Shown here: positions 1-64,000 of the stretch, piece after piece | Layout of the letters: each line of letters begins with the position of its first letter | Position numbering within the stretch: position 1 is the stretch's first letter | DNA from: an uncultured Cytophagales bacterium | GTDB taxonomy: Bacteria; Bacteroidota; Bacteroidia; Cytophagales; Thermoflexibacteraceae | Length of the DNA: 64,000 bases | Direction of reading: 5' to 3' | Assembly (NCBI GenBank): GCA_938039675.1 | Contig: CALHUI010000013.1 | Span: 1-64,000, forward strand | Notes under the pieces: generated by a model | What the model was told of the DNA's origin: nothing | Database searches by the model: none | The model's input: the letters and a program-made list of their open reading frames with translations, nothing else | Made by a program: the position numbers and the translations under genes

Positions 1-1608
1 GAAAATGCCTTTGGGGTCCCAAGTTTGTTTGACCTCGCGGAACATTTCGTAGCAGCGCTGCCCGACCATTTGGGCGATGAACTCGCCGCGCAAGCGTCCG
101 TCGCCGTGTTCGCCCGAAAGCGAACCGTTGTATTTTTTGACTAAAGTGGCAATTTCCTGTGCAATTGTCTTAAATAATCGGTTGCCTTCTTCGGTTTTCA
201 GGTTAATAATCGGGCGCAAGTGCAGTTCGCCTGAACCTGCATGAGCGTAGTGGACACTGTAAAGCCCGTATTTTTTCAAAATGGCATTAAATTCTTGAAT
301 ATAGGCAGGTAAATCATCAACAGCTACGGCTGTATCTTCAATAACGGCAACAGCTTTTTCATCACCGGGAATGTTGCCAAGCAATCCTAAACCCGCTTTG
401 CGAAGTGCCCAAACTTTTTTTACATCTGCACCGCTGACAATTGGATAATGATATCCTAATCCGTGTGTCTGCAAATCTATGATTAGTTGATTGGCAGCTT
501 GGTAAACTTCTTCTGCTGTATCTTTGGCGAACTCTACCACTAAAATGGCTTGCGGGTCGCCTTGTACAAAGAAGCGATTTTGTCGCTGCTCAATATTGGC
601 TTTGGTACACTCTAATATATAATGGTCTATCAGTTCGCTGGCGCTGGGGCGATGCTTTACGGCGATAATATTGGCACGAAGCGACTCATCTATGCTATTG
701 CAATGCACGCAAACCAACCCGACTTTTTCGGGTGGTCGCCGTACAAGATTCAGCTTGATTTCGGTGATAAACGCTAGGGTACCTTCTGAACCGGCAATGA
801 GTTTGCAAAAATTAAACGGCGGCGGAGCAGCTGCTTTTTGAGCATAGGGGCCAAACGTACGGTACTGTTCCGCCGTGCTGAACGGTTCGGTTTCCAGCAA
901 TATATCTAGTGCATAGCCTGTGTTGCGTCGCTCAATAATGGCTTTGGGGAAGTTGTCGCGAATCTGCTTTTGATTCTCGGTGTTTGATAGCAGCTCCCTG
1001 ATTTGCCGATAGATAGACGCTTCTAAAGGACTTGCGGCGTTGTCGTTGTTACACTTTGCCTGAAATTCGTTGAGGCTTAATTCTTTAAAAATCACTTCGC
1101 TGCCATCGGCAAGTAACGCCTTTATTTCCAGCAGATGTTCGCGTGTGCTGCCGTACACGATAGAATTTGAGCCACAGGAATTGTTACCGACCATGCCGCC
1201 AATCATGGCGCGGTTGGCAGTGGAAGTTTCGGGGCCGAAAAACAATCCGTAGGGCTGCAAGGCCATGTTGAGCTCGTCTCTAACAACACCGGGCTGCACG
1301 CGTACCCATTTTTCGGTTGTATTAATTTCAAGGATTTTGTTAAAATATTTAGAAACGTCCACAACGATACCTTTACCGACTACTTGCCCTGCCAACGAAG
1401 TGCCGGCGGTGCGCGGAATTAGCGATGTGTTAAAATCATTGGCAAATTGAATGAGGCGTCTTAGGTCGTCAACGGTTTTGGGTAGGGCAATTGCCAAGGG
1501 CATTTCGCGGTAGGCAGAGGCATCGGTTGCATACAGTATGCGCGCGGCGCTATCGGTGAATAAATCTCCCTGCAACTGTTTTTTCAACCGCTCAAGGGCA
1601 TTAATCAT
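1..1608 (-). CDS. FAD-linked oxidase, D-lactate/glycolate dehydrogenase type (partial, C-terminus off the window)
   Basis: I translated this by hand: 536 codons stay open from ATG at 1608 to the window edge. An FAD-binding PCMH domain occupies about residues 35-280, with PRTAGTSLAGQ and GGMVGNNSCGSNS typical of the flavin-binding GlcD/YdiJ family. A C-terminal FAD-oxidase cap follows, with HYAHAGSGELHLRP and the SGEHGDGRLRGEF motif near residue 510. Bacteroidota homologues are usually about 970-1000 residues and carry an Fe-S (CCG) half after this point, so the gene probably continues leftwards. It likely oxidises a 2-hydroxy acid and passes electrons to the respiratory chain. The only ATG after an upstream in-frame stop (TAA, 1621-1623) is at 1608. 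It is divergent from dnaG. Family is certain, substrate is not. Confidence 0.9.
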   Translation of the reverse strand, partial: MINALERLKKQLQGDLFTDSAARILYATDASAYREMPLAIALPKTVDDLRRLIQFANDFNTSLIPRTAGTSLAGQVVGKGIVVDVSKYFNKILEINTTEKWVRVQPGVVRDELNMALQPYGLFFGPETSTANRAMIGGMVGNNSCGSNSIVYGSTREHLLEIKALLADGSEVIFKELSLNEFQAKCNNDNAASPLEASIYRQIRELLSNTENQKQIRDNFPKAIIERRNTGYALDILLETEPFSTAEQYRTFGPYAQKAAAPPPFNFCKLIAGSEGTLAFITEIKLNLVRRPPEKVGLVCVHCNSIDESLRANIIAVKHRPSASELIDHYILECTKANIEQRQNRFFVQGDPQAILVVEFAKDTAEEVYQAANQLIIDLQTHGLGYHYPIVSGADVKKVWALRKAGLGLLGNIPGDEKAVAVIEDTAVAVDDLPAYIQEFNAILKKYGLYSVHYAHAGSGELHLRPIINLKTEEGNRLFKTIAQEIATLVKKYNGSLSGEHGDGRLRGEFIAQMVGQRCYEMFREVKQTWDPKGIF

Positions 1609-1716
1609 GCGTAAAAGTGGTTAGTGTTATAGATTTTCAGCTCTAAATTAGCATGTTTTTCATAGTTTTGATATGATTTACTATGCTGCCAATAAAAACA
1701 GGGCAAAACATAGGTT

Positions 1717-3777
1717 ATGCGTATTTCTGAACAGACTATACGTCGCATAAAAGAAACGGCTGCCATTGAGGATGTTGTCGGCGATTTTGTTTCGCTGAAA
1801 CGCAAAGGGATGAATTTATGGGCATGTTGTCCGTTTCATGATGAAAAAACGCCATCTTTTTCGGTATCTCCTGCCAAAGGAATTTACAAGTGCTTCGGTT
1901 GCGGTGCTGCGGGCGACTCGGTCAAGTTTATAATGGATATTGAGGGGTTGAGCTACCCCGAAGCTCTGCGCTATTTGGCAAAAAAATACAACATTGAAAT
2001 TGAGGAGGAATATCTACCAAATGAGACCTACGAAGAAGCGCGTACACAGCGCGAATCTATGCTCATTATGTTGAATTTTGCTAAAAATTTCTTTAAAAAT
2101 CAACTTTTGCAATCGGAAGAAGGGCAGGCCATCGGCTTGAGCTATTTCAAAGAACGCGGCATCAATTCCCAAAGCATTGCCACCTTTGAATTGGGTTACA
2201 GCCTCAACGATTGGCACGCTTTGGAGCAGGCAGCCCTGAAACAGCAATTTAGTGCCGAATTGCTTGAAAAAACGGGGTTGGTGGTTGTTAAGGAAAACGA
2301 AGGCAAGACACGGCGTTACGACCGTTTCCGCGGGCGGGTGATGTTCCCTATCCACAATTTGGCGGGCAGAGTGATTGCTTTCGGGGCACGCAGGCTCAAA
2401 GCCGATGATAAGCCGAAATATCTCAACTCTCCTGAAATTGAGGGGGTTTACCTGAAAAGTGAGGTACTGTACGGCATTTTTCAGGCCAAACAAGCCATCC
2501 GACAGGCAGATAATTGCTACCTTACCGAGGGCTACATGGATGTAATTGCCATGCATCAGGCGGGCATCGCCAATGTGGTGGCTTCGTCAGGTACTTCGCT
2601 TACCGAAGGGCAAATCAAGCTCATCAAACGCTTTACGGACAATGTAACCGTTCTTTACGATGGCGACGCAGCAGGTATTAAAGCATCGCTGCGCGGCATT
2701 GATATGTTGCTGGCGCAAGGGATGAATGTTCGGGCGGTGGTGTTCCCTACCGGCGAAGACCCCGACAGTTTTATTAAAAAACAGGGCAGTGCCGCATTTA
2801 AAAATTTTTTACAAGAGCAAGTAACGGATTTTATCCGATTCAAGGTGCAAACTTTGCTTGCATACACTGCCGATGAACCAGTCAAAAAGTCAGAAGCTGT
2901 TCGCGAAATTGTCAATAGTATTGCCAAAGTGCCTGATGCTATCAAACGTGAAATGTTTGTGAAGCAATGCGCCGCACTGTTGCAAGTAAGTGTAGAAGTA
3001 CTGACTGCAGAATTGGGTCAGACGCTCTGGAAAGCCGCTCAACAAGAGCAACGCCAACGAGAGCGCGAACAGCAGCGCAGCAATTGGCAGCAAATAACTT
3101 CTAAGGAGTCACCACATTCGATAGATAAACATTTGCTGCTACTGCCCGATGAACCGTATGACATGCCTCCGGATGAGGTATTGCCTCCACCGGAGGAGTT
3201 TATCGGAGGAACTGCCGTTTTTCAAAAAAGTGTTTCCGAAATTGTTAGTCGCCACGAGCAGGAAAGCATCCGCCTGCTGCTCAAATACGGTCAGTATTAC
3301 TTAGAAGATGACCTCAAACTGTGGCAATATTTACTACATGAAATTGATGATATAGAGTTTCATACGCCGCTGTATCGCCGAGCCTTGGAAATGTACAAAG
3401 ATGCGGTGATGCAAGGAGAAGAGCCTGATATACAGTATTTTATTAGCTATGCTACGCCTGATATTACGGAAATGGTGGTCAATATTACCGAAAATCGCTA
3501 CGAAGCAAGCCCTAACTGGGAGTTGATGCACGATATTTATGTGCCCAAGGAAACCGACAAGTTGCCGCTTGCCGTGTACGAAAATATTTTGCGTTTGAAA
3601 AAGGAATTTATAGAAAAGCTGGAATCGGAAACATTTGCGGAAATCAAACGCGCCGAAAAGGCAAATGATGAAGCACAGGTGGTCATACAGTTACGTTCAT
3701 ATAGCCAATTGGCCAAACAACGCGTAGCAATTGCAAAAGAATTGGGTAATGTGGTATCGGCACGCAGGGCTTTATAA
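1717..3777 (+). CDS. dnaG: DNA primase DnaG
   Basis: Primase that makes RNA primers at the replication fork with the DnaB helicase. The 686-residue product has an N-terminal CHC2 zinc finger (C38-P-F-H41, then C59 and C62), the RNA-polymerase-like core, and a TOPRIM domain with EGYMDVIAMHQ near residue 270 and LYDGDAAG near 310, followed by DPDSF, which are the metal-binding acidic motifs. The C-terminal third is the less conserved helicase-binding region. Length is slightly above the usual 600-660 residues, as is common in Bacteroidota. ATG at 1717 starts the expected MRISEQTIRRIKE terminus. It is not in the classical rpsU-dnaG-rpoD operon: it stands alone, divergent from the FAD oxidase, with about 160 bp of non-coding sequence after it. 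Confidence 0.97.
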   Translation: MRISEQTIRRIKETAAIEDVVGDFVSLKRKGMNLWACCPFHDEKTPSFSVSPAKGIYKCFGCGAAGDSVKFIMDIEGLSYPEALRYLAKKYNIEIEEEYLPNETYEEARTQRESMLIMLNFAKNFFKNQLLQSEEGQAIGLSYFKERGINSQSIATFELGYSLNDWHALEQAALKQQFSAELLEKTGLVVVKENEGKTRRYDRFRGRVMFPIHNLAGRVIAFGARRLKADDKPKYLNSPEIEGVYLKSEVLYGIFQAKQAIRQADNCYLTEGYMDVIAMHQAGIANVVASSGTSLTEGQIKLIKRFTDNVTVLYDGDAAGIKASLRGIDMLLAQGMNVRAVVFPTGEDPDSFIKKQGSAAFKNFLQEQVTDFIRFKVQTLLAYTADEPVKKSEAVREIVNSIAKVPDAIKREMFVKQCAALLQVSVEVLTAELGQTLWKAAQQEQRQREREQQRSNWQQITSKESPHSIDKHLLLLPDEPYDMPPDEVLPPPEEFIGGTAVFQKSVSEIVSRHEQESIRLLLKYGQYYLEDDLKLWQYLLHEIDDIEFHTPLYRRALEMYKDAVMQGEEPDIQYFISYATPDITEMVVNITENRYEASPNWELMHDIYVPKETDKLPLAVYENILRLKKEFIEKLESETFAEIKRAEKANDEAQVVIQLRSYSQLAKQRVAIAKELGNVVSARRAL

Positions 3778-3935
3778 TACCGGAAAAGACCGAACAAGCA
3801 AGCAGATTCGAGCGTTTTTTCATTTTACGGCTAAGAACGCAGAGGCTTTATCGCAGGTCACGCGAATAAAGATTGTCAAAATTACGTAAAACTTAGCGGT
3901 CAAAGGTCTGATAGTGCTTTAAATTGCTCAGTTAC

Positions 3936-4484
3936 CTACACCCGAGGCAACCATTTCACTTCTTCCACGCCCAGTTCCTGCGCCATTTTGCGGGAAAGCA
4001 CAAAAAGATAATCGGAGAGGCGGTTCAGATAGGGGACAATCATGGGGTGTACTTCTGTCTGTTCGGCAAGTGCAATTACCAGACGCTCGGTGCGGCGGCA
4101 AACAGTGCGTGCCACGTGGCAAAACGACACGGAGGTATGCCCACCCGGCAGTATAAAATGGCGCAAGGGGGGCAGCTCGGCATCCATTTCGTCCATTGCC
4201 TTTTCCAGTCGCTCGATATCCTCATTTTTCAGGTCAGGGATTACTTTTTTCTGTTGCTCTGGTTCGGCAGCCAGATTAGAACCAATGGTAAACAACCTGT
4301 CTTGCACCTCTTTGAGCAGTGCACGACGTGCTTCATCCATATTTAGGTCGCGCACAAGACCGATGTAGCAGTTGAGTTCATCAACTGTTCCGTAGGTATC
4401 GATGCGCAAGTCTGCCTTAGATACGCGCGTGCCTCCAATTAGTGAGGTTTGTCCTTTATCGCCTGTTTTGGTGTAGATTTTCAT
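3936..4484 (-). CDS. PduO-type cob(I)yrinic acid a,c-diamide adenosyltransferase
   Basis: Transfers the 5'-deoxyadenosyl group of ATP to cob(I)alamin to make coenzyme B12. The 182-residue protein begins [18 protein letters not shown], the ATP-binding N-terminus of the PduO/MMAB family. It also has [16 protein letters not shown] and the C-terminal helical segment with VCRRTERLV and [14 protein letters not shown], which includes the conserved Arg residues of the active site. Length fits the single-domain family. Its ATG overlaps the stop codon of the upstream ABC ATPase by 4 bp (ATGA at 4481-4484), so the two are translationally coupled. No other cobalamin gene is nearby, so it probably serves salvage for methylmalonyl-CoA mutase or similar enzymes elsewhere. 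Confidence 0.95.
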
Positions 4485-5221
4485 TTCCCTTTTGCAGCCA
4501 AAGCCATTTTCATTTCGGTAGGATTGGTAATATCGGTGTTTTTAACATCGGACTCAATCAGTCCGTCGCGCAGGCGCACGATGCGGTGTGCATAACGCGC
4601 AATATCGTCTTCGTGCGTTACAACAATAATTGTATTGCCTTTTTTATGCAGTTGGTCAAACAATTCCATGATTTCGTAGGAAGTGCGTGTGTCCAAGTTG
4701 CCGGTCGGTTCGTCGGCCAGAATGATACTGGGGTTATTAACCAATGCACGGGCTACGGCCACGCGTTGCCGCTGCCCGCCCGAAAGTTCGTTAGGTTTGT
4801 GTTTGGCGCGGTCGCCCAGCCCCACGCTGACGAGTGCCTGCATGGCTCTTTCTTCGCGCTCCGCTTTGCTGTATCCTGCATAAACCAAAGGCAAAGCTAC
4901 GTTTTCTAATGCGGTAGAGCGGGGGAGGAGGTTAAAGGTCTGAAATACAAAACCGATTTCGCGATTGCGGATGTCGGCAAGTTCATCCTCTGTCATGTTG
5001 CTAACGTCTTTGCCCGCCAGAATGTAGGTGCCGCTGCTGGGCGTATCCAAACAACCGATAATATTCATCAGCGTGGACTTTCCGGAGCCTGAGGAGCCCA
5101 TAAAGGCAACGTGCTCTCCGCGATTGATAGTGATGGTAATGGATTTGAGAGCATGTATGATTTCGCTGCCCATGATGTAGCGTTTGGAAATTTGGTCGGT
5201 TCTGATGACTTCTTGCGCCAT
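4481..5221 (-). CDS. ABC transporter ATP-binding protein, MacB/LolD type
   Basis: Cytoplasmic ATPase subunit of an ABC system of the MacB/LolD/FtsE class. The 246 residues contain Walker [11 protein letters not shown] near 42-51, the family marker [12 protein letters not shown], the Q-loop [18 protein letters not shown], signature [15 protein letters not shown], Walker [13 protein letters not shown] and the H-loop VVTHE. The Q-loop and signature match ATPases that work with FtsX/MacB-type permeases (lipoprotein release, peptide or drug export). No permease is adjacent; downstream is the coupled adenosyltransferase gene. A TolC-membrane fusion protein pair lies 14 kb away and could be a functional partner, but that is only inference. 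A possible -7 box lies about 40 bp upstream. Confidence 0.93.
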
Positions 5222-5257
5222 GCGTAATTTTTTGAATATCTTAGCTGCAAATTAATA

Positions 5258-5265
5258 CAAATCTA
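5258..5265 (-). promoter_or_regulatory. Candidate Bacteroidota -7 box for the ABC ATPase gene
   Basis: On the minus strand this reads TAGATTTG, an exact match to the Bacteroidota -7 consensus TAnnTTTG, about 40 bp upstream of the ATG at 5221. A TTG trinucleotide lies 16 bp further upstream, slightly short for a -33 box. It sits in the 50-bp divergent space shared with the ligase-like gene at 5272. This is a motif match only. Confidence 0.35.
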
Positions 5266-5271
5266 CGACAG

Positions 5272-7161
5272 ATGAGAGTCGCAATATTTTTCGGGGGGCC
5301 TTCACGCGAGCGTGAAATTTCTTTTGCAGGTGGAAAAACCGTATTCAACAATTTAGACCGTACACTTTTTGAGCCTGTTCCTGTTTTTGTGGACAGTTTA
5401 GGCAATTTTATTCTGACCAATAAGCAAATATTTGAGTATCAAAAAATCAGAGATTTTTATCCGCCCGCTTCCGTAATTAGCAGGAACGCAAAAAAAAGTA
5501 CAAAGTTTAAGGTTTACGCCGAGTCGTTGGGGTGGCTTTCCGACAATCATTTCATAGAAATGACCAATGCAATAGGCCAACCTATTCTGCCGCAAGATTT
5601 TAAAAAGCATTTTGATTTTGTATTCCTTGCCATGCACGGCGCGCCCGGCGAAGACGGCAGTTTGCAAGGCTTGCTGGAATGGTACGGTGTTCCCTATTCA
5701 GCCCCCGGCATTTTTGGCTCGGCTGCGGGAATAGATAAAACCCTGCAAAACGAGCTGATTAAGCGCATTACAGGTGTTGAAAAGCAGCAGATGACTATCA
5801 GAAAGGCTACATGGGATACAGAAAACCACGGCGAACTTTTTGAGCGTGTCAAAGCAATTTTAGGGCTGCCTTTTGTGGTGAAAGCACCGCATGGAGGCTC
5901 TTCTATAGGTGTAGCCATTGTGAAGGAAGACAGCGAAGAGGCTTTTGTAAAGGCAGTGGAGCAATGCCTGTTCCGCCTGACTCTGACCAAAGCCCAATGG
6001 AAGGCTATGAATCAGCAGGCAAAAGAAAACTATCTGCAAAAAATTGCCAATGTGGAAGAAAGCATTGGTTTTCCGTTGGTATTTGAGGCTGATTCTATGG
6101 TTGATAAAGGCGCTATTGTATATGTGCATCCGCAGGATTTGCTCGATAAATTGGAAGATTATTTTTCTTATTCCGACACCAACGCCATTCTGACCTCCAT
6201 TCACGGTGAATCCTCCGTGCTGATAGAAGAATTTATCAATGGGAAAGAATTTTCATGCGGCGTTATTCAGGATGAGGAAGACCGCCCGATAGCCTTACCG
6301 CCCACAGGCATAGAACCTGCCGTAGAAACATATGATTTTCAGGCAAAATATGTGAGCAGTTCAACCCGCAAGAGTATTCCAGTCAATGTTCCGATGGAAC
6401 AACTGCACGAAATCCACCGTCAGATTAAGGCTGTTGCCGAGGCTTTGCGTTTTGGCGTATGCGCCCGCATTGACGGTTTTGTTAAAGCCGACGGCACGGT
6501 TTCGCTGCACGACCCGAATACCATTCCCGGTATGTCGCCTACTTCGTTGCTTTTCAAGCAGATGGTAGAAATAGGGCTGAATCCTACCCAAACGCTGACT
6601 TACCTCATTCGCGCTTCGCTGCAAGACCGCGTCAAAACAGGTAAAAATACTTGGCAAATGGAGCAGATGCTTGCCAATTTAGACCGAATGATAGACAAGG
6701 AAGTAGGGCGTTTGTCGGAAAAACCGCGCGTGGCAATACTCTTTGGTAGTGTGCTGAATCGTTTGGATGAGTCGCTGGCACTTGCACAACGTACCTACTC
6801 ACAAATTGCTGCTGAGGGTAAATATTTCCCCGTGCCTGTTTTATTGACTGGCAGCCCAATCAATCATGTACTACATCAATTACCTGTCAATTTCCTTTAC
6901 AAGGAAAGCATAGAGGCCATCAAAGAAAGCCTTTATGCCGAAAAACATCCCTTCATTGTAGAATGTATCAGGCAGGTAGAATCCATTACAACCAAATACA
7001 CCGGCTATTTTGACCAAACGGTGCGCCATTTGTCCTATGAAGACCTCGCTCATACGGTAAAGCGCGTTTACATAGCCGTAACGGACATGCCATCAACCGA
7101 TGAATACTCCGTCCAACATTTTCTTCAATCCGTCGGTCTGGAGTGGATTGAGGCACACTGA
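5272..7161 (+). CDS. D-alanine-D-alanine-ligase-like ATP-grasp protein, enlarged, with a repeated N-terminal-type module
   Basis: An ATP-grasp ligase related to Ddl. It begins RVAIFFGGPSREREISFAGG, the glycine-rich substrate loop of Ddl. The ATP-grasp domain includes FVVKAPHGGSSIGVAIV near residue 200, VLIEEFINGKEFSCGVI near 320 and a metal/phosphate motif HDPNTIPGMSPTSLLF near 412. At 629 residues it is nearly twice the usual Ddl size. There are insertions within the ATP-grasp domain (about residues 230-310), and after it, from about residue 486, a segment starts RVAILFGSVLNRLDESLALA and continues with YFPVPVLLTG. That resembles the protein's own N-terminus, so the pre-ATP-grasp module looks duplicated. 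It could be the cell's D-Ala-D-Ala ligase or a dipeptide ligase with another substrate; the sequence does not decide. Confidence 0.85.
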   Translation: MRVAIFFGGPSREREISFAGGKTVFNNLDRTLFEPVPVFVDSLGNFILTNKQIFEYQKIRDFYPPASVISRNAKKSTKFKVYAESLGWLSDNHFIEMTNAIGQPILPQDFKKHFDFVFLAMHGAPGEDGSLQGLLEWYGVPYSAPGIFGSAAGIDKTLQNELIKRITGVEKQQMTIRKATWDTENHGELFERVKAILGLPFVVKAPHGGSSIGVAIVKEDSEEAFVKAVEQCLFRLTLTKAQWKAMNQQAKENYLQKIANVEESIGFPLVFEADSMVDKGAIVYVHPQDLLDKLEDYFSYSDTNAILTSIHGESSVLIEEFINGKEFSCGVIQDEEDRPIALPPTGIEPAVETYDFQAKYVSSSTRKSIPVNVPMEQLHEIHRQIKAVAEALRFGVCARIDGFVKADGTVSLHDPNTIPGMSPTSLLFKQMVEIGLNPTQTLTYLIRASLQDRVKTGKNTWQMEQMLANLDRMIDKEVGRLSEKPRVAILFGSVLNRLDESLALAQRTYSQIAAEGKYFPVPVLLTGSPINHVLHQLPVNFLYKESIEAIKESLYAEKHPFIVECIRQVESITTKYTGYFDQTVRHLSYEDLAHTVKRVYIAVTDMPSTDEYSVQHFLQSVGLEWIEAH

Positions 7162-7287
7162 CAGTTTGTAATTGCATTTTGGCATTATTTTTTTGCTCAT
7201 TCTAGGCGACAGTAGATATATGTTCTCATAGATATTGCCCGAACCATTCAAGTTTGACTTTCTGCGTTGTTAAACCCCTGTTGACCT

Positions 7288-9408
7288 ATGAAACCCCTTT
7301 GCATAATTGTAACATATTGGCTCATATTGTTTGCCAACCTTTCTTACTCTTACGCACAATTGCCCAAAAAGGGTAGGCCCAATATGGCTGCCTACAAGGC
7401 AGAAATAAGTCGTGCCAAAAAGGGCGATATAGCAGCTATGCTCACCGTAGCGGCGGCCTATCGCGGCGATATGCTCACCGAGGATGCTTTCAAAGATTAC
7501 AAAAGTGCCGTAAAATGGTATCAGAAGGCATTATTGAGCAAGCCTACGGCAGAACAACAGTTTGAAATCAAGTTCAATCTGTTTAAACTGTATTTTACAG
7601 GCGGCTATGGTATTCAGCCCGATATGTCAATGGCTAAGTTGTACCATACTGAAGCAGTTGCGTTAAATCCATTCCCAATCATTAGCGACTACATGCCCAA
7701 CTTGTACCTGAAAGATTTCTTTGCACTGTATGAGAAAGCGCAAACAGGCGACACTAACGCTGCTCTGCGTGCCGGCATGATGAGTTATCGCTACAAAATA
7801 CATTACCCGACAGCAATACAAATGCTTAATCGTGCAGCAGCTGAGCCTGATGCAGCCTATCTGGCCAACCGCTATGAGGCCGAACTCCTTAAATTTCGTC
7901 AAACAGGCAATACCACGCTTGACCGGGCCTCGCTGTTCGATATTTTGCACCGCTATGCACAACAGGGCAGTATGCTGGCAAAAACCGAATTAGCCTACGA
8001 AGCCCTAAAACCCTCACAATATTCGCGGCAACGCCTGAAGCCTGAGGAAGCGGCAGCACTTTTTGACGCAATAGAGCAACAGTGGCAAACAGATTATGCC
8101 AAAGAAATGCAGTTGAAAGCCTTGTGCCTATTGGTAAAATATCAGACCGGCAATGACAAAATTATGACGCTGCGCCGCTTGTCTGCCATCAAAACCAATC
8201 TGCCAAGCGAAGAACTGCGCTTTGCCGAGCCTGCTTGGAACGAGCTGCAAAGATTTGAGCAAAAAGCAGCTACCGTTGAGGGTTTGGCAGAACTTCAACA
8301 AACCTATGGTTTGAGCGGCTTTAAGATAGACATAGGCGAATGGCAAGCTCATTTTAAAGGAGAGATAAAATCATTGCTGGCCTTCAAAGCAGAGTTAGAG
8401 AAACCCATTGTTCGTCGGTTGATAGGTGATGCCAATGCCAACGCCTGTTTGGAGCAACTCCAAAAGAAAACAGCTAATGTTTTAAGAGAAGCCTCCAATC
8501 CGCGTCGCGCCATTGCTTTCTACGAAGAACTTCGGCGCAACAATTGGCTGCAAAGCATTACGCCTTCGTTGCAGGATGCTGTTCAGGCCAAATTTGCCGC
8601 ATTGGGCATAGACAGCACCAACATGATGTTTTTCTATGCGCAAGGCATCATTGAAGACACTAAATTTAACAACATCAATGAAGGGCGATTATTTATCGGC
8701 AACTTGCTCAATACACTGCCCAAACCATTAGCCATTCCGCGCAATACCTCGAAGGCAGAACGCTTGCGGATAGAAGAAGCGAACCGTAAAATTGCAACCG
8801 AGCAAGCCCGCCTGACCAATTTTGCCAAGTTGAAAATCATTCGGGATATAATCGGCGAATCGCCCGGTGTCGAGCAAATAGAACGCGCCAAACCGATGCT
8901 GCTGTATGACCCTTGGCTGCAACCCGAAGGCGAAAAAATGTTTTTCCACTACACTTCGGACAGCCCCAACTGGTTTTCCGGCGATGTGAAAAGAGGCAAC
9001 GTTTTGTACTACTACAAAGTAACGCGCATAGGCACGAGCAATCGTTTTCGCCTTGAAATTCAGGCAGTTGCCAACGATAAATCCAACTTAGTATTCAACA
9101 GTATCGTAAGAACCAATCTTTCGTCGGACGGTATTTTTGAGGTAGATATACTCGGTTCGCGCATGACGGGCTATGCGTGGAACATCAGCGAAAATGATTA
9201 CTTGACCTGTATTTTCAGGCAGAATCAGCAAACCTTAGATTTGCAACCATTCGGCTACATTAACCGCTGCTTAGACCGCAACCACGGATATCATCACGAC
9301 TTTCCCCGCCAAAAAGTCAATCCCAACGATTTTTCGGAGCGCAACGCTATACGTTCGGCTGTTCGCGCATTCATTTTAGAGTATCACAGTGCATTAAAAC
9401 CTATTTAA
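7288..9408 (+). CDS. Secreted Sel1/TPR-like repeat protein of unknown function
   Basis: The 706-residue product starts with a signal peptide ending near SYAQ (residues 20-24). Residues 30-170 contain Sel1-like helical pairs (AKKGDIAAMLTVAAAY, SAVKWYQKALL, GGYGIQPDMSMAKLYHTEA), which usually act as protein-binding scaffolds. The middle (about 170-560) is helical and less clear, and the last 140 residues (after about 550) are rich in aromatic and beta-strand-like sequence (MFFHYTSDSPNWFSGDVKRG, VLYYYKVTRIGTSNRFRLEI), suggesting a separate beta domain. I do not recognise a specific family. It probably acts in the periplasm or outer membrane. It stands alone, convergent with fbp across a shared terminator. 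Confidence 0.8.
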   Translation: MKPLCIIVTYWLILFANLSYSYAQLPKKGRPNMAAYKAEISRAKKGDIAAMLTVAAAYRGDMLTEDAFKDYKSAVKWYQKALLSKPTAEQQFEIKFNLFKLYFTGGYGIQPDMSMAKLYHTEAVALNPFPIISDYMPNLYLKDFFALYEKAQTGDTNAALRAGMMSYRYKIHYPTAIQMLNRAAAEPDAAYLANRYEAELLKFRQTGNTTLDRASLFDILHRYAQQGSMLAKTELAYEALKPSQYSRQRLKPEEAAALFDAIEQQWQTDYAKEMQLKALCLLVKYQTGNDKIMTLRRLSAIKTNLPSEELRFAEPAWNELQRFEQKAATVEGLAELQQTYGLSGFKIDIGEWQAHFKGEIKSLLAFKAELEKPIVRRLIGDANANACLEQLQKKTANVLREASNPRRAIAFYEELRRNNWLQSITPSLQDAVQAKFAALGIDSTNMMFFYAQGIIEDTKFNNINEGRLFIGNLLNTLPKPLAIPRNTSKAERLRIEEANRKIATEQARLTNFAKLKIIRDIIGESPGVEQIERAKPMLLYDPWLQPEGEKMFFHYTSDSPNWFSGDVKRGNVLYYYKVTRIGTSNRFRLEIQAVANDKSNLVFNSIVRTNLSSDGIFEVDILGSRMTGYAWNISENDYLTCIFRQNQQTLDLQPFGYINRCLDRNHGYHHDFPRQKVNPNDFSERNAIRSAVRAFILEYHSALKPI

Positions 9409-9633
9409 ATTGCTGTCCTATTAAACTTTAATTTCTCCAAAATGCAGATTTTTAATCTGTTTATGTACTCGTGAAAGTCCGAAAATTTTTTATTTTTCAA
9501 TCACGATAAAGTAATTACGGCAAAAGTTATAGTCCAAGTTATCGGCTCAGGAAGATGATATAGATAGAAAGCGGATAATGCTAAGTTATACCGTTGTTTG
9601 GAGTAGCATTTGAGTGAGGGTTATAAGCCTTAA

Positions 9634-9789
9634 TATTTTTTAGTACAAATACTTTCTATCCTGTCAGCAGACGGTATGGAAATCAAAAGCGGCGGTTTGA
9701 CCATTTATGTGGACTGGGGCAATGGAGATTGTAATAAGAAAATCTTCATCACTGTGGAGAATATCACCATTGAGCGCACAATGCCATAG
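9634..9789 (+). pseudogene. Possible 3' remnant of a secreted-protein gene
   Basis: The 490-bp space between 9408 and 9902 holds no intact gene. One plus-strand frame is open from 9634 to TAG at 9787-9789. It ends SGGLTIYVDWGNGDCNKKIF followed by ITVENITIERTMP, which resembles the C-terminal end of Bacteroidota lipoproteins carrying a DWGNGxCD-type motif. No plausible 5' part precedes it (in-frame TAA at 9631-9633), so if real it is a decayed tail. The call rests on motif resemblance only. Confidence 0.3.
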
Positions 9790-9811
9790 TATTAGGTGTG
9801 TATAAAAAAGC

Positions 9812-9850
9812 AAAAATCCCGACAAGTTGTTCAAACCTGTTGGGGTTTTT
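9812..9850. terminator. Bidirectional intrinsic terminator between the Sel1 gene and fbp
   Basis: A 15-position stem, mostly paired with some G-U and one mismatch: AAAAATCCCGACAAG pairs with CCTGTTGGGGTTTTT around a 9-base loop. There is a T run on the plus strand and, via the A run, on the minus strand. It lies in the convergent space and can serve both genes. Confidence 0.75.
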
Positions 9851-9901
9851 GTTGTATGCGGTCTTGTACTTGGCAATCGGATATGCTCTTTGTTCCAAGT
9901 G

Positions 9902-10921
9902 TTAGGCCAATACTTTTTTGTGTGCTTTCAGCATTTTGATTACTTTTTCCACCATTACTTTTGAGCCGACAATGAACGGACAACGTTGGTTCATTTCGGT
10001 TGGTACTATTTCCAAAATGCGTTGTTCGCCGTCAGTAGCAATGCCGCCCGCTTGTTCTACCAGAAAAGCCAGTGCATTACATTCAAACATCAGACGCAGT
10101 TTGCCTTTAGGTGCTTTTTGGGTGGCAGGATAAAGGAAAATACCTCCTTTGAGCAGGTTGCGGTGCACATCGGCCACCAATGCGCCCACGTAGCGTGCCG
10201 AAAACTTGTTTCGACGGCAATGCTCAATAAAATCCTGAATACCTTGTGGGAAATCGTACAAATTGCCTTCGTTGTAAGAGAATATTTTACCGTCATCCTG
10301 ACTGCGCATGTTTGGATGCGATAAAATAAATTCACCGATAGAAAAGTCATAGGTAAATCCGTTTACTCCGTGCCCTGTGGTATATACCAACATATTGGAA
10401 GAACCGTAAATAATATATCCTGCTGCTACTTGTTCCGTACCTTTTTGCAGCACATCTTCTATCGTCGGTGGAGTTCCGATAGGGCTTTTACGAAGATACA
10501 CCGAAAAAATAGTTCCCAGTGGCATGTTTACGTCAATATTAGACGAACCATCCAATGGGTCTATGGCAACAACATACTTAGCATTGTGGTTGCCCGTATC
10601 AATCATTTCTTCTTCTTCTTCGGAAATGATGGCACAAACCTCACCACCGCGGGTCAGGGCACGAACAAAGCGCACATTGGCAACTACGTCCAGTTTTTGT
10701 TGGTCTTCGCCTGAAGAGTTTTGCTCACCGGCAGGTCCTTCTATACCAATCAGACCGGAGTTCATAATGGTTTTGTTCACAACTTTGGCTGCCAGCCCAA
10801 TGTCGCGCAGTAACTGTGAAAGTTCACCTTTCGCATAGGGAAAATCTGACTGGCGCTGTGCTATAAAACGATCTAGTGTAATCCCGATAGAAGACACATA
10901 CTTTTGCACATCCGCATTCAT
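9902..10921 (-). CDS. fbp: Fructose-1,6-bisphosphatase, class I
   Basis: Hydrolyses fructose-1,6-bisphosphate to fructose-6-phosphate in gluconeogenesis. The 339-residue protein shows the class I metal site: an acidic SEEEEE stretch near residue 100 and [19 protein letters not shown] near 120. The substrate-binding region [20 protein letters not shown] is near 245 and [17 protein letters not shown] near 280. Length matches the family. It is a single-gene unit followed by the terminator at 9812-9850; OsmC lies upstream in the same direction with a 68-bp gap. Most Bacteroidota studied carry class I or class III enzymes; this is clearly class I. Confidence 0.97.
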
Positions 10922-10989
10922 AAAACAATTGTTTAAGGTTGAGCATGCTGTTTAATTCATTTGTAAAAATAAGAAAATTGCTGTAACAA

Positions 10990-11394
10990 TTAAAAATTAT
11001 AGACCACAGTTCTTTTAATATCTGGATGCAGACTGAGCGCAACAGGACAAGTATTGGCAGCATTTATCAGCATGGTGCGGTGTTTTTCACTTAGTTGGCT
11101 GTTAGGAAGTTCAAAAGTGATTTTAATTTCACCGATGCGGCGCGGGTTGTCCTCCATAATTTTTTCTATTTCACAGGTCATTCCGCTGAGGTCTATCTGC
11201 TCGCGGTTGGCCAAAATGCCCATAATAGTCATTTTGCAGCTTGCCAGTGCGGCACAAACAAGGTCGGTCGGCGAGAAGGATTCTCCCTTTCCGTGGTTAT
11301 CCGTTGGTGCATCGGTAATGATTCGAGTACTTGATTTAATGTGGATAGACTCTGTACGCAAGTCTCCCAGATAAGTATTTTTAAAATGTGCCAT
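10990..11394 (-). CDS. OsmC/Ohr family protein
   Basis: Small thiol peroxidase-like protein of the OsmC family (134 residues), probably cytoplasmic, which reduces organic hydroperoxides or handles related stress. The two family cysteines are present at C53 (in ALASCKMTIMGI) and C116 (in ANTCPVALSLHP), and the Glu/Arg-rich middle strand ITFELP is seen. The SPTDLVCAALASC segment contains an additional Cys at 47. A -7-like TATTTTTG occurs on the minus strand at 11413-11420, but I see no -33 partner. Divergent from the outer-membrane protein gene at 11432. Confidence 0.92.
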   Translation of the reverse strand: MAHFKNTYLGDLRTESIHIKSSTRIITDAPTDNHGKGESFSPTDLVCAALASCKMTIMGILANREQIDLSGMTCEIEKIMEDNPRRIGEIKITFELPNSQLSEKHRTMLINAANTCPVALSLHPDIKRTVVYNF

Positions 11395-11431
11395 CTTTGC
11401 ATTAATTTAGCTCAAAAATAGAGGATTTGCT

Positions 11432-12160
11432 TTGAAAAAATATTTTGCCTTAGCCTTATTAACACTGCTTGGGGGTATCTTGTACGCACAAGACATTGCC
11501 TTAGAAGAAGATCCGCCTTACAACCGCCAAACAGGCTACGGACTTAACCTGAATAGTAATGCCGGCTTAATTGGCGGCGGTATGATTAAACACACACGCA
11601 GTATTAATAACAAAATGTATCACTTGTTCTATCTGGATGTGGTTAATGTGCGTCATCCGAAAGAACAGCGTGCGCAGAGCCGTCTCAGTGGCGAATCGTT
11701 TATCCCCGGCAAGCAAAACTATTTGTTGCTGGTACGTCCGCAATACGGGCGCGAACTTATTCTGTTCCGTCGTGCTGCCGAGCAGGGGGTGCAGGTAGCC
11801 GCATCGTTTTCCGCAGGCCCCACCCTTGCCATCATTGCTCCTTATCTAATTGAATATCGCTTTGGTTCGGGTAACATCAGGCTAGAGCAGTATGACCCTG
11901 ACCGCCATCCTTCGTTTGACCAAGTGGTGCGCACTTCGCGCTTTGGGGAAAGTCTTTCACAAAGTACGTTCGGATTTGGGGGGGCGGTGCGCAGTGCGAT
12001 AGCCTTTGAGTTCGGTAATTTCCGAACTAACGTAACGGGTGTAGAGGCAGGCTTGACGGCCGATTTTCTGGCACAACGCGTCATCATGATGCCTTTGGCC
12101 GAAAATAAGCAAAATTACTTTTCTATTTTTGTTAATATTTATTACGGAAGCAGAAATTAA
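11432..12160 (+). CDS. Predicted outer-membrane beta-barrel protein, TTG start
   Basis: The 242-residue protein has a signal peptide (KKYFALALLTLLGGILYAQ) that starts at a TTG codon. No ATG lies close enough to preserve that peptide, so TTG is the likely start. The mature part alternates polar and aromatic residues in strands (GYGLNLNSNAGLIGGGM, NKMYHLFYLDVVNV) and ends in an aromatic barrel-like strand (NYFSIFVNIYYGSRN). It resembles a conserved Bacteroidota barrel protein of unknown role. It is followed by a palindromic terminator. Confidence 0.78.
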   Translation: MKKYFALALLTLLGGILYAQDIALEEDPPYNRQTGYGLNLNSNAGLIGGGMIKHTRSINNKMYHLFYLDVVNVRHPKEQRAQSRLSGESFIPGKQNYLLLVRPQYGRELILFRRAAEQGVQVAASFSAGPTLAIIAPYLIEYRFGSGNIRLEQYDPDRHPSFDQVVRTSRFGESLSQSTFGFGGAVRSAIAFEFGNFRTNVTGVEAGLTADFLAQRVIMMPLAENKQNYFSIFVNIYYGSRN

Positions 12161-12201
12161 TGGTGGCATTTCTGCGCTGTTTGTTTGCTTGATACTGACA
12201 A

Positions 12202-12234
12202 AAACCTGACGGGCTTTTCAAACTTGTCAGGTTT
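12202..12234. terminator. Bidirectional intrinsic terminator
   Basis: A 9-bp perfect stem, AAACCTGAC with GTCAGGTTT, sits between two convergent genes (ends at 12160 and 12331). The stem core and loop (TTCAAACTTG) resemble those at 9812-9850, suggesting a repeated terminator family. Confidence 0.65.
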
Positions 12235-12330
12235 AAATATTTTATTTTCAGGAATTTATGTGCGAATTTTACACCAATCACTTGCACTTCTGCATAATCA
12301 CAAGCCCATATTAGGCAAGATTGCTCGCGG

Positions 12331-13215
12331 CTATACCGTACAGATTTTGATAGCTTTTTCCAACGATACTAACTTATCCTGATTTTTGGGGATAAACTCC
12401 TGACCAACCAAACCTTTGTAGCCCGTTTCCGCTATGGCACGCATAATAGCAGGGTAGTTGAGTTCTTGGGTGTCATCAATTTCATTGCGTCCGGGTACGC
12501 CAGCCGTATGATAGTGTGCAATATATTGGTGATTTTCACGAATGGTGCGGATAACATCTCCCTCCATAATTTGCATGTGGTAGATATCGTAGAGCAGTTT
12601 AAAATTTTCCGAACCGACCATTTTACAAAGTTCCACGCCCCATGCGGTGTGGTCGCACATGTAGTCTTTGTGGTCAATTTTACTGTTGAGCAATTCCATT
12701 ACAAGTGTTACCTTGTATTTTTCTGCCAACGGAATCAGTTTTTTCAATCCTGCCGCACAGTTTTTTAATCCCTGTTCATCGTTCATTCCGTTGCGGTTGC
12801 CCGAAAAGCAAATGAGATTGGTCATGCCTGCTTTTGCTGTTTCGGGAATCAGCAGGTCGGCGTACAGTTTCATCAGTCCTTCATGGTTGCGCGGGTCATT
12901 CCATCCTTTGGTTATGCCAAACCCATCGCGGATGGCAGACACCATGCCGCAGGTCAGCCTGTGTTTTTTGAGCAGCGGCAATTCTTCTATGTTGAGCAAC
13001 TCAACCGATTCGATGCCAAATCGTTTGGCGGCGATGCAAAGTTCGTCTAAACTGAGGTCGCTGTAGCACCAGCGTGAAACCGAGTGGCGGATTTGTCCTG
13101 AAAGAGGGCTTCCCAGTACAGTTTCTGTTTTCTCCATGCGATTGGCAAGCGCATCGGCAGCCAGTGTCACTGCGCCTGCTGCCATCAGTTTGAGAGCGTT
13201 TCTTCTGTGTGTCAT
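12331..13215 (-). CDS. Exported sugar-isomerase-like TIM-barrel protein (hydroxypyruvate-isomerase family)
   Basis: I place the start at 13215 rather than the longer ORF start at 13308, because MTHRRNALKLMAAGAVTLAA is a twin-arginine-type export signal (RRNALK followed by a hydrophobic run). The 294-residue product has an AP-endonuclease-2/xylose-isomerase-like barrel: SVELLNIEELPLL, then VTLVMELLNSK (metal Glu), NFKLLYDIYHMQIMEGD (metal Asp/His), AHYHTAGVPGRNEID and GLVGQEFIPK. Those residues match hydroxypyruvate isomerases (Hyi). An exported version acting on an unknown sugar or ketoacid is inferred. It starts 11 bp after the CpcT-like gene, so the two form an operon. Confidence 0.87.
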   Translation of the reverse strand: MTHRRNALKLMAAGAVTLAADALANRMEKTETVLGSPLSGQIRHSVSRWCYSDLSLDELCIAAKRFGIESVELLNIEELPLLKKHRLTCGMVSAIRDGFGITKGWNDPRNHEGLMKLYADLLIPETAKAGMTNLICFSGNRNGMNDEQGLKNCAAGLKKLIPLAEKYKVTLVMELLNSKIDHKDYMCDHTAWGVELCKMVGSENFKLLYDIYHMQIMEGDVIRTIRENHQYIAHYHTAGVPGRNEIDDTQELNYPAIMRAIAETGYKGLVGQEFIPKNQDKLVSLEKAIKICTV

Positions 13216-13226
13216 ATGGTATTTGC

Positions 13227-14204
13227 TTACTTGTTGGTTTCCAATGTAACGCCTGCCTGCAAACTTCGCATGTTGATACCTAAGCGTTTGGCATCGGTGT
13301 TGCCCCATGTATAGGCGATGGCTTCGGGCTTGCCGTCTTCGTAGATGGCCAATTTAAGAACGTTCAGGTCTTTGCCGTACACCACCTCCGACAGTTCCAG
13401 CCAGTATTTCGTCGGTTCGCCTTTTTCAGTAACAAAGCGCACCTTTTCGCCTTGGTTGTGTAGGCGCAGATTGCGCATGGTGAAGTATTCATTTTGTTGG
13501 AGGGGATTCTGTACTACCATCCATGCAGAGTAGTAAATAGCGCGTTTTAGCTTATGCGGAATTTTTCCTTTGTGCCCGAATACATAGTTGCCATCCTCAT
13601 CTTCCGCCTCATCGCGAATCCAGATTTCATTGCGGGTGAGTTTCAGGCTGTCGGTGATGTAGATGCGTTTGCCGGTGCGTTTAGACACTACATTGCAGGC
13701 CTTAGGCTTCATGTAACCAATAAAGTGGTCGCCGTTGCGTTTCCAAAATACACCGCAGCCCGGCGTGGTGATGAGTTGTTCGGGGCTCAGATTGCGGAGT
13801 TTTTCGGGTTGCAGGTGCGCATCATAATAAAGGCTGTCCACAGGAAAACTGTAAATGTCTAAGCGAATAGCTTTTTCGGCTGCATCAATGCCAAAGCTGT
13901 ACAGGCGTTGCCGATATATTTTCTTAGGGTTGCTGTCCATGTATTGTTTTACATAGAATACATGCTTACCAAACGCGGGCACTTGCACCGGTGCAAAAAT
14001 AGAGTGAATGTGTTCATGCATCAGGTCAGGCTTTACCGAGTCGCGTTTTTCCATCCATACTTGTTGGAAGTTGTCAAACTCGCCTGTAAACCAAACCATC
14101 ATTGTGTCTAACTCTTGTTGAAGAGAAGGCTTCATTTTTTGTGCAACTGCCTGTAAAACAGTCATTGAGCCAAGCAAGGCAACCATCAGTTTTTTCAGTT
14201 TCAT
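13227..14204 (-). CDS. CpcT/CpeT-like (chromophore lyase family) secreted protein
   Basis: In cyanobacteria CpcT/CpeT attaches phycobilins to phycobiliproteins; Bacteroidota lack these, so the job here is unknown. From ATG at 14204 the product starts with a signal peptide (KLKKLMVALLGSMTVLQAVAQ), then shows family features: LQQELDTMMVWFTGEFDNFQ, KHVFYVKQYMD, YRQRLYSFG, CGVFWKRNGDHFIGYM and ISDS-like middle strands (TDSLKLTRNEIWIRDEAEDE), giving about 325 residues against about 200 in cyanobacteria. The C-terminal part (YYSAWMVVQNP onward) is an extension. It heads an operon with the exported TIM-barrel gene and is divergent from the SusC gene. Confidence 0.85.
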   Translation of the reverse strand: MKLKKLMVALLGSMTVLQAVAQKMKPSLQQELDTMMVWFTGEFDNFQQVWMEKRDSVKPDLMHEHIHSIFAPVQVPAFGKHVFYVKQYMDSNPKKIYRQRLYSFGIDAAEKAIRLDIYSFPVDSLYYDAHLQPEKLRNLSPEQLITTPGCGVFWKRNGDHFIGYMKPKACNVVSKRTGKRIYITDSLKLTRNEIWIRDEAEDEDGNYVFGHKGKIPHKLKRAIYYSAWMVVQNPLQQNEYFTMRNLRLHNQGEKVRFVTEKGEPTKYWLELSEVVYGKDLNVLKLAIYEDGKPEAIAYTWGNTDAKRLGINMRSLQAGVTLETNK

Positions 14205-14320
14205 AAGTGGAGGAAATGGATTTGAAACAAATTTATGAAAATTTAGTGCCTTCATAGTGAAAATTGTTAATGAGGTTAATTAATTTAGAGCATAGTACAT
14301 TAAAGTTGCACTTAAACTTT

Positions 14321-17300
14321 ATGAACATGGAAAAACTTAAACACTATTTGATTGTGGCGCTATTGCTATCATTGCCGCAATGGCTGTGGGCGCAATCAGG
14401 AACAATCACCGGTAAAATCACCAATGCGGCAGACAATGAACCGCTGGTGGGCGCAACTGTGCAGGTAAGAGGAACTACCATCGGCACAGCAACTGATATT
14501 GCGGGGCAATATCGCTTGGCAGGAGTGCCTGCGGGCAAATCTGTAACACTTGTGATTCGCAGTATCGGTTTTAAAGAAAAAGAAGTTGCTGTTAGTGTAG
14601 CAGCCAACGAAACCAAGACCTTTGACTTTAGCTTGGAAAGTACCGACTTGTATTTGGAAGACATCGTCGTAACAGGTTTGGCGATACAAACCAAACAAAA
14701 AGAACTGGGTACTTCGCGCGCCAATGTGGGCAGCAAAACGCTGGAAGAGTTGCCTATTCCTACGGTAGAAGATGCACTGATAGGCCGCTTGGCAGGTGTG
14801 GAAACCTATTCTACCGACGGAACGCCCGGAGGTGGTTTCCGCTTTCGTATTCGTGGGGGAAACTCCATTATCGGGGCATCGGAGCCGCTGGTAATTGTGG
14901 ATGGCATCTTCTTGGACAACTCCAACCGAAACGTTACCACAGGTGCCAATGCGGTGAATGGCACGGGCTCTGCTTCGTTCGGTATGAACAACGGCACTCG
15001 TGCACTAGCTGCCATTAACCCCGAAGATATTGAAAGCATTGAGGTGTTGAAAGGTGCGGCGGCAGCTTCGCTGTACGGTTCGCGGGCTTCATCAGGTGTA
15101 ATCGTTATCAAAACCAAAAGTGGCGGCGGTGGTCAGCCTACGTTTGAATACAGTTTGGATGCAGGCCTTACCGAAGTGCACCGCGGCGTATTGAACTATA
15201 AGAAAGACTGGACACAGGAGCAGGTGCGCACATGGGCGAACTTGGTAAACGAAGCGCAGACCGGTGCTGCAATTGCCCGACGCTATACAGCCGCAGAGAT
15301 AGACCAATTTGTGCAACAAAGCGGATTAGGCAATGACTGGATGACAGCAGCTTTCCGTCAAGGTTCTTTCAATCGACATACCTTTCGCGTATCGGGTGGC
15401 GACAATAAATTGAGCTATTATGCATCTGCAAGTACGCAAAACAACATCGGCCATCAGAAAGGTACCGAATTTAGTGCCAATGGTTTCCGTGTGAGCGTTA
15501 CTTCGCGCCCTACCAACAAGTTTGAGGTTCGTGTAAATGCCGATTACTCTGCTGACAAACGCAAACAACTGCCAGGTGGTGCACCGGGTTTCTTCATTGT
15601 TAATGCTTGGGGGCGAAACTCCAACGCTATGCCTTTTATGAATTTAGAGCAGGTGCGCAATCCCTCGCAAGTAGCACGAACAGATTTAGGTATTGCATCG
15701 CCCGATGCATATACAACCCTACGTCGCGAAAATGACATCCAGCGTGTGATTGGCAGCGTAAATGCTAAGTACAACATCACCCAGAACTTTGTTGTAGATG
15801 CCAACCTAGGGATAGACAACAGCACGATTGACGGAAAAATGATTTATCCTTTCGGCTTGGTGAGCCTCTTCCCGACAGGTCGCTTGGACGTAGATAAAGA
15901 AGTGCTGCGTCAAACAACCTTTACGCTGGGGATAAATCATGCATGGGAAATCAACAAAGACCTTTATATAAAATCGGCTGCGGGTTTGCAATATGACGAA
16001 AACCTACGTACCTACTTGTATGCCCGTTTTCAGAACCGCGTACCGACTGTTGATGAGCGTTTCTTAGGCGGCTATCAAACCTTCAATGTAGGTTCTAACT
16101 TTGAACTGAGAACACCCGTCAATACGTTAGGTATCTATTTCAACGAAACAATTGGATTCAAAGACAAACTTTTTGTCAATTTGGGCGGACGATTTGACCG
16201 CGGCACAGCTTTCCGTGAGCAATTCTTCTTCTATCCTCGTGCTTCCGTAAGCTACAGCATCAAAGACAATATCCGTGCTCGCGCTGCCATAGGTACATCA
16301 GGAACGCAGCCGCCGCCTTTCTTTATTAATCCTACTTTTGGTTTGGATGCAGGGGGCTACAACGGTGCATCTACTATCAATTACTTAACACCGGGTAATC
16401 CTAACTTAAAACCGGAAACACAAATTGAAACCGAAGTGGGTATAGACGGTTCGTTGTTGAAAGGTCGTTTAAATTTTGAGATTACGTTTTACAACAAGCA
16501 ATTCCGCGACTTGCTGCTTAACTCAGGTGTAAATCCGGCCAATAACCGCGGCTTTACCGAAAACCTGATTAACGTTGGTGAGATGTATAACAGAGGATTT
16601 GAGTTTTCGCTCAATGGCGATATTGTGCGCATCAAAGATTTGATATGGAACATAGGCTTCACAGGAACAACCTTAGAAAATAAAGTTACCAGCTTGAATA
16701 TTGCCGCACAGCCCGGACAAATTCCACAAGTAGTAGGCGGGTTGTTAAGCGTTGCTCGTATTAAGGAAGGCTATCCTCTAAGTGGCCTTTGGACACCTTC
16801 CTTCACAGGTCAGGATATTTACTTAGGTTCGCCTTTTGCCCGCTTTGATTTTAATATCAACACACAAGTGGACTACAAAGGGCTGTTTGCCCGCATATTG
16901 TTTGGCGGTAAGAGCGGTCTTAAACGCTTCAACGGTACGGCCCGCGATTTAGCTGCACCCGGTACGCGCATGCACGAAGATTTCTGGGACACTCCGGCGG
17001 CACAACTTACCGCAAGTGCTGCTAATGGAGGCGTGCTAAATGATTTCAGTCGTTGGGTACAAGATGCCAGCTTCACCAAATTGCGCTTCCTAACCATTGG
17101 TTACAACATGCCCAAAGCCATGTTGAGCCAATTGCCCGGAGGTTTTGTCAAGAAGCTCAGCCTTTCTCTGACAGGCGCTAACCTATTGACTTTTAGCAAA
17201 TATAAAGGCGGCTATGATATAGAATCCGAAACTTCGGGTGCGGGTCAGCAGAATGCTTGGGTACGCGGCATTGACTTTTGGGAAGCCGGTATTCCGCGCA

Positions 17301-17332
17301 GTTACACATTGTCTCTTAATGTCGGATTTTAA
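14321..17332 (+). CDS. SusC/RagA family TonB-dependent outer-membrane receptor
   Basis: TonB-dependent importer that takes up a ligand together with a SusD-type lipoprotein. I choose ATG at 14321 (MNMEKLKHYLIVALLL) over an upstream ATG because a signal peptide ending WLWAQ follows. Residues 25-110 form the carboxypeptidase-regulatory-like domain (GKITNAADNEPLVGATVQVR), followed by EDIVVTGLAIQTKQKELG, the plug with SusC signature (GRLAGVETYSTDGTPGGGF, IRGGNSI, PLVIVDGIF) and a long barrel ending FWEAGIPRSYTLSLNVGF with terminal Phe. The SusC-SusD spacing is 23 bp. No sugar hydrolase or regulator is adjacent, so the substrate cannot be predicted. Confidence 0.96.
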   Translation: MNMEKLKHYLIVALLLSLPQWLWAQSGTITGKITNAADNEPLVGATVQVRGTTIGTATDIAGQYRLAGVPAGKSVTLVIRSIGFKEKEVAVSVAANETKTFDFSLESTDLYLEDIVVTGLAIQTKQKELGTSRANVGSKTLEELPIPTVEDALIGRLAGVETYSTDGTPGGGFRFRIRGGNSIIGASEPLVIVDGIFLDNSNRNVTTGANAVNGTGSASFGMNNGTRALAAINPEDIESIEVLKGAAAASLYGSRASSGVIVIKTKSGGGGQPTFEYSLDAGLTEVHRGVLNYKKDWTQEQVRTWANLVNEAQTGAAIARRYTAAEIDQFVQQSGLGNDWMTAAFRQGSFNRHTFRVSGGDNKLSYYASASTQNNIGHQKGTEFSANGFRVSVTSRPTNKFEVRVNADYSADKRKQLPGGAPGFFIVNAWGRNSNAMPFMNLEQVRNPSQVARTDLGIASPDAYTTLRRENDIQRVIGSVNAKYNITQNFVVDANLGIDNSTIDGKMIYPFGLVSLFPTGRLDVDKEVLRQTTFTLGINHAWEINKDLYIKSAAGLQYDENLRTYLYARFQNRVPTVDERFLGGYQTFNVGSNFELRTPVNTLGIYFNETIGFKDKLFVNLGGRFDRGTAFREQFFFYPRASVSYSIKDNIRARAAIGTSGTQPPPFFINPTFGLDAGGYNGASTINYLTPGNPNLKPETQIETEVGIDGSLLKGRLNFEITFYNKQFRDLLLNSGVNPANNRGFTENLINVGEMYNRGFEFSLNGDIVRIKDLIWNIGFTGTTLENKVTSLNIAAQPGQIPQVVGGLLSVARIKEGYPLSGLWTPSFTGQDIYLGSPFARFDFNINTQVDYKGLFARILFGGKSGLKRFNGTARDLAAPGTRMHEDFWDTPAAQLTASAANGGVLNDFSRWVQDASFTKLRFLTIGYNMPKAMLSQLPGGFVKKLSLSLTGANLLTFSKYKGGYDIESETSGAGQQNAWVRGIDFWEAGIPRSYTLSLNVGF

Positions 17333-17355
17333 TCCGTTAAACACATTTGACAACT

Positions 17356-18648
17356 ATGAAAACCATTCATAAAAAAATCATTATACCTGTATTGGGGCTT
17401 GGTATTGCCCTGACAGGTTGCGACAAGCTCAAGGTGATAGACAATCCGGTAGCTATTACCCCCCAAAATGCTACTGCAGCCAACGGTACGGTGGCCTTAG
17501 TTGCCAACGCATTGAAAAACGGTTTTGAAGCACATCAACAGATTTGCTGGTCTGCTTCTTTGATTGGCAGAGAGGAACTGCGGGCTACGGGGGCAGCCGG
17601 CCAGTTTATTTTTGCTAACCGCATTGAGGCAGAAGGAGTAGTAGCAGCCGATAATTCGCAAAATTCTACCAATGCGCGCCGTGCCTACACTGCACATGCG
17701 TTAGTAGCAGAGGCGCTGAATGCTATTCCAAAAAATACGTTCAGCACCAACCCGCAACAAGATGCTAAAGCCAAAGCACTGCTTACTGCCAATGCAAAAG
17801 TGATAGAAGGCTTAATGTATCTGGATTTTGCCAAATTCTATGAGCAAACACCAGAGCCCGGAACAAGCAATTTGCTTTCGCCCGAAGAAGCAAAAACCCG
17901 TGCCATTGCTGCTTTGCAGGCTGCTAAACAGCAATTTCAGGCATACAGCGCCAATACAGCGGCCGACCCTTCGGTAGGTGGCTCACCTGTTACCACAGGA
18001 TTGTTAGTGAATACTAACCGTTCAGGCGAAAAACTTTGCGATTCGCTGATTGGTATGTTACATTTTGATACAGGCACACGCAACCAAGCCGCTGCTTTTC
18101 TGCAAAACGGTTATACAGCTGCCGATGCCGCTACTCAGGCAGGCTTTCGCGTCATCAACGCGCTCACAGGCCCCGGCTTATATCCGCCTGCGGTAAACTA
18201 TATCTCTTTTCGTGTGAATGATTACAGCGACAGCTTTGTTGCCAACCGTATTCCGGGGGATGTTAATCGCAGAGGTGCTCCCGTCAATTGGTTTGACCCT
18301 GCCTTGGCTATTGAAACACGAATTAACTACTTCTTTCCCGTTCCTCCCGGCCCGGGCGCTATCACACCGGTTGTTTTGTACCCACTAATCAGTTGGCAGG
18401 AAGTGGCATTGATGCTTGCCGAATTGGGTCAGGCAGACCGCGCTACTACGGTATTCAACGTAGTGCGTAGCTGGGGAATGCCCGATGCACAAGCACGCAC
18501 CATAGCCGATAACCCGACGGAGTTTCCTCTATCGCGTATAGCGCGTTACGAATACGTGGGTCGTGGCCGTCGCTGGAGTCAAGTCAATGCCGAGCGCCCT
18601 AATACCTATCGCCGCTGGCCGCTCAGCTTTGAGTTCTTATTGCGATAG
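17356..18648 (+). CDS. SusD-like nutrient-binding lipoprotein
   Basis: Surface lipoprotein that partners the SusC receptor. I start at ATG 17356, giving MKTIHKKIIIPVLGLGIALTGCDKL; a TTG three codons upstream is possible. The lipobox is LTGC near residue 24. The protein is rich in helical TPR-like segments (LVANALKNGFEAHQQICWSA, RAYTAHALVAEALNAI, MYLDFAKFYEQTPEPG) and ends ARYEYVGRGRRWSQVNAERP near the C-terminus, with WPLSFEFLLR at the end. At about 430 residues it is shorter than typical 500-600-residue SusD proteins. It is the last gene before a strong terminator. Confidence 0.9.
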   Translation: MKTIHKKIIIPVLGLGIALTGCDKLKVIDNPVAITPQNATAANGTVALVANALKNGFEAHQQICWSASLIGREELRATGAAGQFIFANRIEAEGVVAADNSQNSTNARRAYTAHALVAEALNAIPKNTFSTNPQQDAKAKALLTANAKVIEGLMYLDFAKFYEQTPEPGTSNLLSPEEAKTRAIAALQAAKQQFQAYSANTAADPSVGGSPVTTGLLVNTNRSGEKLCDSLIGMLHFDTGTRNQAAAFLQNGYTAADAATQAGFRVINALTGPGLYPPAVNYISFRVNDYSDSFVANRIPGDVNRRGAPVNWFDPALAIETRINYFFPVPPGPGAITPVVLYPLISWQEVALMLAELGQADRATTVFNVVRSWGMPDAQARTIADNPTEFPLSRIARYEYVGRGRRWSQVNAERPNTYRRWPLSFEFLLR

Positions 18649-18666
18649 TCGGCTGATTTGATTTGC

Positions 18667-18706
18667 AAAAAATCCTGTCAGGTATTGCCGCCCGACAGGA
18701 TTTTTA
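18667..18706. terminator. Strong bidirectional terminator after SusD
   Basis: AAAAAATCCTGTC at 18667-18679 pairs with GACAGGATTTTTA at 18694-18706, a 12-bp stem ending in a T run, with a 14-base loop. It lies between convergent genes ending at 18648 and 18742, so it can terminate both. Confidence 0.9.
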
Positions 18707-18741
18707 TTTTGCGATAGTTACATCAATAAGGCCGCAATTTG

Positions 18742-19281
18742 CTATTGCCAATAGCAGCGGTAATTTTCAATACGTTCTGCCAGACGGTTTTCCATAGCCT
18801 GATTAACGCCGCGCAGGGTTTCCAAAATATATACAGCTTCTTCGTAGTAGGATTTGATTTGTTGCACATTCCATTGTGGGAGAGGCTGGCGTAAATTGTT
18901 GCAACGGTCGGCCATTTTCAGAATGTTGATTTCAGGCTGTTTCAGTGCCAAAATGCGGCTTAGGCTATCGGGCATTTGTTGTTCGTTGGGCAAAGCCGCG
19001 TTTTTGGTCAGGGCAGAAACTCCCATAGCTATCCGACGGCCAAACTGCTCTTCAATGCTTTCCAACGAAACAGAGGTATCTTCTACCACATCGTGCAGCA
19101 ACCCGCAGCAAATCAGCAGGTCATAATCTAAACTGCTGTCTGTGAGTGCGGCACGGAGTGCCTCCATTACTACACCTGTTACATGTTCCAAATAGGGTCT
19201 TTCCAAGCCCTGTATGGTTTGGTTTGCATGGGCTTCACTCGCCAGCGTAAGTGCTTTTAAAATAAGTTCGGACTGCCACAT
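18742..19281 (-). CDS. HD-domain hydrolase (RelA/SpoT-hydrolase-like, small)
   Basis: From ATG at 19281 the 179-residue product starts MWQSELILKALTLASEAHA. The HD metal site is visible: RPYLEHVTGVV (H), GLLHDVVEDT (HD), and LKMADRCNNLRQP (D, with conserved NN). This arrangement is that of small alarmone hydrolase or SpoT hydrolase domains; there is no synthetase domain. It lies 1 bp after the stop of the membrane fusion protein gene and is the last of the TolC-MFP-HD operon. Function is inferred: (p)ppGpp or other nucleotide hydrolysis. The longer ORF start at 19335 overlaps the fusion protein gene and is less likely. Confidence 0.85.
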   Translation of the reverse strand: MWQSELILKALTLASEAHANQTIQGLERPYLEHVTGVVMEALRAALTDSSLDYDLLICCGLLHDVVEDTSVSLESIEEQFGRRIAMGVSALTKNAALPNEQQMPDSLSRILALKQPEINILKMADRCNNLRQPLPQWNVQQIKSYYEEAVYILETLRGVNQAMENRLAERIENYRCYWQ

Positions 19282-19282
19282 G

Positions 19283-20665
19283 TTATTGTTTTTTGTCTTT
19301 TTTGCTGTCTTCTTTTGCCTGAGTAATGGCATCACCGTCTTTCAGCGTTTTAGAAACAACAAGGAAAGGCCCGGACACAATCTCATCGCCTTCTTTCAAT
19401 CCCGATATGATTTCTATATTCTCAAAATCGCTGATGCCTGTTTTTACCTCCACCATTTTGGCTTTGCCATCTGCATTGACAAATACAACTTCGCGGATGA
19501 CTTCCTTGATAGTTGATTTTTTAGCGTCGCGGCTTGCTTGCAGTGTATTGGGGTCGTTGTCCGATGCGTTGGTGCTTGCACTCGCTTCTTTTTTTTCGGC
19601 ACGCGTTGTTACCGATGCAAGTGGTACGGCAAGTACGCTGTTTTTGCGGTCGGTGATAATTTCAACGTTAGCCGTCATGCCCGGGCGAAACGGTTCTTCA
19701 CCTTTGCGTTCTTTAATGAGTTGTTCGTAGGAACTGCGCAATATGCGGATGCGCACCTCAAACTCAGTGATGGCATCCAATGATTGTCCCGGTGTTTCTT
19801 TGGCGCTGTTGGCAATTTTAGTTACAATACCTGCAAACTTTATTCCCTTAAAGGAGTACGAATCTACCTCAACAATTACCGAGTCGCCTTTACTGACACG
19901 TATGATGTCATTTTCGTTTACATCTACCCGCACTTCCATCGTGTTGAGGTCTGCAATGCGCAGCAGTTCGGTACCGGCCATTTGGGAAGTACCCACTACG
20001 CGCTCACCTTTCTCAATGCTTAGTTTGGAAACAATACCGCTCATGGGTGCGGTAATAGTTGTAAATGAAAGGTTTTCAGTGGCCTCTTTCACTTGGGCTT
20101 CGGCACTCAGAACGGTAAATCGGGCAGCTTCTACGCTTTGCTCTGCTGATTTGAGGTCTGCTTGTGCCACTTCGTAGTTAGCAACAGCTGTTTCCAGTTC
20201 CGAATCGGAGACGGCTTTTTGGGCGTGCAGAACTTTGGTGCGGTCTAACTCCTGTTTGCGGCGGATGAGTTGCGCCTTGGCCTGCTCTACCCGCGCTTTT
20301 GCTTGTGAAAGATTTGCCCGTTGGGTATTGAGATTTGCCTGAACGCGGTCTAATACTGAACGGAGATTATCCGGTTTAATTTTCACCAAAACCTGACCAA
20401 CCGTTACCGAGTCGCCTTCTTTAACGAGCACATCAATAACTTCACCTGAAACCAAAGGTGATATTTTAACTTCGGTTTCAGGTTGTACTTTGCCTGATGC
20501 ACTTATTTTTTCGATAATATCGGTTCTTTTCGCTTTGGTTAGAATGACTTCAATTGGCTTCTCTTTGCCAATCCAGCCTTGGCGGCGGGCAATTGTTGCA
20601 AATATGAGTATCACAAGTACAATGCCGCCGATGATATAAAGTCGGCTATTATTTCGCTTCGCCAT
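19283..20665 (-). CDS. HlyD/MacA-type periplasmic membrane fusion protein
   Basis: Periplasmic adaptor that links an inner-membrane exporter to TolC. The 460-residue product has an N-terminal membrane anchor (LYIIGGIVLVILIFATIA), then the biotinyl-lipoyl-like segment (SASGKVQPETEVKISPLVSG), a coiled-coil hairpin (about residues 95-190), the returning lipoyl half (TITAPMSGIVSKLSIEKGERV) and a beta-barrel domain with RPGMTANVEIITD. A low-complexity Glu/Lys/Ala/Ser stretch near 365-395 precedes the final domain, and the end is Lys/Asp rich. It is 28 bp downstream of TolC. The ABC permease/ATPase or RND pump expected next is absent. Confidence 0.93.
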   Translation of the reverse strand: MAKRNNSRLYIIGGIVLVILIFATIARRQGWIGKEKPIEVILTKAKRTDIIEKISASGKVQPETEVKISPLVSGEVIDVLVKEGDSVTVGQVLVKIKPDNLRSVLDRVQANLNTQRANLSQAKARVEQAKAQLIRRKQELDRTKVLHAQKAVSDSELETAVANYEVAQADLKSAEQSVEAARFTVLSAEAQVKEATENLSFTTITAPMSGIVSKLSIEKGERVVGTSQMAGTELLRIADLNTMEVRVDVNENDIIRVSKGDSVIVEVDSYSFKGIKFAGIVTKIANSAKETPGQSLDAITEFEVRIRILRSSYEQLIKERKGEEPFRPGMTANVEIITDRKNSVLAVPLASVTTRAEKKEASASTNASDNDPNTLQASRDAKKSTIKEVIREVVFVNADGKAKMVEVKTGISDFENIEIISGLKEGDEIVSGPFLVVSKTLKDGDAITQAKEDSKKDKKQ

Positions 20666-20693
20666 CTTTTAATTGGAAATGGTAGGTTTTTGA

Positions 20694-22142
20694 TTAGAGT
20701 TTCAGTTCTTTTCCAGCATAAAAATCAAGGATTTTCAAGCGGAAAATATAGTCAAATTTGGAGCGCACCAAGTCAGACTGGGCAATATTGAGGTTGTTTC
20801 TCGCCAGCGCATAGTCCAACGAATTGGCGGCACCGGCCGCAAAACGCTGGTCTACTACCCGAAATGATTCTTCCAACGATTTTACGCGGGTTTTATTGGC
20901 GATAAATTGCTTTTGAGCGGCTTTGGCATCGGCATAGGCTTGTTCAATGGTTTGGCGCAATTGGTTGCGTACAACCTGCGATTGCAGTACGCTGCGGTTG
21001 TACTGTATCTTAGCGTTGGCAATACCCGCACGCACTTGATAGCGGTTGAAAATAGGGATTTGTACCTGAAAACCGATACTGTTGCGGAAGTTGTTTTGCA
21101 GTTGCTCAAAGTAAGGCGTGCGTTCACTACTTATTACTCTGTTTTGTATGGTTGAAACGGTTTGCGTAGGGTTGTCGGTCAGAAAACCAATAACAGTTGC
21201 TACCGGCATACCGAAAGTATTGGTGCGTGTTTGGCTGGATGTACCCGACAGTAAAGAACCAAAGATGGATAGCGTAGGCATAGCATTACTTCTTGCCAAG
21301 TCTATACCGTAGCGCGCAACTTCAATGTTTTTATCCGCACTCATCACGTTGGGCTGTGTTCCCTGTGCAATGGCAAAAATTTCTGCCGCCGGCATAATCA
21401 CATCCGATACCTCGGGGTCGGGTAGGGTAGGCACTACCACTTCAAAAGGTGTCTCAACAGGCAATTGCAGAAGCAATTTGAGTCTGACAATGGCAATATC
21501 TAAGTTGTTTTCTGCAATGGTGATGCGGTTTTCATCATTGGCTTTTTGCGAAATTACATCATACTGACTGGCTTCGGCCAAAGAACCCGCTTTAATGAGA
21601 TTCATGGTTCGTGTCAGTTGCTCTTCGGTATTGGCTAGCTGCGTACGTGCCACTTCGAGCAGTTCTTTGTTGAACAGTATTTGCAGGTAAGCACTTATAA
21701 TATTCAGTATCAGGTCATTTTTGGCTTGCGCCACGTCTAAGCGACTGGCTTCCAGCGCAGCAGCGTTTTGCTTAATGGTATTGTTCAGGCGAAAGCCATT
21801 GAAAACGGTAACGCTCGTATTTAGACCTGCGTTGAAGTTGGCAACTGATTGGTTGGTAAACTGGTTGGTAAAGAAGTCAATAGAACGGCCTTGATTCCAT
21901 TGCTGATTGACATTCAGGTTGAGGTTGGGAAGGCGTGCCATTTTTGACTGTAACAGCGCCACCTCATTGGCCTCAATGTTTAGCAAAGATACTTTCAGTT
22001 GGAGATTGTTCTCTACTGCATAGTTGATACAACGTTGTAAATCCCATCGGTTGTCTTGTGCTTCGGCGATAAGAGAGGTACAGAAGAAATAGAGAGTGGC
22101 AGCCGTCAGGCGCATGAAAGTGTACATTTTTTCCGGTAACAT
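20694..22142 (-). CDS. TolC-family outer-membrane efflux channel
   Basis: Outer-membrane channel for type I export or drug efflux. The signal peptide is RLTAATLYFFCTSLIAEAQ; the true ATG may be at 22142 or at 22127 (MYTFMRL). The mature 450 residues show the two OEP repeats with long amphipathic helices (RLPNLNLNVNQQWNQG, LDVAQAKNDLILNIISAYLQ, and the second-half equivalent GFQVQIPIFNRYQVRAGIAN, then AYADAKAAQKQFIANKTR and FAAGAANSLDYALARNNLNI). It is the first gene of the TolC-MFP-HD operon. Confidence 0.94.
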   Translation of the reverse strand: MLPEKMYTFMRLTAATLYFFCTSLIAEAQDNRWDLQRCINYAVENNLQLKVSLLNIEANEVALLQSKMARLPNLNLNVNQQWNQGRSIDFFTNQFTNQSVANFNAGLNTSVTVFNGFRLNNTIKQNAAALEASRLDVAQAKNDLILNIISAYLQILFNKELLEVARTQLANTEEQLTRTMNLIKAGSLAEASQYDVISQKANDENRITIAENNLDIAIVRLKLLLQLPVETPFEVVVPTLPDPEVSDVIMPAAEIFAIAQGTQPNVMSADKNIEVARYGIDLARSNAMPTLSIFGSLLSGTSSQTRTNTFGMPVATVIGFLTDNPTQTVSTIQNRVISSERTPYFEQLQNNFRNSIGFQVQIPIFNRYQVRAGIANAKIQYNRSVLQSQVVRNQLRQTIEQAYADAKAAQKQFIANKTRVKSLEESFRVVDQRFAAGAANSLDYALARNNLNIAQSDLVRSKFDYIFRLKILDFYAGKELKL

Positions 22143-22315
22143 TTTTTAAAAAAAGTGTAAAAATAATACAATCATAGATACGGTACTTTCGCTTCTATGA
22201 ATCTGAGATAGGAAAAAGTTACTAAGCCCAAAAAGTCAAGTGAGGTAAAATTGAGACGCTTTGCAAATTAAACCCAAAGTCAGGATACGTTAAAACCCTG
22301 CGAAATGTTTTATGG

Positions 22316-22990
22316 TTAATGTATCGGCATGAGCACATTAACTTTTTTGACCCAAGGCAGGCTGCGAATGTAGTCTATGGTAAGTGCACGCGGCTGCGAA
22401 TCTATTTCTACAAAATGACATGCCATATCATTTTTGCCTTTGCGCGAAACCGACATGGTGGCAATATTGCAGTCCTCGTTGGCTAAAATGCTGGCAATGA
22501 ATGCAATCGTTCCTTTTACATCATCTGCCAGAATAATTAGCGTATGCAGCATTGCGCTCAAATTGGCAACAAAGCCATTAACTTCTTCAATGCCGATAAT
22601 GCCGCCGCCTTTGCTGATGCCTATCAGTTCTAACGATTCACCGTTGTGCCAAAGGTTAAGTTTAATAGTATTGGGGTGAAATGTGGAAGCATTGCCCACG
22701 GTTTTAAAGGAGTATTGTAAGCCTTGTGCCTCTGCATATTGGAACGAATCGCGGATGCGGATGTCGTCTGTCGGAAAATCCAGCAATCCGGCTATGATGG
22801 CACGGTCGCTGCCGTGCCCTTCATAGGTGCGGGCGAATGAGTTGTAAAAAGTAATTTCGGCTTTTTCGGGAATATGTCCCAGAATATTAGTGGCAGCGCG
22901 CCCGATGCGCACTACCCCTGCCGTATGGGAACTGGAAGGCCCAATCATAACAGGGCCTATCATATCAAAAATACTGCTGCGTTCGGCCAT
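22316..22990 (-). CDS. sdaAB: L-serine dehydratase, iron-sulfur-dependent, beta subunit
   Basis: Beta chain of the Fe-S L-serine dehydratase, which deaminates serine to pyruvate and ammonia. The 224-residue product has the SdaAB N-terminal domain (FDMIGPVMIGPSSSHTAG, YNSFARTYEGHGSDRAIIAG) and a C-terminal ACT domain (TLIILADDVKGTIAFIASIL, SVSRKGKNDMACHFVEIDS). The alpha chain SdaAA, which binds the cluster, is not next to it and must be elsewhere if the enzyme works. The gene is upstream of TolC in the same direction with a 173-bp gap, in which I see nothing recognisable. Confidence 0.95.
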   Translation of the reverse strand: MAERSSIFDMIGPVMIGPSSSHTAGVVRIGRAATNILGHIPEKAEITFYNSFARTYEGHGSDRAIIAGLLDFPTDDIRIRDSFQYAEAQGLQYSFKTVGNASTFHPNTIKLNLWHNGESLELIGISKGGGIIGIEEVNGFVANLSAMLHTLIILADDVKGTIAFIASILANEDCNIATMSVSRKGKNDMACHFVEIDSQPRALTIDYIRSLPWVKKVNVLMPIH

Positions 22991-23038
22991 GTGTTGTTGG
23001 TTTTTTTCAAAGGCAAATATCAGATTTTGCCAATTGAA

Positions 23039-24244
23039 TTAAATTTTTATCCCATATTCTTTCAGGGTTTCGCGGGCAACTACATACTTGTGTACTTCGT
23101 CCGGCCCGTCATAGATGCGTGCGCCGCGCTCGTGGCGATACCAGAACGACAACAGGGTGTCTTCCGTAATCCCTAGCGCGCCGTGCGTCTGAATGGCTCT
23201 GTCCACTACCTGCATTAGTACGTTGGCGACAAAAAATTTGATAGTAGAAATTTCTACGCGCATAGCATGTGTACCCTTTTGGTCTATGCCTATAGCCGTA
23301 TGCAAGACCATCAAGCGAGCAGCGTTAATCTGTGCCCGCGATTCGGCTATCCAGTGTTGTACAATTTGCTTGGAGGCAATGGGGGTGTTTTCCGACAGTT
23401 CGCGGTGGGCAGCATAGCGGCACATTAACTCAAAGGCGCGCTCGCAAATGCCAATCCAGCGCATACAGTGGTGAATCCGTCCGGGGCCTAATCGCTCCTG
23501 AGCCAGCTTGAAACCTTCACCTTCGTTGCCTATCAGATTCTCGGCAGGTACGGTGCAGTTTTCATAGCGAACTTCGCTGTGGCTCATGTAGCCGCTGCCT
23601 GCTTCACCCATAATCGGAATGCGGCGCACATGTACAAATCCCGGGGTTTCCAACGGCACAATAATCATGCTTGCCCGTGTATGGGGGGGGGCTTCGGGGT
23701 TGGTAACTGCCATTACTACGGCAAACGCCGCCCCGTCTGCCGATGAGGTAAACCATTTATGACCGTTGATAACATAATTGTGGCCAACTTTTTCGGCAGT
23801 GGTTGCCATCCGCACGGGGTTCGAGCCTGCAAACTCCGGCTCGGTCATGGAAAAACAGGAGCGTATGCGGCCTTCCATCAGCGGATGCAGGTAACGCTCT
23901 TTCAATGCAGGAGAGGCATATTTGTGCAGCAACTCCATATTGCCTATATCGGGCGCTTGACAATTGAAAGCATAGTGCCCCAGCGGCGAAGTACCCAATA
24001 TCTCGCTAACTTGCCCGAACTCGGTCAGGTTGAGGCCTATGCCGCCTTCTTCTTCCGACAAATGCGGAGCCCACAGGCCTGCTGCCTTTACTTTCTGACG
24101 CAGCGCCGCCAATTCGTTTTGCTCTAATGCTATGTATGGACGTGTAAGAAACAACTCTTCCAAGGGGTAAACCTCTTCGCGCATAAATTCACGCAGGCGC
24201 GGCAACAGTTTTTGCAGTTTGGGGGTGATGAATAAGTCGGACAT
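23039..24244 (-). CDS. Acyl-CoA dehydrogenase family protein
   Basis: FAD flavoenzyme (401 residues) that makes the trans-2,3 double bond of acyl-CoA, likely in fatty acid or branched-chain acid oxidation. Seen are the N-terminal helical domain, the central beta domain (CFSMTEPEFAGSNPVR, INGHKWFTSSADGAAF, VPAENLIGNEGEGFKLAQER) and the C-terminal helical domain (IQTHGALGITEDTLLSFWYR, IYDGPDEVHKYVVARETLKE). I could not assign a particular substrate class. It is followed after 48 bp by sdaAB and preceded by the glycosyltransferase, probably with its own promoter. Confidence 0.94.
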   Translation of the reverse strand: MSDLFITPKLQKLLPRLREFMREEVYPLEELFLTRPYIALEQNELAALRQKVKAAGLWAPHLSEEEGGIGLNLTEFGQVSEILGTSPLGHYAFNCQAPDIGNMELLHKYASPALKERYLHPLMEGRIRSCFSMTEPEFAGSNPVRMATTAEKVGHNYVINGHKWFTSSADGAAFAVVMAVTNPEAPPHTRASMIIVPLETPGFVHVRRIPIMGEAGSGYMSHSEVRYENCTVPAENLIGNEGEGFKLAQERLGPGRIHHCMRWIGICERAFELMCRYAAHRELSENTPIASKQIVQHWIAESRAQINAARLMVLHTAIGIDQKGTHAMRVEISTIKFFVANVLMQVVDRAIQTHGALGITEDTLLSFWYRHERGARIYDGPDEVHKYVVARETLKEYGIKI

Positions 24245-24269
24245 AAAACAATTTCAGAATAGCCTAAAA

Positions 24270-25226
24270 CTAATGCTTAACGGCAAAAAATCCTAAGCGA
24301 TTAACAAATAACAGCAGCAAGGCCAGTAAACGGTCTGCGATGCCAATTTTAGATATTTTTTGCAGTAACTCATAAAATCCTTGCAAATTGGTGAAATCTC
24401 TTTGGCGCAGGCACAGCCGCATCTGATAGCGCACCATACGGGCTAAGGCTGCATCTTCCGATGGATTGCGGTTGAGTGCAGCTGCTTTGCAGCATACCTG
24501 CAAAGTACTGTAACGGTATGGACTAAATCCTTTCCGATACATTTTGTTGCTGTGCGAGCCACTGACTTTCCGCTTAATAATTGTAATATTGTCCACAAAC
24601 AGGTAGTGCCACTCGCGCGCAGAGCGCACCCAAAAGTCATAGTCTTCATAGGTTAGACTTTCGTCGTAGCCGCCGAGCCGTTGTAAGACCTCATTGCGTA
24701 TCATCATGGCAGGCGTACAGACACAGTGGCGATGCAGCAAATCCGCATAGATATCACCCGAAGGCACTTGCTCGGCAAGTTGCCCTTTTGCGTTGCGTTT
24801 GTAAAACGTTTGCAAAGGTTGGGCATCTTCATTGGCCATCCATGCATCAGAAAAGGCAATTCCCACATGCTGGGGGGCATTTTGAAAAGCCGCTACCAGA
24901 CCTGCTACATGCCCGGGAAGCAATAAATCATCCGCAGCGTGGTCTATGATAAAATCACCCGTTGCCATTTGCCATGCAAGATTAAAAGCCTTGCAATTGC
25001 CTATATTTTTCGGCAAGAACAGTGTTTTAACCGCTATTTCTGCCGGAATTTGCGGCAATATCTCACGGATTTTGGCAACGGAATCGTCGGTACTGCCATC
25101 ATCTGCTATAATCAGCTCTATCGGGCGGTAGGTTTGAGCTACTATCGAACGGAGCGCGTCCTGTACGTATGGTGCTTGATTATGGCAAAGGCAGATTAGT
25201 GAAACTTTGGGCAAATTATCATACAT
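24270..25226 (-). CDS. Glycosyltransferase family 2 protein
   Basis: From ATG at 25226 the 318-residue product begins MYDNLPKVSLICLCHNQAPY, a GT2/GT-A Rossmann-type nucleotide-sugar domain. Further motifs are PIELIIADDGSTDDSVAK, NIGNCKAFNLAWQMATGDFI, HAADDLLLPGH (DxD-like) and ESLTYEDYDFWVRS (the catalytic-base region). A C-terminal hydrophobic patch (ALLLLFVNRLGFFAVKH) may attach to the membrane. Alternative ATG at 25259 would leave only 3 bp to murQ. The role is probably envelope polysaccharide or lipid glycosylation. Confidence 0.87.
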   Translation of the reverse strand: MYDNLPKVSLICLCHNQAPYVQDALRSIVAQTYRPIELIIADDGSTDDSVAKIREILPQIPAEIAVKTLFLPKNIGNCKAFNLAWQMATGDFIIDHAADDLLLPGHVAGLVAAFQNAPQHVGIAFSDAWMANEDAQPLQTFYKRNAKGQLAEQVPSGDIYADLLHRHCVCTPAMMIRNEVLQRLGGYDESLTYEDYDFWVRSAREWHYLFVDNITIIKRKVSGSHSNKMYRKGFSPYRYSTLQVCCKAAALNRNPSEDAALARMVRYQMRLCLRQRDFTNLQGFYELLQKISKIGIADRLLALLLLFVNRLGFFAVKH

Positions 25227-25262
25227 TTGTTTTTTGACTAACTGCTGAAAAATAAACATTTT

Positions 25263-26072
25263 ATGCAATCTGTAACCGAATCGCAGTCGCATTACGACCA
25301 CCTCGAGCAAATGAGCATCCACGATTTGCTCGTAAATATCAATAATGAAGATAAAACTGTTCCTTTGGCGGTAGAGAAAGCCATTCCGCAGTTGGAAGCA
25401 CTCATCGGTGCCATTGTAGCCCGTATGAAACAGGGAGGCAGATTGTTCTATATTGGTGCGGGCACGAGCGGTCGGTTAGGAATTGTGGATGCATCCGAAT
25501 GTCCGCCAACCTATGGGGTAGAACACGGCCTTGTGGTCGGGCTGATTGCCGGAGGAGATGCTGCCATCCGCAAAGCTGTAGAGTTTGCCGAAGACGATTT
25601 TGAGCAGGCATGGAAAGACATCGGCGAGTATCTGCCCAACGAATTGGATACAGTAGTTGGTATTGCCGCATCGGGGCGCACGCCTTATGTAATCGGTGGA
25701 TTGAAAACTGCCCGTGCAAACGGTCTGCTGACCGGCTGTATTGTTTGCAATCCGGGTTCGCCTGTTGCTGCCGAGGTCGAGTTTCCCGTAGAAATCATTG
25801 TAGGCCCCGAGTTTGTAACAGGCAGCACGCGCATGAAAAGCGGTACTGCCCAAAAGTTGGCGCTCAACATGATTTCAACTACTGTGATGATTCAATTAGG
25901 CAGGGTAAGAGGTAACAAAATGGTAGATATGCAACTAAGCAACCTTAAATTGTTGGATAGAGGCACGCGAATGGTTATGAATCAACTCAATATTACCTAC
26001 GAGGAAGCATCGGAGTTGCTCAAAAAATACGGCAGTGTGCGCCGAGCAGTAGATAATTATCAAGCCGGTTGA
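25263..26072 (+). CDS. murQ: N-acetylmuramic acid 6-phosphate etherase MurQ
   Basis: Cleaves the lactyl ether of MurNAc-6-P in peptidoglycan recycling, giving GlcNAc-6-P and D-lactate. The 269-residue product shows the SIS fold with GGRLFYIGAGTSGRLGIVDAS from residue 58, the acidic active-site residue in DASECPPTYG (E79), and GPEFVTGSTRMKSGTAQKL near 185 with ISTTVMIQLGRVRGNKMVDM. Length is about 30 residues less than E. coli MurQ, as in many short versions. It is divergent from the glycosyltransferase and ends convergently, overlapping the HPt-like gene by 13 bp. No MurNAc transporter (MurP) is present here. Confidence 0.96.
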   Translation: MQSVTESQSHYDHLEQMSIHDLLVNINNEDKTVPLAVEKAIPQLEALIGAIVARMKQGGRLFYIGAGTSGRLGIVDASECPPTYGVEHGLVVGLIAGGDAAIRKAVEFAEDDFEQAWKDIGEYLPNELDTVVGIAASGRTPYVIGGLKTARANGLLTGCIVCNPGSPVAAEVEFPVEIIVGPEFVTGSTRMKSGTAQKLALNMISTTVMIQLGRVRGNKMVDMQLSNLKLLDRGTRMVMNQLNITYEEASELLKKYGSVRRAVDNYQAG

Positions 26073-26425
26073 TTGTCAAATTTTGCGTAATGTTTTTTCT
26101 TTTCTTCCAAAACTTTAATCAATTGATTAACAATGCTCACTAATTTTTGATACAATTCGTTTATTTCTTGTTGCGAAGCGCCTTTAGTCATTTGTTGCTG
26201 TAAGTTCGCTTGTGCTTCCAGCAGGAAAGATGCTTCTAACGTATTAATCATTGAACGCACCTTGTGATTTAAAAAACGATAAGCACCTACATCTCTGGCA
26301 GCTACGACTGGTGATAGATGCACCAGATAATCCTTCAACTCTCCAATGTACATGCCCAAGAGGTCATGTGCAAAGGCACTGTCATTCATAGTAACCTTAT
26401 CAAAGGTAGTAAACGAGACGTTCAT
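26060..26425 (-). CDS. Orphan histidine phosphotransfer (HPt)-like protein
   Basis: Small 121-residue all-helical protein. The segment RFLNHKVRSMINTLEASFLL resembles the HPt core with a His followed by Lys/Arg and small residues, so it may relay phosphate between hybrid kinases and response regulators. Helices at LGMYIGELKDYLVHLSPVVA and the Gln/Leu-rich C-terminal part (NELYQKLVSIVNQLIKVLEE) fit the four-helix bundle. There is no kinase or regulator next to it. The call depends on the histidine context; the family is diverse. Confidence 0.65.
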   Translation of the reverse strand: MNVSFTTFDKVTMNDSAFAHDLLGMYIGELKDYLVHLSPVVAARDVGAYRFLNHKVRSMINTLEASFLLEAQANLQQQMTKGASQQEINELYQKLVSIVNQLIKVLEEKKKHYAKFDNQPA

Positions 26426-26504
26426 TACAGTTCAATTTTATCACTCTAAATTATAACGAAAGTTTGATTAAATCCATATAACGGATACAGAAAAAATGTT
26501 TCAC

Positions 26505-26512
26505 TAATTTTG
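26505..26512 (+). promoter_or_regulatory. Candidate Bacteroidota -7 box for the FAD dehydrogenase gene
   Basis: Reads TAATTTTG, an exact TAnnTTTG match, 17 bp before the ATG at 26530. No clear TTTG -33 box is at the right distance, though one lies 38 bp upstream of it. Confidence 0.45.
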
Positions 26513-26529
26513 CATTTCTAACTATTGTC

Positions 26530-28116
26530 ATGAAAACCCTGCTCGACCTTGTACTACCTCCCGAAATAGCTTTTGATAATCAGGCTTTTGCGGAACATGT
26601 TACCGGAAAAGGGCAATGGCAGCAGGCAATGGCTGAGGGCAAAGTTACTATACGCATGTTGCGCCGCTCGATTGATGCCCGTGCCAAAAAAGTGAAAGTT
26701 AATGTAAGCGTCGCAGTTTATGTAGACGAACTTCCCGAACCGCTGATAACATACCGCAAGGACTATCCGAACGTAAGCCATGCACCGCAGGCAATTATTG
26801 TAGGAGCAGGGCCTGCCGGCATGTTTGCCGCCTTGCGATTGATAGAATTGGGCGTTAAACCAATTGTGATAGAGCGCGGCAGCGATGTGAGAGCCCGCCG
26901 CCGCGATTTGGCAGCCATCAACAAAGACCATGTGGTCAATCCCGAATCGAACTATTGCTTTGGCGAAGGTGGGGCAGGTACTTACTCCGACGGAAAACTT
27001 TACACGCGCTCCAAAAAAAGAGGCGATTTTCGCCGTATTTTGGAAATATTTGTGGCACACGGAGCTGCCTCCGAAATTTTGGTAGATGCGCATCCGCACA
27101 TTGGCACTAATAAACTGCCTGCCATTGTTACCAATATACGCGAAAGTATTTTGCAAGCAGGCGGCGAAGTGCATTTTAATACGAAAGTTACCGACTTTGT
27201 GATTGCAAACGGCCGAATGAAAGGGGTTTGGCTGCATGAGGGCAGTATAGTAGAAGGCATTGGCGTTATTCTGGCAACAGGACATTCGGCACGCGATATT
27301 TTTCATCTGCTCAAAAACAGGCAAGTGCTGATTGAGTCCAAGCCATTCGCATTGGGTGTGCGCATAGAGCATCCGCAATCGTTGATAGATAGCTGCCGGT
27401 ATCACTGCGAAACCCGCGGCGATTTTCTGCCTGCTGCTTCCTATTCGTTAGTCAGCCAGATTGCCTACAAAGGCAAAGAAAAAGGCGTTTTTTCGTTTTG
27501 TATGTGCCCGGGCGGCTTCATTGTTCCGGCAGCAACTGCGCCGGGCGAGGTGGTTGTAAATGGCATGTCGCCTTCCCGTCGTAATTCCCGCTTTGCCAAC
27601 TCCGGTATTGTGGTGGCCATCGATGAGGAAGATTTAGCTCCCTATGCACAATACGGCGAACTGGCAGGCATGATGTTTCAGAGCGAGATAGAACAACGCG
27701 CGTGTAGGATAGCCGGAGGCAGGCAAACAGCTCCCGCCCAACGCATGGCAGATTTTGTAAACCGCAAAGTTTCTACTTCACTGCCGGAGTGCTCCTATCA
27801 GCCGGGGCTTACTTCGGTCGCCATGGATGAGGTGCTGCCCGTGCAGATTACCCATCGCCTGCGCGAAGGATTCAAAGATTTTGGTAAAAAAATGAAAGGC
27901 TACCTGACCAACGAAGCCCAGATTGTAGGCGTTGAAAGCCGCACATCGTCTCCTGTGCGTATCCCTCGCGACCGGGAAACGCTGGAACATCCGCAAATTG
28001 CGGGGCTGTTTCCTTGCGGCGAAGGAGCGGGCTATGCAGGGGGAATAGCTTCTGCGGCTATGGACGGCGAACGCTGCGCCGAGATGTTGGCTGCCCGCTA
28101 TGCAACGCCCCGATAG
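26530..28116 (+). CDS. FAD-dependent dehydrogenase (COG2509-type)
   Basis: The 528-residue protein has an N-terminal 90-residue helical and strand region (KGQWQQAMAEGKVTIRMLRR) before an FAD Rossmann motif (AIIVGAGPAGMFAALRLIE near 97, VIERGSDVRARRRDL). It has FGEGGAGTYSDGKLYTRS near residue 145 and a C-terminal flavin loop (GLFPCGEGAGYAGGIASAAM). It matches the uncharacterised FAD dehydrogenases of COG2509 found in Bacteroidota and other phyla. Substrate unknown. A good -7 box precedes it. It is followed by the nitrilase homologue after 92 bp, a possible but unproved operon. Confidence 0.88.
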   Translation: MKTLLDLVLPPEIAFDNQAFAEHVTGKGQWQQAMAEGKVTIRMLRRSIDARAKKVKVNVSVAVYVDELPEPLITYRKDYPNVSHAPQAIIVGAGPAGMFAALRLIELGVKPIVIERGSDVRARRRDLAAINKDHVVNPESNYCFGEGGAGTYSDGKLYTRSKKRGDFRRILEIFVAHGAASEILVDAHPHIGTNKLPAIVTNIRESILQAGGEVHFNTKVTDFVIANGRMKGVWLHEGSIVEGIGVILATGHSARDIFHLLKNRQVLIESKPFALGVRIEHPQSLIDSCRYHCETRGDFLPAASYSLVSQIAYKGKEKGVFSFCMCPGGFIVPAATAPGEVVVNGMSPSRRNSRFANSGIVVAIDEEDLAPYAQYGELAGMMFQSEIEQRACRIAGGRQTAPAQRMADFVNRKVSTSLPECSYQPGLTSVAMDEVLPVQITHRLREGFKDFGKKMKGYLTNEAQIVGVESRTSSPVRIPRDRETLEHPQIAGLFPCGEGAGYAGGIASAAMDGERCAEMLAARYATPR

Positions 28117-28208
28117 TTTGGGCTAAATTACGGCAAAGTACAACCCTCATGTATTGACACTTTCACCAAAAAATAGTTATTTGCAGCAATACAACAGAAA
28201 AACCGGCT

Positions 28209-29237
28209 ATGATATACAAAGCGCTTGCATTGCAAACCACTTGTCATACGGTAAACAGTTTACAGACACGTGAGGAAGTTATTGCGCATATTCGGCGCGA
28301 AATACAGCGCATCGGTGAGCAAATACGCGCTTCCATCGGCTTTATCGGCAAAGATACCAAGCTGGTTGTGCTGCCCGAGTACTTTTTGACGGGCTTCCCG
28401 ATGGGAGAGAGTATAGAAAACTGGTTGTACAAGGCTTGCATAGCCCCCGACGGCCAAGAGTACGAATGGTTGGGACAACTTGCGCAGGACAACAATATTT
28501 ACCTAAGCGGGAATGCGTATGAAATCGACCGGCACTTCCCCAATCTGTATTTTCAGTGCAGTTTTATTATTGCACCTTCGGGCGATGTGGTGTTGCGATA
28601 TCGCCGCCTGAATTCCATGTTTGCGCCCACGCCGCACGATGTATGGGAAAAATATCTTGACATATACGGCCTGCAAGGCGTGTTTCCTGTCGTAAAAACC
28701 GACATCGGGAATCTGGCTTGTATTGCTTCCGAGGAAATTTTATATCCTGAAATTGCACGCTGCTTGGCAATGCGCGGTGCGGAGATTTTTTTGCACAATA
28801 CTTCGGAGGTCGGCAGCCCGCTGCTGACGCAAAAAAACGTGGCAAAATTGGCACGTGCCATTGAGAACATGGCTTACGTTGTTTCTGCAAACTCGGCAGG
28901 AATGGGCGGTACTCCCATACCCTTTGCTTCTACCGATGGAGTATCAAAAATTATTAACTACAACGGCCTTGTGCTTGCTGAGGCAGGTTACGGTGAAAGC
29001 ATGGTTGCAAATGCCGATATTGACCTGAACGCTCTGCGATATTTCCGCCACCGACCTGCCATGGGCAACCTGTTGGCTCGGCAACGGTTCGAGCTTTATG
29101 CGCAAAGCTATGCCGAGCATAGTTTTTATCCGCCTAATACACTGCTTGTTCAAGACCCCGACCGTCAGCATTTTATACGCACCCAACTGTCGGTAATTGA
29201 ACGACTTGACAAACTGGGTGTTTTTCAGCCTAACTGA
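28209..29237 (+). CDS. Nitrilase superfamily (carbon-nitrogen hydrolase) homologue with altered catalytic triad
   Basis: Nitrilases use Glu-Lys-Cys. This 342-residue product has the fold: KLVVLPEYFLTGFPMGE (E57 present), VVLRYRRLNSMF (the Lys position is R133), and IASEEILYPEIARCLAMRGA (where AmiE-type amidases have ICDDGNYPEIWR, so the Cys position is S174, with a Cys at 171 nearby). Alignment with amidase motifs is clear because YPEI, AMRGAE and the downstream RAIENMAYVVSANSAG are all present. The protein is therefore predicted to lack the nucleophile and may be a pseudoenzyme, or use another nucleophile. Spacing to the FAD dehydrogenase is 92 bp. Confidence 0.87.
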   Translation: MIYKALALQTTCHTVNSLQTREEVIAHIRREIQRIGEQIRASIGFIGKDTKLVVLPEYFLTGFPMGESIENWLYKACIAPDGQEYEWLGQLAQDNNIYLSGNAYEIDRHFPNLYFQCSFIIAPSGDVVLRYRRLNSMFAPTPHDVWEKYLDIYGLQGVFPVVKTDIGNLACIASEEILYPEIARCLAMRGAEIFLHNTSEVGSPLLTQKNVAKLARAIENMAYVVSANSAGMGGTPIPFASTDGVSKIINYNGLVLAEAGYGESMVANADIDLNALRYFRHRPAMGNLLARQRFELYAQSYAEHSFYPPNTLLVQDPDRQHFIRTQLSVIERLDKLGVFQPN

Positions 29238-29303
29238 GGCTGCAACTTGCCTACCGAAATCAGCGACAATTTGTCATTAAATCATTCGATAGTGCAATGA
29301 GGT

Positions 29304-29546
29304 ATGAAAATTGTGTATTTTAGCACAGAAGGAGATGTGATTATGACGCATACAGACTTGTTTAGCAAACCAAAAATGACATTCCGTTTAATCTATTTGG
29401 GATTTCCGGTATATGAAGCCAACAGTCACGAGTTGTGTATGCAAGTAGCTACCTATTGTGGTTACAACCAGTTCTTTATATTGGCATATCGCAACGGGCA
29501 GCATGTGAGCAGCATGGGGTACATAGCCGAACAGATTCCCCGATAG
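29304..29546 (+). CDS. Small hypothetical protein
   Basis: An 80-residue ORF between the nitrilase and sigma-factor genes, with no overlapping better candidate. The sequence MKIVYFSTEGDVIMTH, then FRLIYLGFPVYEANSHELC and YNQFFILAYRNG, has a balanced composition and looks like a small alpha/beta protein. An internal ATG at 29343 is an alternative start. I do not recognise it. It could be chance. Confidence 0.4.
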   Translation: MKIVYFSTEGDVIMTHTDLFSKPKMTFRLIYLGFPVYEANSHELCMQVATYCGYNQFFILAYRNGQHVSSMGYIAEQIPR

Positions 29547-29580
29547 GCTGCCACGTGCTTATTATTGTCCTGATTAAATA

Positions 29581-30147
29581 ATGGACTACCAGCATTTATC
29601 CGACGAGGAATTACTCAAAAAATCAGCTCAATACGACCGACAGGCATTTCACGTTATCTACACGCGTTATGCCCGTCGGTTGTTTGATTTTGCCTGTCGA
29701 AAGGTTGTGTCGGAGGTGGCCGAGGAAATTGTGCAGGATATTTTCATTCGCTTGTGGCAAAAGCCCGATACCGCTATTGATAACTTATCAGCCTATTTGT
29801 TTGCAGCCGTTCGCTATGGCTGGCTGAACCATTTCAGAGAAGAACTCATCAAAGAAAAATTTATAGCCTACAGCCTGCAACAATCTCAAAATGAGTGTTT
29901 GCAGGATGAAAATCTCATAGAAGAGTTGCAGCAGGTCGTTGAGCAGGCTATGGCGACACTGCCCGAAAAAACCCGGGTTGTTTTTCATCTGAGCCGTTTC
30001 GAGGGTTTGTCGCACAAAGAAATTGCCCAACAACTGTCATTGAGCGAGAAATCAGTAGAATATCATATTTCGCAGGCACTCAAACAATTGCGCGTCTCTC
30101 TTCGTCCTTTTTTACAGGCTGTTTTGCTGGCAATAGGGCTATACTGA
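29581..30147 (+). CDS. RNA polymerase ECF-type sigma factor
   Basis: Extracytoplasmic-function sigma factor of 188 residues. Region 2 is FHVIYTRYARRLFDFACRKV to EEIVQDIFIRLWQKP, and region 4 is LPEKTRVVFHLSRFEGLSHK followed by EIAQQLSLSEKSVEYHISQA, the recognition helix. It belongs to the class often paired with FecR-like anti-sigma factors in Bacteroidota; here none is adjacent (the next gene, on the other strand, is a LysM protein). Target regulon not evident. Confidence 0.93.
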   Translation: MDYQHLSDEELLKKSAQYDRQAFHVIYTRYARRLFDFACRKVVSEVAEEIVQDIFIRLWQKPDTAIDNLSAYLFAAVRYGWLNHFREELIKEKFIAYSLQQSQNECLQDENLIEELQQVVEQAMATLPEKTRVVFHLSRFEGLSHKEIAQQLSLSEKSVEYHISQALKQLRVSLRPFLQAVLLAIGLY

Positions 30148-30158
30148 TGTGCTTGGTG

Positions 30159-30701
30159 CTACTTTTCAAACGGAATAAAAATCATTTGTCCGCTACTGAT
30201 TTTTTGATTGAATTGCTTGATAAGCACCGAGTCTGCCAAGTTGCGGTAATACAGGCGTGCGATAGACGTGGCAGTTTCTTTCGGTCGCACCAAATGCACC
30301 CCTTTGACAGGCACAATGTACCAGTTTTCACCGTCGGCCTCGCTGACCTTAATAGATTTGGAGTTTGATATGTTAAATTTTTCTGCTACTTTGCTGATGG
30401 TGTAGGTGTTGTCAAAGTCTTTAAAAAGGCCGTACATGCGAAATCCGTTGCTTACCAGCGGGTCATAGCGATTGTTACGGAAGTACTGTTTTTGCAGTGA
30501 ATCGTAGCGAAGGGCTTCCTGCATTTTCCATGATTTGCCGCCCAGTACCATTTTAAGGCTGTCATAGCGAAATTCTATGGCCTTTTTTTCTTCTATCCAC
30601 TGCGACTTATTGACAAGAAATAAAAAAATGATGGTCAGTGTAAACAGCATGACAACAATGGTTGTAGTCAGGCGTTCCAACGAAAACTCTCCGCTATTCA
30701 T
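30159..30701 (-). CDS. Membrane-anchored LysM-domain protein
   Basis: The 180-residue product has an N-terminal transmembrane segment (TTTIVVMLFTLTIIFLFLV, about residues 12-30) and a coiled-coil-like linker (SQWIEEKKAIEFRYDSLKMV). Its C-terminus, HLVRPKETATSIARLYYRNL continuing to KISSGQMIFIPFEK, reads as one LysM repeat that likely binds peptidoglycan. A second, weaker repeat with SKVAEKFNISNSKSI may lie before it. It starts 2 bp after the stop of the alpha/beta hydrolase gene, so the two are coupled. A cell-wall-attached inner-membrane protein is the likely location. Confidence 0.75.
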   Translation of the reverse strand: MNSGEFSLERLTTTIVVMLFTLTIIFLFLVNKSQWIEEKKAIEFRYDSLKMVLGGKSWKMQEALRYDSLQKQYFRNNRYDPLVSNGFRMYGLFKDFDNTYTISKVAEKFNISNSKSIKVSEADGENWYIVPVKGVHLVRPKETATSIARLYYRNLADSVLIKQFNQKISSGQMIFIPFEK

Positions 30702-30703
30702 TT

Positions 30704-31462
30704 TCAGGGGTTTCTTAGTAAGAAACTATCTACATATCGGTTAAAAATTTCGGGGTGCTCCATCATGGGTGCATGTCCGCAGCAGTCAATAAAGCGCAGT
30801 TCCGTATTAGGTATCAATTCATCAAACTCATGTGCCACGTTGGGCGGGGTGATGGTATCGTTAAGCCCCCAGATGAGCAAGGTAGGGGCTTTAATGTTCC
30901 CGAGTTCTTTGGCGAGGTTGTTCCGCTGCGCCGATTTGGCAATAGCCACCATGCGCATACACTTGGGGATGCTTTTGGTAACGTCAAAAACTTCATCAAC
31001 CAGCTCTTTTGTAGCTACGCGTGGGTTGTAGAAAGTATATTCTACGCGTTCTTTTACAAACTCATAGTTGCCGCGTTTGGGATAGGAGCCGCCCATGGCA
31101 TTTTCAAACAGCCCCGAGCTGCCCGTAAGGATGATGCGTTTAACGGCAGAGGGGTTTTTCAGGGCAAAAATCAGTGCAATATGGCCGCCAAGGGAGTTGC
31201 CTAAAAGTGTCAGTTTGCCTAGCGGAACTTCCTTCACAAAGTCGGCGAAAAAGGCTGTAAGTCCTTCAAGTCCTGCATTGGTGAGGGGCATGTCGTAGAT
31301 GGGCAGCATAGGAATTACTACCCGGTAGCGATTGGAAAAGTGGGCAACTACGTGTTCCCAATTGCTGAGTGCACCAAACAGCCCGTGTAGCAGGAGCATG
31401 GTTTCTCCTTTGCCTTCGTCAATATAGCAGAAGTCTTTTACCCGATGTATCTGATATTGCAT
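30704..31462 (-). CDS. Alpha/beta hydrolase
   Basis: The 252-residue product has the fold's landmarks: GETMLLLHGLFGALSNWEHV (oxyanion HG), nucleophile elbow LLGNSLGGHIALIFAL (GxSxG, Ser near 90), the Asp region LLIWGLNDTITPPNVA and the late His in IDCCGHAPMMEHPEIFNRYV. It has no signal peptide, so it is probably cytoplasmic. It is the first gene of a two-gene operon with the LysM protein. Substrate unknown. Confidence 0.92.
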   Translation of the reverse strand: MQYQIHRVKDFCYIDEGKGETMLLLHGLFGALSNWEHVVAHFSNRYRVVIPMLPIYDMPLTNAGLEGLTAFFADFVKEVPLGKLTLLGNSLGGHIALIFALKNPSAVKRIILTGSSGLFENAMGGSYPKRGNYEFVKERVEYTFYNPRVATKELVDEVFDVTKSIPKCMRMVAIAKSAQRNNLAKELGNIKAPTLLIWGLNDTITPPNVAHEFDELIPNTELRFIDCCGHAPMMEHPEIFNRYVDSFLLRNP

Positions 31463-31493
31463 AGCGTACAGTGTGAACGGTTTGGCAAAATAA

Positions 31494-32363
31494 TCAGTTG
31501 ATTTTAGAACGCCATAGGGCGATTGATTTTTCTATCTCCTGCTTGTATAAAAAATTGCTGCCGCTTTCTACAATTCCTAAGCGAAGTGCTTCTTCTGCCG
31601 AAACGATAGCTTCTTTGAAGTTGCCTTGTAGGGCTGCATAATCAGCTTTTAACCAGTGTGGGAAAAAGCTGTTGGGTTTGAGTGCCAAGGCTCTATCTAT
31701 CCATTGCTTCGCCTCGCCAAGCCTTATGTTGTTGCGCAGACAGTACTCTGCCGAATTGGCATAAACTATCCAATTATCGCCTGCCGTTTTGATGGCTTCC
31801 GTGATATTTTTATTGACTTTTTCATCCACTTCTACGCGAATGGGAACGCTGACGGAGATTTTTTCCCACGTCATCACCAGCAAGGCTGTTGTTCGGGTGA
31901 TATTTTCAATACTTATGCTGAATGTTTCTGTGAAAGGTACTTTGCGGCGGCGTGCCTTAATGGAAAGTACGTTGTCTTCGGGGCGGAAGCCGGTAGTGCC
32001 CCATGAACGAGAATTTTTATTGAGAATCACATCCCACTCGCCTCTTTTGTGAGGGATGGTGTAGAGGGCGTAGCTGCCTGCCGCTATTCGCAAATCATTG
32101 AGCCATACATCGTCCAAAAAGGTGATAACGGTGGCTTCGTTGGCACCTGTGCGCCATGTAACGTCGTAGGGGACAAGTTTCCCCCATATCTTTCTGCCTT
32201 TAACGCTCGGACGGCTGTACTGGATACTGATTTTGGTAAGACCGACTATTTGGCTATATTCACACTTGGGACTGGCAAGTGGAAGATTTTGTGCGTACAG
32301 CACGAGATTGCTTATGCAAAAAATAGTGGCCAATGCCCATTTTACAAACTTGTATTGCATCAT
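31494..32363 (-). CDS. DUF2911-type secreted protein with C-terminal TPR
   Basis: The 289-residue product has a signal peptide ending YAQ and then the DUF2911 fold (ISIQYSRPSVKGRKIWGKLV, VTWRTGANEATVITFLDDVW, AGSYALYTIPHKRGEWDVI). A TPR-like tail follows, including AKQWIDRALALKPNSFFPHW and EAIVSAEEALRLGI. The family is common in Bacteroidota and not characterised. Its promoter and the terminator of the gene upstream overlap in a palindrome at 32369-32403. ATG at 32363 and 32360 are both usable. Confidence 0.88.
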   Translation of the reverse strand: MMQYKFVKWALATIFCISNLVLYAQNLPLASPKCEYSQIVGLTKISIQYSRPSVKGRKIWGKLVPYDVTWRTGANEATVITFLDDVWLNDLRIAAGSYALYTIPHKRGEWDVILNKNSRSWGTTGFRPEDNVLSIKARRRKVPFTETFSISIENITRTTALLVMTWEKISVSVPIRVEVDEKVNKNITEAIKTAGDNWIVYANSAEYCLRNNIRLGEAKQWIDRALALKPNSFFPHWLKADYAALQGNFKEAIVSAEEALRLGIVESGSNFLYKQEIEKSIALWRSKIN

Positions 32364-32368
32364 AAAAG

Positions 32369-32403
32369 CAAAATTAGCGATAAAAAGTGTATCGCTAATT
32401 TTG
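32369..32403 (-). terminator. 14-bp perfect palindrome: terminator of the repeat-protein gene, overlapping a promoter-like box
   Basis: CAAAATTAGCGATA at 32369-32382 and TATCGCTAATTTTG at 32390-32403 form a 14-bp perfect stem with a 7-base loop, 11 bases after the stop of the repeat-protein gene. The stem contains TAATTTTG, an exact TAnnTTTG -7 match on the minus strand, 5 bases ahead of the DUF2911 ATG, so it may also act as promoter or operator. Confidence 0.6.
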
Positions 32404-32414
32404 TTTGCAGGCTA

Positions 32415-33596
32415 CTAAATCGCAAGAATGATACTTGCTTTTACAATACCTGTTTCGTTGCCGTATTCGTCTTTGAAACGCACGTAAACCGTTTTTTCAC
32501 CATTTTCGCCGGTGAGTTTCCATTTAACGGTTTCTCTGAAAGGCTCCCAGCGTGCACCGACAAAGTTAAGGTGGTTGCTAATCATCATAAACAATGCCCC
32601 TTTGGCAGAGAGTTTTAACTCTACAAACTTGTCTGGGTCTTCGGCATATTTAGCGCCGCCGTTAATAACTACGCTGCAATCTTCGGGCGGCATGTTGTCT
32701 AAAATGATGTCGTCGGAAGCTACGCTCGATTCGTTTTGTGCTTGGTCGCGAAACTTGACATAAATGGTGCGTACGCCTTGTTTTTGCGAATCGAATTTCC
32801 ATTCCATCGTGGTCTTATAGGGTTGCCACTCGGCATCGGAAAAGTCGCTTTTTTCACTGACTTTCATATCGTTGGCTCCTCGGGCAAAAATGGCAAGCGA
32901 TACTTTCCCGTTGATATCGGTGGTGAATTTCTGGTCGCCGTTGATGATGATGCGCGGGTCAACGGGAGGGACGGCATCCACAAAAATCTCCGCAGAGGCA
33001 ACGGCTGATTCATTGCCAGCCTCATCCCTAAATTTGACAAATACTTTGCGCAGCCCGTCGCCGGGTTCTAATTTCCAATTAGGCAAAGCGGTGCGATAGA
33101 TTTGCCAGCGTGCATCTTTAAAAGTGGATACATTGCTAATCATCATATACTTAGCTTCTTCGGCCTGAAGTTCTAAGCTGACCAATCTTTCGGGGTTGTT
33201 TACAAAACCGCCCTCTGCATTGATGGCAATTTTCGGATTTTTGGGCGGCGTGCGGTCTAACGTGATGGTAGCTTCTATGGGAGCGGTTACGTTGCCGTAT
33301 TTGTCTTTCAGTTTTACATATACCTTTTTTTCACCTTCATCGTTCCCCAGATTGATTTGCCCGTAATCACTTTGAAATTCTTTCCATTCTGCACCGTCTA
33401 GGTTGGGGGAACGGCTCACCATCATTTGGCGGGCACCTGCTGCTTCGATTTTGAGCGTAACGATACCACTCTGGGTGTACTTGTTGCCACCGTCCAGAAG
33501 TACGCGCACATTTTCTAACTGAGAGGCTTCCTGTGCCAACAGAGCAAGGGAGGTTGTCAGAAAAAAACAGCAAAAAAACAAAGCTTTTTGTACCAT
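32415..33596 (-). CDS. Secreted protein of four tandem Ig-like repeats
   Basis: From ATG at 33596 the product starts VQKALFFCCFFLTTSLALLA, a signal peptide. The remaining approx. 370 residues are four repeats of about 90 residues, each with a V(Y/F)VK(L/F)(K/R)D(K/E/Q) motif followed by GN or QN and ending (LDR/VDA/LDN)xPP: KVYVKLKDKYGNVTAP, KVFVKFRDEAGNESAV, TIYVKFRDQAQNESSV and TVYVRFKDEYGNETGI. The first three repeats each end in a PP dipeptide; the fourth ends the protein. This looks like bacterial Ig-like or adhesin architecture. It lies 66 bp downstream of the TPR protein gene and probably shares its transcript. The alternative start at 33620 adds 8 residues. Confidence 0.85.
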   Translation of the reverse strand: MVQKALFFCCFFLTTSLALLAQEASQLENVRVLLDGGNKYTQSGIVTLKIEAAGARQMMVSRSPNLDGAEWKEFQSDYGQINLGNDEGEKKVYVKLKDKYGNVTAPIEATITLDRTPPKNPKIAINAEGGFVNNPERLVSLELQAEEAKYMMISNVSTFKDARWQIYRTALPNWKLEPGDGLRKVFVKFRDEAGNESAVASAEIFVDAVPPVDPRIIINGDQKFTTDINGKVSLAIFARGANDMKVSEKSDFSDAEWQPYKTTMEWKFDSQKQGVRTIYVKFRDQAQNESSVASDDIILDNMPPEDCSVVINGGAKYAEDPDKFVELKLSAKGALFMMISNHLNFVGARWEPFRETVKWKLTGENGEKTVYVRFKDEYGNETGIVKASIILAI

Positions 33597-33662
33597 CGGA
33601 TTATCTATTGGGGTCTGCAATCATCGTTTACAGATATATAACGCATCTTTGTGCTATAAATT

Positions 33663-35297
33663 TTACTTTTTATTCATCTCTGCGTTAATGTCTGCAATCT
33701 TTTTCAGAGTTGCCTGATAAGCAGGGCTTTGCTCGCCTTGCAGTTTACGCTGATTGTCTAACACGCTTCTGTACAGGCGCATGGCCTCCGGATAGTTTTT
33801 GCGCAAGGCTGCCAAATCTGCCAGTTTGAGCGTGCTAAGGGTATATTCGAGGCTGCCTCTGCCGTAATAGTTGGCATTTATGAGGTTGGCCTGTTTCAGG
33901 AGGGGTTCGGCTGCCTCGAGCTTATTTTGCACAATCAGGAAATTTGCGTAGTTAGCAAGAGATGCACTATAATCAGGGTGTTTATCGGTAAGGTTTTTCT
34001 TGCGCAATTCAATGCTGAGCTTCAACAAGGAGTCCGTTTTGGCAAAATCGGGGATGGCCAAGTGGTAAAAGGCAAGCGAATCTATGGCTTTGGCATATTG
34101 CACCTGTTTGTCATTCAGTTTTTTGGCTTGTTCGGCTACTTCCAGCAGGGTAGCTTCTGTTTGGGCTTGATTGCCTGTTTGCTTGTACATTGCGGCCAGT
34201 TGTGCTATTTGCTCTACGCAAATTGCCTCATGCTCAGGTGTTTTCTTGTTGGCTTTGCTGATTTCAATAGCTTTTTTAAGGTTGTTTTGCGCTTCGTTGG
34301 CTTTACCGATGTGCCATTCTGCAACTGCCAATTGTGCAAGGGCAGAGGCATATTCCATGCTTTGCTCAGTATAGGCAGATTTAACGGCATCGGCTTTTTG
34401 CTGACTCATTGCTGCAACAGCCGCATATTCGCCCATCTCTGCATAATTTTTAATGACTTTGTCAAGTTCTTCCGTGAGTTTGCCTGCGTTGTTTGTTTGT
34501 ACATGGCTGATATACTCATTGCCGTATTGGATGCTCTCTTGTGGTTTGTTGAGCAGCTTATAGCCTATGTGCAACTGATAGTAGGCGGTATAGTATTGTG
34601 CAGGCGGAATCTGCTGGGCTTTGCTCAGGTCAATCCATTTCAGGTAGAACTCGTTGGCTTTTTCGTATTTTTTCAGGCGGAAGTAAACGTCTGCTGTCTC
34701 ACTTGCCATTTCTGCCATTCGCGGGTTTTTATTGCCGAGCAATTTGATGCCTTGTTCGTAGGCAGGGACATATTGTGCTTCTGCCTTGTCTAAGCGATTG
34801 GTCAGTCGGAGCAATCGGGCATATTCGTGTTGAGTAATAATAAAGTCGGCAGTTTGGTCTTGTTTCAACGACTTTTGTAATGACAGCGATTGCGTGAAAT
34901 AGTTCTCTGCATTGGGGTATTCCTTGGTTTGTACGTAACTAACGGCAGTCAAGAATTGCAACCGTGCAAACTCTTGGGTACGTTCTTCGCGCAGGTCTTT
35001 TTTTACGTTGAGGATGGTTAGGTAACAGGAGCGCTCTTTTTTAGCTTCGTTGATGCCTTTGTAGGCTTCTGCAAGTGCGTAGAGGGTTTTAACGTAGTTG
35101 GGATGTTGCGTTTTGAACTCCTGCTCGGCATTCGGCAGGGCGCGCTCTAAGGCTGAAACAGCCATTTTATAATCTTTTTTTGCGAGTGCTTGCTGCCCTT
35201 GCATGAACAAGGTTTCCCAATTTTGAGCCATCAGGGACTGGCTAATGAAGAACATACTGACTGCGAGCCAATAGAAAATTGTACGAGTTTGCGTCAT
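33663..35297 (-). CDS. Secreted tetratricopeptide-repeat protein
   Basis: The 544-residue product begins with a signal peptide (YWLAVSMFFISQSLMAQ). It contains many TPR-type 34-residue helical pairs (for example LFMQGQQALAKKDYKMAVSA, ALYALAEAYKGINEAKKERS and LASLAN-like repeats near the end). It is likely a periplasmic scaffold. It is directly upstream of the four-repeat Ig-like protein and probably operonic with it. No enzymatic domain is seen. Confidence 0.87.
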   Translation of the reverse strand: MTQTRTIFYWLAVSMFFISQSLMAQNWETLFMQGQQALAKKDYKMAVSALERALPNAEQEFKTQHPNYVKTLYALAEAYKGINEAKKERSCYLTILNVKKDLREERTQEFARLQFLTAVSYVQTKEYPNAENYFTQSLSLQKSLKQDQTADFIITQHEYARLLRLTNRLDKAEAQYVPAYEQGIKLLGNKNPRMAEMASETADVYFRLKKYEKANEFYLKWIDLSKAQQIPPAQYYTAYYQLHIGYKLLNKPQESIQYGNEYISHVQTNNAGKLTEELDKVIKNYAEMGEYAAVAAMSQQKADAVKSAYTEQSMEYASALAQLAVAEWHIGKANEAQNNLKKAIEISKANKKTPEHEAICVEQIAQLAAMYKQTGNQAQTEATLLEVAEQAKKLNDKQVQYAKAIDSLAFYHLAIPDFAKTDSLLKLSIELRKKNLTDKHPDYSASLANYANFLIVQNKLEAAEPLLKQANLINANYYGRGSLEYTLSTLKLADLAALRKNYPEAMRLYRSVLDNQRKLQGEQSPAYQATLKKIADINAEMNKK

Positions 35298-35373
35298 TTT
35301 GTGCTATTGGGTTGGTTAGACGAAAACTCTTAGGGCAATTTTGTTACCAAAAATACTGCTGCTCACAGAAAAT

Positions 35374-36309
35374 TTAATCTAGCAGGCGCGGCCCTTCGGC
35401 ATTGATGGGCGAAACGTAGCAGTCCGTAGCGATATTAACCTCTGCAAAAGCGGCAGTAATGGCATCTGCGATGCGCCGTCCTGTTTCGTGCGAAGTACTG
35501 AGGGCAAATATGGAAGGGCCTGAACCCGAGATGCTGCAACCCAAAGCCCCGGCCTCCATGGCTGCTTTTTTTACCTGCGCAAAATTAGGTATCAGCAGCG
35601 CGCGCAGAGGCTCTACAATCTGGTCGTGCAGCGAGCGGCCAATCAGCGCATAGTCCGACAGGAGCAGCCCTGCCACCAAACCGCCCACATTGCCCCACTG
35701 TATAATGGCATCTTTAAGCGTTACGGATTTGCGGAGAATACTGCGGGCATCTTCCGTGCGGATTTCTATGTGCGGGTGCACAACGGTAGCCACCAAGTCG
35801 GGCGGGGTGTTGAGTTTGATAACGTCCAGCGGGTCATAGCTGCGCACAAGAGTAAAACCGCCCAACAAAGACGGTGCTACGTTATCCGCATGGGCAGCAC
35901 CACAGGCAAGTCGCTCGGCCTCCATGGCAAAGGGCAGCATTTCCAAACGGGTCAGGGGTTGCCCCATCAGTTCGTTGATGGCAAAAAGGGCTGCCACGGC
36001 GCTTGCCGCACTGGAACCCAGACCACTGCCAAGCGGCATTTTCTTATGTAACTCTATGGCAATCCCCGTTTTTTGCCCAATATGCTGCAAAAAAGCATCC
36101 ACTACCACACCGGCCGTGTTTTTAGAAGCATCGCGGCTGAGTTTGCCACCGTCTCCTGTAATCAGTACAATTTCCGTTTTATCGTTGTTGGTTTTGCGCA
36201 TCACTATTTCGTCGCCGGGCTCGTAGAGGGCAAAACCAAGCACATCGAACCCGCAGGCAACGTTGGCAACCGTTGCAGGCGCATACACACGTACAGAATC
36301 TCGTAACAT
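35374..36309 (-). CDS. thrB: Homoserine kinase
   Basis: GHMP-family kinase (311 residues) that phosphorylates homoserine in threonine biosynthesis. It starts MLRDSVRVYAPATVANVACG with the family's substrate region, and the ATP-binding loop is MPLGSGLGSSAASAVAALFA near residue 90. Motif 3 is seen as GALGCSISGSGPSIFALS near residue 265. Length fits. No thrA or thrC is adjacent, so the pathway is dispersed here. The gap to the upstream TPR gene is 76 bp on the downstream side. Confidence 0.96.
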   Translation of the reverse strand: MLRDSVRVYAPATVANVACGFDVLGFALYEPGDEIVMRKTNNDKTEIVLITGDGGKLSRDASKNTAGVVVDAFLQHIGQKTGIAIELHKKMPLGSGLGSSAASAVAALFAINELMGQPLTRLEMLPFAMEAERLACGAAHADNVAPSLLGGFTLVRSYDPLDVIKLNTPPDLVATVVHPHIEIRTEDARSILRKSVTLKDAIIQWGNVGGLVAGLLLSDYALIGRSLHDQIVEPLRALLIPNFAQVKKAAMEAGALGCSISGSGPSIFALSTSHETGRRIADAITAAFAEVNIATDCYVSPINAEGPRLLD

Positions 36310-36344
36310 AGTTCGCTTAAAATGCCAAAGATAAACGGATTTGA

Positions 36345-37238
36345 CTATTCGTATTCCTGATTTTCAAAGCGGCGCACTTTTCTTTCCTGCTTGCTGAACG
36401 GAATGCGCATGCGCAAGGAAATATTGTGCAGGTTGATGTTGTTGTTTCGCTGTTCGCCGATGATGAAGTTATAACCGTAAGCCAGATGCAGGGAGTAGCC
36501 CTTAGGCAGCAACTGCTTAGCAGTGAAGCCCAGCGAGGGGCGAAATGCAACATATATGTGTTTAGTGTCGTTATATGCACCTATGGCTCCGCCAAAGAGG
36601 AATCGCTTGTCTTCTATCCATCCGTGTGCCGCTAATCCGTAAATATTATTCCACGGGGCTAACTCCACATGTGCGCCGTAGGAGTACAGCAGGCTGTTCC
36701 AAAGTGTCAGCTCGCCTCGTGCAATGCCCAACTCGGCAAATCCGGCGCGGAAGTACTGTGCACCCGCAATAACTGACCAAGTTTCTAGCAGGCTGAACTC
36801 GGGGCGCGAATCTACAAAGGTGGCATCATCGGCGCGGCATTTATTGAAGGTTTGTACAAAAGCATCCTTGTTTTTGGCAAAGTCGGTAATGGCGAGGCTG
36901 TCTGCGGTCAGATGGTTGATTTTTGCCAGCATTAACTTTGCCCCCGAAGGTTTTTTGAAAAGAACCGTAGAATCGTCCACAATTTGCCAAGTACCTGCTT
37001 TGCGAAGATTGGAAGAAAGAAAAGTGCCGTTGGGCATTACTTCCAGAAATTCATTGGCGCAGTCGTGTACACGCAAAATAGTATCTGCCCCCAATGAGCT
37101 TTGTACGATGTAAAGTGCCAATGCCCAGCGCTTGCCAGGCAATAGTTCGTTGATTTTCTGTTTGTTAATTTGAGCATATGTGCTCAAATTAACTATTGTA
37201 AGCACAACTGCTGCTGTCAGGCGAACGAGGTTTTTCAT
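36345..37238 (-). CDS. Secreted protein, lipocalin-like N-terminus and barrel-like C-terminus
   Basis: The 297-residue protein has a signal peptide (VRLTAAVVLTIVNLSTYAQ). Residues 30-130 form short strands (KRWALALYIVQSSLGADT, FLEVMPNGTFLSSNLRKAGT, WQIVDDSTVLFKKPSGAKLM), reminiscent of lipocalin-like domains. Residues 150-285 contain alternating aromatic strands (AHVELAPWNNIYGLAAHGWI, KHIYVAFRPSLGFTAKQLLP, HLAYGYNFIIGEQRNNNINL) that look like an outer-membrane barrel. It begins 12 bp after the LytTR regulator stop, so regulator and protein share a transcript. I do not recognise a named family. Confidence 0.7.
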   Translation of the reverse strand: MKNLVRLTAAVVLTIVNLSTYAQINKQKINELLPGKRWALALYIVQSSLGADTILRVHDCANEFLEVMPNGTFLSSNLRKAGTWQIVDDSTVLFKKPSGAKLMLAKINHLTADSLAITDFAKNKDAFVQTFNKCRADDATFVDSRPEFSLLETWSVIAGAQYFRAGFAELGIARGELTLWNSLLYSYGAHVELAPWNNIYGLAAHGWIEDKRFLFGGAIGAYNDTKHIYVAFRPSLGFTAKQLLPKGYSLHLAYGYNFIIGEQRNNNINLHNISLRMRIPFSKQERKVRRFENQEYE

Positions 37239-37250
37239 ACGGGGAAATTT

Positions 37251-38003
37251 TCAGGAAGACATTTTTTCCAACAGTTCTATTAGGGCATCGCGTTTGCGGG
37301 TGGCCAGCGGAAGTTCCGAATTGTCTTTCATGATTACGCTGCCGCCGTCTTTTTTGCCGATGCGTTGTAAATAGTGTAAGTTAATCAGGTGCGACTGATG
37401 GCAACGGAAGAAAAAGTGTTCTTCCAATAGGCGCTCGTAATCTTTTAATGTTTTGGAAACGATGATTTTACGCTGGTCGGCCAAACAAAACAAGGTGTAG
37501 TTGTTGGCGGCTTCCAAGCGAATGATATCGCTGATAGCTACCAGATGTATATTTTCCGCATCTTTCAAAACAATTTTGCGTGGCTCATTGCTGAGGCTTT
37601 GGATATTGCCCATCAGTGCGGTCAGTTGTACTTGCACATCACTCAATCGCTTATTTTCCGATGCGCGCCGTAAGGCGGTTGTCAATTCACTGATATCAAC
37701 AGGCTTCAACAAATAGTCAATCGCACTAAACTTAAACGCCTGAATAGCAAACGATTGATGGGCAGTAGTGAAAATTACCTGAAAATCAACGGGCTGTATT
37801 TTTTGTAAAAGTTCAAACCCTGTGCCATCTTGCATTTCAATATCGAGCAGCAATACATCCGGTCTTGTCTCCCAAATCAGACTAATTCCTGACGATACAC
37901 TGTCTGCCTCGCCTACCAACTGCATGGCAGATGCACAATCGGCCAAGAGTTGTTTCAAATAGCTTCGGTGGTGAGTCTCGTCGTCTATGATGGCAATTTT
38001 CAT
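37251..38003 (-). CDS. LytTR-family response regulator
   Basis: From ATG at 38003 the product is 250 residues: an N-terminal receiver domain (MKIAIIDDETHHRS, phosphoacceptor D54 in DVLLLDIEMQDGTG, Thr in VIFTTAHQSFA, Lys in YLLKPVD), then a LytTR DNA-binding domain (IHLVAISDIIRLEAANNYTL, LLEEHFFFRCHQSHLINLHY, LPLATRKRDALIELL). It is divergent from the TPR histidine kinase gene, its likely partner, and is followed by the barrel-like protein gene. The longer ORF start at 38081 lacks support because MKIAIIDDE is the standard N-terminus. Confidence 0.94.
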   Translation of the reverse strand: MKIAIIDDETHHRSYLKQLLADCASAMQLVGEADSVSSGISLIWETRPDVLLLDIEMQDGTGFELLQKIQPVDFQVIFTTAHQSFAIQAFKFSAIDYLLKPVDISELTTALRRASENKRLSDVQVQLTALMGNIQSLSNEPRKIVLKDAENIHLVAISDIIRLEAANNYTLFCLADQRKIIVSKTLKDYERLLEEHFFFRCHQSHLINLHYLQRIGKKDGGSVIMKDNSELPLATRKRDALIELLEKMSS

Positions 38004-38095
38004 AGTGGTTATGTGTGCTGTGCGTAGTTTAGCGATTACTGAATACAGTAGCCAAAAAGTATTCCAATGGCTAAATTGCACTAAAAAAAAACGAT

Positions 38096-39901
38096 ATGAA
38101 ACAGTTAAACCGGATAATCTTTTGCTTTTGGATACTTTTCACGAGTGCTGCCCTGCAAGCGCAACAGCTCGCAATTGACAGTTTGCAACAGCTTGCAACG
38201 TCCCTTGCCGACACCGATACCGCAAAAATACCAACGCTGATTGCACTGGCTTCTCTGCAAACCGAACAAGGAAATTACAGAGCGGCCATTATCAATTGTA
38301 AAGAGGCTTATCGGCTTGCCAAAGAACAGAATCGAGTATTGAGCACGGCAGATGCTGCCATGCGACTTGGCTCGCTCCTTGGCGACCAGTCGCAGCACAA
38401 GGAGGCGTTGGATTACTTGCAGGAGTCTGCCCGTTTGTATGAAAAACTCAACGAGCGCAAGGGAACAGCCCGTGCCCTGAACAACATAGCCGCCGTTTAT
38501 CAGGATATAAAAGACTATAAACAAGCAATTAACTACATGTTCAGGGCACTGAAAATCATGGAAAAATTGCAGGAGCCTTTTTCGATAGCCATCATCACAG
38601 GTAATATTGGCAACCTTTACAACCTGCTGGGACAACCCGATAAAGCACTTGTTCACACGGAACGCTCGCTTGCCCTGCATCGGCAATTGGGCAATAAGCT
38701 CGGTGAGGCCTATGCGCTGAATTTTTTGGGTGGTGTTTATGAGAAAATGAATAAAACATCGCAGGCACTCAAATATTACTTGGAAGCATTGGAGATTGAG
38801 AAAGCCTTGGGCAATCGCTACCTGATGGTGTTTTCCTACAACAATATTGGTGAAAAGTACATGGAAAGCGGCAACTATGCACTGGCCGAGAAGTATTTGG
38901 AAGACGGCATCAAAGAAGCCATGCAAATTGGTGCGGTGCGTGAGCTGGCACGACTTTACAATACATATGCCATGTTGGATTCTATCCGTCAAGACTTTCG
39001 CTCTGCCTTCAGCCGGCACAGGTTGCACAAACAATATTCCGACAGTGTTTTTAATACCGAACGCAGCAAACAAGTGGCAGAGTTGCAGGCAGCCTTTGAT
39101 TTGGAAGTGAAAGAAAACGAAATTCAATCATTAGAACAGGAAGCAGCCATTAGACAACTGGCGTTAGACCGTCGGAACGCATTGCTGGCAGGCAGCATCA
39201 TTATTGCCGCATTGCTGATTACAGTGGTTTACATTTTTCTGAACAACAAGCAGTTGCGAACCCGTTACGACCTTTTGCTTGCGCAGCAGCGTTGGCGACG
39301 GGCGCAAATGAATCCGCACTTTTTCTTTAATGCGCTGGCTGCCGTGCAGGATGTACTGGTAAAAGATGAACCGAAAAAAGCAGTAAATTATATCGTCAAA
39401 TTTTCGCGACTGATGCGGCAAACGCTTGAACAGTCGGAAAAAGAGTTTACCACGCTAGATGATGAAATAGTCATGGTAACAAATTATTTAGACCTGCAAA
39501 AGCTCCGTTTTGACAATAAATTTGACTATGTAATTGAGTGCGATGGCAATTTAGAGACCGAAGAATTGCTGATTCCTGTGATGATGTTTCAACCTGTGGT
39601 TGAAAACGCAGTAGAACACGGCTTAAAAAATGTACAAGAAAACGGTCTGCTTCGCATCAATTTTACCTTGAAGGATGACCAACTCATCGTTGTTGTTGAA
39701 GACAATGGGGTAGGCAGAGAAGAGGCCGCAAAATCCAAATTAGCGCGTAGGCATGTATCCATGTCCTCACAGATTTTAGAAAGTCGTTTGGAACTGTTGC
39801 AAGAACAATCCGGTTACAGAGCCGAAGTGCGAATAGAAGATAAAACTGCACCTGAAAGCGGCATCAAAGCAACTTTTTTTCTTCCAATTAAATACCGGTA
39901 G
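38096..39901 (+). CDS. TPR-containing LytS/YehU-family sensor histidine kinase
   Basis: The 601-residue product has an N-terminal signal or membrane segment, about eight TPRs (GTARALNNIAAVYQDIKDYK, ALKYYLEALEIEKALGNRYL, and others), one transmembrane segment near 363-382 (AGSIIIAALLITVVYIFLNN), and a C-terminal kinase domain. The phosphoacceptor is in MNPHFFFNALAAVQDVLV (His near 407); the ATPase boxes are VENAVEHGLKNVQENG and VVVEDNGVGREEAAK. This is the typical Bacteroidota TPR-LytS kinase. It is divergent from the LytTR regulator, so the pair should form a two-component system. Confidence 0.95.
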   Translation: MKQLNRIIFCFWILFTSAALQAQQLAIDSLQQLATSLADTDTAKIPTLIALASLQTEQGNYRAAIINCKEAYRLAKEQNRVLSTADAAMRLGSLLGDQSQHKEALDYLQESARLYEKLNERKGTARALNNIAAVYQDIKDYKQAINYMFRALKIMEKLQEPFSIAIITGNIGNLYNLLGQPDKALVHTERSLALHRQLGNKLGEAYALNFLGGVYEKMNKTSQALKYYLEALEIEKALGNRYLMVFSYNNIGEKYMESGNYALAEKYLEDGIKEAMQIGAVRELARLYNTYAMLDSIRQDFRSAFSRHRLHKQYSDSVFNTERSKQVAELQAAFDLEVKENEIQSLEQEAAIRQLALDRRNALLAGSIIIAALLITVVYIFLNNKQLRTRYDLLLAQQRWRRAQMNPHFFFNALAAVQDVLVKDEPKKAVNYIVKFSRLMRQTLEQSEKEFTTLDDEIVMVTNYLDLQKLRFDNKFDYVIECDGNLETEELLIPVMMFQPVVENAVEHGLKNVQENGLLRINFTLKDDQLIVVVEDNGVGREEAAKSKLARRHVSMSSQILESRLELLQEQSGYRAEVRIEDKTAPESGIKATFFLPIKYR

Positions 39902-39905
39902 GGAG

Positions 39906-40682
39906 TTAGTAGCCTTTGTCTGCCAGTCCTAACCCAAACAGGGCAAAATCGTAGCGCACGGGGTCTTGCTTGTTGAACTTGCGCAAATTGGCAGTGAGTT
40001 CAAGCGCTGCCTGCCAGTCGCTTTGGGTGCGTTTGAGCAGCCCTAACCTATGCGCAACACGTTTCACATGGACATCCAGCGGGCAAACCAACTGTGCGGG
40101 ACTGATTCGGTGCCAGCAACCAAAATCTACGCCCGCATCGTCGCAGCGCACCATCCATCGAAGGAACATATTCAGCCGTTTGCATGCCGATTTTCGCTCG
40201 GGCGTAGCAATGTGCTTGCGGGTGCGTGCAGGGGCATCTTCTAAGCTGAAGAACAGGCGTTGAAAGTGAATCAAACCGTTTTCTACGGTCAAATCGTGCG
40301 GGTTGATGCCATCGCTGAAGGCTGTTTCCAAACTTTCGTTGCGCTCGTAGTACCACCGCAAAAAGTAGATAAAATACAGCAAATCGGTGCCGTTAAATGT
40401 ACGATGCACAAAGTCTTGCAGTGGAATCAGGTCGTCAGGTTGGTGGTGTAAAACAAAGCGATAAGGTTCGTCGCCCATCAGTGCGATAATTTTTTCTGTA
40501 CTGCGGATGATGGTTTGGCGCTGTCCCCATGCTAGCACAGCGGCAAACAAGCCCACTATTTCTTTGTCCTGCAATTGCGCAAAGCGATGTGGCAGTTGAA
40601 TCGGGTCATTGGCTATAAATTCGGGGCGGTTATAACGGGCTGCCTGCTCTTCTAGCAGCGCCTGTAAATCTTTTTTGTGCAT
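39906..40682 (-). CDS. TIGR02757 (DUF2400) family protein, HhH-GPD-like
   Basis: The 258-residue product matches the TIGR02757/DUF2400 family by QDKEIVGLFAAVLAWGQRQT, NGTDLLYFIYFLRWYYERNE, KRLNMFLRWMVRCDDAGVDF and PLDVHVKRVAHRLGLLKRTQ followed by RYDFALFGLG. The last segment looks like the helix-hairpin-helix lyase core of DNA glycosylases, so DNA base repair is possible, but the function is not known. The gene begins 8 bp after queE ends and converges with the kinase gene (4 bp between stops). Confidence 0.87.
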   Translation of the reverse strand: MHKKDLQALLEEQAARYNRPEFIANDPIQLPHRFAQLQDKEIVGLFAAVLAWGQRQTIIRSTEKIIALMGDEPYRFVLHHQPDDLIPLQDFVHRTFNGTDLLYFIYFLRWYYERNESLETAFSDGINPHDLTVENGLIHFQRLFFSLEDAPARTRKHIATPERKSACKRLNMFLRWMVRCDDAGVDFGCWHRISPAQLVCPLDVHVKRVAHRLGLLKRTQSDWQAALELTANLRKFNKQDPVRYDFALFGLGLADKGY

Positions 40683-40690
40683 TTTAAAAA

Positions 40691-41305
40691 CTAAGGAATC
40701 GCCATGAATTTATGTGTTTGCAGCGAAACTTGCCATTGCGGATGCGCTTTTACATAGTCCACAATCAGCGGCATCATTTGTGCTGATTTGTCCCACTCGG
40801 GTTGCAGCAACAGTCGGCAGTCGGCAGGGACAACAGCTGCGAACTTTTCGGCAAAGTCAAAATCGCTTTTATTGTAAACAATCACTTTCAGCTCGTTGGC
40901 GTAGGCATAAATTTCAGGATTGGGCGCCATAAATTTTTTGGGTGAAAAACAAACCCAGTCCCATGTTCCCGAAAAAGGATGCGCACCCGATGTTTCAATG
41001 TGCGTGCGGAATCCGGCGGTTTTGAGTGCACTTGTCAGGCCGTTCAGGTTGTGCATCAGCGGTTCGCCGCCTGTAATGATTGCTATACGGGCAGGGTGCT
41101 GCAAAGCCTGTGCGACAATATCGGCAACGCCAACGCGGGGGTGCGCATTCACATCCCACGATTCTTTCACATCACACCATACACAGCCTACGTCGCAGCC
41201 ACCTAAACGAATAAAATAAGCCGCATGTCCTTGCCAATGGCCTTCTCCTTGTATTGTATAGAATGCTTCCATTACAGGCAGCATCTCCTGTTGCGTTGAT
41301 TCCAT
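40691..41305 (-). CDS. queE: 7-carboxy-7-deazaguanine synthase QueE
   Basis: Radical SAM enzyme of the queuosine/7-deazaguanine pathway, which converts 6-carboxytetrahydropterin to CDG. The 204-residue product has the cluster motif CDVGCVWC (C37, C41, C44), the FYTIQGEGHWQG substrate loop, and ITGGEPLMHN. Length is that of the short QueE form. It is upstream of the TIGR02757 gene with an 8-bp gap. No queD, queC or queF is nearby. No preQ1 riboswitch is visible before it. Confidence 0.95.
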   Translation of the reverse strand: MESTQQEMLPVMEAFYTIQGEGHWQGHAAYFIRLGGCDVGCVWCDVKESWDVNAHPRVGVADIVAQALQHPARIAIITGGEPLMHNLNGLTSALKTAGFRTHIETSGAHPFSGTWDWVCFSPKKFMAPNPEIYAYANELKVIVYNKSDFDFAEKFAAVVPADCRLLLQPEWDKSAQMMPLIVDYVKAHPQWQVSLQTHKFMAIP

Positions 41306-41555
41306 ACCGCAAATTTACGGTGTAAATTGCTTGCTCTTGCGAGGCAGACTCTTATTTTGGTAGCGCGGTCGTCAGTAAGGCAAATATATACAAAAAACTG
41401 ATGCGTATCGGAGTATATTGGATTTAAATAACTGTTTTCCAGCGATTTATATAAATTTCGCAAATTGTTTGCGCTTTTGAATGCTATGGAACTTGTGAGT
41501 TTTTTGTAGCTTATGCGCAGTTTTCATCCTTAATCAACGGTGATTTTGCATAAAA
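41306..41555. other. Non-coding stretch upstream of queE
   Basis: About 250 bp (before the helicase terminator) with only a 63-residue minus-strand frame overlapping the queE start, which I judge chance. No hairpin, riboswitch or repeat is obvious. Confidence 0.6.
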
Positions 41556-41590
41556 AAACAAAGCTACCTGTTTTAAAGGCAGCTTTGTTT
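41556..41590 (-). terminator. Intrinsic terminator of the DEAD-box helicase gene
   Basis: AAACAAAGCT at 41556-41565 pairs with AGCTTTGTTT at 41581-41590, then ACC with GGC imperfectly. On the minus strand the stem ends in a run of seven Ts (41552-41558). It is 17 bp past the helicase stop. Confidence 0.85.
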
Positions 41591-41606
41591 CGAGGCTTGG
41601 GGAAAA

Positions 41607-43322
41607 TTAATCGGCAATTTCCATATGGGGATATTTGCCTTTGATTTTGCTTTTGCCCATAACTCGCATAACCATTTGTACGTCTTGTTCGCGAATTTCT
41701 ACGAACGAAAACTTATCAAATACCTCAATACTGCCGATATTTTTTCCATTAATGCCTGTTTCGTTGGCAATAGCACCTAAAATATCGCCTTTGCTAATCT
41801 TTTCATTGCGTCCTAAACCAACAAACAAGCGAATCATTTTATCATTGCCGGCGCGCTGATAGCCTCCGCGACCGCTTTCCTCACGGCGACCGTAGCTGCT
41901 GCTGCGTTCAATTCTGCCGTTACCGCGTCCATCGCGGCGGCTGTTATCGCTGAAACCGTCCCCTCTTCCAAATCGGGATGCTTGTTGCGAAGAACGGTCG
42001 GTAATAATGTCCAATTCGCCAAACGGACGGTTAATTTCGCCGGCTGCCATTTTTGCAAGTGCTGCCGCGAGGTCTTCTGCCGAATAACCTTCTGCCACTA
42101 ATTGGTTAATAAGTGCTGAAAAGTTTTCTAAACCGCCTTCGGCTACTGCCGCTTTTACTTTTCCTGCAAAGCGTTCGCGACGCAATTGTACAATTTCCTG
42201 CGGCATCGGAATTTCGCATTTTTCCACACGCGACTTGGTAAATCGCTCAATTTCACGCAGTTTACCCAATTCGCGGGGTGTGATAAAGCTGAAAGAAATT
42301 CCTGTTTTACCGGCACGTCCTGTTCGGCCGATGCGATGTACGTATTGCTCAATATCGTTAGGAATATCGTAGTTAAATACGGCATCCACATCGTTTACGT
42401 CTATGCCGCGGGCAGCTACGTCGGTAGCCACCAAAATGTGCGTAATGCCGTTGCGGAATCGCGACATAACACTGGTGCGCTGGTTTTGGCTCATATCGCC
42501 GTGCAGACCTTCTGCCTGAACGCCTTTTATGTGCAGCTCTGCCACTAATTCATCTACCATGCGTTTAGTGTTACAGAATGTAATGGCCAACTTAACATCG
42601 TATTTTTCAATGAGTCGCGCCATCAGTTCTACCTTCTGATTGCTCTTTACGGTGAAATAGTACTGAGCAATGGAAGAGGCGGTCAGCGTAGTGCGTTCAA
42701 TTTTTACGTGTGCAGGCTCATGGAGAAACTTCTTGGTGAGTTCCAGAATGGGCTTAGGCATAGTTGCCGAAAACAGCATGGTTTGTCTGTCTTTGGGCAA
42801 GCCGCCGAGTATTTTTTCCATGTCTTCCAAGAAACCCATGTTAAGCATCTCGTCGGCTTCATCCAAAACAGCAATGCGAATGGCATCGGTTTTCAACGTG
42901 CCTCTTTCCAAGTGGTCTATCACGCGACCGGGCGTACCGATAACCACCTGTGCGCCGCGCTTCAACTCGCGCAGTTGCCGCTCGTAGCTGTCGCCGCCAT
43001 AGATAGCCACAACGTTCAGGTTAGGTTCGTATTTGGCAATTTTCTTGATTTCTTCGGCAATTTGTGCAGCCAGTTCGCGGGTAGGGCACAGCACTAAGGC
43101 CTGTGTTTCTCGGCTGTTGGAGTCAATTGCTTCTACAATCGGAATGCCGAAGGCTGCTGTTTTGCCTGTGCCGGTTTGAGCTTGTCCGAGTATGTCAAGT
43201 CCTTGTATAGCAAGAGGGATAGCTTGTGATTGAATGGGAGTGGCAAGCGTGAAACCCATATCGGCAATAGCTTGCAAAGTTCCACTTGACAGCGGAAGAG
43301 AATCAAATGTTACTTGTTCCAT
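41607..43322 (-). CDS. deaD: DEAD-box ATP-dependent RNA helicase, DeaD/CsdA type
   Basis: RNA helicase (571 residues from ATG at 43322) likely involved in ribosome assembly or cold adaptation. Motifs in order: Q motif TPIQSQAIPLA, Walker A AQTGTGKTAAFG, PTRELA, TPGR, DEAD box VLDEADEMLNMGF, SAT, then ATDVAARGID and HRIGRTGRAG. The C-terminal region has an RGG/SR-rich linker (RFGRGDGFSDNSRRDGRGNG and following) and a DbpA-like RNA-binding domain (IRLFVGLGRNEKISKGDILG). ATG at 43343 would add 7 residues; MEQVTFDSLPLS is the usual start. A 270-bp region lies upstream and contains the lipoprotein terminator. Confidence 0.96.
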   Translation of the reverse strand: MEQVTFDSLPLSSGTLQAIADMGFTLATPIQSQAIPLAIQGLDILGQAQTGTGKTAAFGIPIVEAIDSNSRETQALVLCPTRELAAQIAEEIKKIAKYEPNLNVVAIYGGDSYERQLRELKRGAQVVIGTPGRVIDHLERGTLKTDAIRIAVLDEADEMLNMGFLEDMEKILGGLPKDRQTMLFSATMPKPILELTKKFLHEPAHVKIERTTLTASSIAQYYFTVKSNQKVELMARLIEKYDVKLAITFCNTKRMVDELVAELHIKGVQAEGLHGDMSQNQRTSVMSRFRNGITHILVATDVAARGIDVNDVDAVFNYDIPNDIEQYVHRIGRTGRAGKTGISFSFITPRELGKLREIERFTKSRVEKCEIPMPQEIVQLRRERFAGKVKAAVAEGGLENFSALINQLVAEGYSAEDLAAALAKMAAGEINRPFGELDIITDRSSQQASRFGRGDGFSDNSRRDGRGNGRIERSSSYGRREESGRGGYQRAGNDKMIRLFVGLGRNEKISKGDILGAIANETGINGKNIGSIEVFDKFSFVEIREQDVQMVMRVMGKSKIKGKYPHMEIAD

Positions 43323-43532
43323 GAAATGGTTAGTAATTTCCAAAAATTAGTTCAAACAAAACCCCGCCTTAGAGATAATATCATAGGCTTTGCCGACACA
43401 CGAATATTCGGATAAGGGATGTTTGGTGGAAAAATGGATGAACCATTGCAAACAAGCAAAGCGCGAAACATTATCAATTTAAGGAACGATTTTGACAGCG
43501 CAAAGATAAGCAATATTTTTGGAATAAAAAAA

Positions 43533-43555
43533 CTGTTCGCTGAAAAAGCGAACAG
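43533..43555 (-). terminator. Intrinsic terminator of the small lipoprotein gene
   Basis: CTGTTCGC at 43533-43540 pairs with GCGAACAG at 43548-43555, 8 bp perfect, 7-base loop. On the minus strand it is followed by a run of eight Ts (43525-43532). Confidence 0.92.
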
Positions 43556-43592
43556 GTAAGTTTTAATAGGTTTGAGTTGTAGTCAATGCGGA

Positions 43593-43763
43593 TTACTGAG
43601 CGGCGGGAGCAGCAGTAGAGTCAGCGGCAGTAGAGTCAGCGGCAGTAGCCGGAGCTTCTACAGCAGTAGTGTCAGTAGTTGTAACTTCTTCGGTTTTAGC
43701 ACCACCGCAGGCAGCGAAGAAACCAAATACAGATACTAGGATGAATAATTTCAGAGCTTTCAT
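43593..43763 (-). CDS. Small lipoprotein with repeated TAADS tail
   Basis: From ATG at 43763 the 56-residue product has a hydrophobic signal MKALKLFILVSVFGFFAACG with the lipobox ending at Cys19-20 (AAC). The rest is disordered and acidic (EEVTTTDTTAVEAPATAADS), ending with repeated TAADS units coded by a 15-bp DNA repeat. Such tiny abundant lipoproteins of unknown function are common in Bacteroidota. The gene has its own strong terminator, so it is a single unit. ATG at 43799 is a less likely start because a signal peptide follows the later one. Confidence 0.85.
   Translation of the reverse strand: MKALKLFILVSVFGFFAACGGAKTEEVTTTDTTAVEAPATAADSTAADSTAAPAAQ
43612..43648. repeat. 15-bp tandem repeat in the lipoprotein gene
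   Basis: GCAGTAGAGTCAGCG occurs twice perfectly in tandem (43612-43626, 43627-43641) followed by a 7-bp partial copy. Because the unit is a multiple of 3, copy number changes keep the reading frame. Confidence 0.95.
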
Positions 43764-43890
43764 TGTGTGTAAATTTTTTTGGGTTTTGAAAAGTTTCAAC
43801 TCTGGCGCTTAATACCAAAAGCAGGCAAAAGGTAACCCTTAATTCTTAAAAAGTTTTAAAATTTTTTTTGAGGTTCTGACTATCAATGTG

Positions 43891-45924
43891 TTAGCTTACC
43901 TGTGAGCCGCTGATAACCGTATCATTGGGGCCTACGAGTACTAATCTGCCGTCGCGGTCTTGTGCGCTGAGAATCATTCCTTGGCTAACGATGCCGCGCA
44001 TTTCGCGAGGTGCGAGATTAGCCAACAGCAGTACTTGTTTGCCGACCAGCGATTCGGGCTCAAAATACTCGGCAATGCCGCTAATTACCGTGCGTTGGTC
44101 TATGCCGGTGTCTAAGGTCAGTTGCAATAGTTTTTTTGCTTTGGGTACTTTTTCGCAGGCAAGCACAGTTGCTACGCGGATATCAAGTTTGGCAAAGTCC
44201 TCATAGGTGATTTGTTCCTTCAAAGGTGCGGCCGGTGCCTGTATCAGTTTGGTTTTCTCCAATTTCTGAATTTGTTGCTCTATTTGTGCGTCTTCAATTT
44301 TTTGGAAAAGCAGCTGCGGCTGTGCCAACTGATGGCCTGCTTGCAGAATAAGCGGTTCATCCCAGCAGTAGACAGTTTGCGGCATTTGCAATAACCGGAA
44401 CATTTTGGCTGCCGTCGTTGGTAAATAAGGCTGCATACAAACGGCCAAATGTGACGTCATTACCACGCAGTTGTTGAGGATTTCGGCCGTTTTTTGGGGC
44501 TCGCTGCCAAATTTTTTCCATGGTTCGCTGTCGGTGAGGTATTTATTGCCGGCACGTGCCAAATCCATCACTGCATTTAAGCCGTTTTTAAATTTATAGC
44601 TGCTGAGGCTTTTTTGTAAAACATCGTAAGTTTCAACCGTTGCTTGGCGGAGGGTTTCATCGGTAAAGTCAATAATACCGCTGCCTTGCAGTTTTCCCTC
44701 AAAATATTTGTGCATCAGCACCCACACGCGATTGACAAAGTTACCGAGCACTGCTACTAACTCGTTGTTTACGCGTGCCTGATAATCACGCCATGTAAAT
44801 TCGCTGTCGCCGTTTTCGGGGCTGATGGATGTGAGCACGTAGCGCAGCTCGTCGGTGCGGTTAGGGAATCTGTCCATGTATTCATCCAGCCAGACCGCCC
44901 AGTTGCGAGAAGTGCTGATTTTATCGCCTTCCAGATTGAGAAATTCATTGGCGGGTACGTCGGTAGGCAGAATAAATTCGCCGTGTGCTTTCAGCAAAAT
45001 CGGGAAGATGATGCAGTGGAAAACAATATTATCTTTACCGATAAAATGTACCAGTTTGGTATCAGGGCTTTTCCAGTAGTCTTCCCAATTTTTTCCGTTG
45101 TTTTTTGCCCATTCTTTGGTGGCGGAGATGTAACCGATAGGAGCATCTAACCATACATAAAGCACCTTGCCTGCGGCTTCGGGCAGGGGAACGGGTACGC
45201 CCCAGTCTAAGTCACGGGTCATGGAACGGGATTGTAAGCCCTGTTCTATCCATGCTTTGCACTGCCCGTAAACATTGGGCTTCCATTGGTTTTGTTTCTC
45301 ATTAATAATCCACTCGCGCAGCCATGGTTCAAATTGGTGCATAGGCAAGTACCAGTGTTTGGTATTGCGCAGCACGGGTGTTGTACCTGTCAGCGTAGAA
45401 ATAGGATTTTTCAACTCTAAGGGGCTAAGGCTGCTGCCGCATTTTTCGCACTGGTCGCCATAGGCTTGGGGGTTGCCACACTTGGGGCAAGTACCCATAA
45501 TGTAGCGGTCGGCCAAAAATTGCTGTGCTTTTTGGTCATAATATTGTTCAGTTTCTTGCACTTCAAACAGACCTTGTTCATACAGTTTGAGGAAAAAAGC
45601 CTGTGAAGTTTCTGTGTGAATGGGTTCGGATGTACGATGATAAATGTCAAAACTGATACCGAATCGTTCAAATGTGTTTTTGTTGATAGAATGGTACTTA
45701 TCAATGATTTGGCGTGGAGTGATGCCTTCTTTTTTGGCACGGATAGTAATGGCTGCTCCGTACTCATCACTTCCGCATACAAACACCACATCTTCGCGGT
45801 TCAAGCGCAGATAGCGCACATAGGTATCTGCGGGCAGGTATGCGCCCGCAATGTGGCCAATATGCAAAGGGCCGTTTGCATAAGGCAAAGCGGCGGTAAC
45901 GGTATGTCGTTTAAATGAAGTCAT
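43891..45924 (-). CDS. metG: Methionyl-tRNA synthetase
   Basis: Class I synthetase charging tRNA-Met (677 residues from ATG 45924, MTSFKRHTVTAALPYANGPL). The HIGH motif is GPLHIGHIAGAYLPAD; the KMSKS-type motif is KISTSRNW. The zinc insertion is CPKCGN ... CEKCG near residue 145-160, and the anticodon-binding domain follows. The C-terminal 110 residues are an EMAP/Trbp111 tRNA-binding domain (FAKLDIRVATVLACEKVPKA, LANLAPREMRGIVSQGMILS). ATG at 45957 would overlap the MerR stop. It is 29 bp downstream of the MerR gene. Confidence 0.98.
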   Translation of the reverse strand: MTSFKRHTVTAALPYANGPLHIGHIAGAYLPADTYVRYLRLNREDVVFVCGSDEYGAAITIRAKKEGITPRQIIDKYHSINKNTFERFGISFDIYHRTSEPIHTETSQAFFLKLYEQGLFEVQETEQYYDQKAQQFLADRYIMGTCPKCGNPQAYGDQCEKCGSSLSPLELKNPISTLTGTTPVLRNTKHWYLPMHQFEPWLREWIINEKQNQWKPNVYGQCKAWIEQGLQSRSMTRDLDWGVPVPLPEAAGKVLYVWLDAPIGYISATKEWAKNNGKNWEDYWKSPDTKLVHFIGKDNIVFHCIIFPILLKAHGEFILPTDVPANEFLNLEGDKISTSRNWAVWLDEYMDRFPNRTDELRYVLTSISPENGDSEFTWRDYQARVNNELVAVLGNFVNRVWVLMHKYFEGKLQGSGIIDFTDETLRQATVETYDVLQKSLSSYKFKNGLNAVMDLARAGNKYLTDSEPWKKFGSEPQKTAEILNNCVVMTSHLAVCMQPYLPTTAAKMFRLLQMPQTVYCWDEPLILQAGHQLAQPQLLFQKIEDAQIEQQIQKLEKTKLIQAPAAPLKEQITYEDFAKLDIRVATVLACEKVPKAKKLLQLTLDTGIDQRTVISGIAEYFEPESLVGKQVLLLANLAPREMRGIVSQGMILSAQDRDGRLVLVGPNDTVISGSQVS

Positions 45925-45953
45925 GTTCAGGAAAAAAATACACGCAAAAGAAC

Positions 45954-46310
45954 TCAATTGAGGCGTTCTTTCAAAGCTGAAAGGAAATCGCGCACCTGCT
46001 GCAATTCGCGGATGAGGTCGGCAATTTGTGTTACAAGGATTATGCCGGCAGATGTGGGCTTGTTATTTTGCAGTGCATCTTTAGCCCCTTGCAGCGTGTA
46101 GCCTTCTACCTTTACCAAATGATAAATCTTTTGGATGTTCTCAATTTCGGTTTTGGTATATTGGCGAATACCGTTGCGCGTTTTGCGAGGTTTGATACTG
46201 TCAAACTGTGTTTCCCAAAAGCGGATTTTGGAAGGGGTAACACCAAACATTTGCGCCACTTCGCCAATGCTGTAATACCGCTTTTCTATTTCATCCGATT
46301 TATGTTTCAT
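45954..46310 (-). CDS. MerR-family transcriptional regulator
   Basis: The 118-residue product starts with a winged helix (RYYSIGEVAQMFGVTPSKIR, then FWETQFDSIKPRKTRNGIRQ and YTKTEIENIQKIYHLVKVEG), the MerR DNA-binding domain. A short coiled-coil-like C-terminus (ILVTQIADLIRELQQVRDFL) follows without a recognised sensor domain. It is divergent (36 bp) from the TPR gene at 46347 and lies just upstream of metG. Target unknown. Confidence 0.92.
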   Translation of the reverse strand: MKHKSDEIEKRYYSIGEVAQMFGVTPSKIRFWETQFDSIKPRKTRNGIRQYTKTEIENIQKIYHLVKVEGYTLQGAKDALQNNKPTSAGIILVTQIADLIRELQQVRDFLSALKERLN

Positions 46311-46346
46311 AGGGAAAGCACAGTTTTTGCAGATAAGTTGCTCAAT

Positions 46347-47822
46347 ATGAGGTTAAAAGTACATCTTTTTGTGCGAAGTATTCAAGTAATACTTTTATTT
46401 TTTTGCTTATTGGCATCATTATCAGCTATTTCCTCTCCAAAGAGCTTTTCTGCTGTTGCCTATTTTTATTTTGGAGAAGCCGAACGAACGGCATACGGTC
46501 ATTTGTTGAATCTCTACTTTTCATCTGCACGCGCTGCCTTTGAGCTTATACCGGAAAATAATTTGGTACGTCCGTATTTGGAGAATTGGGCAGATGTATT
46601 AGAAATGATTGGCAATCAGGATAAGCAATTGTATATCAATAAGTTTCACTTGCGTGAGCAACGATTGCTGCTGATTGAGCAAAGTCATAAAAAATCGCCT
46701 TTCTACCTGTTTTTGCAAGCCGAAATCCGTTTGCAGTGGGCTTTGGCACAGGCTGTTTTTGATGAACCGCTGACGGCCGCATGGAACATCCGAAAAGCTT
46801 TTCAATTATTGGAAACCAACAGCCGTCTATATCCCGATTTTGAGGGCAACAAGAAGTCACTGGGTGTTTTGCAAGTGCTTTTTGGGGCTGTGCCTGCGCA
46901 GTATGAGTGGCTATTGTCGCTCTGGGGGCTTTCAGGCGATGTATCCAAAGGTTTTCAGATGCTATCGGAAGTGGCGGCGGGTAATTCGGCCTATGCCATC
47001 GAAGCCCAATTATGGCAAGTATGGCTAAAAACACAATTGGGCGATGAAACAGGAGACTATGCTTTGTCTGGTCTAAATCATGGCAAATGGATTGTTGCTG
47101 CGGCGTTTCGTAAGGCCGGTAAGGGTGAAAAGGCGCTACAATTCCTCTCCGATTTGCCTGCCGATGCACCTTCGCTACTGTGTTGGGAGAAGGCTACCGC
47201 ATTGTTGAACAGTGGCAACTATCGAGAAGCGTTGGAATGGTTGGCTTTATTTGAGCAAAAGCACAGAGGAGCAGATTTGCTCAAAGATGCACAGTTGAAA
47301 CGCTTTTGGTGCTATCTTTTGCTAAACCGCGATGCGGAGGCAATGGCGGCATTGAGCAAAATTGCTGCCACAGGTCGCACGCAAACCGAAGCGGATAAAA
47401 ATGCCGCCTATTTTGCAGCACAGCGGCCACTTCCCGACAAGCGGCTGATACAAGCTCGTTTGCTGACGGACGGCGGCTACTTCGAGCGCTCTATGAATAT
47501 CATTCAAAAAATTGATATTCAGGCACTTGATAAAATTAGTCGCTGCGAATGGTACTACCGCAAGGCACGCAATGCGCATCGCTTGAATCATTTGACCGAA
47601 GCCCTTTTGCACTATGAACAATGCCTTACAGAGGCTGGAGGAGCAGTATGGTATTTTCTGCCGAATGCAGCCTTGCAGGCAGGCATCATTTACCGCGATT
47701 ACAAGAAGGATGCAAAAAAAGCCCGCTATTATTTCAATCGGGCTTTGGATTATCGACAGCATCCTTACAAGGCAAGCATTGACCGCAAGGCAAAAGCTGC
47801 TTTGAAAGGGCTGCCGCATTAG
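46347..47822 (+). CDS. Secreted TPR-like protein of unknown function
   Basis: I start at ATG 46347 (MRLKVHLFVRSIQVILLFFC, then LLASLSAISS, a signal peptide) because the longer ORF start at 46026 overlaps the MerR gene on the other strand. The 491-residue product is mainly helical with TPR-like pairs (ALLHYEQCLTEAGGAVWYFL, KKARYYFNRALDYRQHPYKA). It has GKWIVAAAFRKAGKGEKALQ and a segment RADLLK. It may be a conserved Bacteroidota envelope protein; I do not assign a function. It is convergent with the phosphodiesterase gene, with 7 bp between stops. Confidence 0.8.
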   Translation: MRLKVHLFVRSIQVILLFFCLLASLSAISSPKSFSAVAYFYFGEAERTAYGHLLNLYFSSARAAFELIPENNLVRPYLENWADVLEMIGNQDKQLYINKFHLREQRLLLIEQSHKKSPFYLFLQAEIRLQWALAQAVFDEPLTAAWNIRKAFQLLETNSRLYPDFEGNKKSLGVLQVLFGAVPAQYEWLLSLWGLSGDVSKGFQMLSEVAAGNSAYAIEAQLWQVWLKTQLGDETGDYALSGLNHGKWIVAAAFRKAGKGEKALQFLSDLPADAPSLLCWEKATALLNSGNYREALEWLALFEQKHRGADLLKDAQLKRFWCYLLLNRDAEAMAALSKIAATGRTQTEADKNAAYFAAQRPLPDKRLIQARLLTDGGYFERSMNIIQKIDIQALDKISRCEWYYRKARNAHRLNHLTEALLHYEQCLTEAGGAVWYFLPNAALQAGIIYRDYKKDAKKARYYFNRALDYRQHPYKASIDRKAKAALKGLPH

Positions 47823-47829
47823 CAAAGGT

Positions 47830-48747
47830 TTATTTCTTTGGTTCAAACAATCCCTGTGCGCGGTCTGGATAGTCGGTAATGATGCCATCTACGCCCATTT
47901 GCGCCAGTTTTTTCATGGTGTCAAAATCATTGACTGTCCAAGGGATGATTTTAATGCCCTCTTTTTTGCCGTACTCAATCAGCGAAGATGTTACCAGTAG
48001 GTGATAGGGGCTGTAAACATCGGGTTTAAAGCCCAATTCTTTGATGGCGTTTTCATAGAACGGGTTCTTGGCAACCAGCAATGCAATAGTAATTTTATCG
48101 TCCATTTTTTTCAGTGCCTGCAAAGTGCGCACGTCAAACGACTGTATGCAGGTGCGCTCTGCAATGCCTTTTTCTTTGATAATCCGATAAACCAATTCCA
48201 TAAACTCCTGTGGCTCAGGATGGTAAATATTATCGCTTTCGGGTTCTATTTTGGTTTCTATGTTATAGCGCGGTGCGGGCAGTCCTTTTTCACGGGCATA
48301 TTTTTCTGTAGCATCTATCAAAGCGGAGAGGAGGGGCTTGAATGCAACCATTTTCTGCTGTTCGGGGTAGTCTGGGTTGCTCATGCTGCCACAGTCGCAG
48401 CGGGCAATGCTGTCATAGCTCATCTGGTAGAGGTTGTAATTTTTCTCTTCCGATTCTTTAATGGTTTCCCCTTGTGCGTTTTTGCAGATTTTGTGGTTCA
48501 GGAAGGGTTCGTGCGAAACTACCACTTTTTTGTCTTTGCTGATAACTACGTCCAACTCAAGCGTATTGACGCCGTAGTCTAATGCTTTGAGCATAGATGG
48601 AATCGTATTTTCGGGCACAAGTCCGCGCGCGCCGCGGTGTCCCTGTAAGTCAAATTGTTCGCGAGGTTTCTGCATATCAGGCGATTGACACTGGGTAAGT
48701 AGTGGCAAGCCTGTGAGAAGAAGTATGCCGAAAATCAAACATTTCAT
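47830..48747 (-). CDS. Glycerophosphodiester phosphodiesterase, lipoprotein
   Basis: Cleaves glycerophosphodiesters to glycerol-3-phosphate and an alcohol. The 305-residue product has a lipobox-like signal (FGILLLTGLPLLTQCQSPD), so it is probably membrane-anchored. The GDPD signature is LQGHRGARGLVPENTIPSML (His, Arg, Glu), then NTLELDVVISKDKKVVVSHE (Glu, Asp, His). The C-terminal TIM-barrel half includes PWTVNDFDTMKKLAQMGVDG. Length matches the GlpQ class. A small palindrome (CGGTA-AAAA-TACCG, 48767-48780) lies 20 bp upstream of its start. Confidence 0.95.
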   Translation of the reverse strand: MKCLIFGILLLTGLPLLTQCQSPDMQKPREQFDLQGHRGARGLVPENTIPSMLKALDYGVNTLELDVVISKDKKVVVSHEPFLNHKICKNAQGETIKESEEKNYNLYQMSYDSIARCDCGSMSNPDYPEQQKMVAFKPLLSALIDATEKYAREKGLPAPRYNIETKIEPESDNIYHPEPQEFMELVYRIIKEKGIAERTCIQSFDVRTLQALKKMDDKITIALLVAKNPFYENAIKELGFKPDVYSPYHLLVTSSLIEYGKKEGIKIIPWTVNDFDTMKKLAQMGVDGIITDYPDRAQGLFEPKK

Positions 48748-48974
48748 GGTTGTTGTTATTTAAGGTCGGTAAAAATACCGTTTCGGGCTTTAGCAAAAGA
48801 AATGGGTACGCAGATTTAGCAGGAAATTAACATGCGGTTGTGCCTGCAAGTATGTTCTATAAAAAAATGTTTAAGAAAGTGCGCAAAAACTTAAACAAAT
48901 GTGTGTACAAATTATTTTTATAATAGAATGAAAAAATAACTGCTTAATTATTCAACCATTAATTATTTACTGCT
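48748..48974. other. 227-bp divergent intergenic region ahead of the rhodopsin gene
   Basis: AT-rich, especially at 48850-48974. It holds the small palindrome at 48767-48780. I found no convincing TAnnTTTG -7 box, so the rhodopsin promoter is not located here by eye. Confidence 0.6.
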
Positions 48975-49736
48975 ATGTTTAACTCACCGATACTACTCGA
49001 TGCTACGCTCCGCGCCGGAGACTACATCGGATTCACATTCTTTACAGGCTACATGTCTATGTTAGCCGCTTCTATTTTCTTCATCATAGAGCGGGGAACA
49101 GTATCCGACAAATGGAAGACATCTTTACTGGTTTCAGCATTAATTACTTTTATTGCGGCTGTTCACTACTTCTATATGAGGGGTGTATGGCTGGAAACAG
49201 CAACATCGCCTACGCAATTTCGGTACATTGACTGGACGCTAACCGTTCCGTTGATGTGTATTGAATACTATCTCATTTTAAAACCTGCCGGTGCAAAATC
49301 CGGTATGCTTGTACGACTAATTCTGGGTTCTCTGGTGATGCTGGTAGCCGGTTATATTGGGGAAGCGGTGGTTATTGAGCAAAATGTGCTTTGGGGTATT
49401 ATTTCTACGCTCGGTTGGGCACTGATTATCTATGAAATTTACGTAGGTGAAGCTGCGAAAGTAGCTGCTGCAAGCAACAATCCCGTTGTGCAGAAAGGTT
49501 ACAATGTGTTGCGTTGGTTTACGCTGGTAGGTTGGGCAATCTATCCCATCGGTTACATGATGCTGCCCGGTAATTTGCTGCACGGGTTAGTGGAAGGCTA
49601 TGACCCCACAAAATCTTCACCCGTAGACCTTGCCTACAATATTGCAGATGCCGTGAACAAAATCGGCTTTGGTTTGGTAATTTATACCATTGCCAAAGGG
49701 GCTACTGCGGAAGAAAAGGCACTCGCACGCGCGTAG
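48975..49736 (+). CDS. Proteorhodopsin-type light-driven proton pump with carotenoid-fenestration Gly
   Basis: Seven-helix retinal protein of 253 residues. In helix C the motif is R83-Y-I-D86-W-T-L-T90 with E97 in MCIEYYLIL: the DTE motif of proton-pumping proteorhodopsins (D86 acceptor, E97 donor). M94 occupies the spectral-tuning position (L/Q105 in GPR/BPR), which predicts green absorption. H64 matches the conserved His of GPR. The Schiff-base lysine is K229, preceded by D225 in NIADAVNKIGFGLVIYTIAK. In helix E, residue G141 (in LWGIISTLGW) aligns with the residue that is Trp in bacteriorhodopsin, Phe152 in GPR and Gly156 in xanthorhodopsin, so a carotenoid antenna may bind. No retinal or carotenoid biosynthesis gene is adjacent. 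Confidence 0.97.
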   Translation: MFNSPILLDATLRAGDYIGFTFFTGYMSMLAASIFFIIERGTVSDKWKTSLLVSALITFIAAVHYFYMRGVWLETATSPTQFRYIDWTLTVPLMCIEYYLILKPAGAKSGMLVRLILGSLVMLVAGYIGEAVVIEQNVLWGIISTLGWALIIYEIYVGEAAKVAAASNNPVVQKGYNVLRWFTLVGWAIYPIGYMMLPGNLLHGLVEGYDPTKSSPVDLAYNIADAVNKIGFGLVIYTIAKGATAEEKALARA

Positions 49737-49786
49737 GTTAGAACTTGCTAATAGTTAGAGTCTTTTATTTTTGATGATTTCTGCTG

Positions 49787-49820
49787 AAAATGAGCAACTG
49801 TACTGTGGTTGCTCATTTTT
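49787..49820 (+). terminator. Strong intrinsic terminator after the rhodopsin gene
   Basis: AAAATGAGCAAC (49787-49798) pairs perfectly with GTTGCTCATTTT (from 49808), 12 bp, 9-base loop, ending in a T run. Located 50 bp past the stop, it makes the rhodopsin a separate transcript on this side. Confidence 0.93.
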
Positions 49821-49911
49821 GTGCAGACTTGGCAGGTTGAGCAACTGAAAACGCACGACATCAACATGCAGATAGAAATGCTTTTACAGAAAAGATGCGC
49901 TCCGCAACTAC

Positions 49912-50886
49912 TCAATTGCTTATTGCCAAAATTGAAGCCACTTTTCGCTCGCCTGTTTTGTCGGAAGGGCGATTGATTACCTTGCCTTTCACGACCATTG
50001 TGCTGGAGCCGCCTCCATCCAAATTAACGGCATAACGGGCATTTAATCCCAGAAAAATTTCAGCCAATTCGGTGAAAGTAGCGCCCTCGCTGTATCCGGG
50101 TTGCCTGCCGTCCACTACCAAAAGGAGCAGCCTGCCTTTGCGGTCTAAACCAACCGCCGCGCGTGGGTTAGTATTGGCAATTTGTGTAAACCACTCCTCG
50201 CTGTCAGTAATGAATATTTTACCTTGCCACACTAACATTGGGCCTCCGCCCATTATTTCGGGTGCTTGCCACTTGTAAGGGACAGTGGGAAAAAACCGTG
50301 TAGGCGGATTTTGTTGCAAAGGCTTGACAGTGAAGGGGTTGGGTTTGTTATATGCCCACGTGTTGCCGCTGCTGTCCGTAAAAGTCCATGCAAAATTTAC
50401 TCGCTTGCCCGCAAAACCTACTGCACTGCGGGTCGGGTACAAAGCGCAAATGATGCCTGTGCTGTCTTTGCGGAAAACGGGTAATACATGCCCTGTCAGC
50501 AGTTGCCCGTGATGCACTAACAGGCTTACGGAGCTAAGTCCATTGCGGGCAGTATCAGGCTTGAAAGTAAAATAGCCACCGTTGATAGCTACTAAACTGT
50601 TGCATTGCCGTGCAAGTTCGGATGTGCACAAAAGTCCTTTACCTGCCGCCGCCGGTATAGTCTCAATGCGTAAACGCTTGTTTTTCAGGTTAATAACAGC
50701 CAAGTAAGCAGCTATTTTTTTGCCATTGGGCAGTGTACCTTCAAACTTTCGGAGGCAGATAGATTTACCCGTTTGCAATGTGTGGTTTAGGCTGTCCATA
50801 TCTTGCCATGCCAATCGGTATTGTGCATATGCAGGAAAGCAACAATGCAGGCTAAACAGTAAAACAGCCCAACCAATGTGCAGCAC
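49912..50886 (-). CDS. NAGPA-domain phosphodiester glycosidase-like protein
   Basis: The C-terminal 230 residues match the phosphodiester glycosidase (NAGPA) domain: NSLVAINGGYFTF, EIMGGGPMLVWQGK, NPRAAVGLDRKGRLLLLVVD, GRQPGYSEGATFTELAEIFL and VNLDGGGSSTMVVKGKVIN. Such proteins remove alpha-linked sugars from phosphodiesters, for instance in wall polymers. I place the start at GTG 50886 because a signal peptide (VLHIGWAVLLFSLHCCFPAY) begins there; ATG at 50970 would overlap the MoxR gene by 47 bp and put an unusual 28-residue lead before the signal. The start is therefore uncertain. Confidence 0.85.
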   Translation of the reverse strand: MLHIGWAVLLFSLHCCFPAYAQYRLAWQDMDSLNHTLQTGKSICLRKFEGTLPNGKKIAAYLAVINLKNKRLRIETIPAAAGKGLLCTSELARQCNSLVAINGGYFTFKPDTARNGLSSVSLLVHHGQLLTGHVLPVFRKDSTGIICALYPTRSAVGFAGKRVNFAWTFTDSSGNTWAYNKPNPFTVKPLQQNPPTRFFPTVPYKWQAPEIMGGGPMLVWQGKIFITDSEEWFTQIANTNPRAAVGLDRKGRLLLLVVDGRQPGYSEGATFTELAEIFLGLNARYAVNLDGGGSSTMVVKGKVINRPSDKTGERKVASILAISN

Positions 50887-50923
50887 ACTGTTGGTCGGGC
50901 ATATTTTGTTTATTGCAAAGCCC

Positions 50924-51904
50924 TTAAATATTAATCGGTACTTTTTTGAGAATGGTATCAATAACTTCACGGCTTGTAATTCCTTCTGCCTCAGCTTCGT
51001 AGTTCAGAATGATGCGATGATTCAATACATCAAAGGCTACTTCTTTGATGTCCTCGGGTAGCACGAAGTCGCGCTCCTCAAAGAATGCGACGGCTTTGGC
51101 GGCGCGGTTCAGGTTGATGCTGGCGCGCGGCGATACGCCGTACTGAATGTAATTGGCCATATCACCCAGATTGTATTCTTTGGGTTTACGGGTAGCAAAA
51201 ACCAGCTCTACGATGTATTTCTCTAATGATTCGGAGATAGTTACGCAATTGATGGCATCGCGAATTTGGAAAATCTCCTGTTTGCTGAGTACTGCATTAA
51301 CAGTTGGCTGGAAAGACATATTGCTCATGCGGCGCATAACCTCCAGTTCAGAATCCTTGTCTAAATAGCTGACAAAAATTTTAAGCATGAAGCGGTCTAA
51401 CTGTGCCTCGGGCAGGGGATACGTTCCTTCTTGTTCAACCGGGTTTTGTGTAGCAAGAACCAAAAAGGGTTTGTCGAGCGGGTATGTGGTTTCTCCGATT
51501 GTTACTTGCTTTTCTTGCATGGCTTCCAGCAAGGCTGCTTGCACTTTGGCAGGCGAGCGGTTCACTTCGTCGGCCAAAATCATATTGGCAAAAATAGGCC
51601 CTTTTTTGACCTCAAATTCACTGGTGCGCTGGTTGTAAATCATCGTACCGACCAAATCGGAGGGCAACAGGTCAGGCGTGAACTGAATGCGTTGAAAATT
51701 GAGGTGTAAAACTTGTGCAAGAGTATTGACAGTCAGTGTTTTAGCCAACCCGGGTACACCTTCGAGCAAAATATGCCCGTTGGTAAACAGTCCGATGAGC
51801 AGGCGATTAATCATGTAGCGTTGTCCTACAACAACTTTGTTTACTTCTTCATAAACTTGCCTGATTTTAGCCTGCATTTCAGCATTTGTCATGGGCGCGA
51901 CCAT
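50924..51904 (-). CDS. MoxR-family AAA+ ATPase
   Basis: The 326-residue product has Walker A (EGVPGLAKTLTV near 50), the MoxR marker RIQFTPDLLPSDLVGTMIYN, Walker B MILADEVNRSPAKVQAALLE, sensor 1 LATQNPVEQEGTYPLPEAQL and the C-terminal lid with YGVSPRASINLNRAAKAVAF. MoxR ATPases are chaperone-like assembly factors, usually followed by DUF58 and VWA-domain genes; those are absent here. It is the gene before the NAGPA-type one, spaced 37 bp from the assumed GTG start. Confidence 0.95.
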   Translation of the reverse strand: MVAPMTNAEMQAKIRQVYEEVNKVVVGQRYMINRLLIGLFTNGHILLEGVPGLAKTLTVNTLAQVLHLNFQRIQFTPDLLPSDLVGTMIYNQRTSEFEVKKGPIFANMILADEVNRSPAKVQAALLEAMQEKQVTIGETTYPLDKPFLVLATQNPVEQEGTYPLPEAQLDRFMLKIFVSYLDKDSELEVMRRMSNMSFQPTVNAVLSKQEIFQIRDAINCVTISESLEKYIVELVFATRKPKEYNLGDMANYIQYGVSPRASINLNRAAKAVAFFEERDFVLPEDIKEVAFDVLNHRIILNYEAEAEGITSREVIDTILKKVPINI

Positions 51905-51936
51905 AGTTTGATGGAATATCTGATAAGGCTTGCAAA

Positions 51937-52863
51937 TTACTTCTTTTTTTTGGGCAAATGTACCGCTGCCAACATGCAGCGCGCACTGCCGCCGCCGTTA
52001 GCCTCGATGGTGTAGAGCGGTGCGAAAACCGGGCGTGCATATTTGCCAATTTGCATCAGTTGGGTCTGGTGCAGGGAGCGATAGGCTTGGTCGGACATGA
52101 TGAGCAGTTTCTCCCCTTTGTTGTTGTGTACTTCCAGCATGTTGCCTGCAAATTGGTTCATCTGCAAAAAGCTGATTTCGATAATTTCTTTACCCGAATC
52201 AATAATTTCTTTGACAACCCTTTCGCGTTCCCCTTCGGGGATGGACTCTAGGCAAATCACCACGTAGTTTGTGCCTATGCACATCATTACGTTGGTGTGG
52301 TAAATATCTTTACCTTTTTCGTCTCTTGCATGGAAAGATACAATTCGGAAGCCTGTTTTTTTGGCGAAGTCGGCCAAAACTTCGGCATCGGTACGGGGCG
52401 AAAAACAGGCATAGCAAATTTTATTGTCATAGTCAAAAATCATGCTGCCTGTTCCTTCCAAAAATTTATTGTCGGCTTCGTAATGCGAAAGGTCTATTTC
52501 CTCCCGAATGTCAAATTCATCTCTGAGAATCCCTAAAATGCTTCTACGGCGTTCCCAGCGGCGGTTTTCTGCCTGCATAGGATAAAATATAACGGTTCCG
52601 TCTTCGTGGAAAGTTATCCAGTTGTTGGGGAAAATGGCATCGGGTTTTATCGGCTCGGGTGTATCGTAAACAACGATTACGTTCACGCCGTTTTGTTTCA
52701 ATATGTCCACGAACCCGTCAAATTCCCGTAAAGCGAGCAGGTGAATGTTTTCGGTAGCTTTTTTGGCTACTTCGGGGTTTTGGAACGCATTAGACCCTGC
52801 CGTTTGCGGATTGAATCCGAAGTGGGCAGGGCGTACCATCATCACTGTATCGGAAGTTTGCAT
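51937..52863 (-). CDS. ctlX: Citrulline utilisation hydrolase CtlX
   Basis: Amidinotransferase-fold enzyme (308 residues) of the CtlX group found in Bacteroidota, which hydrolyses citrulline or a related guanidine/ureido substrate. The N-terminus VMMVRPAHFGFNPQTAGSNA, the substrate region DAIFPNNWITFHEDGTVIFY, the EGTGSMIFD acidic segment, HTNVMMCIG (catalytic His) and the C-terminal GGGSARCMLAA (catalytic Cys) are all present. The orientation is the same as the MoxR gene, with 32 bp between. The rest of an arginine/citrulline pathway is not in the window. Confidence 0.92.
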   Translation of the reverse strand: MQTSDTVMMVRPAHFGFNPQTAGSNAFQNPEVAKKATENIHLLALREFDGFVDILKQNGVNVIVVYDTPEPIKPDAIFPNNWITFHEDGTVIFYPMQAENRRWERRRSILGILRDEFDIREEIDLSHYEADNKFLEGTGSMIFDYDNKICYACFSPRTDAEVLADFAKKTGFRIVSFHARDEKGKDIYHTNVMMCIGTNYVVICLESIPEGERERVVKEIIDSGKEIIEISFLQMNQFAGNMLEVHNNKGEKLLIMSDQAYRSLHQTQLMQIGKYARPVFAPLYTIEANGGGSARCMLAAVHLPKKKK

Positions 52864-52923
52864 TTCACATTTTCAATTGATGCGGCTAAGTTAGTATTTC
52901 AAATGCTAATTTTTCAAACTTGT

Positions 52924-53613
52924 ATGATGCGGGTGCACAACATCTTTTATCGCTATGGCAATGTAGAAGTGCTTCGGGGCGTGGGGTTTTCCATCGCAGA
53001 GGGAGAAATTCACGGTTTGGTAGGCATGAATGGCACTGGTAAAACAACGCTTTTACAACTGATTAGCGGGCTTTTAAAAATGCAGCAGGGTGAATGCACC
53101 CTTAACGGATGCCGCATGATGCAAAAGGATGTTGCTTTTTTGCCTACACACAATTATTTATACAAATCCATTACGGGGTATGAGTACCTCTCTCTGTTTG
53201 CTGCCCAGAATCCACAGGCAGACTTTGAGATATTGAATCGCATTTTCAAGCTGCCGCTCAGCCGTTTGGTAGATGAGTATTCAACGGGTATGCGCAAAAA
53301 ACTGGCTTTTATGGGGCTGATGGCACTCAATCGTCCCGTATTTGTACTCGATGAGCCTTTCAACGGAGTAGATTTGGAGGGTTCGCTGGCTTTTCAGCAG
53401 GCAATACGGTTTTTAGCTGCTCAGGGTAAACACATATTGATTACTTCGCATATTTTTGAAAGCCTCACCGCAGTTTGCCACCACATCCATCACCTCAACA
53501 ATGGGCTGATGAACGGCAGTTATGACCGTTCTGCATTTTTCCAACTGCAACACCTGCTCCGGCATACCTTCGAGCAAGACCACAGCAACGACTGGCAGCA
53601 ATTTTTTGGCTGA
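52924..53613 (+). CDS. ABC transporter ATP-binding protein, orphan
   Basis: From ATG at 52924 the product is 229 residues and starts MMRVHNIFYRYGNVEVLRGV; the longer ORF start at 52741 lies in the ctlX gene on the other strand and is not used. Motifs: Walker A GMNGTGKTTLLQLISG, a compact signature EYSTGMRKKLAFMGL, Walker B VFVLDEPFNGVDLEGS and the H-loop ILITSHIFES. No permease is adjacent, so the partner is elsewhere. The end is close to the thioesterase gene (convergent). Confidence 0.9.
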   Translation: MMRVHNIFYRYGNVEVLRGVGFSIAEGEIHGLVGMNGTGKTTLLQLISGLLKMQQGECTLNGCRMMQKDVAFLPTHNYLYKSITGYEYLSLFAAQNPQADFEILNRIFKLPLSRLVDEYSTGMRKKLAFMGLMALNRPVFVLDEPFNGVDLEGSLAFQQAIRFLAAQGKHILITSHIFESLTAVCHHIHHLNNGLMNGSYDRSAFFQLQHLLRHTFEQDHSNDWQQFFG

Positions 53614-53634
53614 TAACACCCTGTTATCAATTCA

Positions 53635-54402
53635 TCAATTATTTATCATCTCGTGCTTCCACACTGTTCTTGCCCGAATCAACTCTTTGCCCGAGTCTGC
53701 CAATGTTAAGTTGTGGCGAAACTGCGGCTGCCCATCAGACTCTTGCTCGGCGTTGCCCTTGATGCGGTCGCCGAGGTTGCTTTCCATGCGGAACATAATA
53801 TCCAACTCTTTGAGCCGGTGAGTGGCCAGAAAATCAGCGGGGAGCGTTTCTGCCAACCACTGAAAATAGTACATGTTATTGGTATGACGATTGTTGTCTA
53901 TGTGATGCCAACCTACCTGAAAATCAGCGGTATAAGTAGGGCTTTCTATACTGCCGATTCTCCCCGCCGCACGCGGCAGCGGGGTTTCTTCTGCTACGGG
54001 AAATTCACGGATAAAGTCGGGTACGGCAATCATCTGTCGCCTTTCCAAGTTAATTACAGGCCAAGATGTAGTAGCTTGGGCAAGCATGTTGCCCTTGGCA
54101 TCCATCACCCGGTAGTCGCGGTAGCAATAGTACTTATCCATACCCGAGGGAAAGGTGAGTACCTGAATTTCTTCGCGTAGTTGCGGACGGTCGAAACATT
54201 CTATGCGCATACGTGCCAGCACCCACGAAAGCCCACGCTCCTGCAAAACTTGTGAGGAGAACCCAAGATTATGAGCATTCCAATTGGCGGCTTCCTGTAA
54301 AAAATTAGCCAAAGCAGGTAAGGTTAGGTAATTGAACATATCTACTTCATTGGCACGAATGATAAATTTTTCAATGTGTGGCGGTGTAGTGCGGTTCGGC
54401 AT
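53635..54402 (-). CDS. Acyl-ACP thioesterase (FatA/FatB-like double hotdog)
   Basis: From ATG 54402 (MPNRTTPPHIEKFIIRANEV) the product has 255 residues. The first hotdog half has FNYLTLPALANFLQEAANWN and the second half has YTADFQVGWHHIDNNRHTNN with MYYFQWLAETLP, containing the Asn/His catalytic region of acyl-ACP thioesterases. It releases free fatty acids from ACP. The ORF extends further upstream (54519), but that part runs into the leader of the STAS-like gene on the other strand and lacks family sequence. Confidence 0.9.
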   Translation of the reverse strand: MPNRTTPPHIEKFIIRANEVDMFNYLTLPALANFLQEAANWNAHNLGFSSQVLQERGLSWVLARMRIECFDRPQLREEIQVLTFPSGMDKYYCYRDYRVMDAKGNMLAQATTSWPVINLERRQMIAVPDFIREFPVAEETPLPRAAGRIGSIESPTYTADFQVGWHHIDNNRHTNNMYYFQWLAETLPADFLATHRLKELDIMFRMESNLGDRIKGNAEQESDGQPQFRHNLTLADSGKELIRARTVWKHEMINN

Positions 54403-54544
54403 GGCTAAAAAAAACAAGGTTAGCAAATTACTGCATGTTGCAAAAAAATGATTTATATTTATAAAGTCATCAAAAGAATTTAGCTCTATGGAATCGATTG
54501 AAGAATTTTCATTTATCAATGATGTATTTTGACAAAGTGGAATA

Positions 54545-54895
54545 ATGATGAGCTATTGGAAAGAAGGGAACGAAGAAATAACGGAAGCCGACATTAGGCA
54601 CAACATAGCACAGGCAGCGGATTTGATACAAACATATCGCCCGAAGTATTTTTTGGCCGATGATTCAAACAGGCAATTCATCTATGAAGCACGTATACAG
54701 AAGTGGGTAGCTCAAACGCTTGCATCTGCTTGTTTGTCTATTGGATTGAAAAAATATGCTTTGATATTTCCTCACGGATTGATGGCAAAGTTGTCAACCG
54801 AGCTGACAGTGGATGCAGCAGGTGTGATACCGTCGTCAACGTTAATTAAATATTTTGACAATAGGCAAGATGCCTTGGATTGGTTCAAACAATAA
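54545..54895 (+). CDS. STAS-like small protein, paralogue A
   Basis: The 116-residue product starts MMSYWKEGNEEITEADIRHN. It has a central YRPKYFLADDSNRQFIYEAR and a C-terminal KKYALIFPHGLMAKLSTELT then LIKYFDNRQDALDWFKQ, matching small Bacteroidota proteins with a STAS/SEC14-like fold. The other copy is at 61339-61758. An in-frame TGA at 54530-54532 separates it from an upstream ATG at 54488, so the N-terminus may be shortened. Probably a cytoplasmic regulator; function unknown. Confidence 0.65.
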   Translation: MMSYWKEGNEEITEADIRHNIAQAADLIQTYRPKYFLADDSNRQFIYEARIQKWVAQTLASACLSIGLKKYALIFPHGLMAKLSTELTVDAAGVIPSSTLIKYFDNRQDALDWFKQ

Positions 54896-54985
54896 AAGTT
54901 TTTTGCTGCAAAAATGCTTTATCCTGCAAAATTGTACTTGCAGCTCTAAGGAATAAACGGCATTTATAAATTTTGCATAACTTCA

Positions 54986-55666
54986 ATGAAAACAACCAAA
55001 TGGAATAAAGAAACTGACATACTTCAGGTTTTATTTTTTATTGCCGGTGCAGTTAATTTACTGGCGCACTCGCTTGCGCAGCCGCTGCTGGTGCAATTTT
55101 CCAAACCCTTAATTATGCCCTTGCTCGCTGCTTTTTTCTATTTCAATGTTATGGGTAAAAAAGCACCTGCTACGGCCATTTACGGCATGATTGCAGCGTT
55201 TATTTTATCTTTTATTGGGGATGTGGCACTGATGCCGGAAGGGTATTTTACTCTTGGACTGGGTGCATTTTTGCTGGCTCATGTGAGCTATATTTTTGTT
55301 TTCACCTATCTGCAAAAATTCCATTTGTCACTGGGTAGCATCGTACTTAAACCGGTGGTGTTGCTGCTTTTTGCTGCAGGCATCGGTATGTATATCGTTT
55401 TAACACCCTACTTGGGTGCTATGCGCACGCCTGTGGGTATGTACGTTGCCGTTATTGTGGTAATGGCCGTTTCTGCTTATCTGCTGACGCAACGCGTGGC
55501 AGCACTGACCTTCATTGGGGCAGTTCTGTTTATGATTTCCGATAGTTATCTGGCTTTCAACAAGTTCTATGCCCCTCTTCCGCTATCGGGTGTGGTGGTG
55601 ATGAGTACTTATATTGCCGCGCAGTGGTGTATTGCCAAAGGAGTCAGCAGTTATTTCCATGATTGA
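54986..55666 (+). CDS. YhhN/TMEM86-family membrane protein (lysoplasmalogenase-like)
   Basis: The 226-residue product has about eight hydrophobic helices and the YhhN signatures SFIGDVALMPEGYFTLGLGA and FMISDSYLAFNKFYAPLPLS. YhhN/TMEM86 proteins cleave the vinyl-ether bond of lysoplasmalogens; the bacterial role is uncertain. Its last bases overlap the start of the next gene (ATG at 55659 within the end of this ORF), so both are translated together. Confidence 0.9.
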   Translation: MKTTKWNKETDILQVLFFIAGAVNLLAHSLAQPLLVQFSKPLIMPLLAAFFYFNVMGKKAPATAIYGMIAAFILSFIGDVALMPEGYFTLGLGAFLLAHVSYIFVFTYLQKFHLSLGSIVLKPVVLLLFAAGIGMYIVLTPYLGAMRTPVGMYVAVIVVMAVSAYLLTQRVAALTFIGAVLFMISDSYLAFNKFYAPLPLSGVVVMSTYIAAQWCIAKGVSSYFHD

Positions 55667-56273
55667 GGCGCTTCGGCAACAATGGCTGACCGAACTGCAA
55701 AATGCAGCTGATGAGGCTACGCTATCGGCTTTATTTGAACGGCTGTGCAGTGCCTATCAGGAAAAAAGGCGTGCTTACCACAACTTACATCACATAGCGG
55801 CAGTGTTGTCGCTTGCGCAGCAGCATCGCACTGACTTACATGATTTTACGGCAGTGTTTTTAGCCATTTGGTTTCATGATGTTGTTTATAATCCATACAG
55901 GAAAGACAATGAAGAAGCCAGTGCAGCGTTTGCCCGCAAAGAGTTGCAGCATTGGCACATGACCGATAAGATAAAGAATAAAGTAGTGCACTACATTTTG
56001 GCCACTAAGCATCATCGGGCAACCGATGACAATGATTTGCAGTGGTTGCTGGATTTTGACTTGGCCATTCTTTGCTGTCCGCCACAGCAATATGAAATCT
56101 ATACGCAACAAATTCGCCAAGAATATAGCATATACCCCGATTTTATTTACAATGCAGGCAGAAAAAAAGCATTGGCAGCTTTTCTGGAACGACCTGCTAT
56201 TTACGGCAAACTCGGCGACCGTGCCGAACAACAGGCACGATTAAATATTACACTGGAAATCAGTCGCTTGTAG
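55659..56273 (+). CDS. HD-domain phosphohydrolase
   Basis: From ATG 55659 (MIEALRQQWLTELQNAADEA) the product has 204 residues. The HD signature is AYHNLHHIAAVLSLA (first His), AIWFHDVVYNPYRKDNEEAS (HD), and LDFDLAILCCPPQQYEIYTQ (Asp), as in predicted metal-dependent HD phosphohydrolases of unknown substrate. It is translationally coupled to YhhN (8-bp overlap). The gene is followed by the decay island. Confidence 0.9.
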   Translation: MIEALRQQWLTELQNAADEATLSALFERLCSAYQEKRRAYHNLHHIAAVLSLAQQHRTDLHDFTAVFLAIWFHDVVYNPYRKDNEEASAAFARKELQHWHMTDKIKNKVVHYILATKHHRATDDNDLQWLLDFDLAILCCPPQQYEIYTQQIRQEYSIYPDFIYNAGRKKALAAFLERPAIYGKLGDRAEQQARLNITLEISRL

Positions 56274-56364
56274 TAATTAGACAAAAAACAGATTCAAGCG
56301 GAGAACACAGATTAGGATGTTTTGCGCATAAATTCGTGTAAGTCGTGTTATTTGTGTTCAAAAA

Positions 56365-56842
56365 ATGAATATAAGAAATTCTTATTTACTTTTTGACGAG
56401 TTCTTTCAGGTAAATCCCAATCAGTCATCCGGTAACTATCGTTCCGACGGCTTGGGACTTACTTTTGCAAACCGGCATGGAAGTGCAGGGCGGCACTATT
56501 GATGTGGAAAGCAAACTAAGCCAAGGAACAACGTTTTTTCTGACATTTGTTGCAAAGGATAATGCCCGTGAAGAATCTCCAATAGCTGTTATACCAAAAA
56601 GAATTGACAACCTGATTTTTTTATCTGTAAATAAACAAACTTATCTACAGCTTTTTGTTGAAAAGTTATATCAGAAAGAGTTGTATGAACTGGGAGAAAT
56701 CAGACAAATATTAGCGACCATTGACGCAGAATACTCGTCGCAGGTTGCTTTTGGGGTACATCAAATGCAAGATGCAGTTATTCAATATTATGAAGGGGAC
56801 TATGCAAACCCGGCTTTCTTTGGTAGCACAAATGCCTGCTAA
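56365..56842 (+). pseudogene. Frameshifted remnant of a hybrid sensor histidine kinase
   Basis: Two frames carry consecutive parts of a kinase. From 56365 the product reads FDEFFQVNPNQSSGNYRSDG then LGLTFA, the G boxes of a HATPase domain, and ends in a frameshift near 56465. The other frame continues QTGMEVQGGTIDVESKLSQG with TTFFLTF, then a helical tail. The pieces fit the catalytic domain and a C-terminal linker, without the phosphoacceptor, so the gene is broken. Decayed HAMP/dimerisation parts are not visible upstream. Confidence 0.8.
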
Positions 56843-56938
56843 AAAGACAGCATAAGCTAAGCTAAAGCGGTTTTGTAGCTTTGCATATGCAACTCAACCT
56901 GTGGATTCAATCAACATCTTTTACCACATTAATAAATA

Positions 56939-57240
56939 ATTGTGGAGAATGATTCTGCTTATGACGATTTTTTGACCACATCTCTTTCTCTTCTTTTTAA
57001 TCAAATGCGTATCCTTTACGCCAATAACGGTATGGCGGCACTGACTGAAAGTACTTGCCAAATAGTAGCCTGACCTGATTATCACCGACTGGGATATGCC
57101 GCAGCTCAATGGTATTGAACTAATTAAAAAAATATGAGAGTAAGCGGAATTAGCAGATATTCCCATCATTATGGTTACAGCTTTTCAGCAAGCACAGGGG
57201 CCGAAGCATTTGAGCACGGAATAAATGAAGGCGATGATGT
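56939..57240 (+). pseudogene. Frameshifted remnant of a response-regulator receiver domain
   Basis: From 56939 one frame begins IVENDSAYDDFLTTSLSLLF with ILYANNGMAALTES, similar to the beginning of receiver domains. The frame then shifts to PDLIITDWDMPQLNGIELIK (receiver Asp), interrupted by TGA and TAA, then DIPIIMVTAFQQ, then a third frame AEAFEHGINEGDDV. Several shifts and stops make it non-functional. With the kinase remnant it probably derives from one hybrid kinase or a pair. Confidence 0.8.
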
Positions 57241-58341
57241 ATAATGATTTATTGCGCTTGTGCGTTCGGATGGCTGCATTAGCCTTACTGATGCTGATTG
57301 CCTTACCTGTACAGGCGCAAGTCAATATGCAGGTTGCTGTTGTTGGCGGACAAGCAAGCGGCAAAACCTCCGACTGGGTAGGTCAATTCCGCAAAAACCG
57401 CGTATTGGTAACTATTATCAACCCTACTATTAACACTTATGAAATTGCGTTCCGTACCAACGTACCCTATGTGGACGAAATGATTATCAACCAGACGCAG
57501 TGGATATGGGGAGCAGCCTACGAATTACCCCGCACCGAAGGCAGGTATGTGTAGAATGTGCAAGCCTTAGACGAAGAGGACAAGCCCATCGGTGAACCCG
57601 AAGGCCGCGCCGCGCCTTTCCTGTTCAGCATAGCGCCGCTCACCGCTGCCGACAAACAGAAAAAAGAGGAAGAATTGCTTGCCGAAAAGCCCTTGGAACA
57701 GGGTAAAATTCGCTTTGCAGGTATGGTAAAAGACCTTGTTACCAAGCCCAAACTCATCCCCGATGCTACCGTAGCTATTGTCTATGCTACATCGGAAGTG
57801 AAGTACCGCACCGTAACGGAAACCTACACCGAAACAGTGCTGAGCAGGCGGGTGAATGAAAGCATTACACTTACGGCTTTCAATATGAATGTACAAATAG
57901 CACGCCTGCGCCGCGAAGGACGGGTCATTACGGGGCAACGACTCTCAGCAGGCAGGCTAATTGTTGATTATTATTACATGACCCCACCTATAACTGCGCA
58001 AAAAACGCAGCAGGTACAAGTTCCTTACACCGAAAAAAATCCAAAAACAGCAGAAGTTACGACCGACGGGTCAGGTAAATTCTCTATTGACATAGAAGAT
58101 GGACAGGTTATCAGCGTAACAGCAAAGGCCAAAGGCTATTTTGACGGCAAAGCAGAGCAAATCAACGTGCAAGTACCCGCAGGCGCTTCCGTGATTAGCG
58201 GCTATTCCTATTATTTTATCGCCGCTCATGGCAAGCGTCAAAGGAAAAATTACAGACAGGAACTCGGGCGATGCCATTGCAGGTGTAAAAGTAGCCGTTT
58301 ATACGCAGAAAGATATGGATGCGCTTTTGTACGAAACTGGG
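57225..58341 (+). pseudogene. Secreted protein gene interrupted by an in-frame TAG, frameshifted and truncated at the 3' end
   Basis: The 109-codon first part has a signal peptide (RMAALALLMLIALPVQAQ) and ends at TAG 57552-57554; the frame reopens at once (VQALDEEDKPIGEPEG) and continues for 267 codons, so a single nonsense mutation is likely. The second part has SDGKFSI-type carboxypeptidase-regulatory-like sequence (TTDGSGKFSIDIEDGQVISV). Near 58225 the frame shifts to MASVKGKITDRNSGDAIAGV, which is again a regulatory-like domain, and the gene stops abruptly near 58341. The function is not recognised. Confidence 0.8.
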
Positions 58342-59070
58342 TGCATTGCTGGTATTATTAATAGTAGCAAAAGTAGCGTTTTCAATACGTGAGTCGGCGG
58401 TATTGCTTGCCTGTGAACCGGCAATCGGAGTACCGCCAATACCGCTTCCCAACAGGGCATACTCTTGCGAACCGCCCACTAATGAACCTTTGTGGGTGAT
58501 AGAGACCGTATAGCTGCGCCCGGGAATGGGAGTAAAAACAACTGGACGCTGCAATAACCACGCTGGAAGGGCCGTTATAAAAGTTTACAATAGAAGCATT
58601 GGCTACTACTAATACATTCTTGGAGTTGGAAGAAGTTGTTAAAACATTATAGCCTGTACCAAAAGCAGGATTTGTACCATACAGTGCCGTTACTACCCGC
58701 TGATTTTACCATCAGATAGTTAGGTGCTGCATTGGCAATCTCATCCCATACTTGGGCTGTTACGCTGTATGCACCGCGAAATGCTTCTGTAACACCCGTA
58801 CCAACAGCGTTTACACCGTAAGAGTGTTGTGAAATTACCAGACCACTTGCCGCAGCAGCAGCCATTTCGGCAGCATCGTTGGTTACGTCGTAGGAAAGAA
58901 TTTGTGCGGCACGCGCCATCCCTCTGGCTTCGGGGACAACGCCTGTGGCAGCCAACGTTCCGGCTACGTGTGTAGCATGATTTGAACCTCTACCTCCGGG
59001 CAATGCTGCACCATCCGTGATGGTTACGCACCCGTTCAGTTCTTGGTGAGTAACAAAGTAATGCTACTTA
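58338..59070 (-). pseudogene. Remnant of a subtilisin-like (S8) peptidase
   Basis: The minus strand reads FVTHQELNGCVTITDGAALP then GGRGSNHATHVAGTLAATGV (catalytic His), YDVTNDAAEMAAAAASGLVI and, in another frame, YGTNPAFGTGYNVLTTSSNS then KNVLVVANASIVNFYNGPSS. After this, the normal SSWGPTDDGR and GTSMSSP segments are missing; the sequence jumps to PIPGRSYTVSITHKGSLVGG. The catalytic Ser part is deleted and there are frameshifts. It ends near 58338, where it abuts the plus-strand remnant. Confidence 0.82.
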
Positions 59071-59172
59071 TTGCGAGTGATTGATTTTAAAACAGTTGTA
59101 GTATTGGTATAAGGAGGCAGGTGTCCTGAAAAAAGCACAAGTTTGTTCATCGGCAGACAATTTTTGGCAAAC

Positions 59173-59994
59173 TTAACCCAGTGCTACATCGAGCGTCATC
59201 ATCACAACAAAACCGGAGATAAAACCCAACGTTGCAATATCGGTATTTTTATCCAATTGTGTTTCGGGTATTACCTCTTCTACAACTACGAAAATCATGG
59301 CACCGGCGGCAAAGGAGAGCGCATAGGGGAGGATGGGAGTAAAAAATGCTACGGCAAATGCACCCAGCACGCCTGCCACAGGCTCTACAAGTGCCGAAAA
59401 TTGTCCGTAAAGGAAACTTTTAATGCGGCTCATGCCCATGCGCCGCAGCGGTATAGCCACTGCTATCCCTTCGGGAAAATTTTGCAAACCAATACCGATG
59501 GCAAGCGTAACTGCCCCTGAAACAGTTGCCTCATGAATACCTGCTGCCACCCCGCCGAAAAGTACCCCAACTGCCAGCCCTTCGGGAATATTATGCAGCG
59601 TGATGGCCAATACGAGCAGTGTTGTGTGCTGCCACGGTGATTTGATGCCTTCCATTTCTTTAAAGTTGATGTGCAAATGGGGCAGCAGTTTATCCAACAT
59701 GAACAAAAACAGCGCACCTGAAATAAAACCTATGGCAGCAGGCATAACTTTCAATAGTTTGCTGCTGCCTTCGCTCATGGCTATGGCGGGCGCAAGTAAA
59801 CTCCAAAAACTGGCAGCAATCATCACTCCGCCCGTAAAGCCCAGCATTCCATCCAGTACGGTGCGGTTTATTTTGCGAAAGAAAAATACCAACGAAGCCC
59901 CTGCGGCCGTTACCAGCCAAGTAAAACATGTGGCCAAAAAAGCAGCCATTACAGGAGGCATTTGCGCAAGGTAAGCGACAATATTGTCAATCAT
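59173..59994 (-). CDS. ZIP-family divalent metal transporter
   Basis: From ATG at 59994 the product has 273 residues and about eight membrane helices. The metal-binding His-rich helices are ITLHNIPEGLAVGVLFGGVA and IGIGLQNFPEGIAVAIPLRR, the ZIP signatures. A His-containing loop (LLPHLHINFKEMEGIKSPWQ) lies between them. This is the GufA/ZupT class, importing zinc or similar. It borders the decay island on the left. Confidence 0.93.
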   Translation of the reverse strand: MIDNIVAYLAQMPPVMAAFLATCFTWLVTAAGASLVFFFRKINRTVLDGMLGFTGGVMIAASFWSLLAPAIAMSEGSSKLLKVMPAAIGFISGALFLFMLDKLLPHLHINFKEMEGIKSPWQHTTLLVLAITLHNIPEGLAVGVLFGGVAAGIHEATVSGAVTLAIGIGLQNFPEGIAVAIPLRRMGMSRIKSFLYGQFSALVEPVAGVLGAFAVAFFTPILPYALSFAAGAMIFVVVEEVIPETQLDKNTDIATLGFISGFVVMMTLDVALG

Positions 59995-60136
59995 GTTTTG
60001 TAACCGATTTGCCTGCAAATGTAGCAAACCCTAACGCATTTACGGGCAATATGTCCAGCCTTTGACAATAGATTAGCTGATAGTCTGCTTTTTCTCCGAA
60101 AAGTTGCTATATTGCCAGTAAACAAACACGACTGAA

Positions 60137-61240
60137 ATGGGTATTTTCAATTTCCTCAGCAAGCAGTTTATTGATATCATAGAGTGGCTGGATGATAGCC
60201 GCGACACACTCGTTTGGCGGTTTGACCATGCCAATAACGAAATTAAATACGGTGCAAAGCTGATTGTGCGCGAATCGCAGGCTGCGTTGTTTATTAACGA
60301 GGGACAGCTTGCCGATGTGTATGGCCCCGGAACGCATACACTCGTCACACAAAATATGCCCATCCTGAGCACATTGAAAGGTTGGAAATACGGTTTTGAA
60401 AGTCCTTTCAAAGCCGAGGTGTATTTCGTGAATACTAAAGTTTTTGCTAATTGGAAGTGGGGGACAAAAAATCCCATTACAATGCGCGACCCCGAAATCG
60501 GGCCTGTGCGTTTGCGTGCTTTTGGCACTTATTCCATTCGGGTAAGCGACCCTGCCAAGTTTGTGAAGGAATTAGTAGGTACTAACGGTCAGTTTCGCGC
60601 CGAAGACGTTGCCGACAACCTCCGCAACATGATTGTTACGCGCTTTACCGATATTATCGGCGAAGCAAAAATTCCTGTATTGGATATGGCGGGCAACGTT
60701 AATGAGCTTTCCAACTACATCAAGGAAAAAATCGCCCACGACTTTGATACTTACGGCGTGGAGGTGGTTAAGGTGTTGGTTGAAAATATTTCCCTGCCGC
60801 CGGAAGTAGAGGCTATGCTGGACAAACGCAGCAGTATGGGAATTTTGGGCAACTTAGACCAGTACACAAAGTTTCAGGCAGCCAATGCTATTGAAAAGGC
60901 AGCCGATAATCCTTCGGGAGGCATGGGTACAGGTATGGGCGTTGGCATGGGATTTGGCTTAGGCAATCAGATGATGAATAATATGGTCGGCAACACGGCT
61001 GCTCCGAATCCACCGCCGGTGCCCCCGACACCGCCCCCTGTGCAGTTTTTCGTGGCTGTAAATGGTCAGCAGCAAGGGCCTTTTAATATGAACCAACTCA
61101 CGCAAATGGCAACCAATGGGCAGCTCACTCGTGAGTCGTTGGTTTGGATGCAAGGCATGAGCGGATGGACACAGGCCGGACAGGTACAGGCGCTGAATAG
61201 CGTATTTGCCCCTATGCCGCCACCTCTTCCGCCTATGTAA
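60137..61240 (+). CDS. SPFH-domain protein with C-terminal GYF_2-type domain
   Basis: The 367-residue product has an SPFH/virion-core-like (YdjI) domain over residues 1-260 (DTLVWRFDHANNEIKYGAKL, IVRESQAALFINEGQLADVY, FGTYSIRVSDPAKFVKELVG). Then come a Gly/Met-rich spacer (SGGMGTGMGVGMGFGLGNQM), a Pro-rich linker (APNPPPVPPTPPPVQFF) and a GYF_2-like end (QQQGPFNMNQLTQMATNGQL, then TRESLVWMQGMSGWTQAGQV). The product ends MPPPLPPM. SPFH proteins form membrane-associated rings; the GYF_2-type end probably binds a partner protein. No partner is next to it. Confidence 0.88.
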   Translation: MGIFNFLSKQFIDIIEWLDDSRDTLVWRFDHANNEIKYGAKLIVRESQAALFINEGQLADVYGPGTHTLVTQNMPILSTLKGWKYGFESPFKAEVYFVNTKVFANWKWGTKNPITMRDPEIGPVRLRAFGTYSIRVSDPAKFVKELVGTNGQFRAEDVADNLRNMIVTRFTDIIGEAKIPVLDMAGNVNELSNYIKEKIAHDFDTYGVEVVKVLVENISLPPEVEAMLDKRSSMGILGNLDQYTKFQAANAIEKAADNPSGGMGTGMGVGMGFGLGNQMMNNMVGNTAAPNPPPVPPTPPPVQFFVAVNGQQQGPFNMNQLTQMATNGQLTRESLVWMQGMSGWTQAGQVQALNSVFAPMPPPLPPM

Positions 61241-61247
61241 TCTATAC

Positions 61248-61286
61248 AAAAAATCCCGAGTTTATTAGAATCTTTCGGGATTTTTT
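61248..61286. terminator. Perfect 12-bp bidirectional terminator
   Basis: AAAAAATCCCGA at 61248-61259 pairs with TCGGGATTTTTT at 61275-61286, with a 15-base loop. It sits between convergent genes ending at 61240 and 61339 and can terminate both. Confidence 0.92.
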
Positions 61287-61338
61287 GTGTGAATAGATTT
61301 AGTCCTTGTAAATTTAGGTAGCATTTTGCCAAAGTAAA

Positions 61339-61758
61339 TTACGTGATTTTTTTCAGCCAGTCCTTGGCTTCTGCCATACTATTAAAATATTTGACCTTTA
61401 CTATTTTGGCATTATCTATAACAGACTCGATGGAAAGTCGGCCGAAAATATCCTTTGGAAGCACAATGGCATTATGTCGGAGACCCGCCTTTACAGCCCG
61501 TTTCGCCCAATCGTTATTAGACCAGTCTTGGTCTTCTACCGATATTACCTCACTGTTGCTTGTATTCCCTAACAGTTTGGATGTATTATATTTTTTCAGC
61601 AAGTCAATAACTCTATCGAGCAGCCCTCGATATATATGGCTCTCTAAATAGCCTTTCAATTCAATACATACACAATCGACTTGTTCATCATAAAATACAT
61701 CGGCACCGGCGTTGCTAAAACTGATATCCGGTACTTGATTTCTGCCATCGGGGTCCAT
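61339..61758 (-). CDS. STAS-like small protein, paralogue B
   Basis: From ATG 61758 the product has 139 residues (MDPDGRNQVPDISFSNAGAD). Its C-terminal half, IVLPKDIFGRLSIESVIDNA then KVKYFNSMAEAKDWLKKIT, aligns with paralogue A at 54545, and LDRVIDLLKKYNTSKLLGNT and WSNNDWAKRAVKAGLRHNAI also correspond. ATG at 61818 adds 20 residues with cysteines and is possible. The function is not known; a STAS/SEC14-like fold is suggested. Confidence 0.65.
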   Translation of the reverse strand: MDPDGRNQVPDISFSNAGADVFYDEQVDCVCIELKGYLESHIYRGLLDRVIDLLKKYNTSKLLGNTSNSEVISVEDQDWSNNDWAKRAVKAGLRHNAIVLPKDIFGRLSIESVIDNAKIVKVKYFNSMAEAKDWLKKIT

Positions 61759-61847
61759 AGAACAAATAGTATTAGAAATAAAACATGTTAGTTCTGTATA
61801 AGTTTTAACGCAATACAAGCCAAATAAGTTCTATTTTGTGGAAGAAA

Positions 61848-62636
61848 TTATTTTCCCTGTTGGAGCTGAGCAATTTCTTCCAGATTTTTAGGCGGCGCAA
61901 GCCATAGCTTAGCCTCGTTGCGGATATGCGAGCGGATTGGTTCAGGAATTTTATCAAAACTATCTACCCGATAACAGACTAACTGAATAATTCCTTTTTT
62001 GCCCTGTCCGAAGAAGGGTGGCAAATCGCCGTAGCGCACCCAACTCAACTGGTAGCGATGTTGCAACTTAGTTTTTTTAGGGAAATAGTAAAAGTCGTAG
62101 TTTTCGTAGGCTTCATATTTGCCGCGGGGCGTGTCCCAATCTAAAAAAACAGGTGAGGTAAATACATAGCTATCCCCTATTTGGCGGGCAAGGGTTTTAT
62201 ACCCCGGTCCCATTTTGGTAATCCGCTCGCCGCTGCCCTGCTCTACATAAGTGGCTATTTTATCCCCTTGTAATACGTAAGTAATTTTCTGATAGGGATA
62301 CTCAATATGCGTTACCTTTTGCCCGTTGTACTCTTTGAGTACTTGGTTGGTTTGAGCATCGGTATAAACGAAAATTTTGCGATTTAGCTGAATTACACTG
62401 TCCTTGCTGACCGGAATCAGGTTAGCTGCGTCTATCCCTTCCATGCGGCTGAGCAACTTGCCATCGGGGTATGAATAAACCTCGCCGTAGCAATACCAAT
62501 ACACGGGCTTTTTGCCATCGCCAACGCGCATTTCAATAAACTTGTTAAAAATGTCCTGATTGAACGTAATGTTTTGTGCAAATGTGCAGAGGCATACTAT
62601 TGCACTTGCAAAGAAAGAAAAGCTGATTTTTTTCAT
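61848..62636 (-). CDS. Secreted protein, possibly DUF1838-like
   Basis: The 262-residue product has a signal peptide (MKKISFSFFASAIVCLCTFA). The sequence RVGDGKKPVYWYCYGEVYSY, then YPDGKLLSRMEGIDAANL and NYDFYYFPKKTKLQHRYQL, resembles DUF1838 proteins as I remember them, but without a search I hold this loosely. It is followed by no clear terminator before the STAS-like gene (29 bp away from the longer start at 61818). Confidence 0.65.
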   Translation of the reverse strand: MKKISFSFFASAIVCLCTFAQNITFNQDIFNKFIEMRVGDGKKPVYWYCYGEVYSYPDGKLLSRMEGIDAANLIPVSKDSVIQLNRKIFVYTDAQTNQVLKEYNGQKVTHIEYPYQKITYVLQGDKIATYVEQGSGERITKMGPGYKTLARQIGDSYVFTSPVFLDWDTPRGKYEAYENYDFYYFPKKTKLQHRYQLSWVRYGDLPPFFGQGKKGIIQLVCYRVDSFDKIPEPIRSHIRNEAKLWLAPPKNLEEIAQLQQGK

Positions 62637-62667
62637 CTTTTTTACGATTAATATGGTGATTATGGAT

Positions 62668-64000
62668 TTATTTGCCGAGTATTTGCACTACTTCGCCGAC
62701 TGCACGTTCCGCAGATTGGGCGGCTCCTTCTATACCGGTATATGTGAAGCAGGTGTGTTCGCCGGCAAAGCAAATACTGCCTGCCGATTTTGCCAATTGC
62801 GGCACCCAGCGGCTGATTTGTCCGGGTGCGTATTGGTGATAAGCACCTCCGTTAAACGGATGATTGCCCCATGAATTGACATACAAGATTTCCAAGTTAC
62901 CGGCAGATGCAGGGCGTATTTTTTTCATTTCGTCAAGCACAAATTTTTTAGCATCTTCGCCGGACAGTTTGTCAAAATTTATGGCTTCATTGCCAACCAT
63001 CCATGCTGTAAGGCGTTCTACTTTGCCATTTTCATCATGGATTGCAAAAATTCGCCCCAGCGGGCTATCCGTCCACATAGCAGGCGGCATTTTATCTTGT
63101 TCCCAAAATGCCTCTGTTGGGCGCATGTGTACCTGCGAAATGGGAATATAGGGCATGTTCAGGATTGCTTCACGCTGTAAATCCGGTAATTGTACTTCCA
63201 TAGCAATTTTTCGCAAGGCAGTAAATGGCAGTGTACAAATAACAGCCCGCGCGGTGTATTTACTTTTATCTTTGCAATAAACCTCTACGCGGCCTTTCTT
63301 TTGGACGATTCTGGTAATAACTTTTCCCGTTTCGGGTGCTTGTTTGAGGCGCGCTGCTATGGCTTCGGGGAGTCTGCTGCTGCCGCCTGCTATGCGCAAG
63401 GTGGTTGTACTGCCGCCAATGGTGCGCAGGCTAAGGCTTCTCAGCACGTGCAGAGCCGAGGTCTGATTGACATCGTGGATGTTGGCATTAACATTAATCA
63501 GTCGGATGGCTTCATCGGATGCTCCTTTTTGGCGTAAAAAATCAGCATAAGGAATGTCTAAATGTTTAAAGTTGCCGATATACCATTCTTCCAACTGCTT
63601 AAATGGAATATTTTTCATTGTATAATGGCTTTCTAACATGGCAGGGAGTATATTTTTTTCCGCTGCTGCCAATAAATTATTCTCTGCTGTTGCCCATTCT
63701 TGTGTGCTAATGAGTTTTCCTCTGACAAAAAGTGCTGTTTCACGTGCTTGCGGAGGGGCGGGAGGATGCGCAATGATAGGCACTCCGACTTTTTCTGCCA
63801 GTGATAAAATAGATTTATAGCCATTGCCGACTTCTACGCCACCAACTTCGGGTTTGCCCGGCACATTGTCTAAGGTAAACAATCGCCCGCCAACGCGATT
63901 GGTCGCTTCCAATACCTTTACGGAATAGCCTTTTTCTTGCAGTTGCAAAGCGGCATACAGGCCTGAAATGCCGCCGCCAAGTACGAGTACATCTGTACGG
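62668..64000 (-). CDS. Flavin-containing amine oxidase (partial, N-terminus off the window)
   Basis: The reading frame is open to the window edge; the visible N-terminal part is DVLVLGGGISGLYAALQLQE, an FAD Rossmann motif, followed by EATNRVGGRLFTLDNVPG. Therefore the in-window internal start at 63948 is not the true start. The C-terminus has SWGNHPFNGGAYHQYAPGQI and GSICFAGEHTCFTYTGIEGA, typical of flavin amine oxidases. Substrate unknown; it is not a phytoene desaturase by these motifs. The gene lacks perhaps only a few residues at the edge. Confidence 0.93.
   Translation of the reverse strand, partial: RTDVLVLGGGISGLYAALQLQEKGYSVKVLEATNRVGGRLFTLDNVPGKPEVGGVEVGNGYKSILSLAEKVGVPIIAHPPAPPQARETALFVRGKLISTQEWATAENNLLAAAEKNILPAMLESHYTMKNIPFKQLEEWYIGNFKHLDIPYADFLRQKGASDEAIRLINVNANIHDVNQTSALHVLRSLSLRTIGGSTTTLRIAGGSSRLPEAIAARLKQAPETGKVITRIVQKKGRVEVYCKDKSKYTARAVICTLPFTALRKIAMEVQLPDLQREAILNMPYIPISQVHMRPTEAFWEQDKMPPAMWTDSPLGRIFAIHDENGKVERLTAWMVGNEAINFDKLSGEDAKKFVLDEMKKIRPASAGNLEILYVNSWGNHPFNGGAYHQYAPGQISRWVPQLAKSAGSICFAGEHTCFTYTGIEGAAQSAERAVGEVVQILGK

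Follow-up and report, generated by a model that had tools for sequence, protein, structure and literature searches.

Rhodopsins that combine a bound hydroxycarotenoid with a fenestration glycine are already known. PMC12308411 describes KR1 (Dokdonia eikasta) and EINA29G6 as proteorhodopsins that bind lutein and zeaxanthin, and all Bacteroidota proteorhodopsins of subtree I carry the fenestration glycine (2026 paper, PMC13043013). According to PMC12308411 and PMC13093654, the carotenoid site is defined or lined by the residues that G141, T145, and Y194 of the protein studied here match. This protein is encoded in the window, a 64,000-nucleotide stretch of DNA from an uncultured Cytophagales bacterium, where the following features were located:

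47830..48747, minus strand: GDPD, glycerophosphodiester phosphodiesterase, upstream neighbor of the rhodopsin gene
48975..49736, plus strand: proteorhodopsin gene, 253 aa, predicted seven-helix retinal-binding proton pump
49230..49232, plus strand: codon of D86, the proton acceptor of the Schiff base, which forms the DTE motif with T90 and E97
49395..49397, plus strand: codon of G141, the fenestration glycine (Gly156 of xanthorhodopsin [XR], Gly178 of Gloeobacter rhodopsin [GR], Gly153 of Kin4B8)
49407..49409, plus strand: codon of T145 (XR Thr160, Kin4B8 Thr157; Thr in 85/86 rows of relatives)
49554..49556, plus strand: codon of Y194 (XR Tyr207, Kin4B8 Tyr204)
49659..49661, plus strand: codon of K229, the retinal Schiff-base lysine by alignment
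49912..50970, minus strand: NAGPA-type phosphodiester glycosidase, downstream neighbor of the rhodopsin gene

Among described systems, the window rhodopsin is most readily compared with NM-R1, solved by cryo-EM with zeaxanthin (PDB 9jou), with which it shares the proteorhodopsin fold (54% identity), the same glycine, the DTE motif, and a Met at the tuning site. Unlike the window protein, however, the 9jov row of our alignment (identical to 9jou over the aligned stretch) has a Gly at the position of T145 and is gapped over six columns of the F-G region; because of the Gly-for-Thr difference, the carotenoid pockets of the two proteins are not identical. Like green proteorhodopsin (GPR; 2l6x, 7b03), the window protein has a DTE motif, but Leu105 of GPR corresponds to M94 and GPR lacks the fenestration glycine. 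With XR (3ddl), Kin4B8 (7ytb, 8i2z), and GR (6nwd) it has three carotenoid-site residues in common (Gly, Thr, and Tyr), but it is only 30% identical to them and lies on a separate branch of the tree. KR1 and EINA29G6, which lie outside the alignment, are proteorhodopsins like the window protein by description.

The window rhodopsin and its predicted carotenoid-site residues

The open reading frame begins with an ATG at 48975 and ends with a stop codon at 49734-49736, and its frame and coordinates are correct. The translation scored 135.1 bits on the Pfam family PF01036 (Bac_rhodopsin; cut-off, 24.6 bits; E = 3e-39), and no NCBIfam model matched it at E up to 0.001. D86, T90, M94, E97, D225, and K229, the residues on which the preliminary description had based its reading of a proton pump, all occupy the positions given there in the 253-residue frame, and H64, the His paired with D86, is also present. 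The Pfam match, DTE motif, K229, and H64 make outward proton pumping a well-supported prediction; the roles of D86, H64, E97, and K229 are presumably those familiar from the rhodopsin family. A Met at the tuning site, here M94, goes with green absorption.

A MAFFT alignment of 86 rows comprised the window protein, 79 relatives, and six reference sequences (four of xanthorhodopsin type, 9jov, and GPR). The relatives, the best 80 of 241 found together with those from family genomes, are closely related sequences and do not amount to a survey; one of the 87 loci (L070) returned no rhodopsin open reading frame and was left out of the conservation counts. D86, E97, D225, and K229 aligned with D96, E107, D236, and K240 of XR. 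As the preliminary description had proposed, G141 shared a column with Gly156 of XR and Gly178 of GR (index 147 in a stretch starting at residue 32), which also held Gly153 of Kin4B8 (index 150 in a stretch starting at residue 4) and a Gly of both the Thermus rhodopsin 5azd and 9jov. Alignment with GPR, XR, and GR placed no bulky residue at the Gly156-equivalent position of the window protein. Replacement of Phe152 of GPR, claimed in the same description, held in the phmmer alignment (on which that number was counted by hand), whereas MAFFT, with a shifted gap, put Pro150 opposite G141; this two-residue ambiguity is a matter of gap choice, and GPR is non-Gly either way.

Over the rows of relatives, without the references, glycine always occupied the G141 position (86/86; 81/81 after removal of five duplicate loci). 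H64, D86, T90, M94, E97, D225, and K229 were each conserved in 85 of these 86; in every case the one exception was a truncated sequence with a gap there. The fenestration glycine marks Bacteroidota proteorhodopsins generally and is nothing special to the window gene; since it is invariant across relatives whatever the organism, its presence tells little about this cell. Tyr is also found at the Y194 position in GPR, so that this residue is not diagnostic alone. With respect to the polar floor for 3-hydroxy carotenoids in Kin4B8 (Thr157, Ser208, and Tyr209), T145 matches the Thr, but P198 and G199 face Ser208 and Tyr209 in a loop whose alignment is unsure.

An AlphaFold model of the window rhodopsin (29-row alignment) reached a mean pLDDT of 87.3 and a pTM of 0.85, and every one of the 50 entries listed in a structure comparison was a microbial rhodopsin (Z from 31.1 down to 24.9). 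Among them, 9jou ranked third, with a Z of 30.3 and an rmsd of 1.6 for 230 residues, below two PsFAR rows (Z 31.1 and 31.0) and above several proteorhodopsins such as 7b03 (Z 30.2; rmsd 1.4), all tied within 1 Z unit. By sequence, the best solved relatives were 9jov and 9jou (E = 6e-70), followed by GPR (2l6x; E = 2e-57). In a midpoint-rooted tree of the 86 rows, which carried a long-branch warning, the window rhodopsin grouped with GPR and Bacteroidota pumps, and the four xanthorhodopsin-type references were set apart by a branch with 100/100 support. Tree position and the 30% identity reject a xanthorhodopsin identity. Bacteroidota-type rhodopsins were also seen on contigs labeled Caenarcanales (Melainabacteria; L053) and Bacteriovoracaceae (L055), reflecting gene transfer or misbinning. 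In a plasmid collection, rhodopsins had less than 60% identity to the window protein (8 records).

The window rhodopsin is under strong purifying selection: against its nearest relative, from the same genus and 98% identical (L003), dN was 0.010 and dS 0.293 (NG86). Only this pair was used, as values labeled YN00 and NG86 were nearly always equal across the data and many dS values were saturated. These values and the open frame reject a pseudogene. The family to which the genome belongs (Cytophagales, Bacteroidota) was represented by 13 genomes, among them Thermoflexibacter ruber DSM 9560 and two MAGs labeled Bernardetiaceae, SKYG34 and SKYG123; 10 were at least 90% complete with at most 5% contamination, and three were rated 62 to 89% complete. 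A rhodopsin match was found in 7/13, with one copy at a contig end (G004) and one split by a frame break (G007). In the same-genus MAG SKYG123, the reading frame of the rhodopsin gene (L033, 4001-4761) breaks near codon 37, through either real decay or an assembly error.

Carotenoid gene homologues and the possible role of a bound carotenoid

The window genome (3.28 Mb; 3,283,007 bases) is rated 100% complete and contains the following homologues of carotenoid genes:

C7:101175-101900: SQS_PSY (crtB type), phytoene synthase-type gene, PF00494
C18:26038-27150: crtY, PF05834, 175.1 bits, passing the Pfam cut-off only
C4:30769-31188: crtZ-like gene, 154-aa protein, 39% identity to Pantoea CrtZ, E = 6e-23

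The crtB-type gene passed no NCBIfam cut-off; its name is based on Pfam assignment and on adjacency to crtI. The adjoining crtI scored 734.6 bits against a cut-off of 640 for the NCBIfam model CrtID (bifunctional phytoene desaturase/3,4-desaturase). Two PF04116 hydroxylases in the genome were unlike CrtZ in length and sequence, and a protein query was therefore used to look for crtZ; the crtZ-like call is one BLAST match to a protein that matches no Pfam or NCBIfam model. A CrtYcd-type cyclase was rejected, being found in 0/13 family genomes (3 of the 30 genomes searched were positive). In several relatives, a lycopene cyclase gene lies beside blh and another crtY lies elsewhere (G017:C55:157163-159189; G026:C1:457171-459077; G041:C22:15952-17984). 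Homologues of crtB, crtI, crtY, and crtZ in the same genome make it plausible that the window cell produces a 3-hydroxylated beta-ring carotenoid. The desaturase type is also compatible with monocyclic, saproxanthin- or myxol-like carotenoids.

The preliminary description had proposed that G141 opens the retinal pocket for an antenna carotenoid. Of this, a carotenoid-compatible fenestration in the predicted pump is well supported by the match of G141, T145, and Y194 to XR and Kin4B8, the zeaxanthin-bound state of NM-R1, and the CrtZ-like protein; the carotenoid itself may be an antenna or an accelerator of the photocycle. That a bound carotenoid would mainly accelerate the photocycle or stabilize the protein, with no light-harvesting antenna, is a live possibility that we place a little short of an even chance. 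It is favored by the closest solved relatives by sequence being 9jov and 9jou, and by a 2025 study of marine Bacteroidota rhodopsins by Fujiwara et al., which we take to be the NM-R1 paper and whose title calls rhodopsin-bound carotenoids photocycle-accelerating pigments. However, T145 matches XR and Kin4B8, for which PMC13093654 gives measured energy transfer, and not 9jov. In addition, PMC12308411 reports lutein and zeaxanthin binding by KR1 and EINA29G6, and efficient transfer for Kin4B8.

Retinal supply and an NTF2/SnoaL-like neighbor gene

The absence of Blh from an otherwise carotenoid-equipped family is the less expected and more useful result. PF15461 found no Blh in the window genome in a search in which no control genome was positive; the same profile, again with no control genome positive, found Blh in 24/33 rhodopsin-bearing relatives, which serve as an independent positive control. 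With TIGR03753, Blh was found in 0/13 family genomes (one control positive, below the cut-off). A 23-sequence alignment of relatives' Blh, applied at E up to 1, found it in 0/13 family genomes and 0/5 other rhodopsin genomes; it recovered four positive controls, each of which had supplied a row. The nine relatives of the 33 without Blh comprised four in the window family (L010, L011, L012 [T. ruber], and L033), two Saprospiraceae (L058 and L060), Fibrisoma montanum (L067), Schleiferia thermophila (L084), and Thermaurantimonas aggregans (L087). PF03055, the RPE65-type oxygenase family, was likewise found nowhere in the window genome (2/14 control genomes positive). All Blh absences are those of profile searches of draft genomes.

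A blh gene concealed next to the window rhodopsin is ruled out by the length of both intergenic stretches: 227 bases lie between GDPD and the rhodopsin gene (48748-48974), insufficient for blh or the NTF2-like gene described below, and 175 bases between the rhodopsin and NAGPA-type genes (49737-49911), insufficient for blh. Promoter-like sites (3, against 2.9 in shuffles) and terminator-like sites (2, against 1.3) were at about shuffle level. The rhodopsins of the family fall in a starred set of 39 tree rows with relatives from Runella, Arcicella, and Aquirufa, and blh flanks the rhodopsin gene in many of these relatives; given these neighbors, loss or non-transfer of blh in the window family is plausible.

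Rhodopsins without a known retinal-forming gene have been described before. Aurantimicrobium minutum reportedly makes retinal without blh or any known gene (PMC7734400), Rhodoluna lacicola pumps only when retinal is added (PMC7734400, PMC5459899), and rhodopsin without blh occurs in hot-spring mat bacteria of other phyla, including Roseiflexus (PMC5459899). The window bacterium resembles these organisms and the other mat members in this respect; unlike it, those named in the accessible text of the two papers are non-Bacteroidota, and Bacteroidetes appear in one sentence of PMC7734400, with no data.

Could the window opsin be non-functional in the cell for want of retinal, or active only with retinal scavenged from neighbors? 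We regard this as possible but rather doubtful. Neither Blh nor an RPE65-type oxygenase was found, R. lacicola offers a precedent, and the rhodopsin of one same-genus relative has a frame break. Purifying selection and the presence of rhodopsin in 7 of the 13 family genomes oppose a dead gene, although not scavenging, and A. minutum reportedly forms retinal without blh (PMC7734400).

In a comparison of the window with 11 other rhodopsin loci without flank blh, a family of 138- to 163-aa proteins was encoded beside six of the rhodopsins. All six members tested matched SnoaL_3 (PF13474; E = 9e-5 to 9e-9), and 0/5 matched an NCBIfam model. A PDB profile search with the family returned mostly CaMKII hub domains (best E = 1e-6). 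The model of one member (mean pLDDT 89.4) had an NTF2 fold and matched dehydratases, ketosteroid isomerases, limonene epoxide hydrolase, and CaMKII hubs (Z 16.0 to 14.6). The carboxy-terminal domain of the orange carotenoid protein (OCP) is an NTF2-fold carotenoid binder; it was absent among the 50 entries listed for the model, where a missing row proves nothing.

A profile of this family, built from 6 of the loci later found with it, located the gene next to the rhodopsin in 10/80 named loci (L011, L012, L017, L025, L060, L062, L067, L073, L084, and L086), spanning at least four Bacteroidota families, and also in L008, of the window family. Positions of representative copies are as follows:

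L011, 4905-5378, plus strand: NTF2-like gene
L012, 3404-3820, plus strand: NTF2-like gene
L060, 4824-5270, plus strand: NTF2-like gene
L067, 4868-5359, minus strand: NTF2-like gene
L084, 4750-5211, plus strand: NTF2-like gene, starting two bases after the rhodopsin stop codon
L073, 4798-5283: NTF2-like gene split by a stop codon

The gene lies upstream of the rhodopsin in L012, L017, and L025 and follows it in the remaining loci; only in L067 is it on the opposite strand. The interrupted copy of L073 sits in a genome with blh elsewhere, as if redundant there. With flanks of up to 4 kb a side (shorter at contig ends), 52 of the 80 loci had flank blh, 10 the NTF2-like gene, none both, and 18 neither; the NTF2-like gene was thus present in 10/28 loci without flank blh versus 0/52 with it (Fisher P = 8e-6, kinship ignored). 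By whole-genome Blh status in the 33 genomes, it occurred in 5/9 without Blh and 2/24 with Blh (P = 0.009, kinship ignored), these last two carriers speaking against a retinal route. Identity matrices of the NTF2-like proteins and adjacent rhodopsins over nine loci (L008 and L073 left out) were correlated (r = 0.67; 5 of 5000 permutations as high), and less so without the near-twin L062 (r = 0.50; 176 of 5000).

Position alone ties the NTF2-like protein to retinal. No copy adjoins the rhodopsin of the window, L003, L010, L033, L058, or L087, and 171,005 of the 3,283,007 bases of the window genome (the window plus L090, L091, L114, L131, L132, and L145) gave no match to the profile at E up to 0.001. 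The plasmid collection held no relative, and in a literature search for rhodopsin with SnoaL the term SnoaL was absent from the main text of PMC9040609. One conjecture is that the family runs its proteorhodopsin on retinal from a route that is neither Brp/Blh nor RPE65, that the NTF2/SnoaL-like neighbor in sister genera and other Blh-lacking Bacteroidota is a carrier of retinal or a carotenoid, or the missing enzyme itself, and that the window genus keeps the gene elsewhere or uses another. We consider this unlikely as a whole.

Proposed mechanism and significance

Our preferred account joins a proteorhodopsin pump, a hydroxycarotenoid in the gap at G141, and retinal from some source other than a known Brp/Blh enzyme of the cell, and we hold it to be likely. 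The window proteorhodopsin would absorb light, green being the probable color, and pump protons outward. Light would isomerize the retinal bound to K229, D86 (paired with H64) would take the Schiff-base proton, and E97 would reprotonate the base. G141, T145, and Y194 are predicted to open a space beside the retinal ring, between helices E and F, that a 3-hydroxylated carotenoid probably fills with its ring, as zeaxanthin does in NM-R1. The cell would make this carotenoid with its own CrtB-, CrtI-, CrtY-, and CrtZ-like enzymes. The carotenoid may hand energy to retinal, speed the photocycle, or both, and the retinal itself would be made by an enzyme outside the known Brp/Blh group or taken up. 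It is improbable that the pump operates carotenoid-free with the glycine an inherited clade trait unused here, a reading in keeping with the invariance of that residue but opposed by the crt homologues of the window genome, the CrtZ-like gene included, and by the hydroxylated carotenoids bound by NM-R1 and reported for KR1 and EINA29G6, all members of one broad family with the window protein.

Carotenoid-equipped proteorhodopsins may widen the light usable by heterotrophic bacteria. The fenestration glycine is an already accepted marker; what would be new is a Bacteroidota family, with the named strain Thermoflexibacter ruber DSM 9560, in which a conserved rhodopsin occurs together with a pathway to beta-ring carotenoids and no known retinal synthase was found. 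The NTF2-like neighbor gene of sister genera is a first candidate for a Blh-independent retinal supply and, if the account is true, such a supply becomes testable in a cultured organism.
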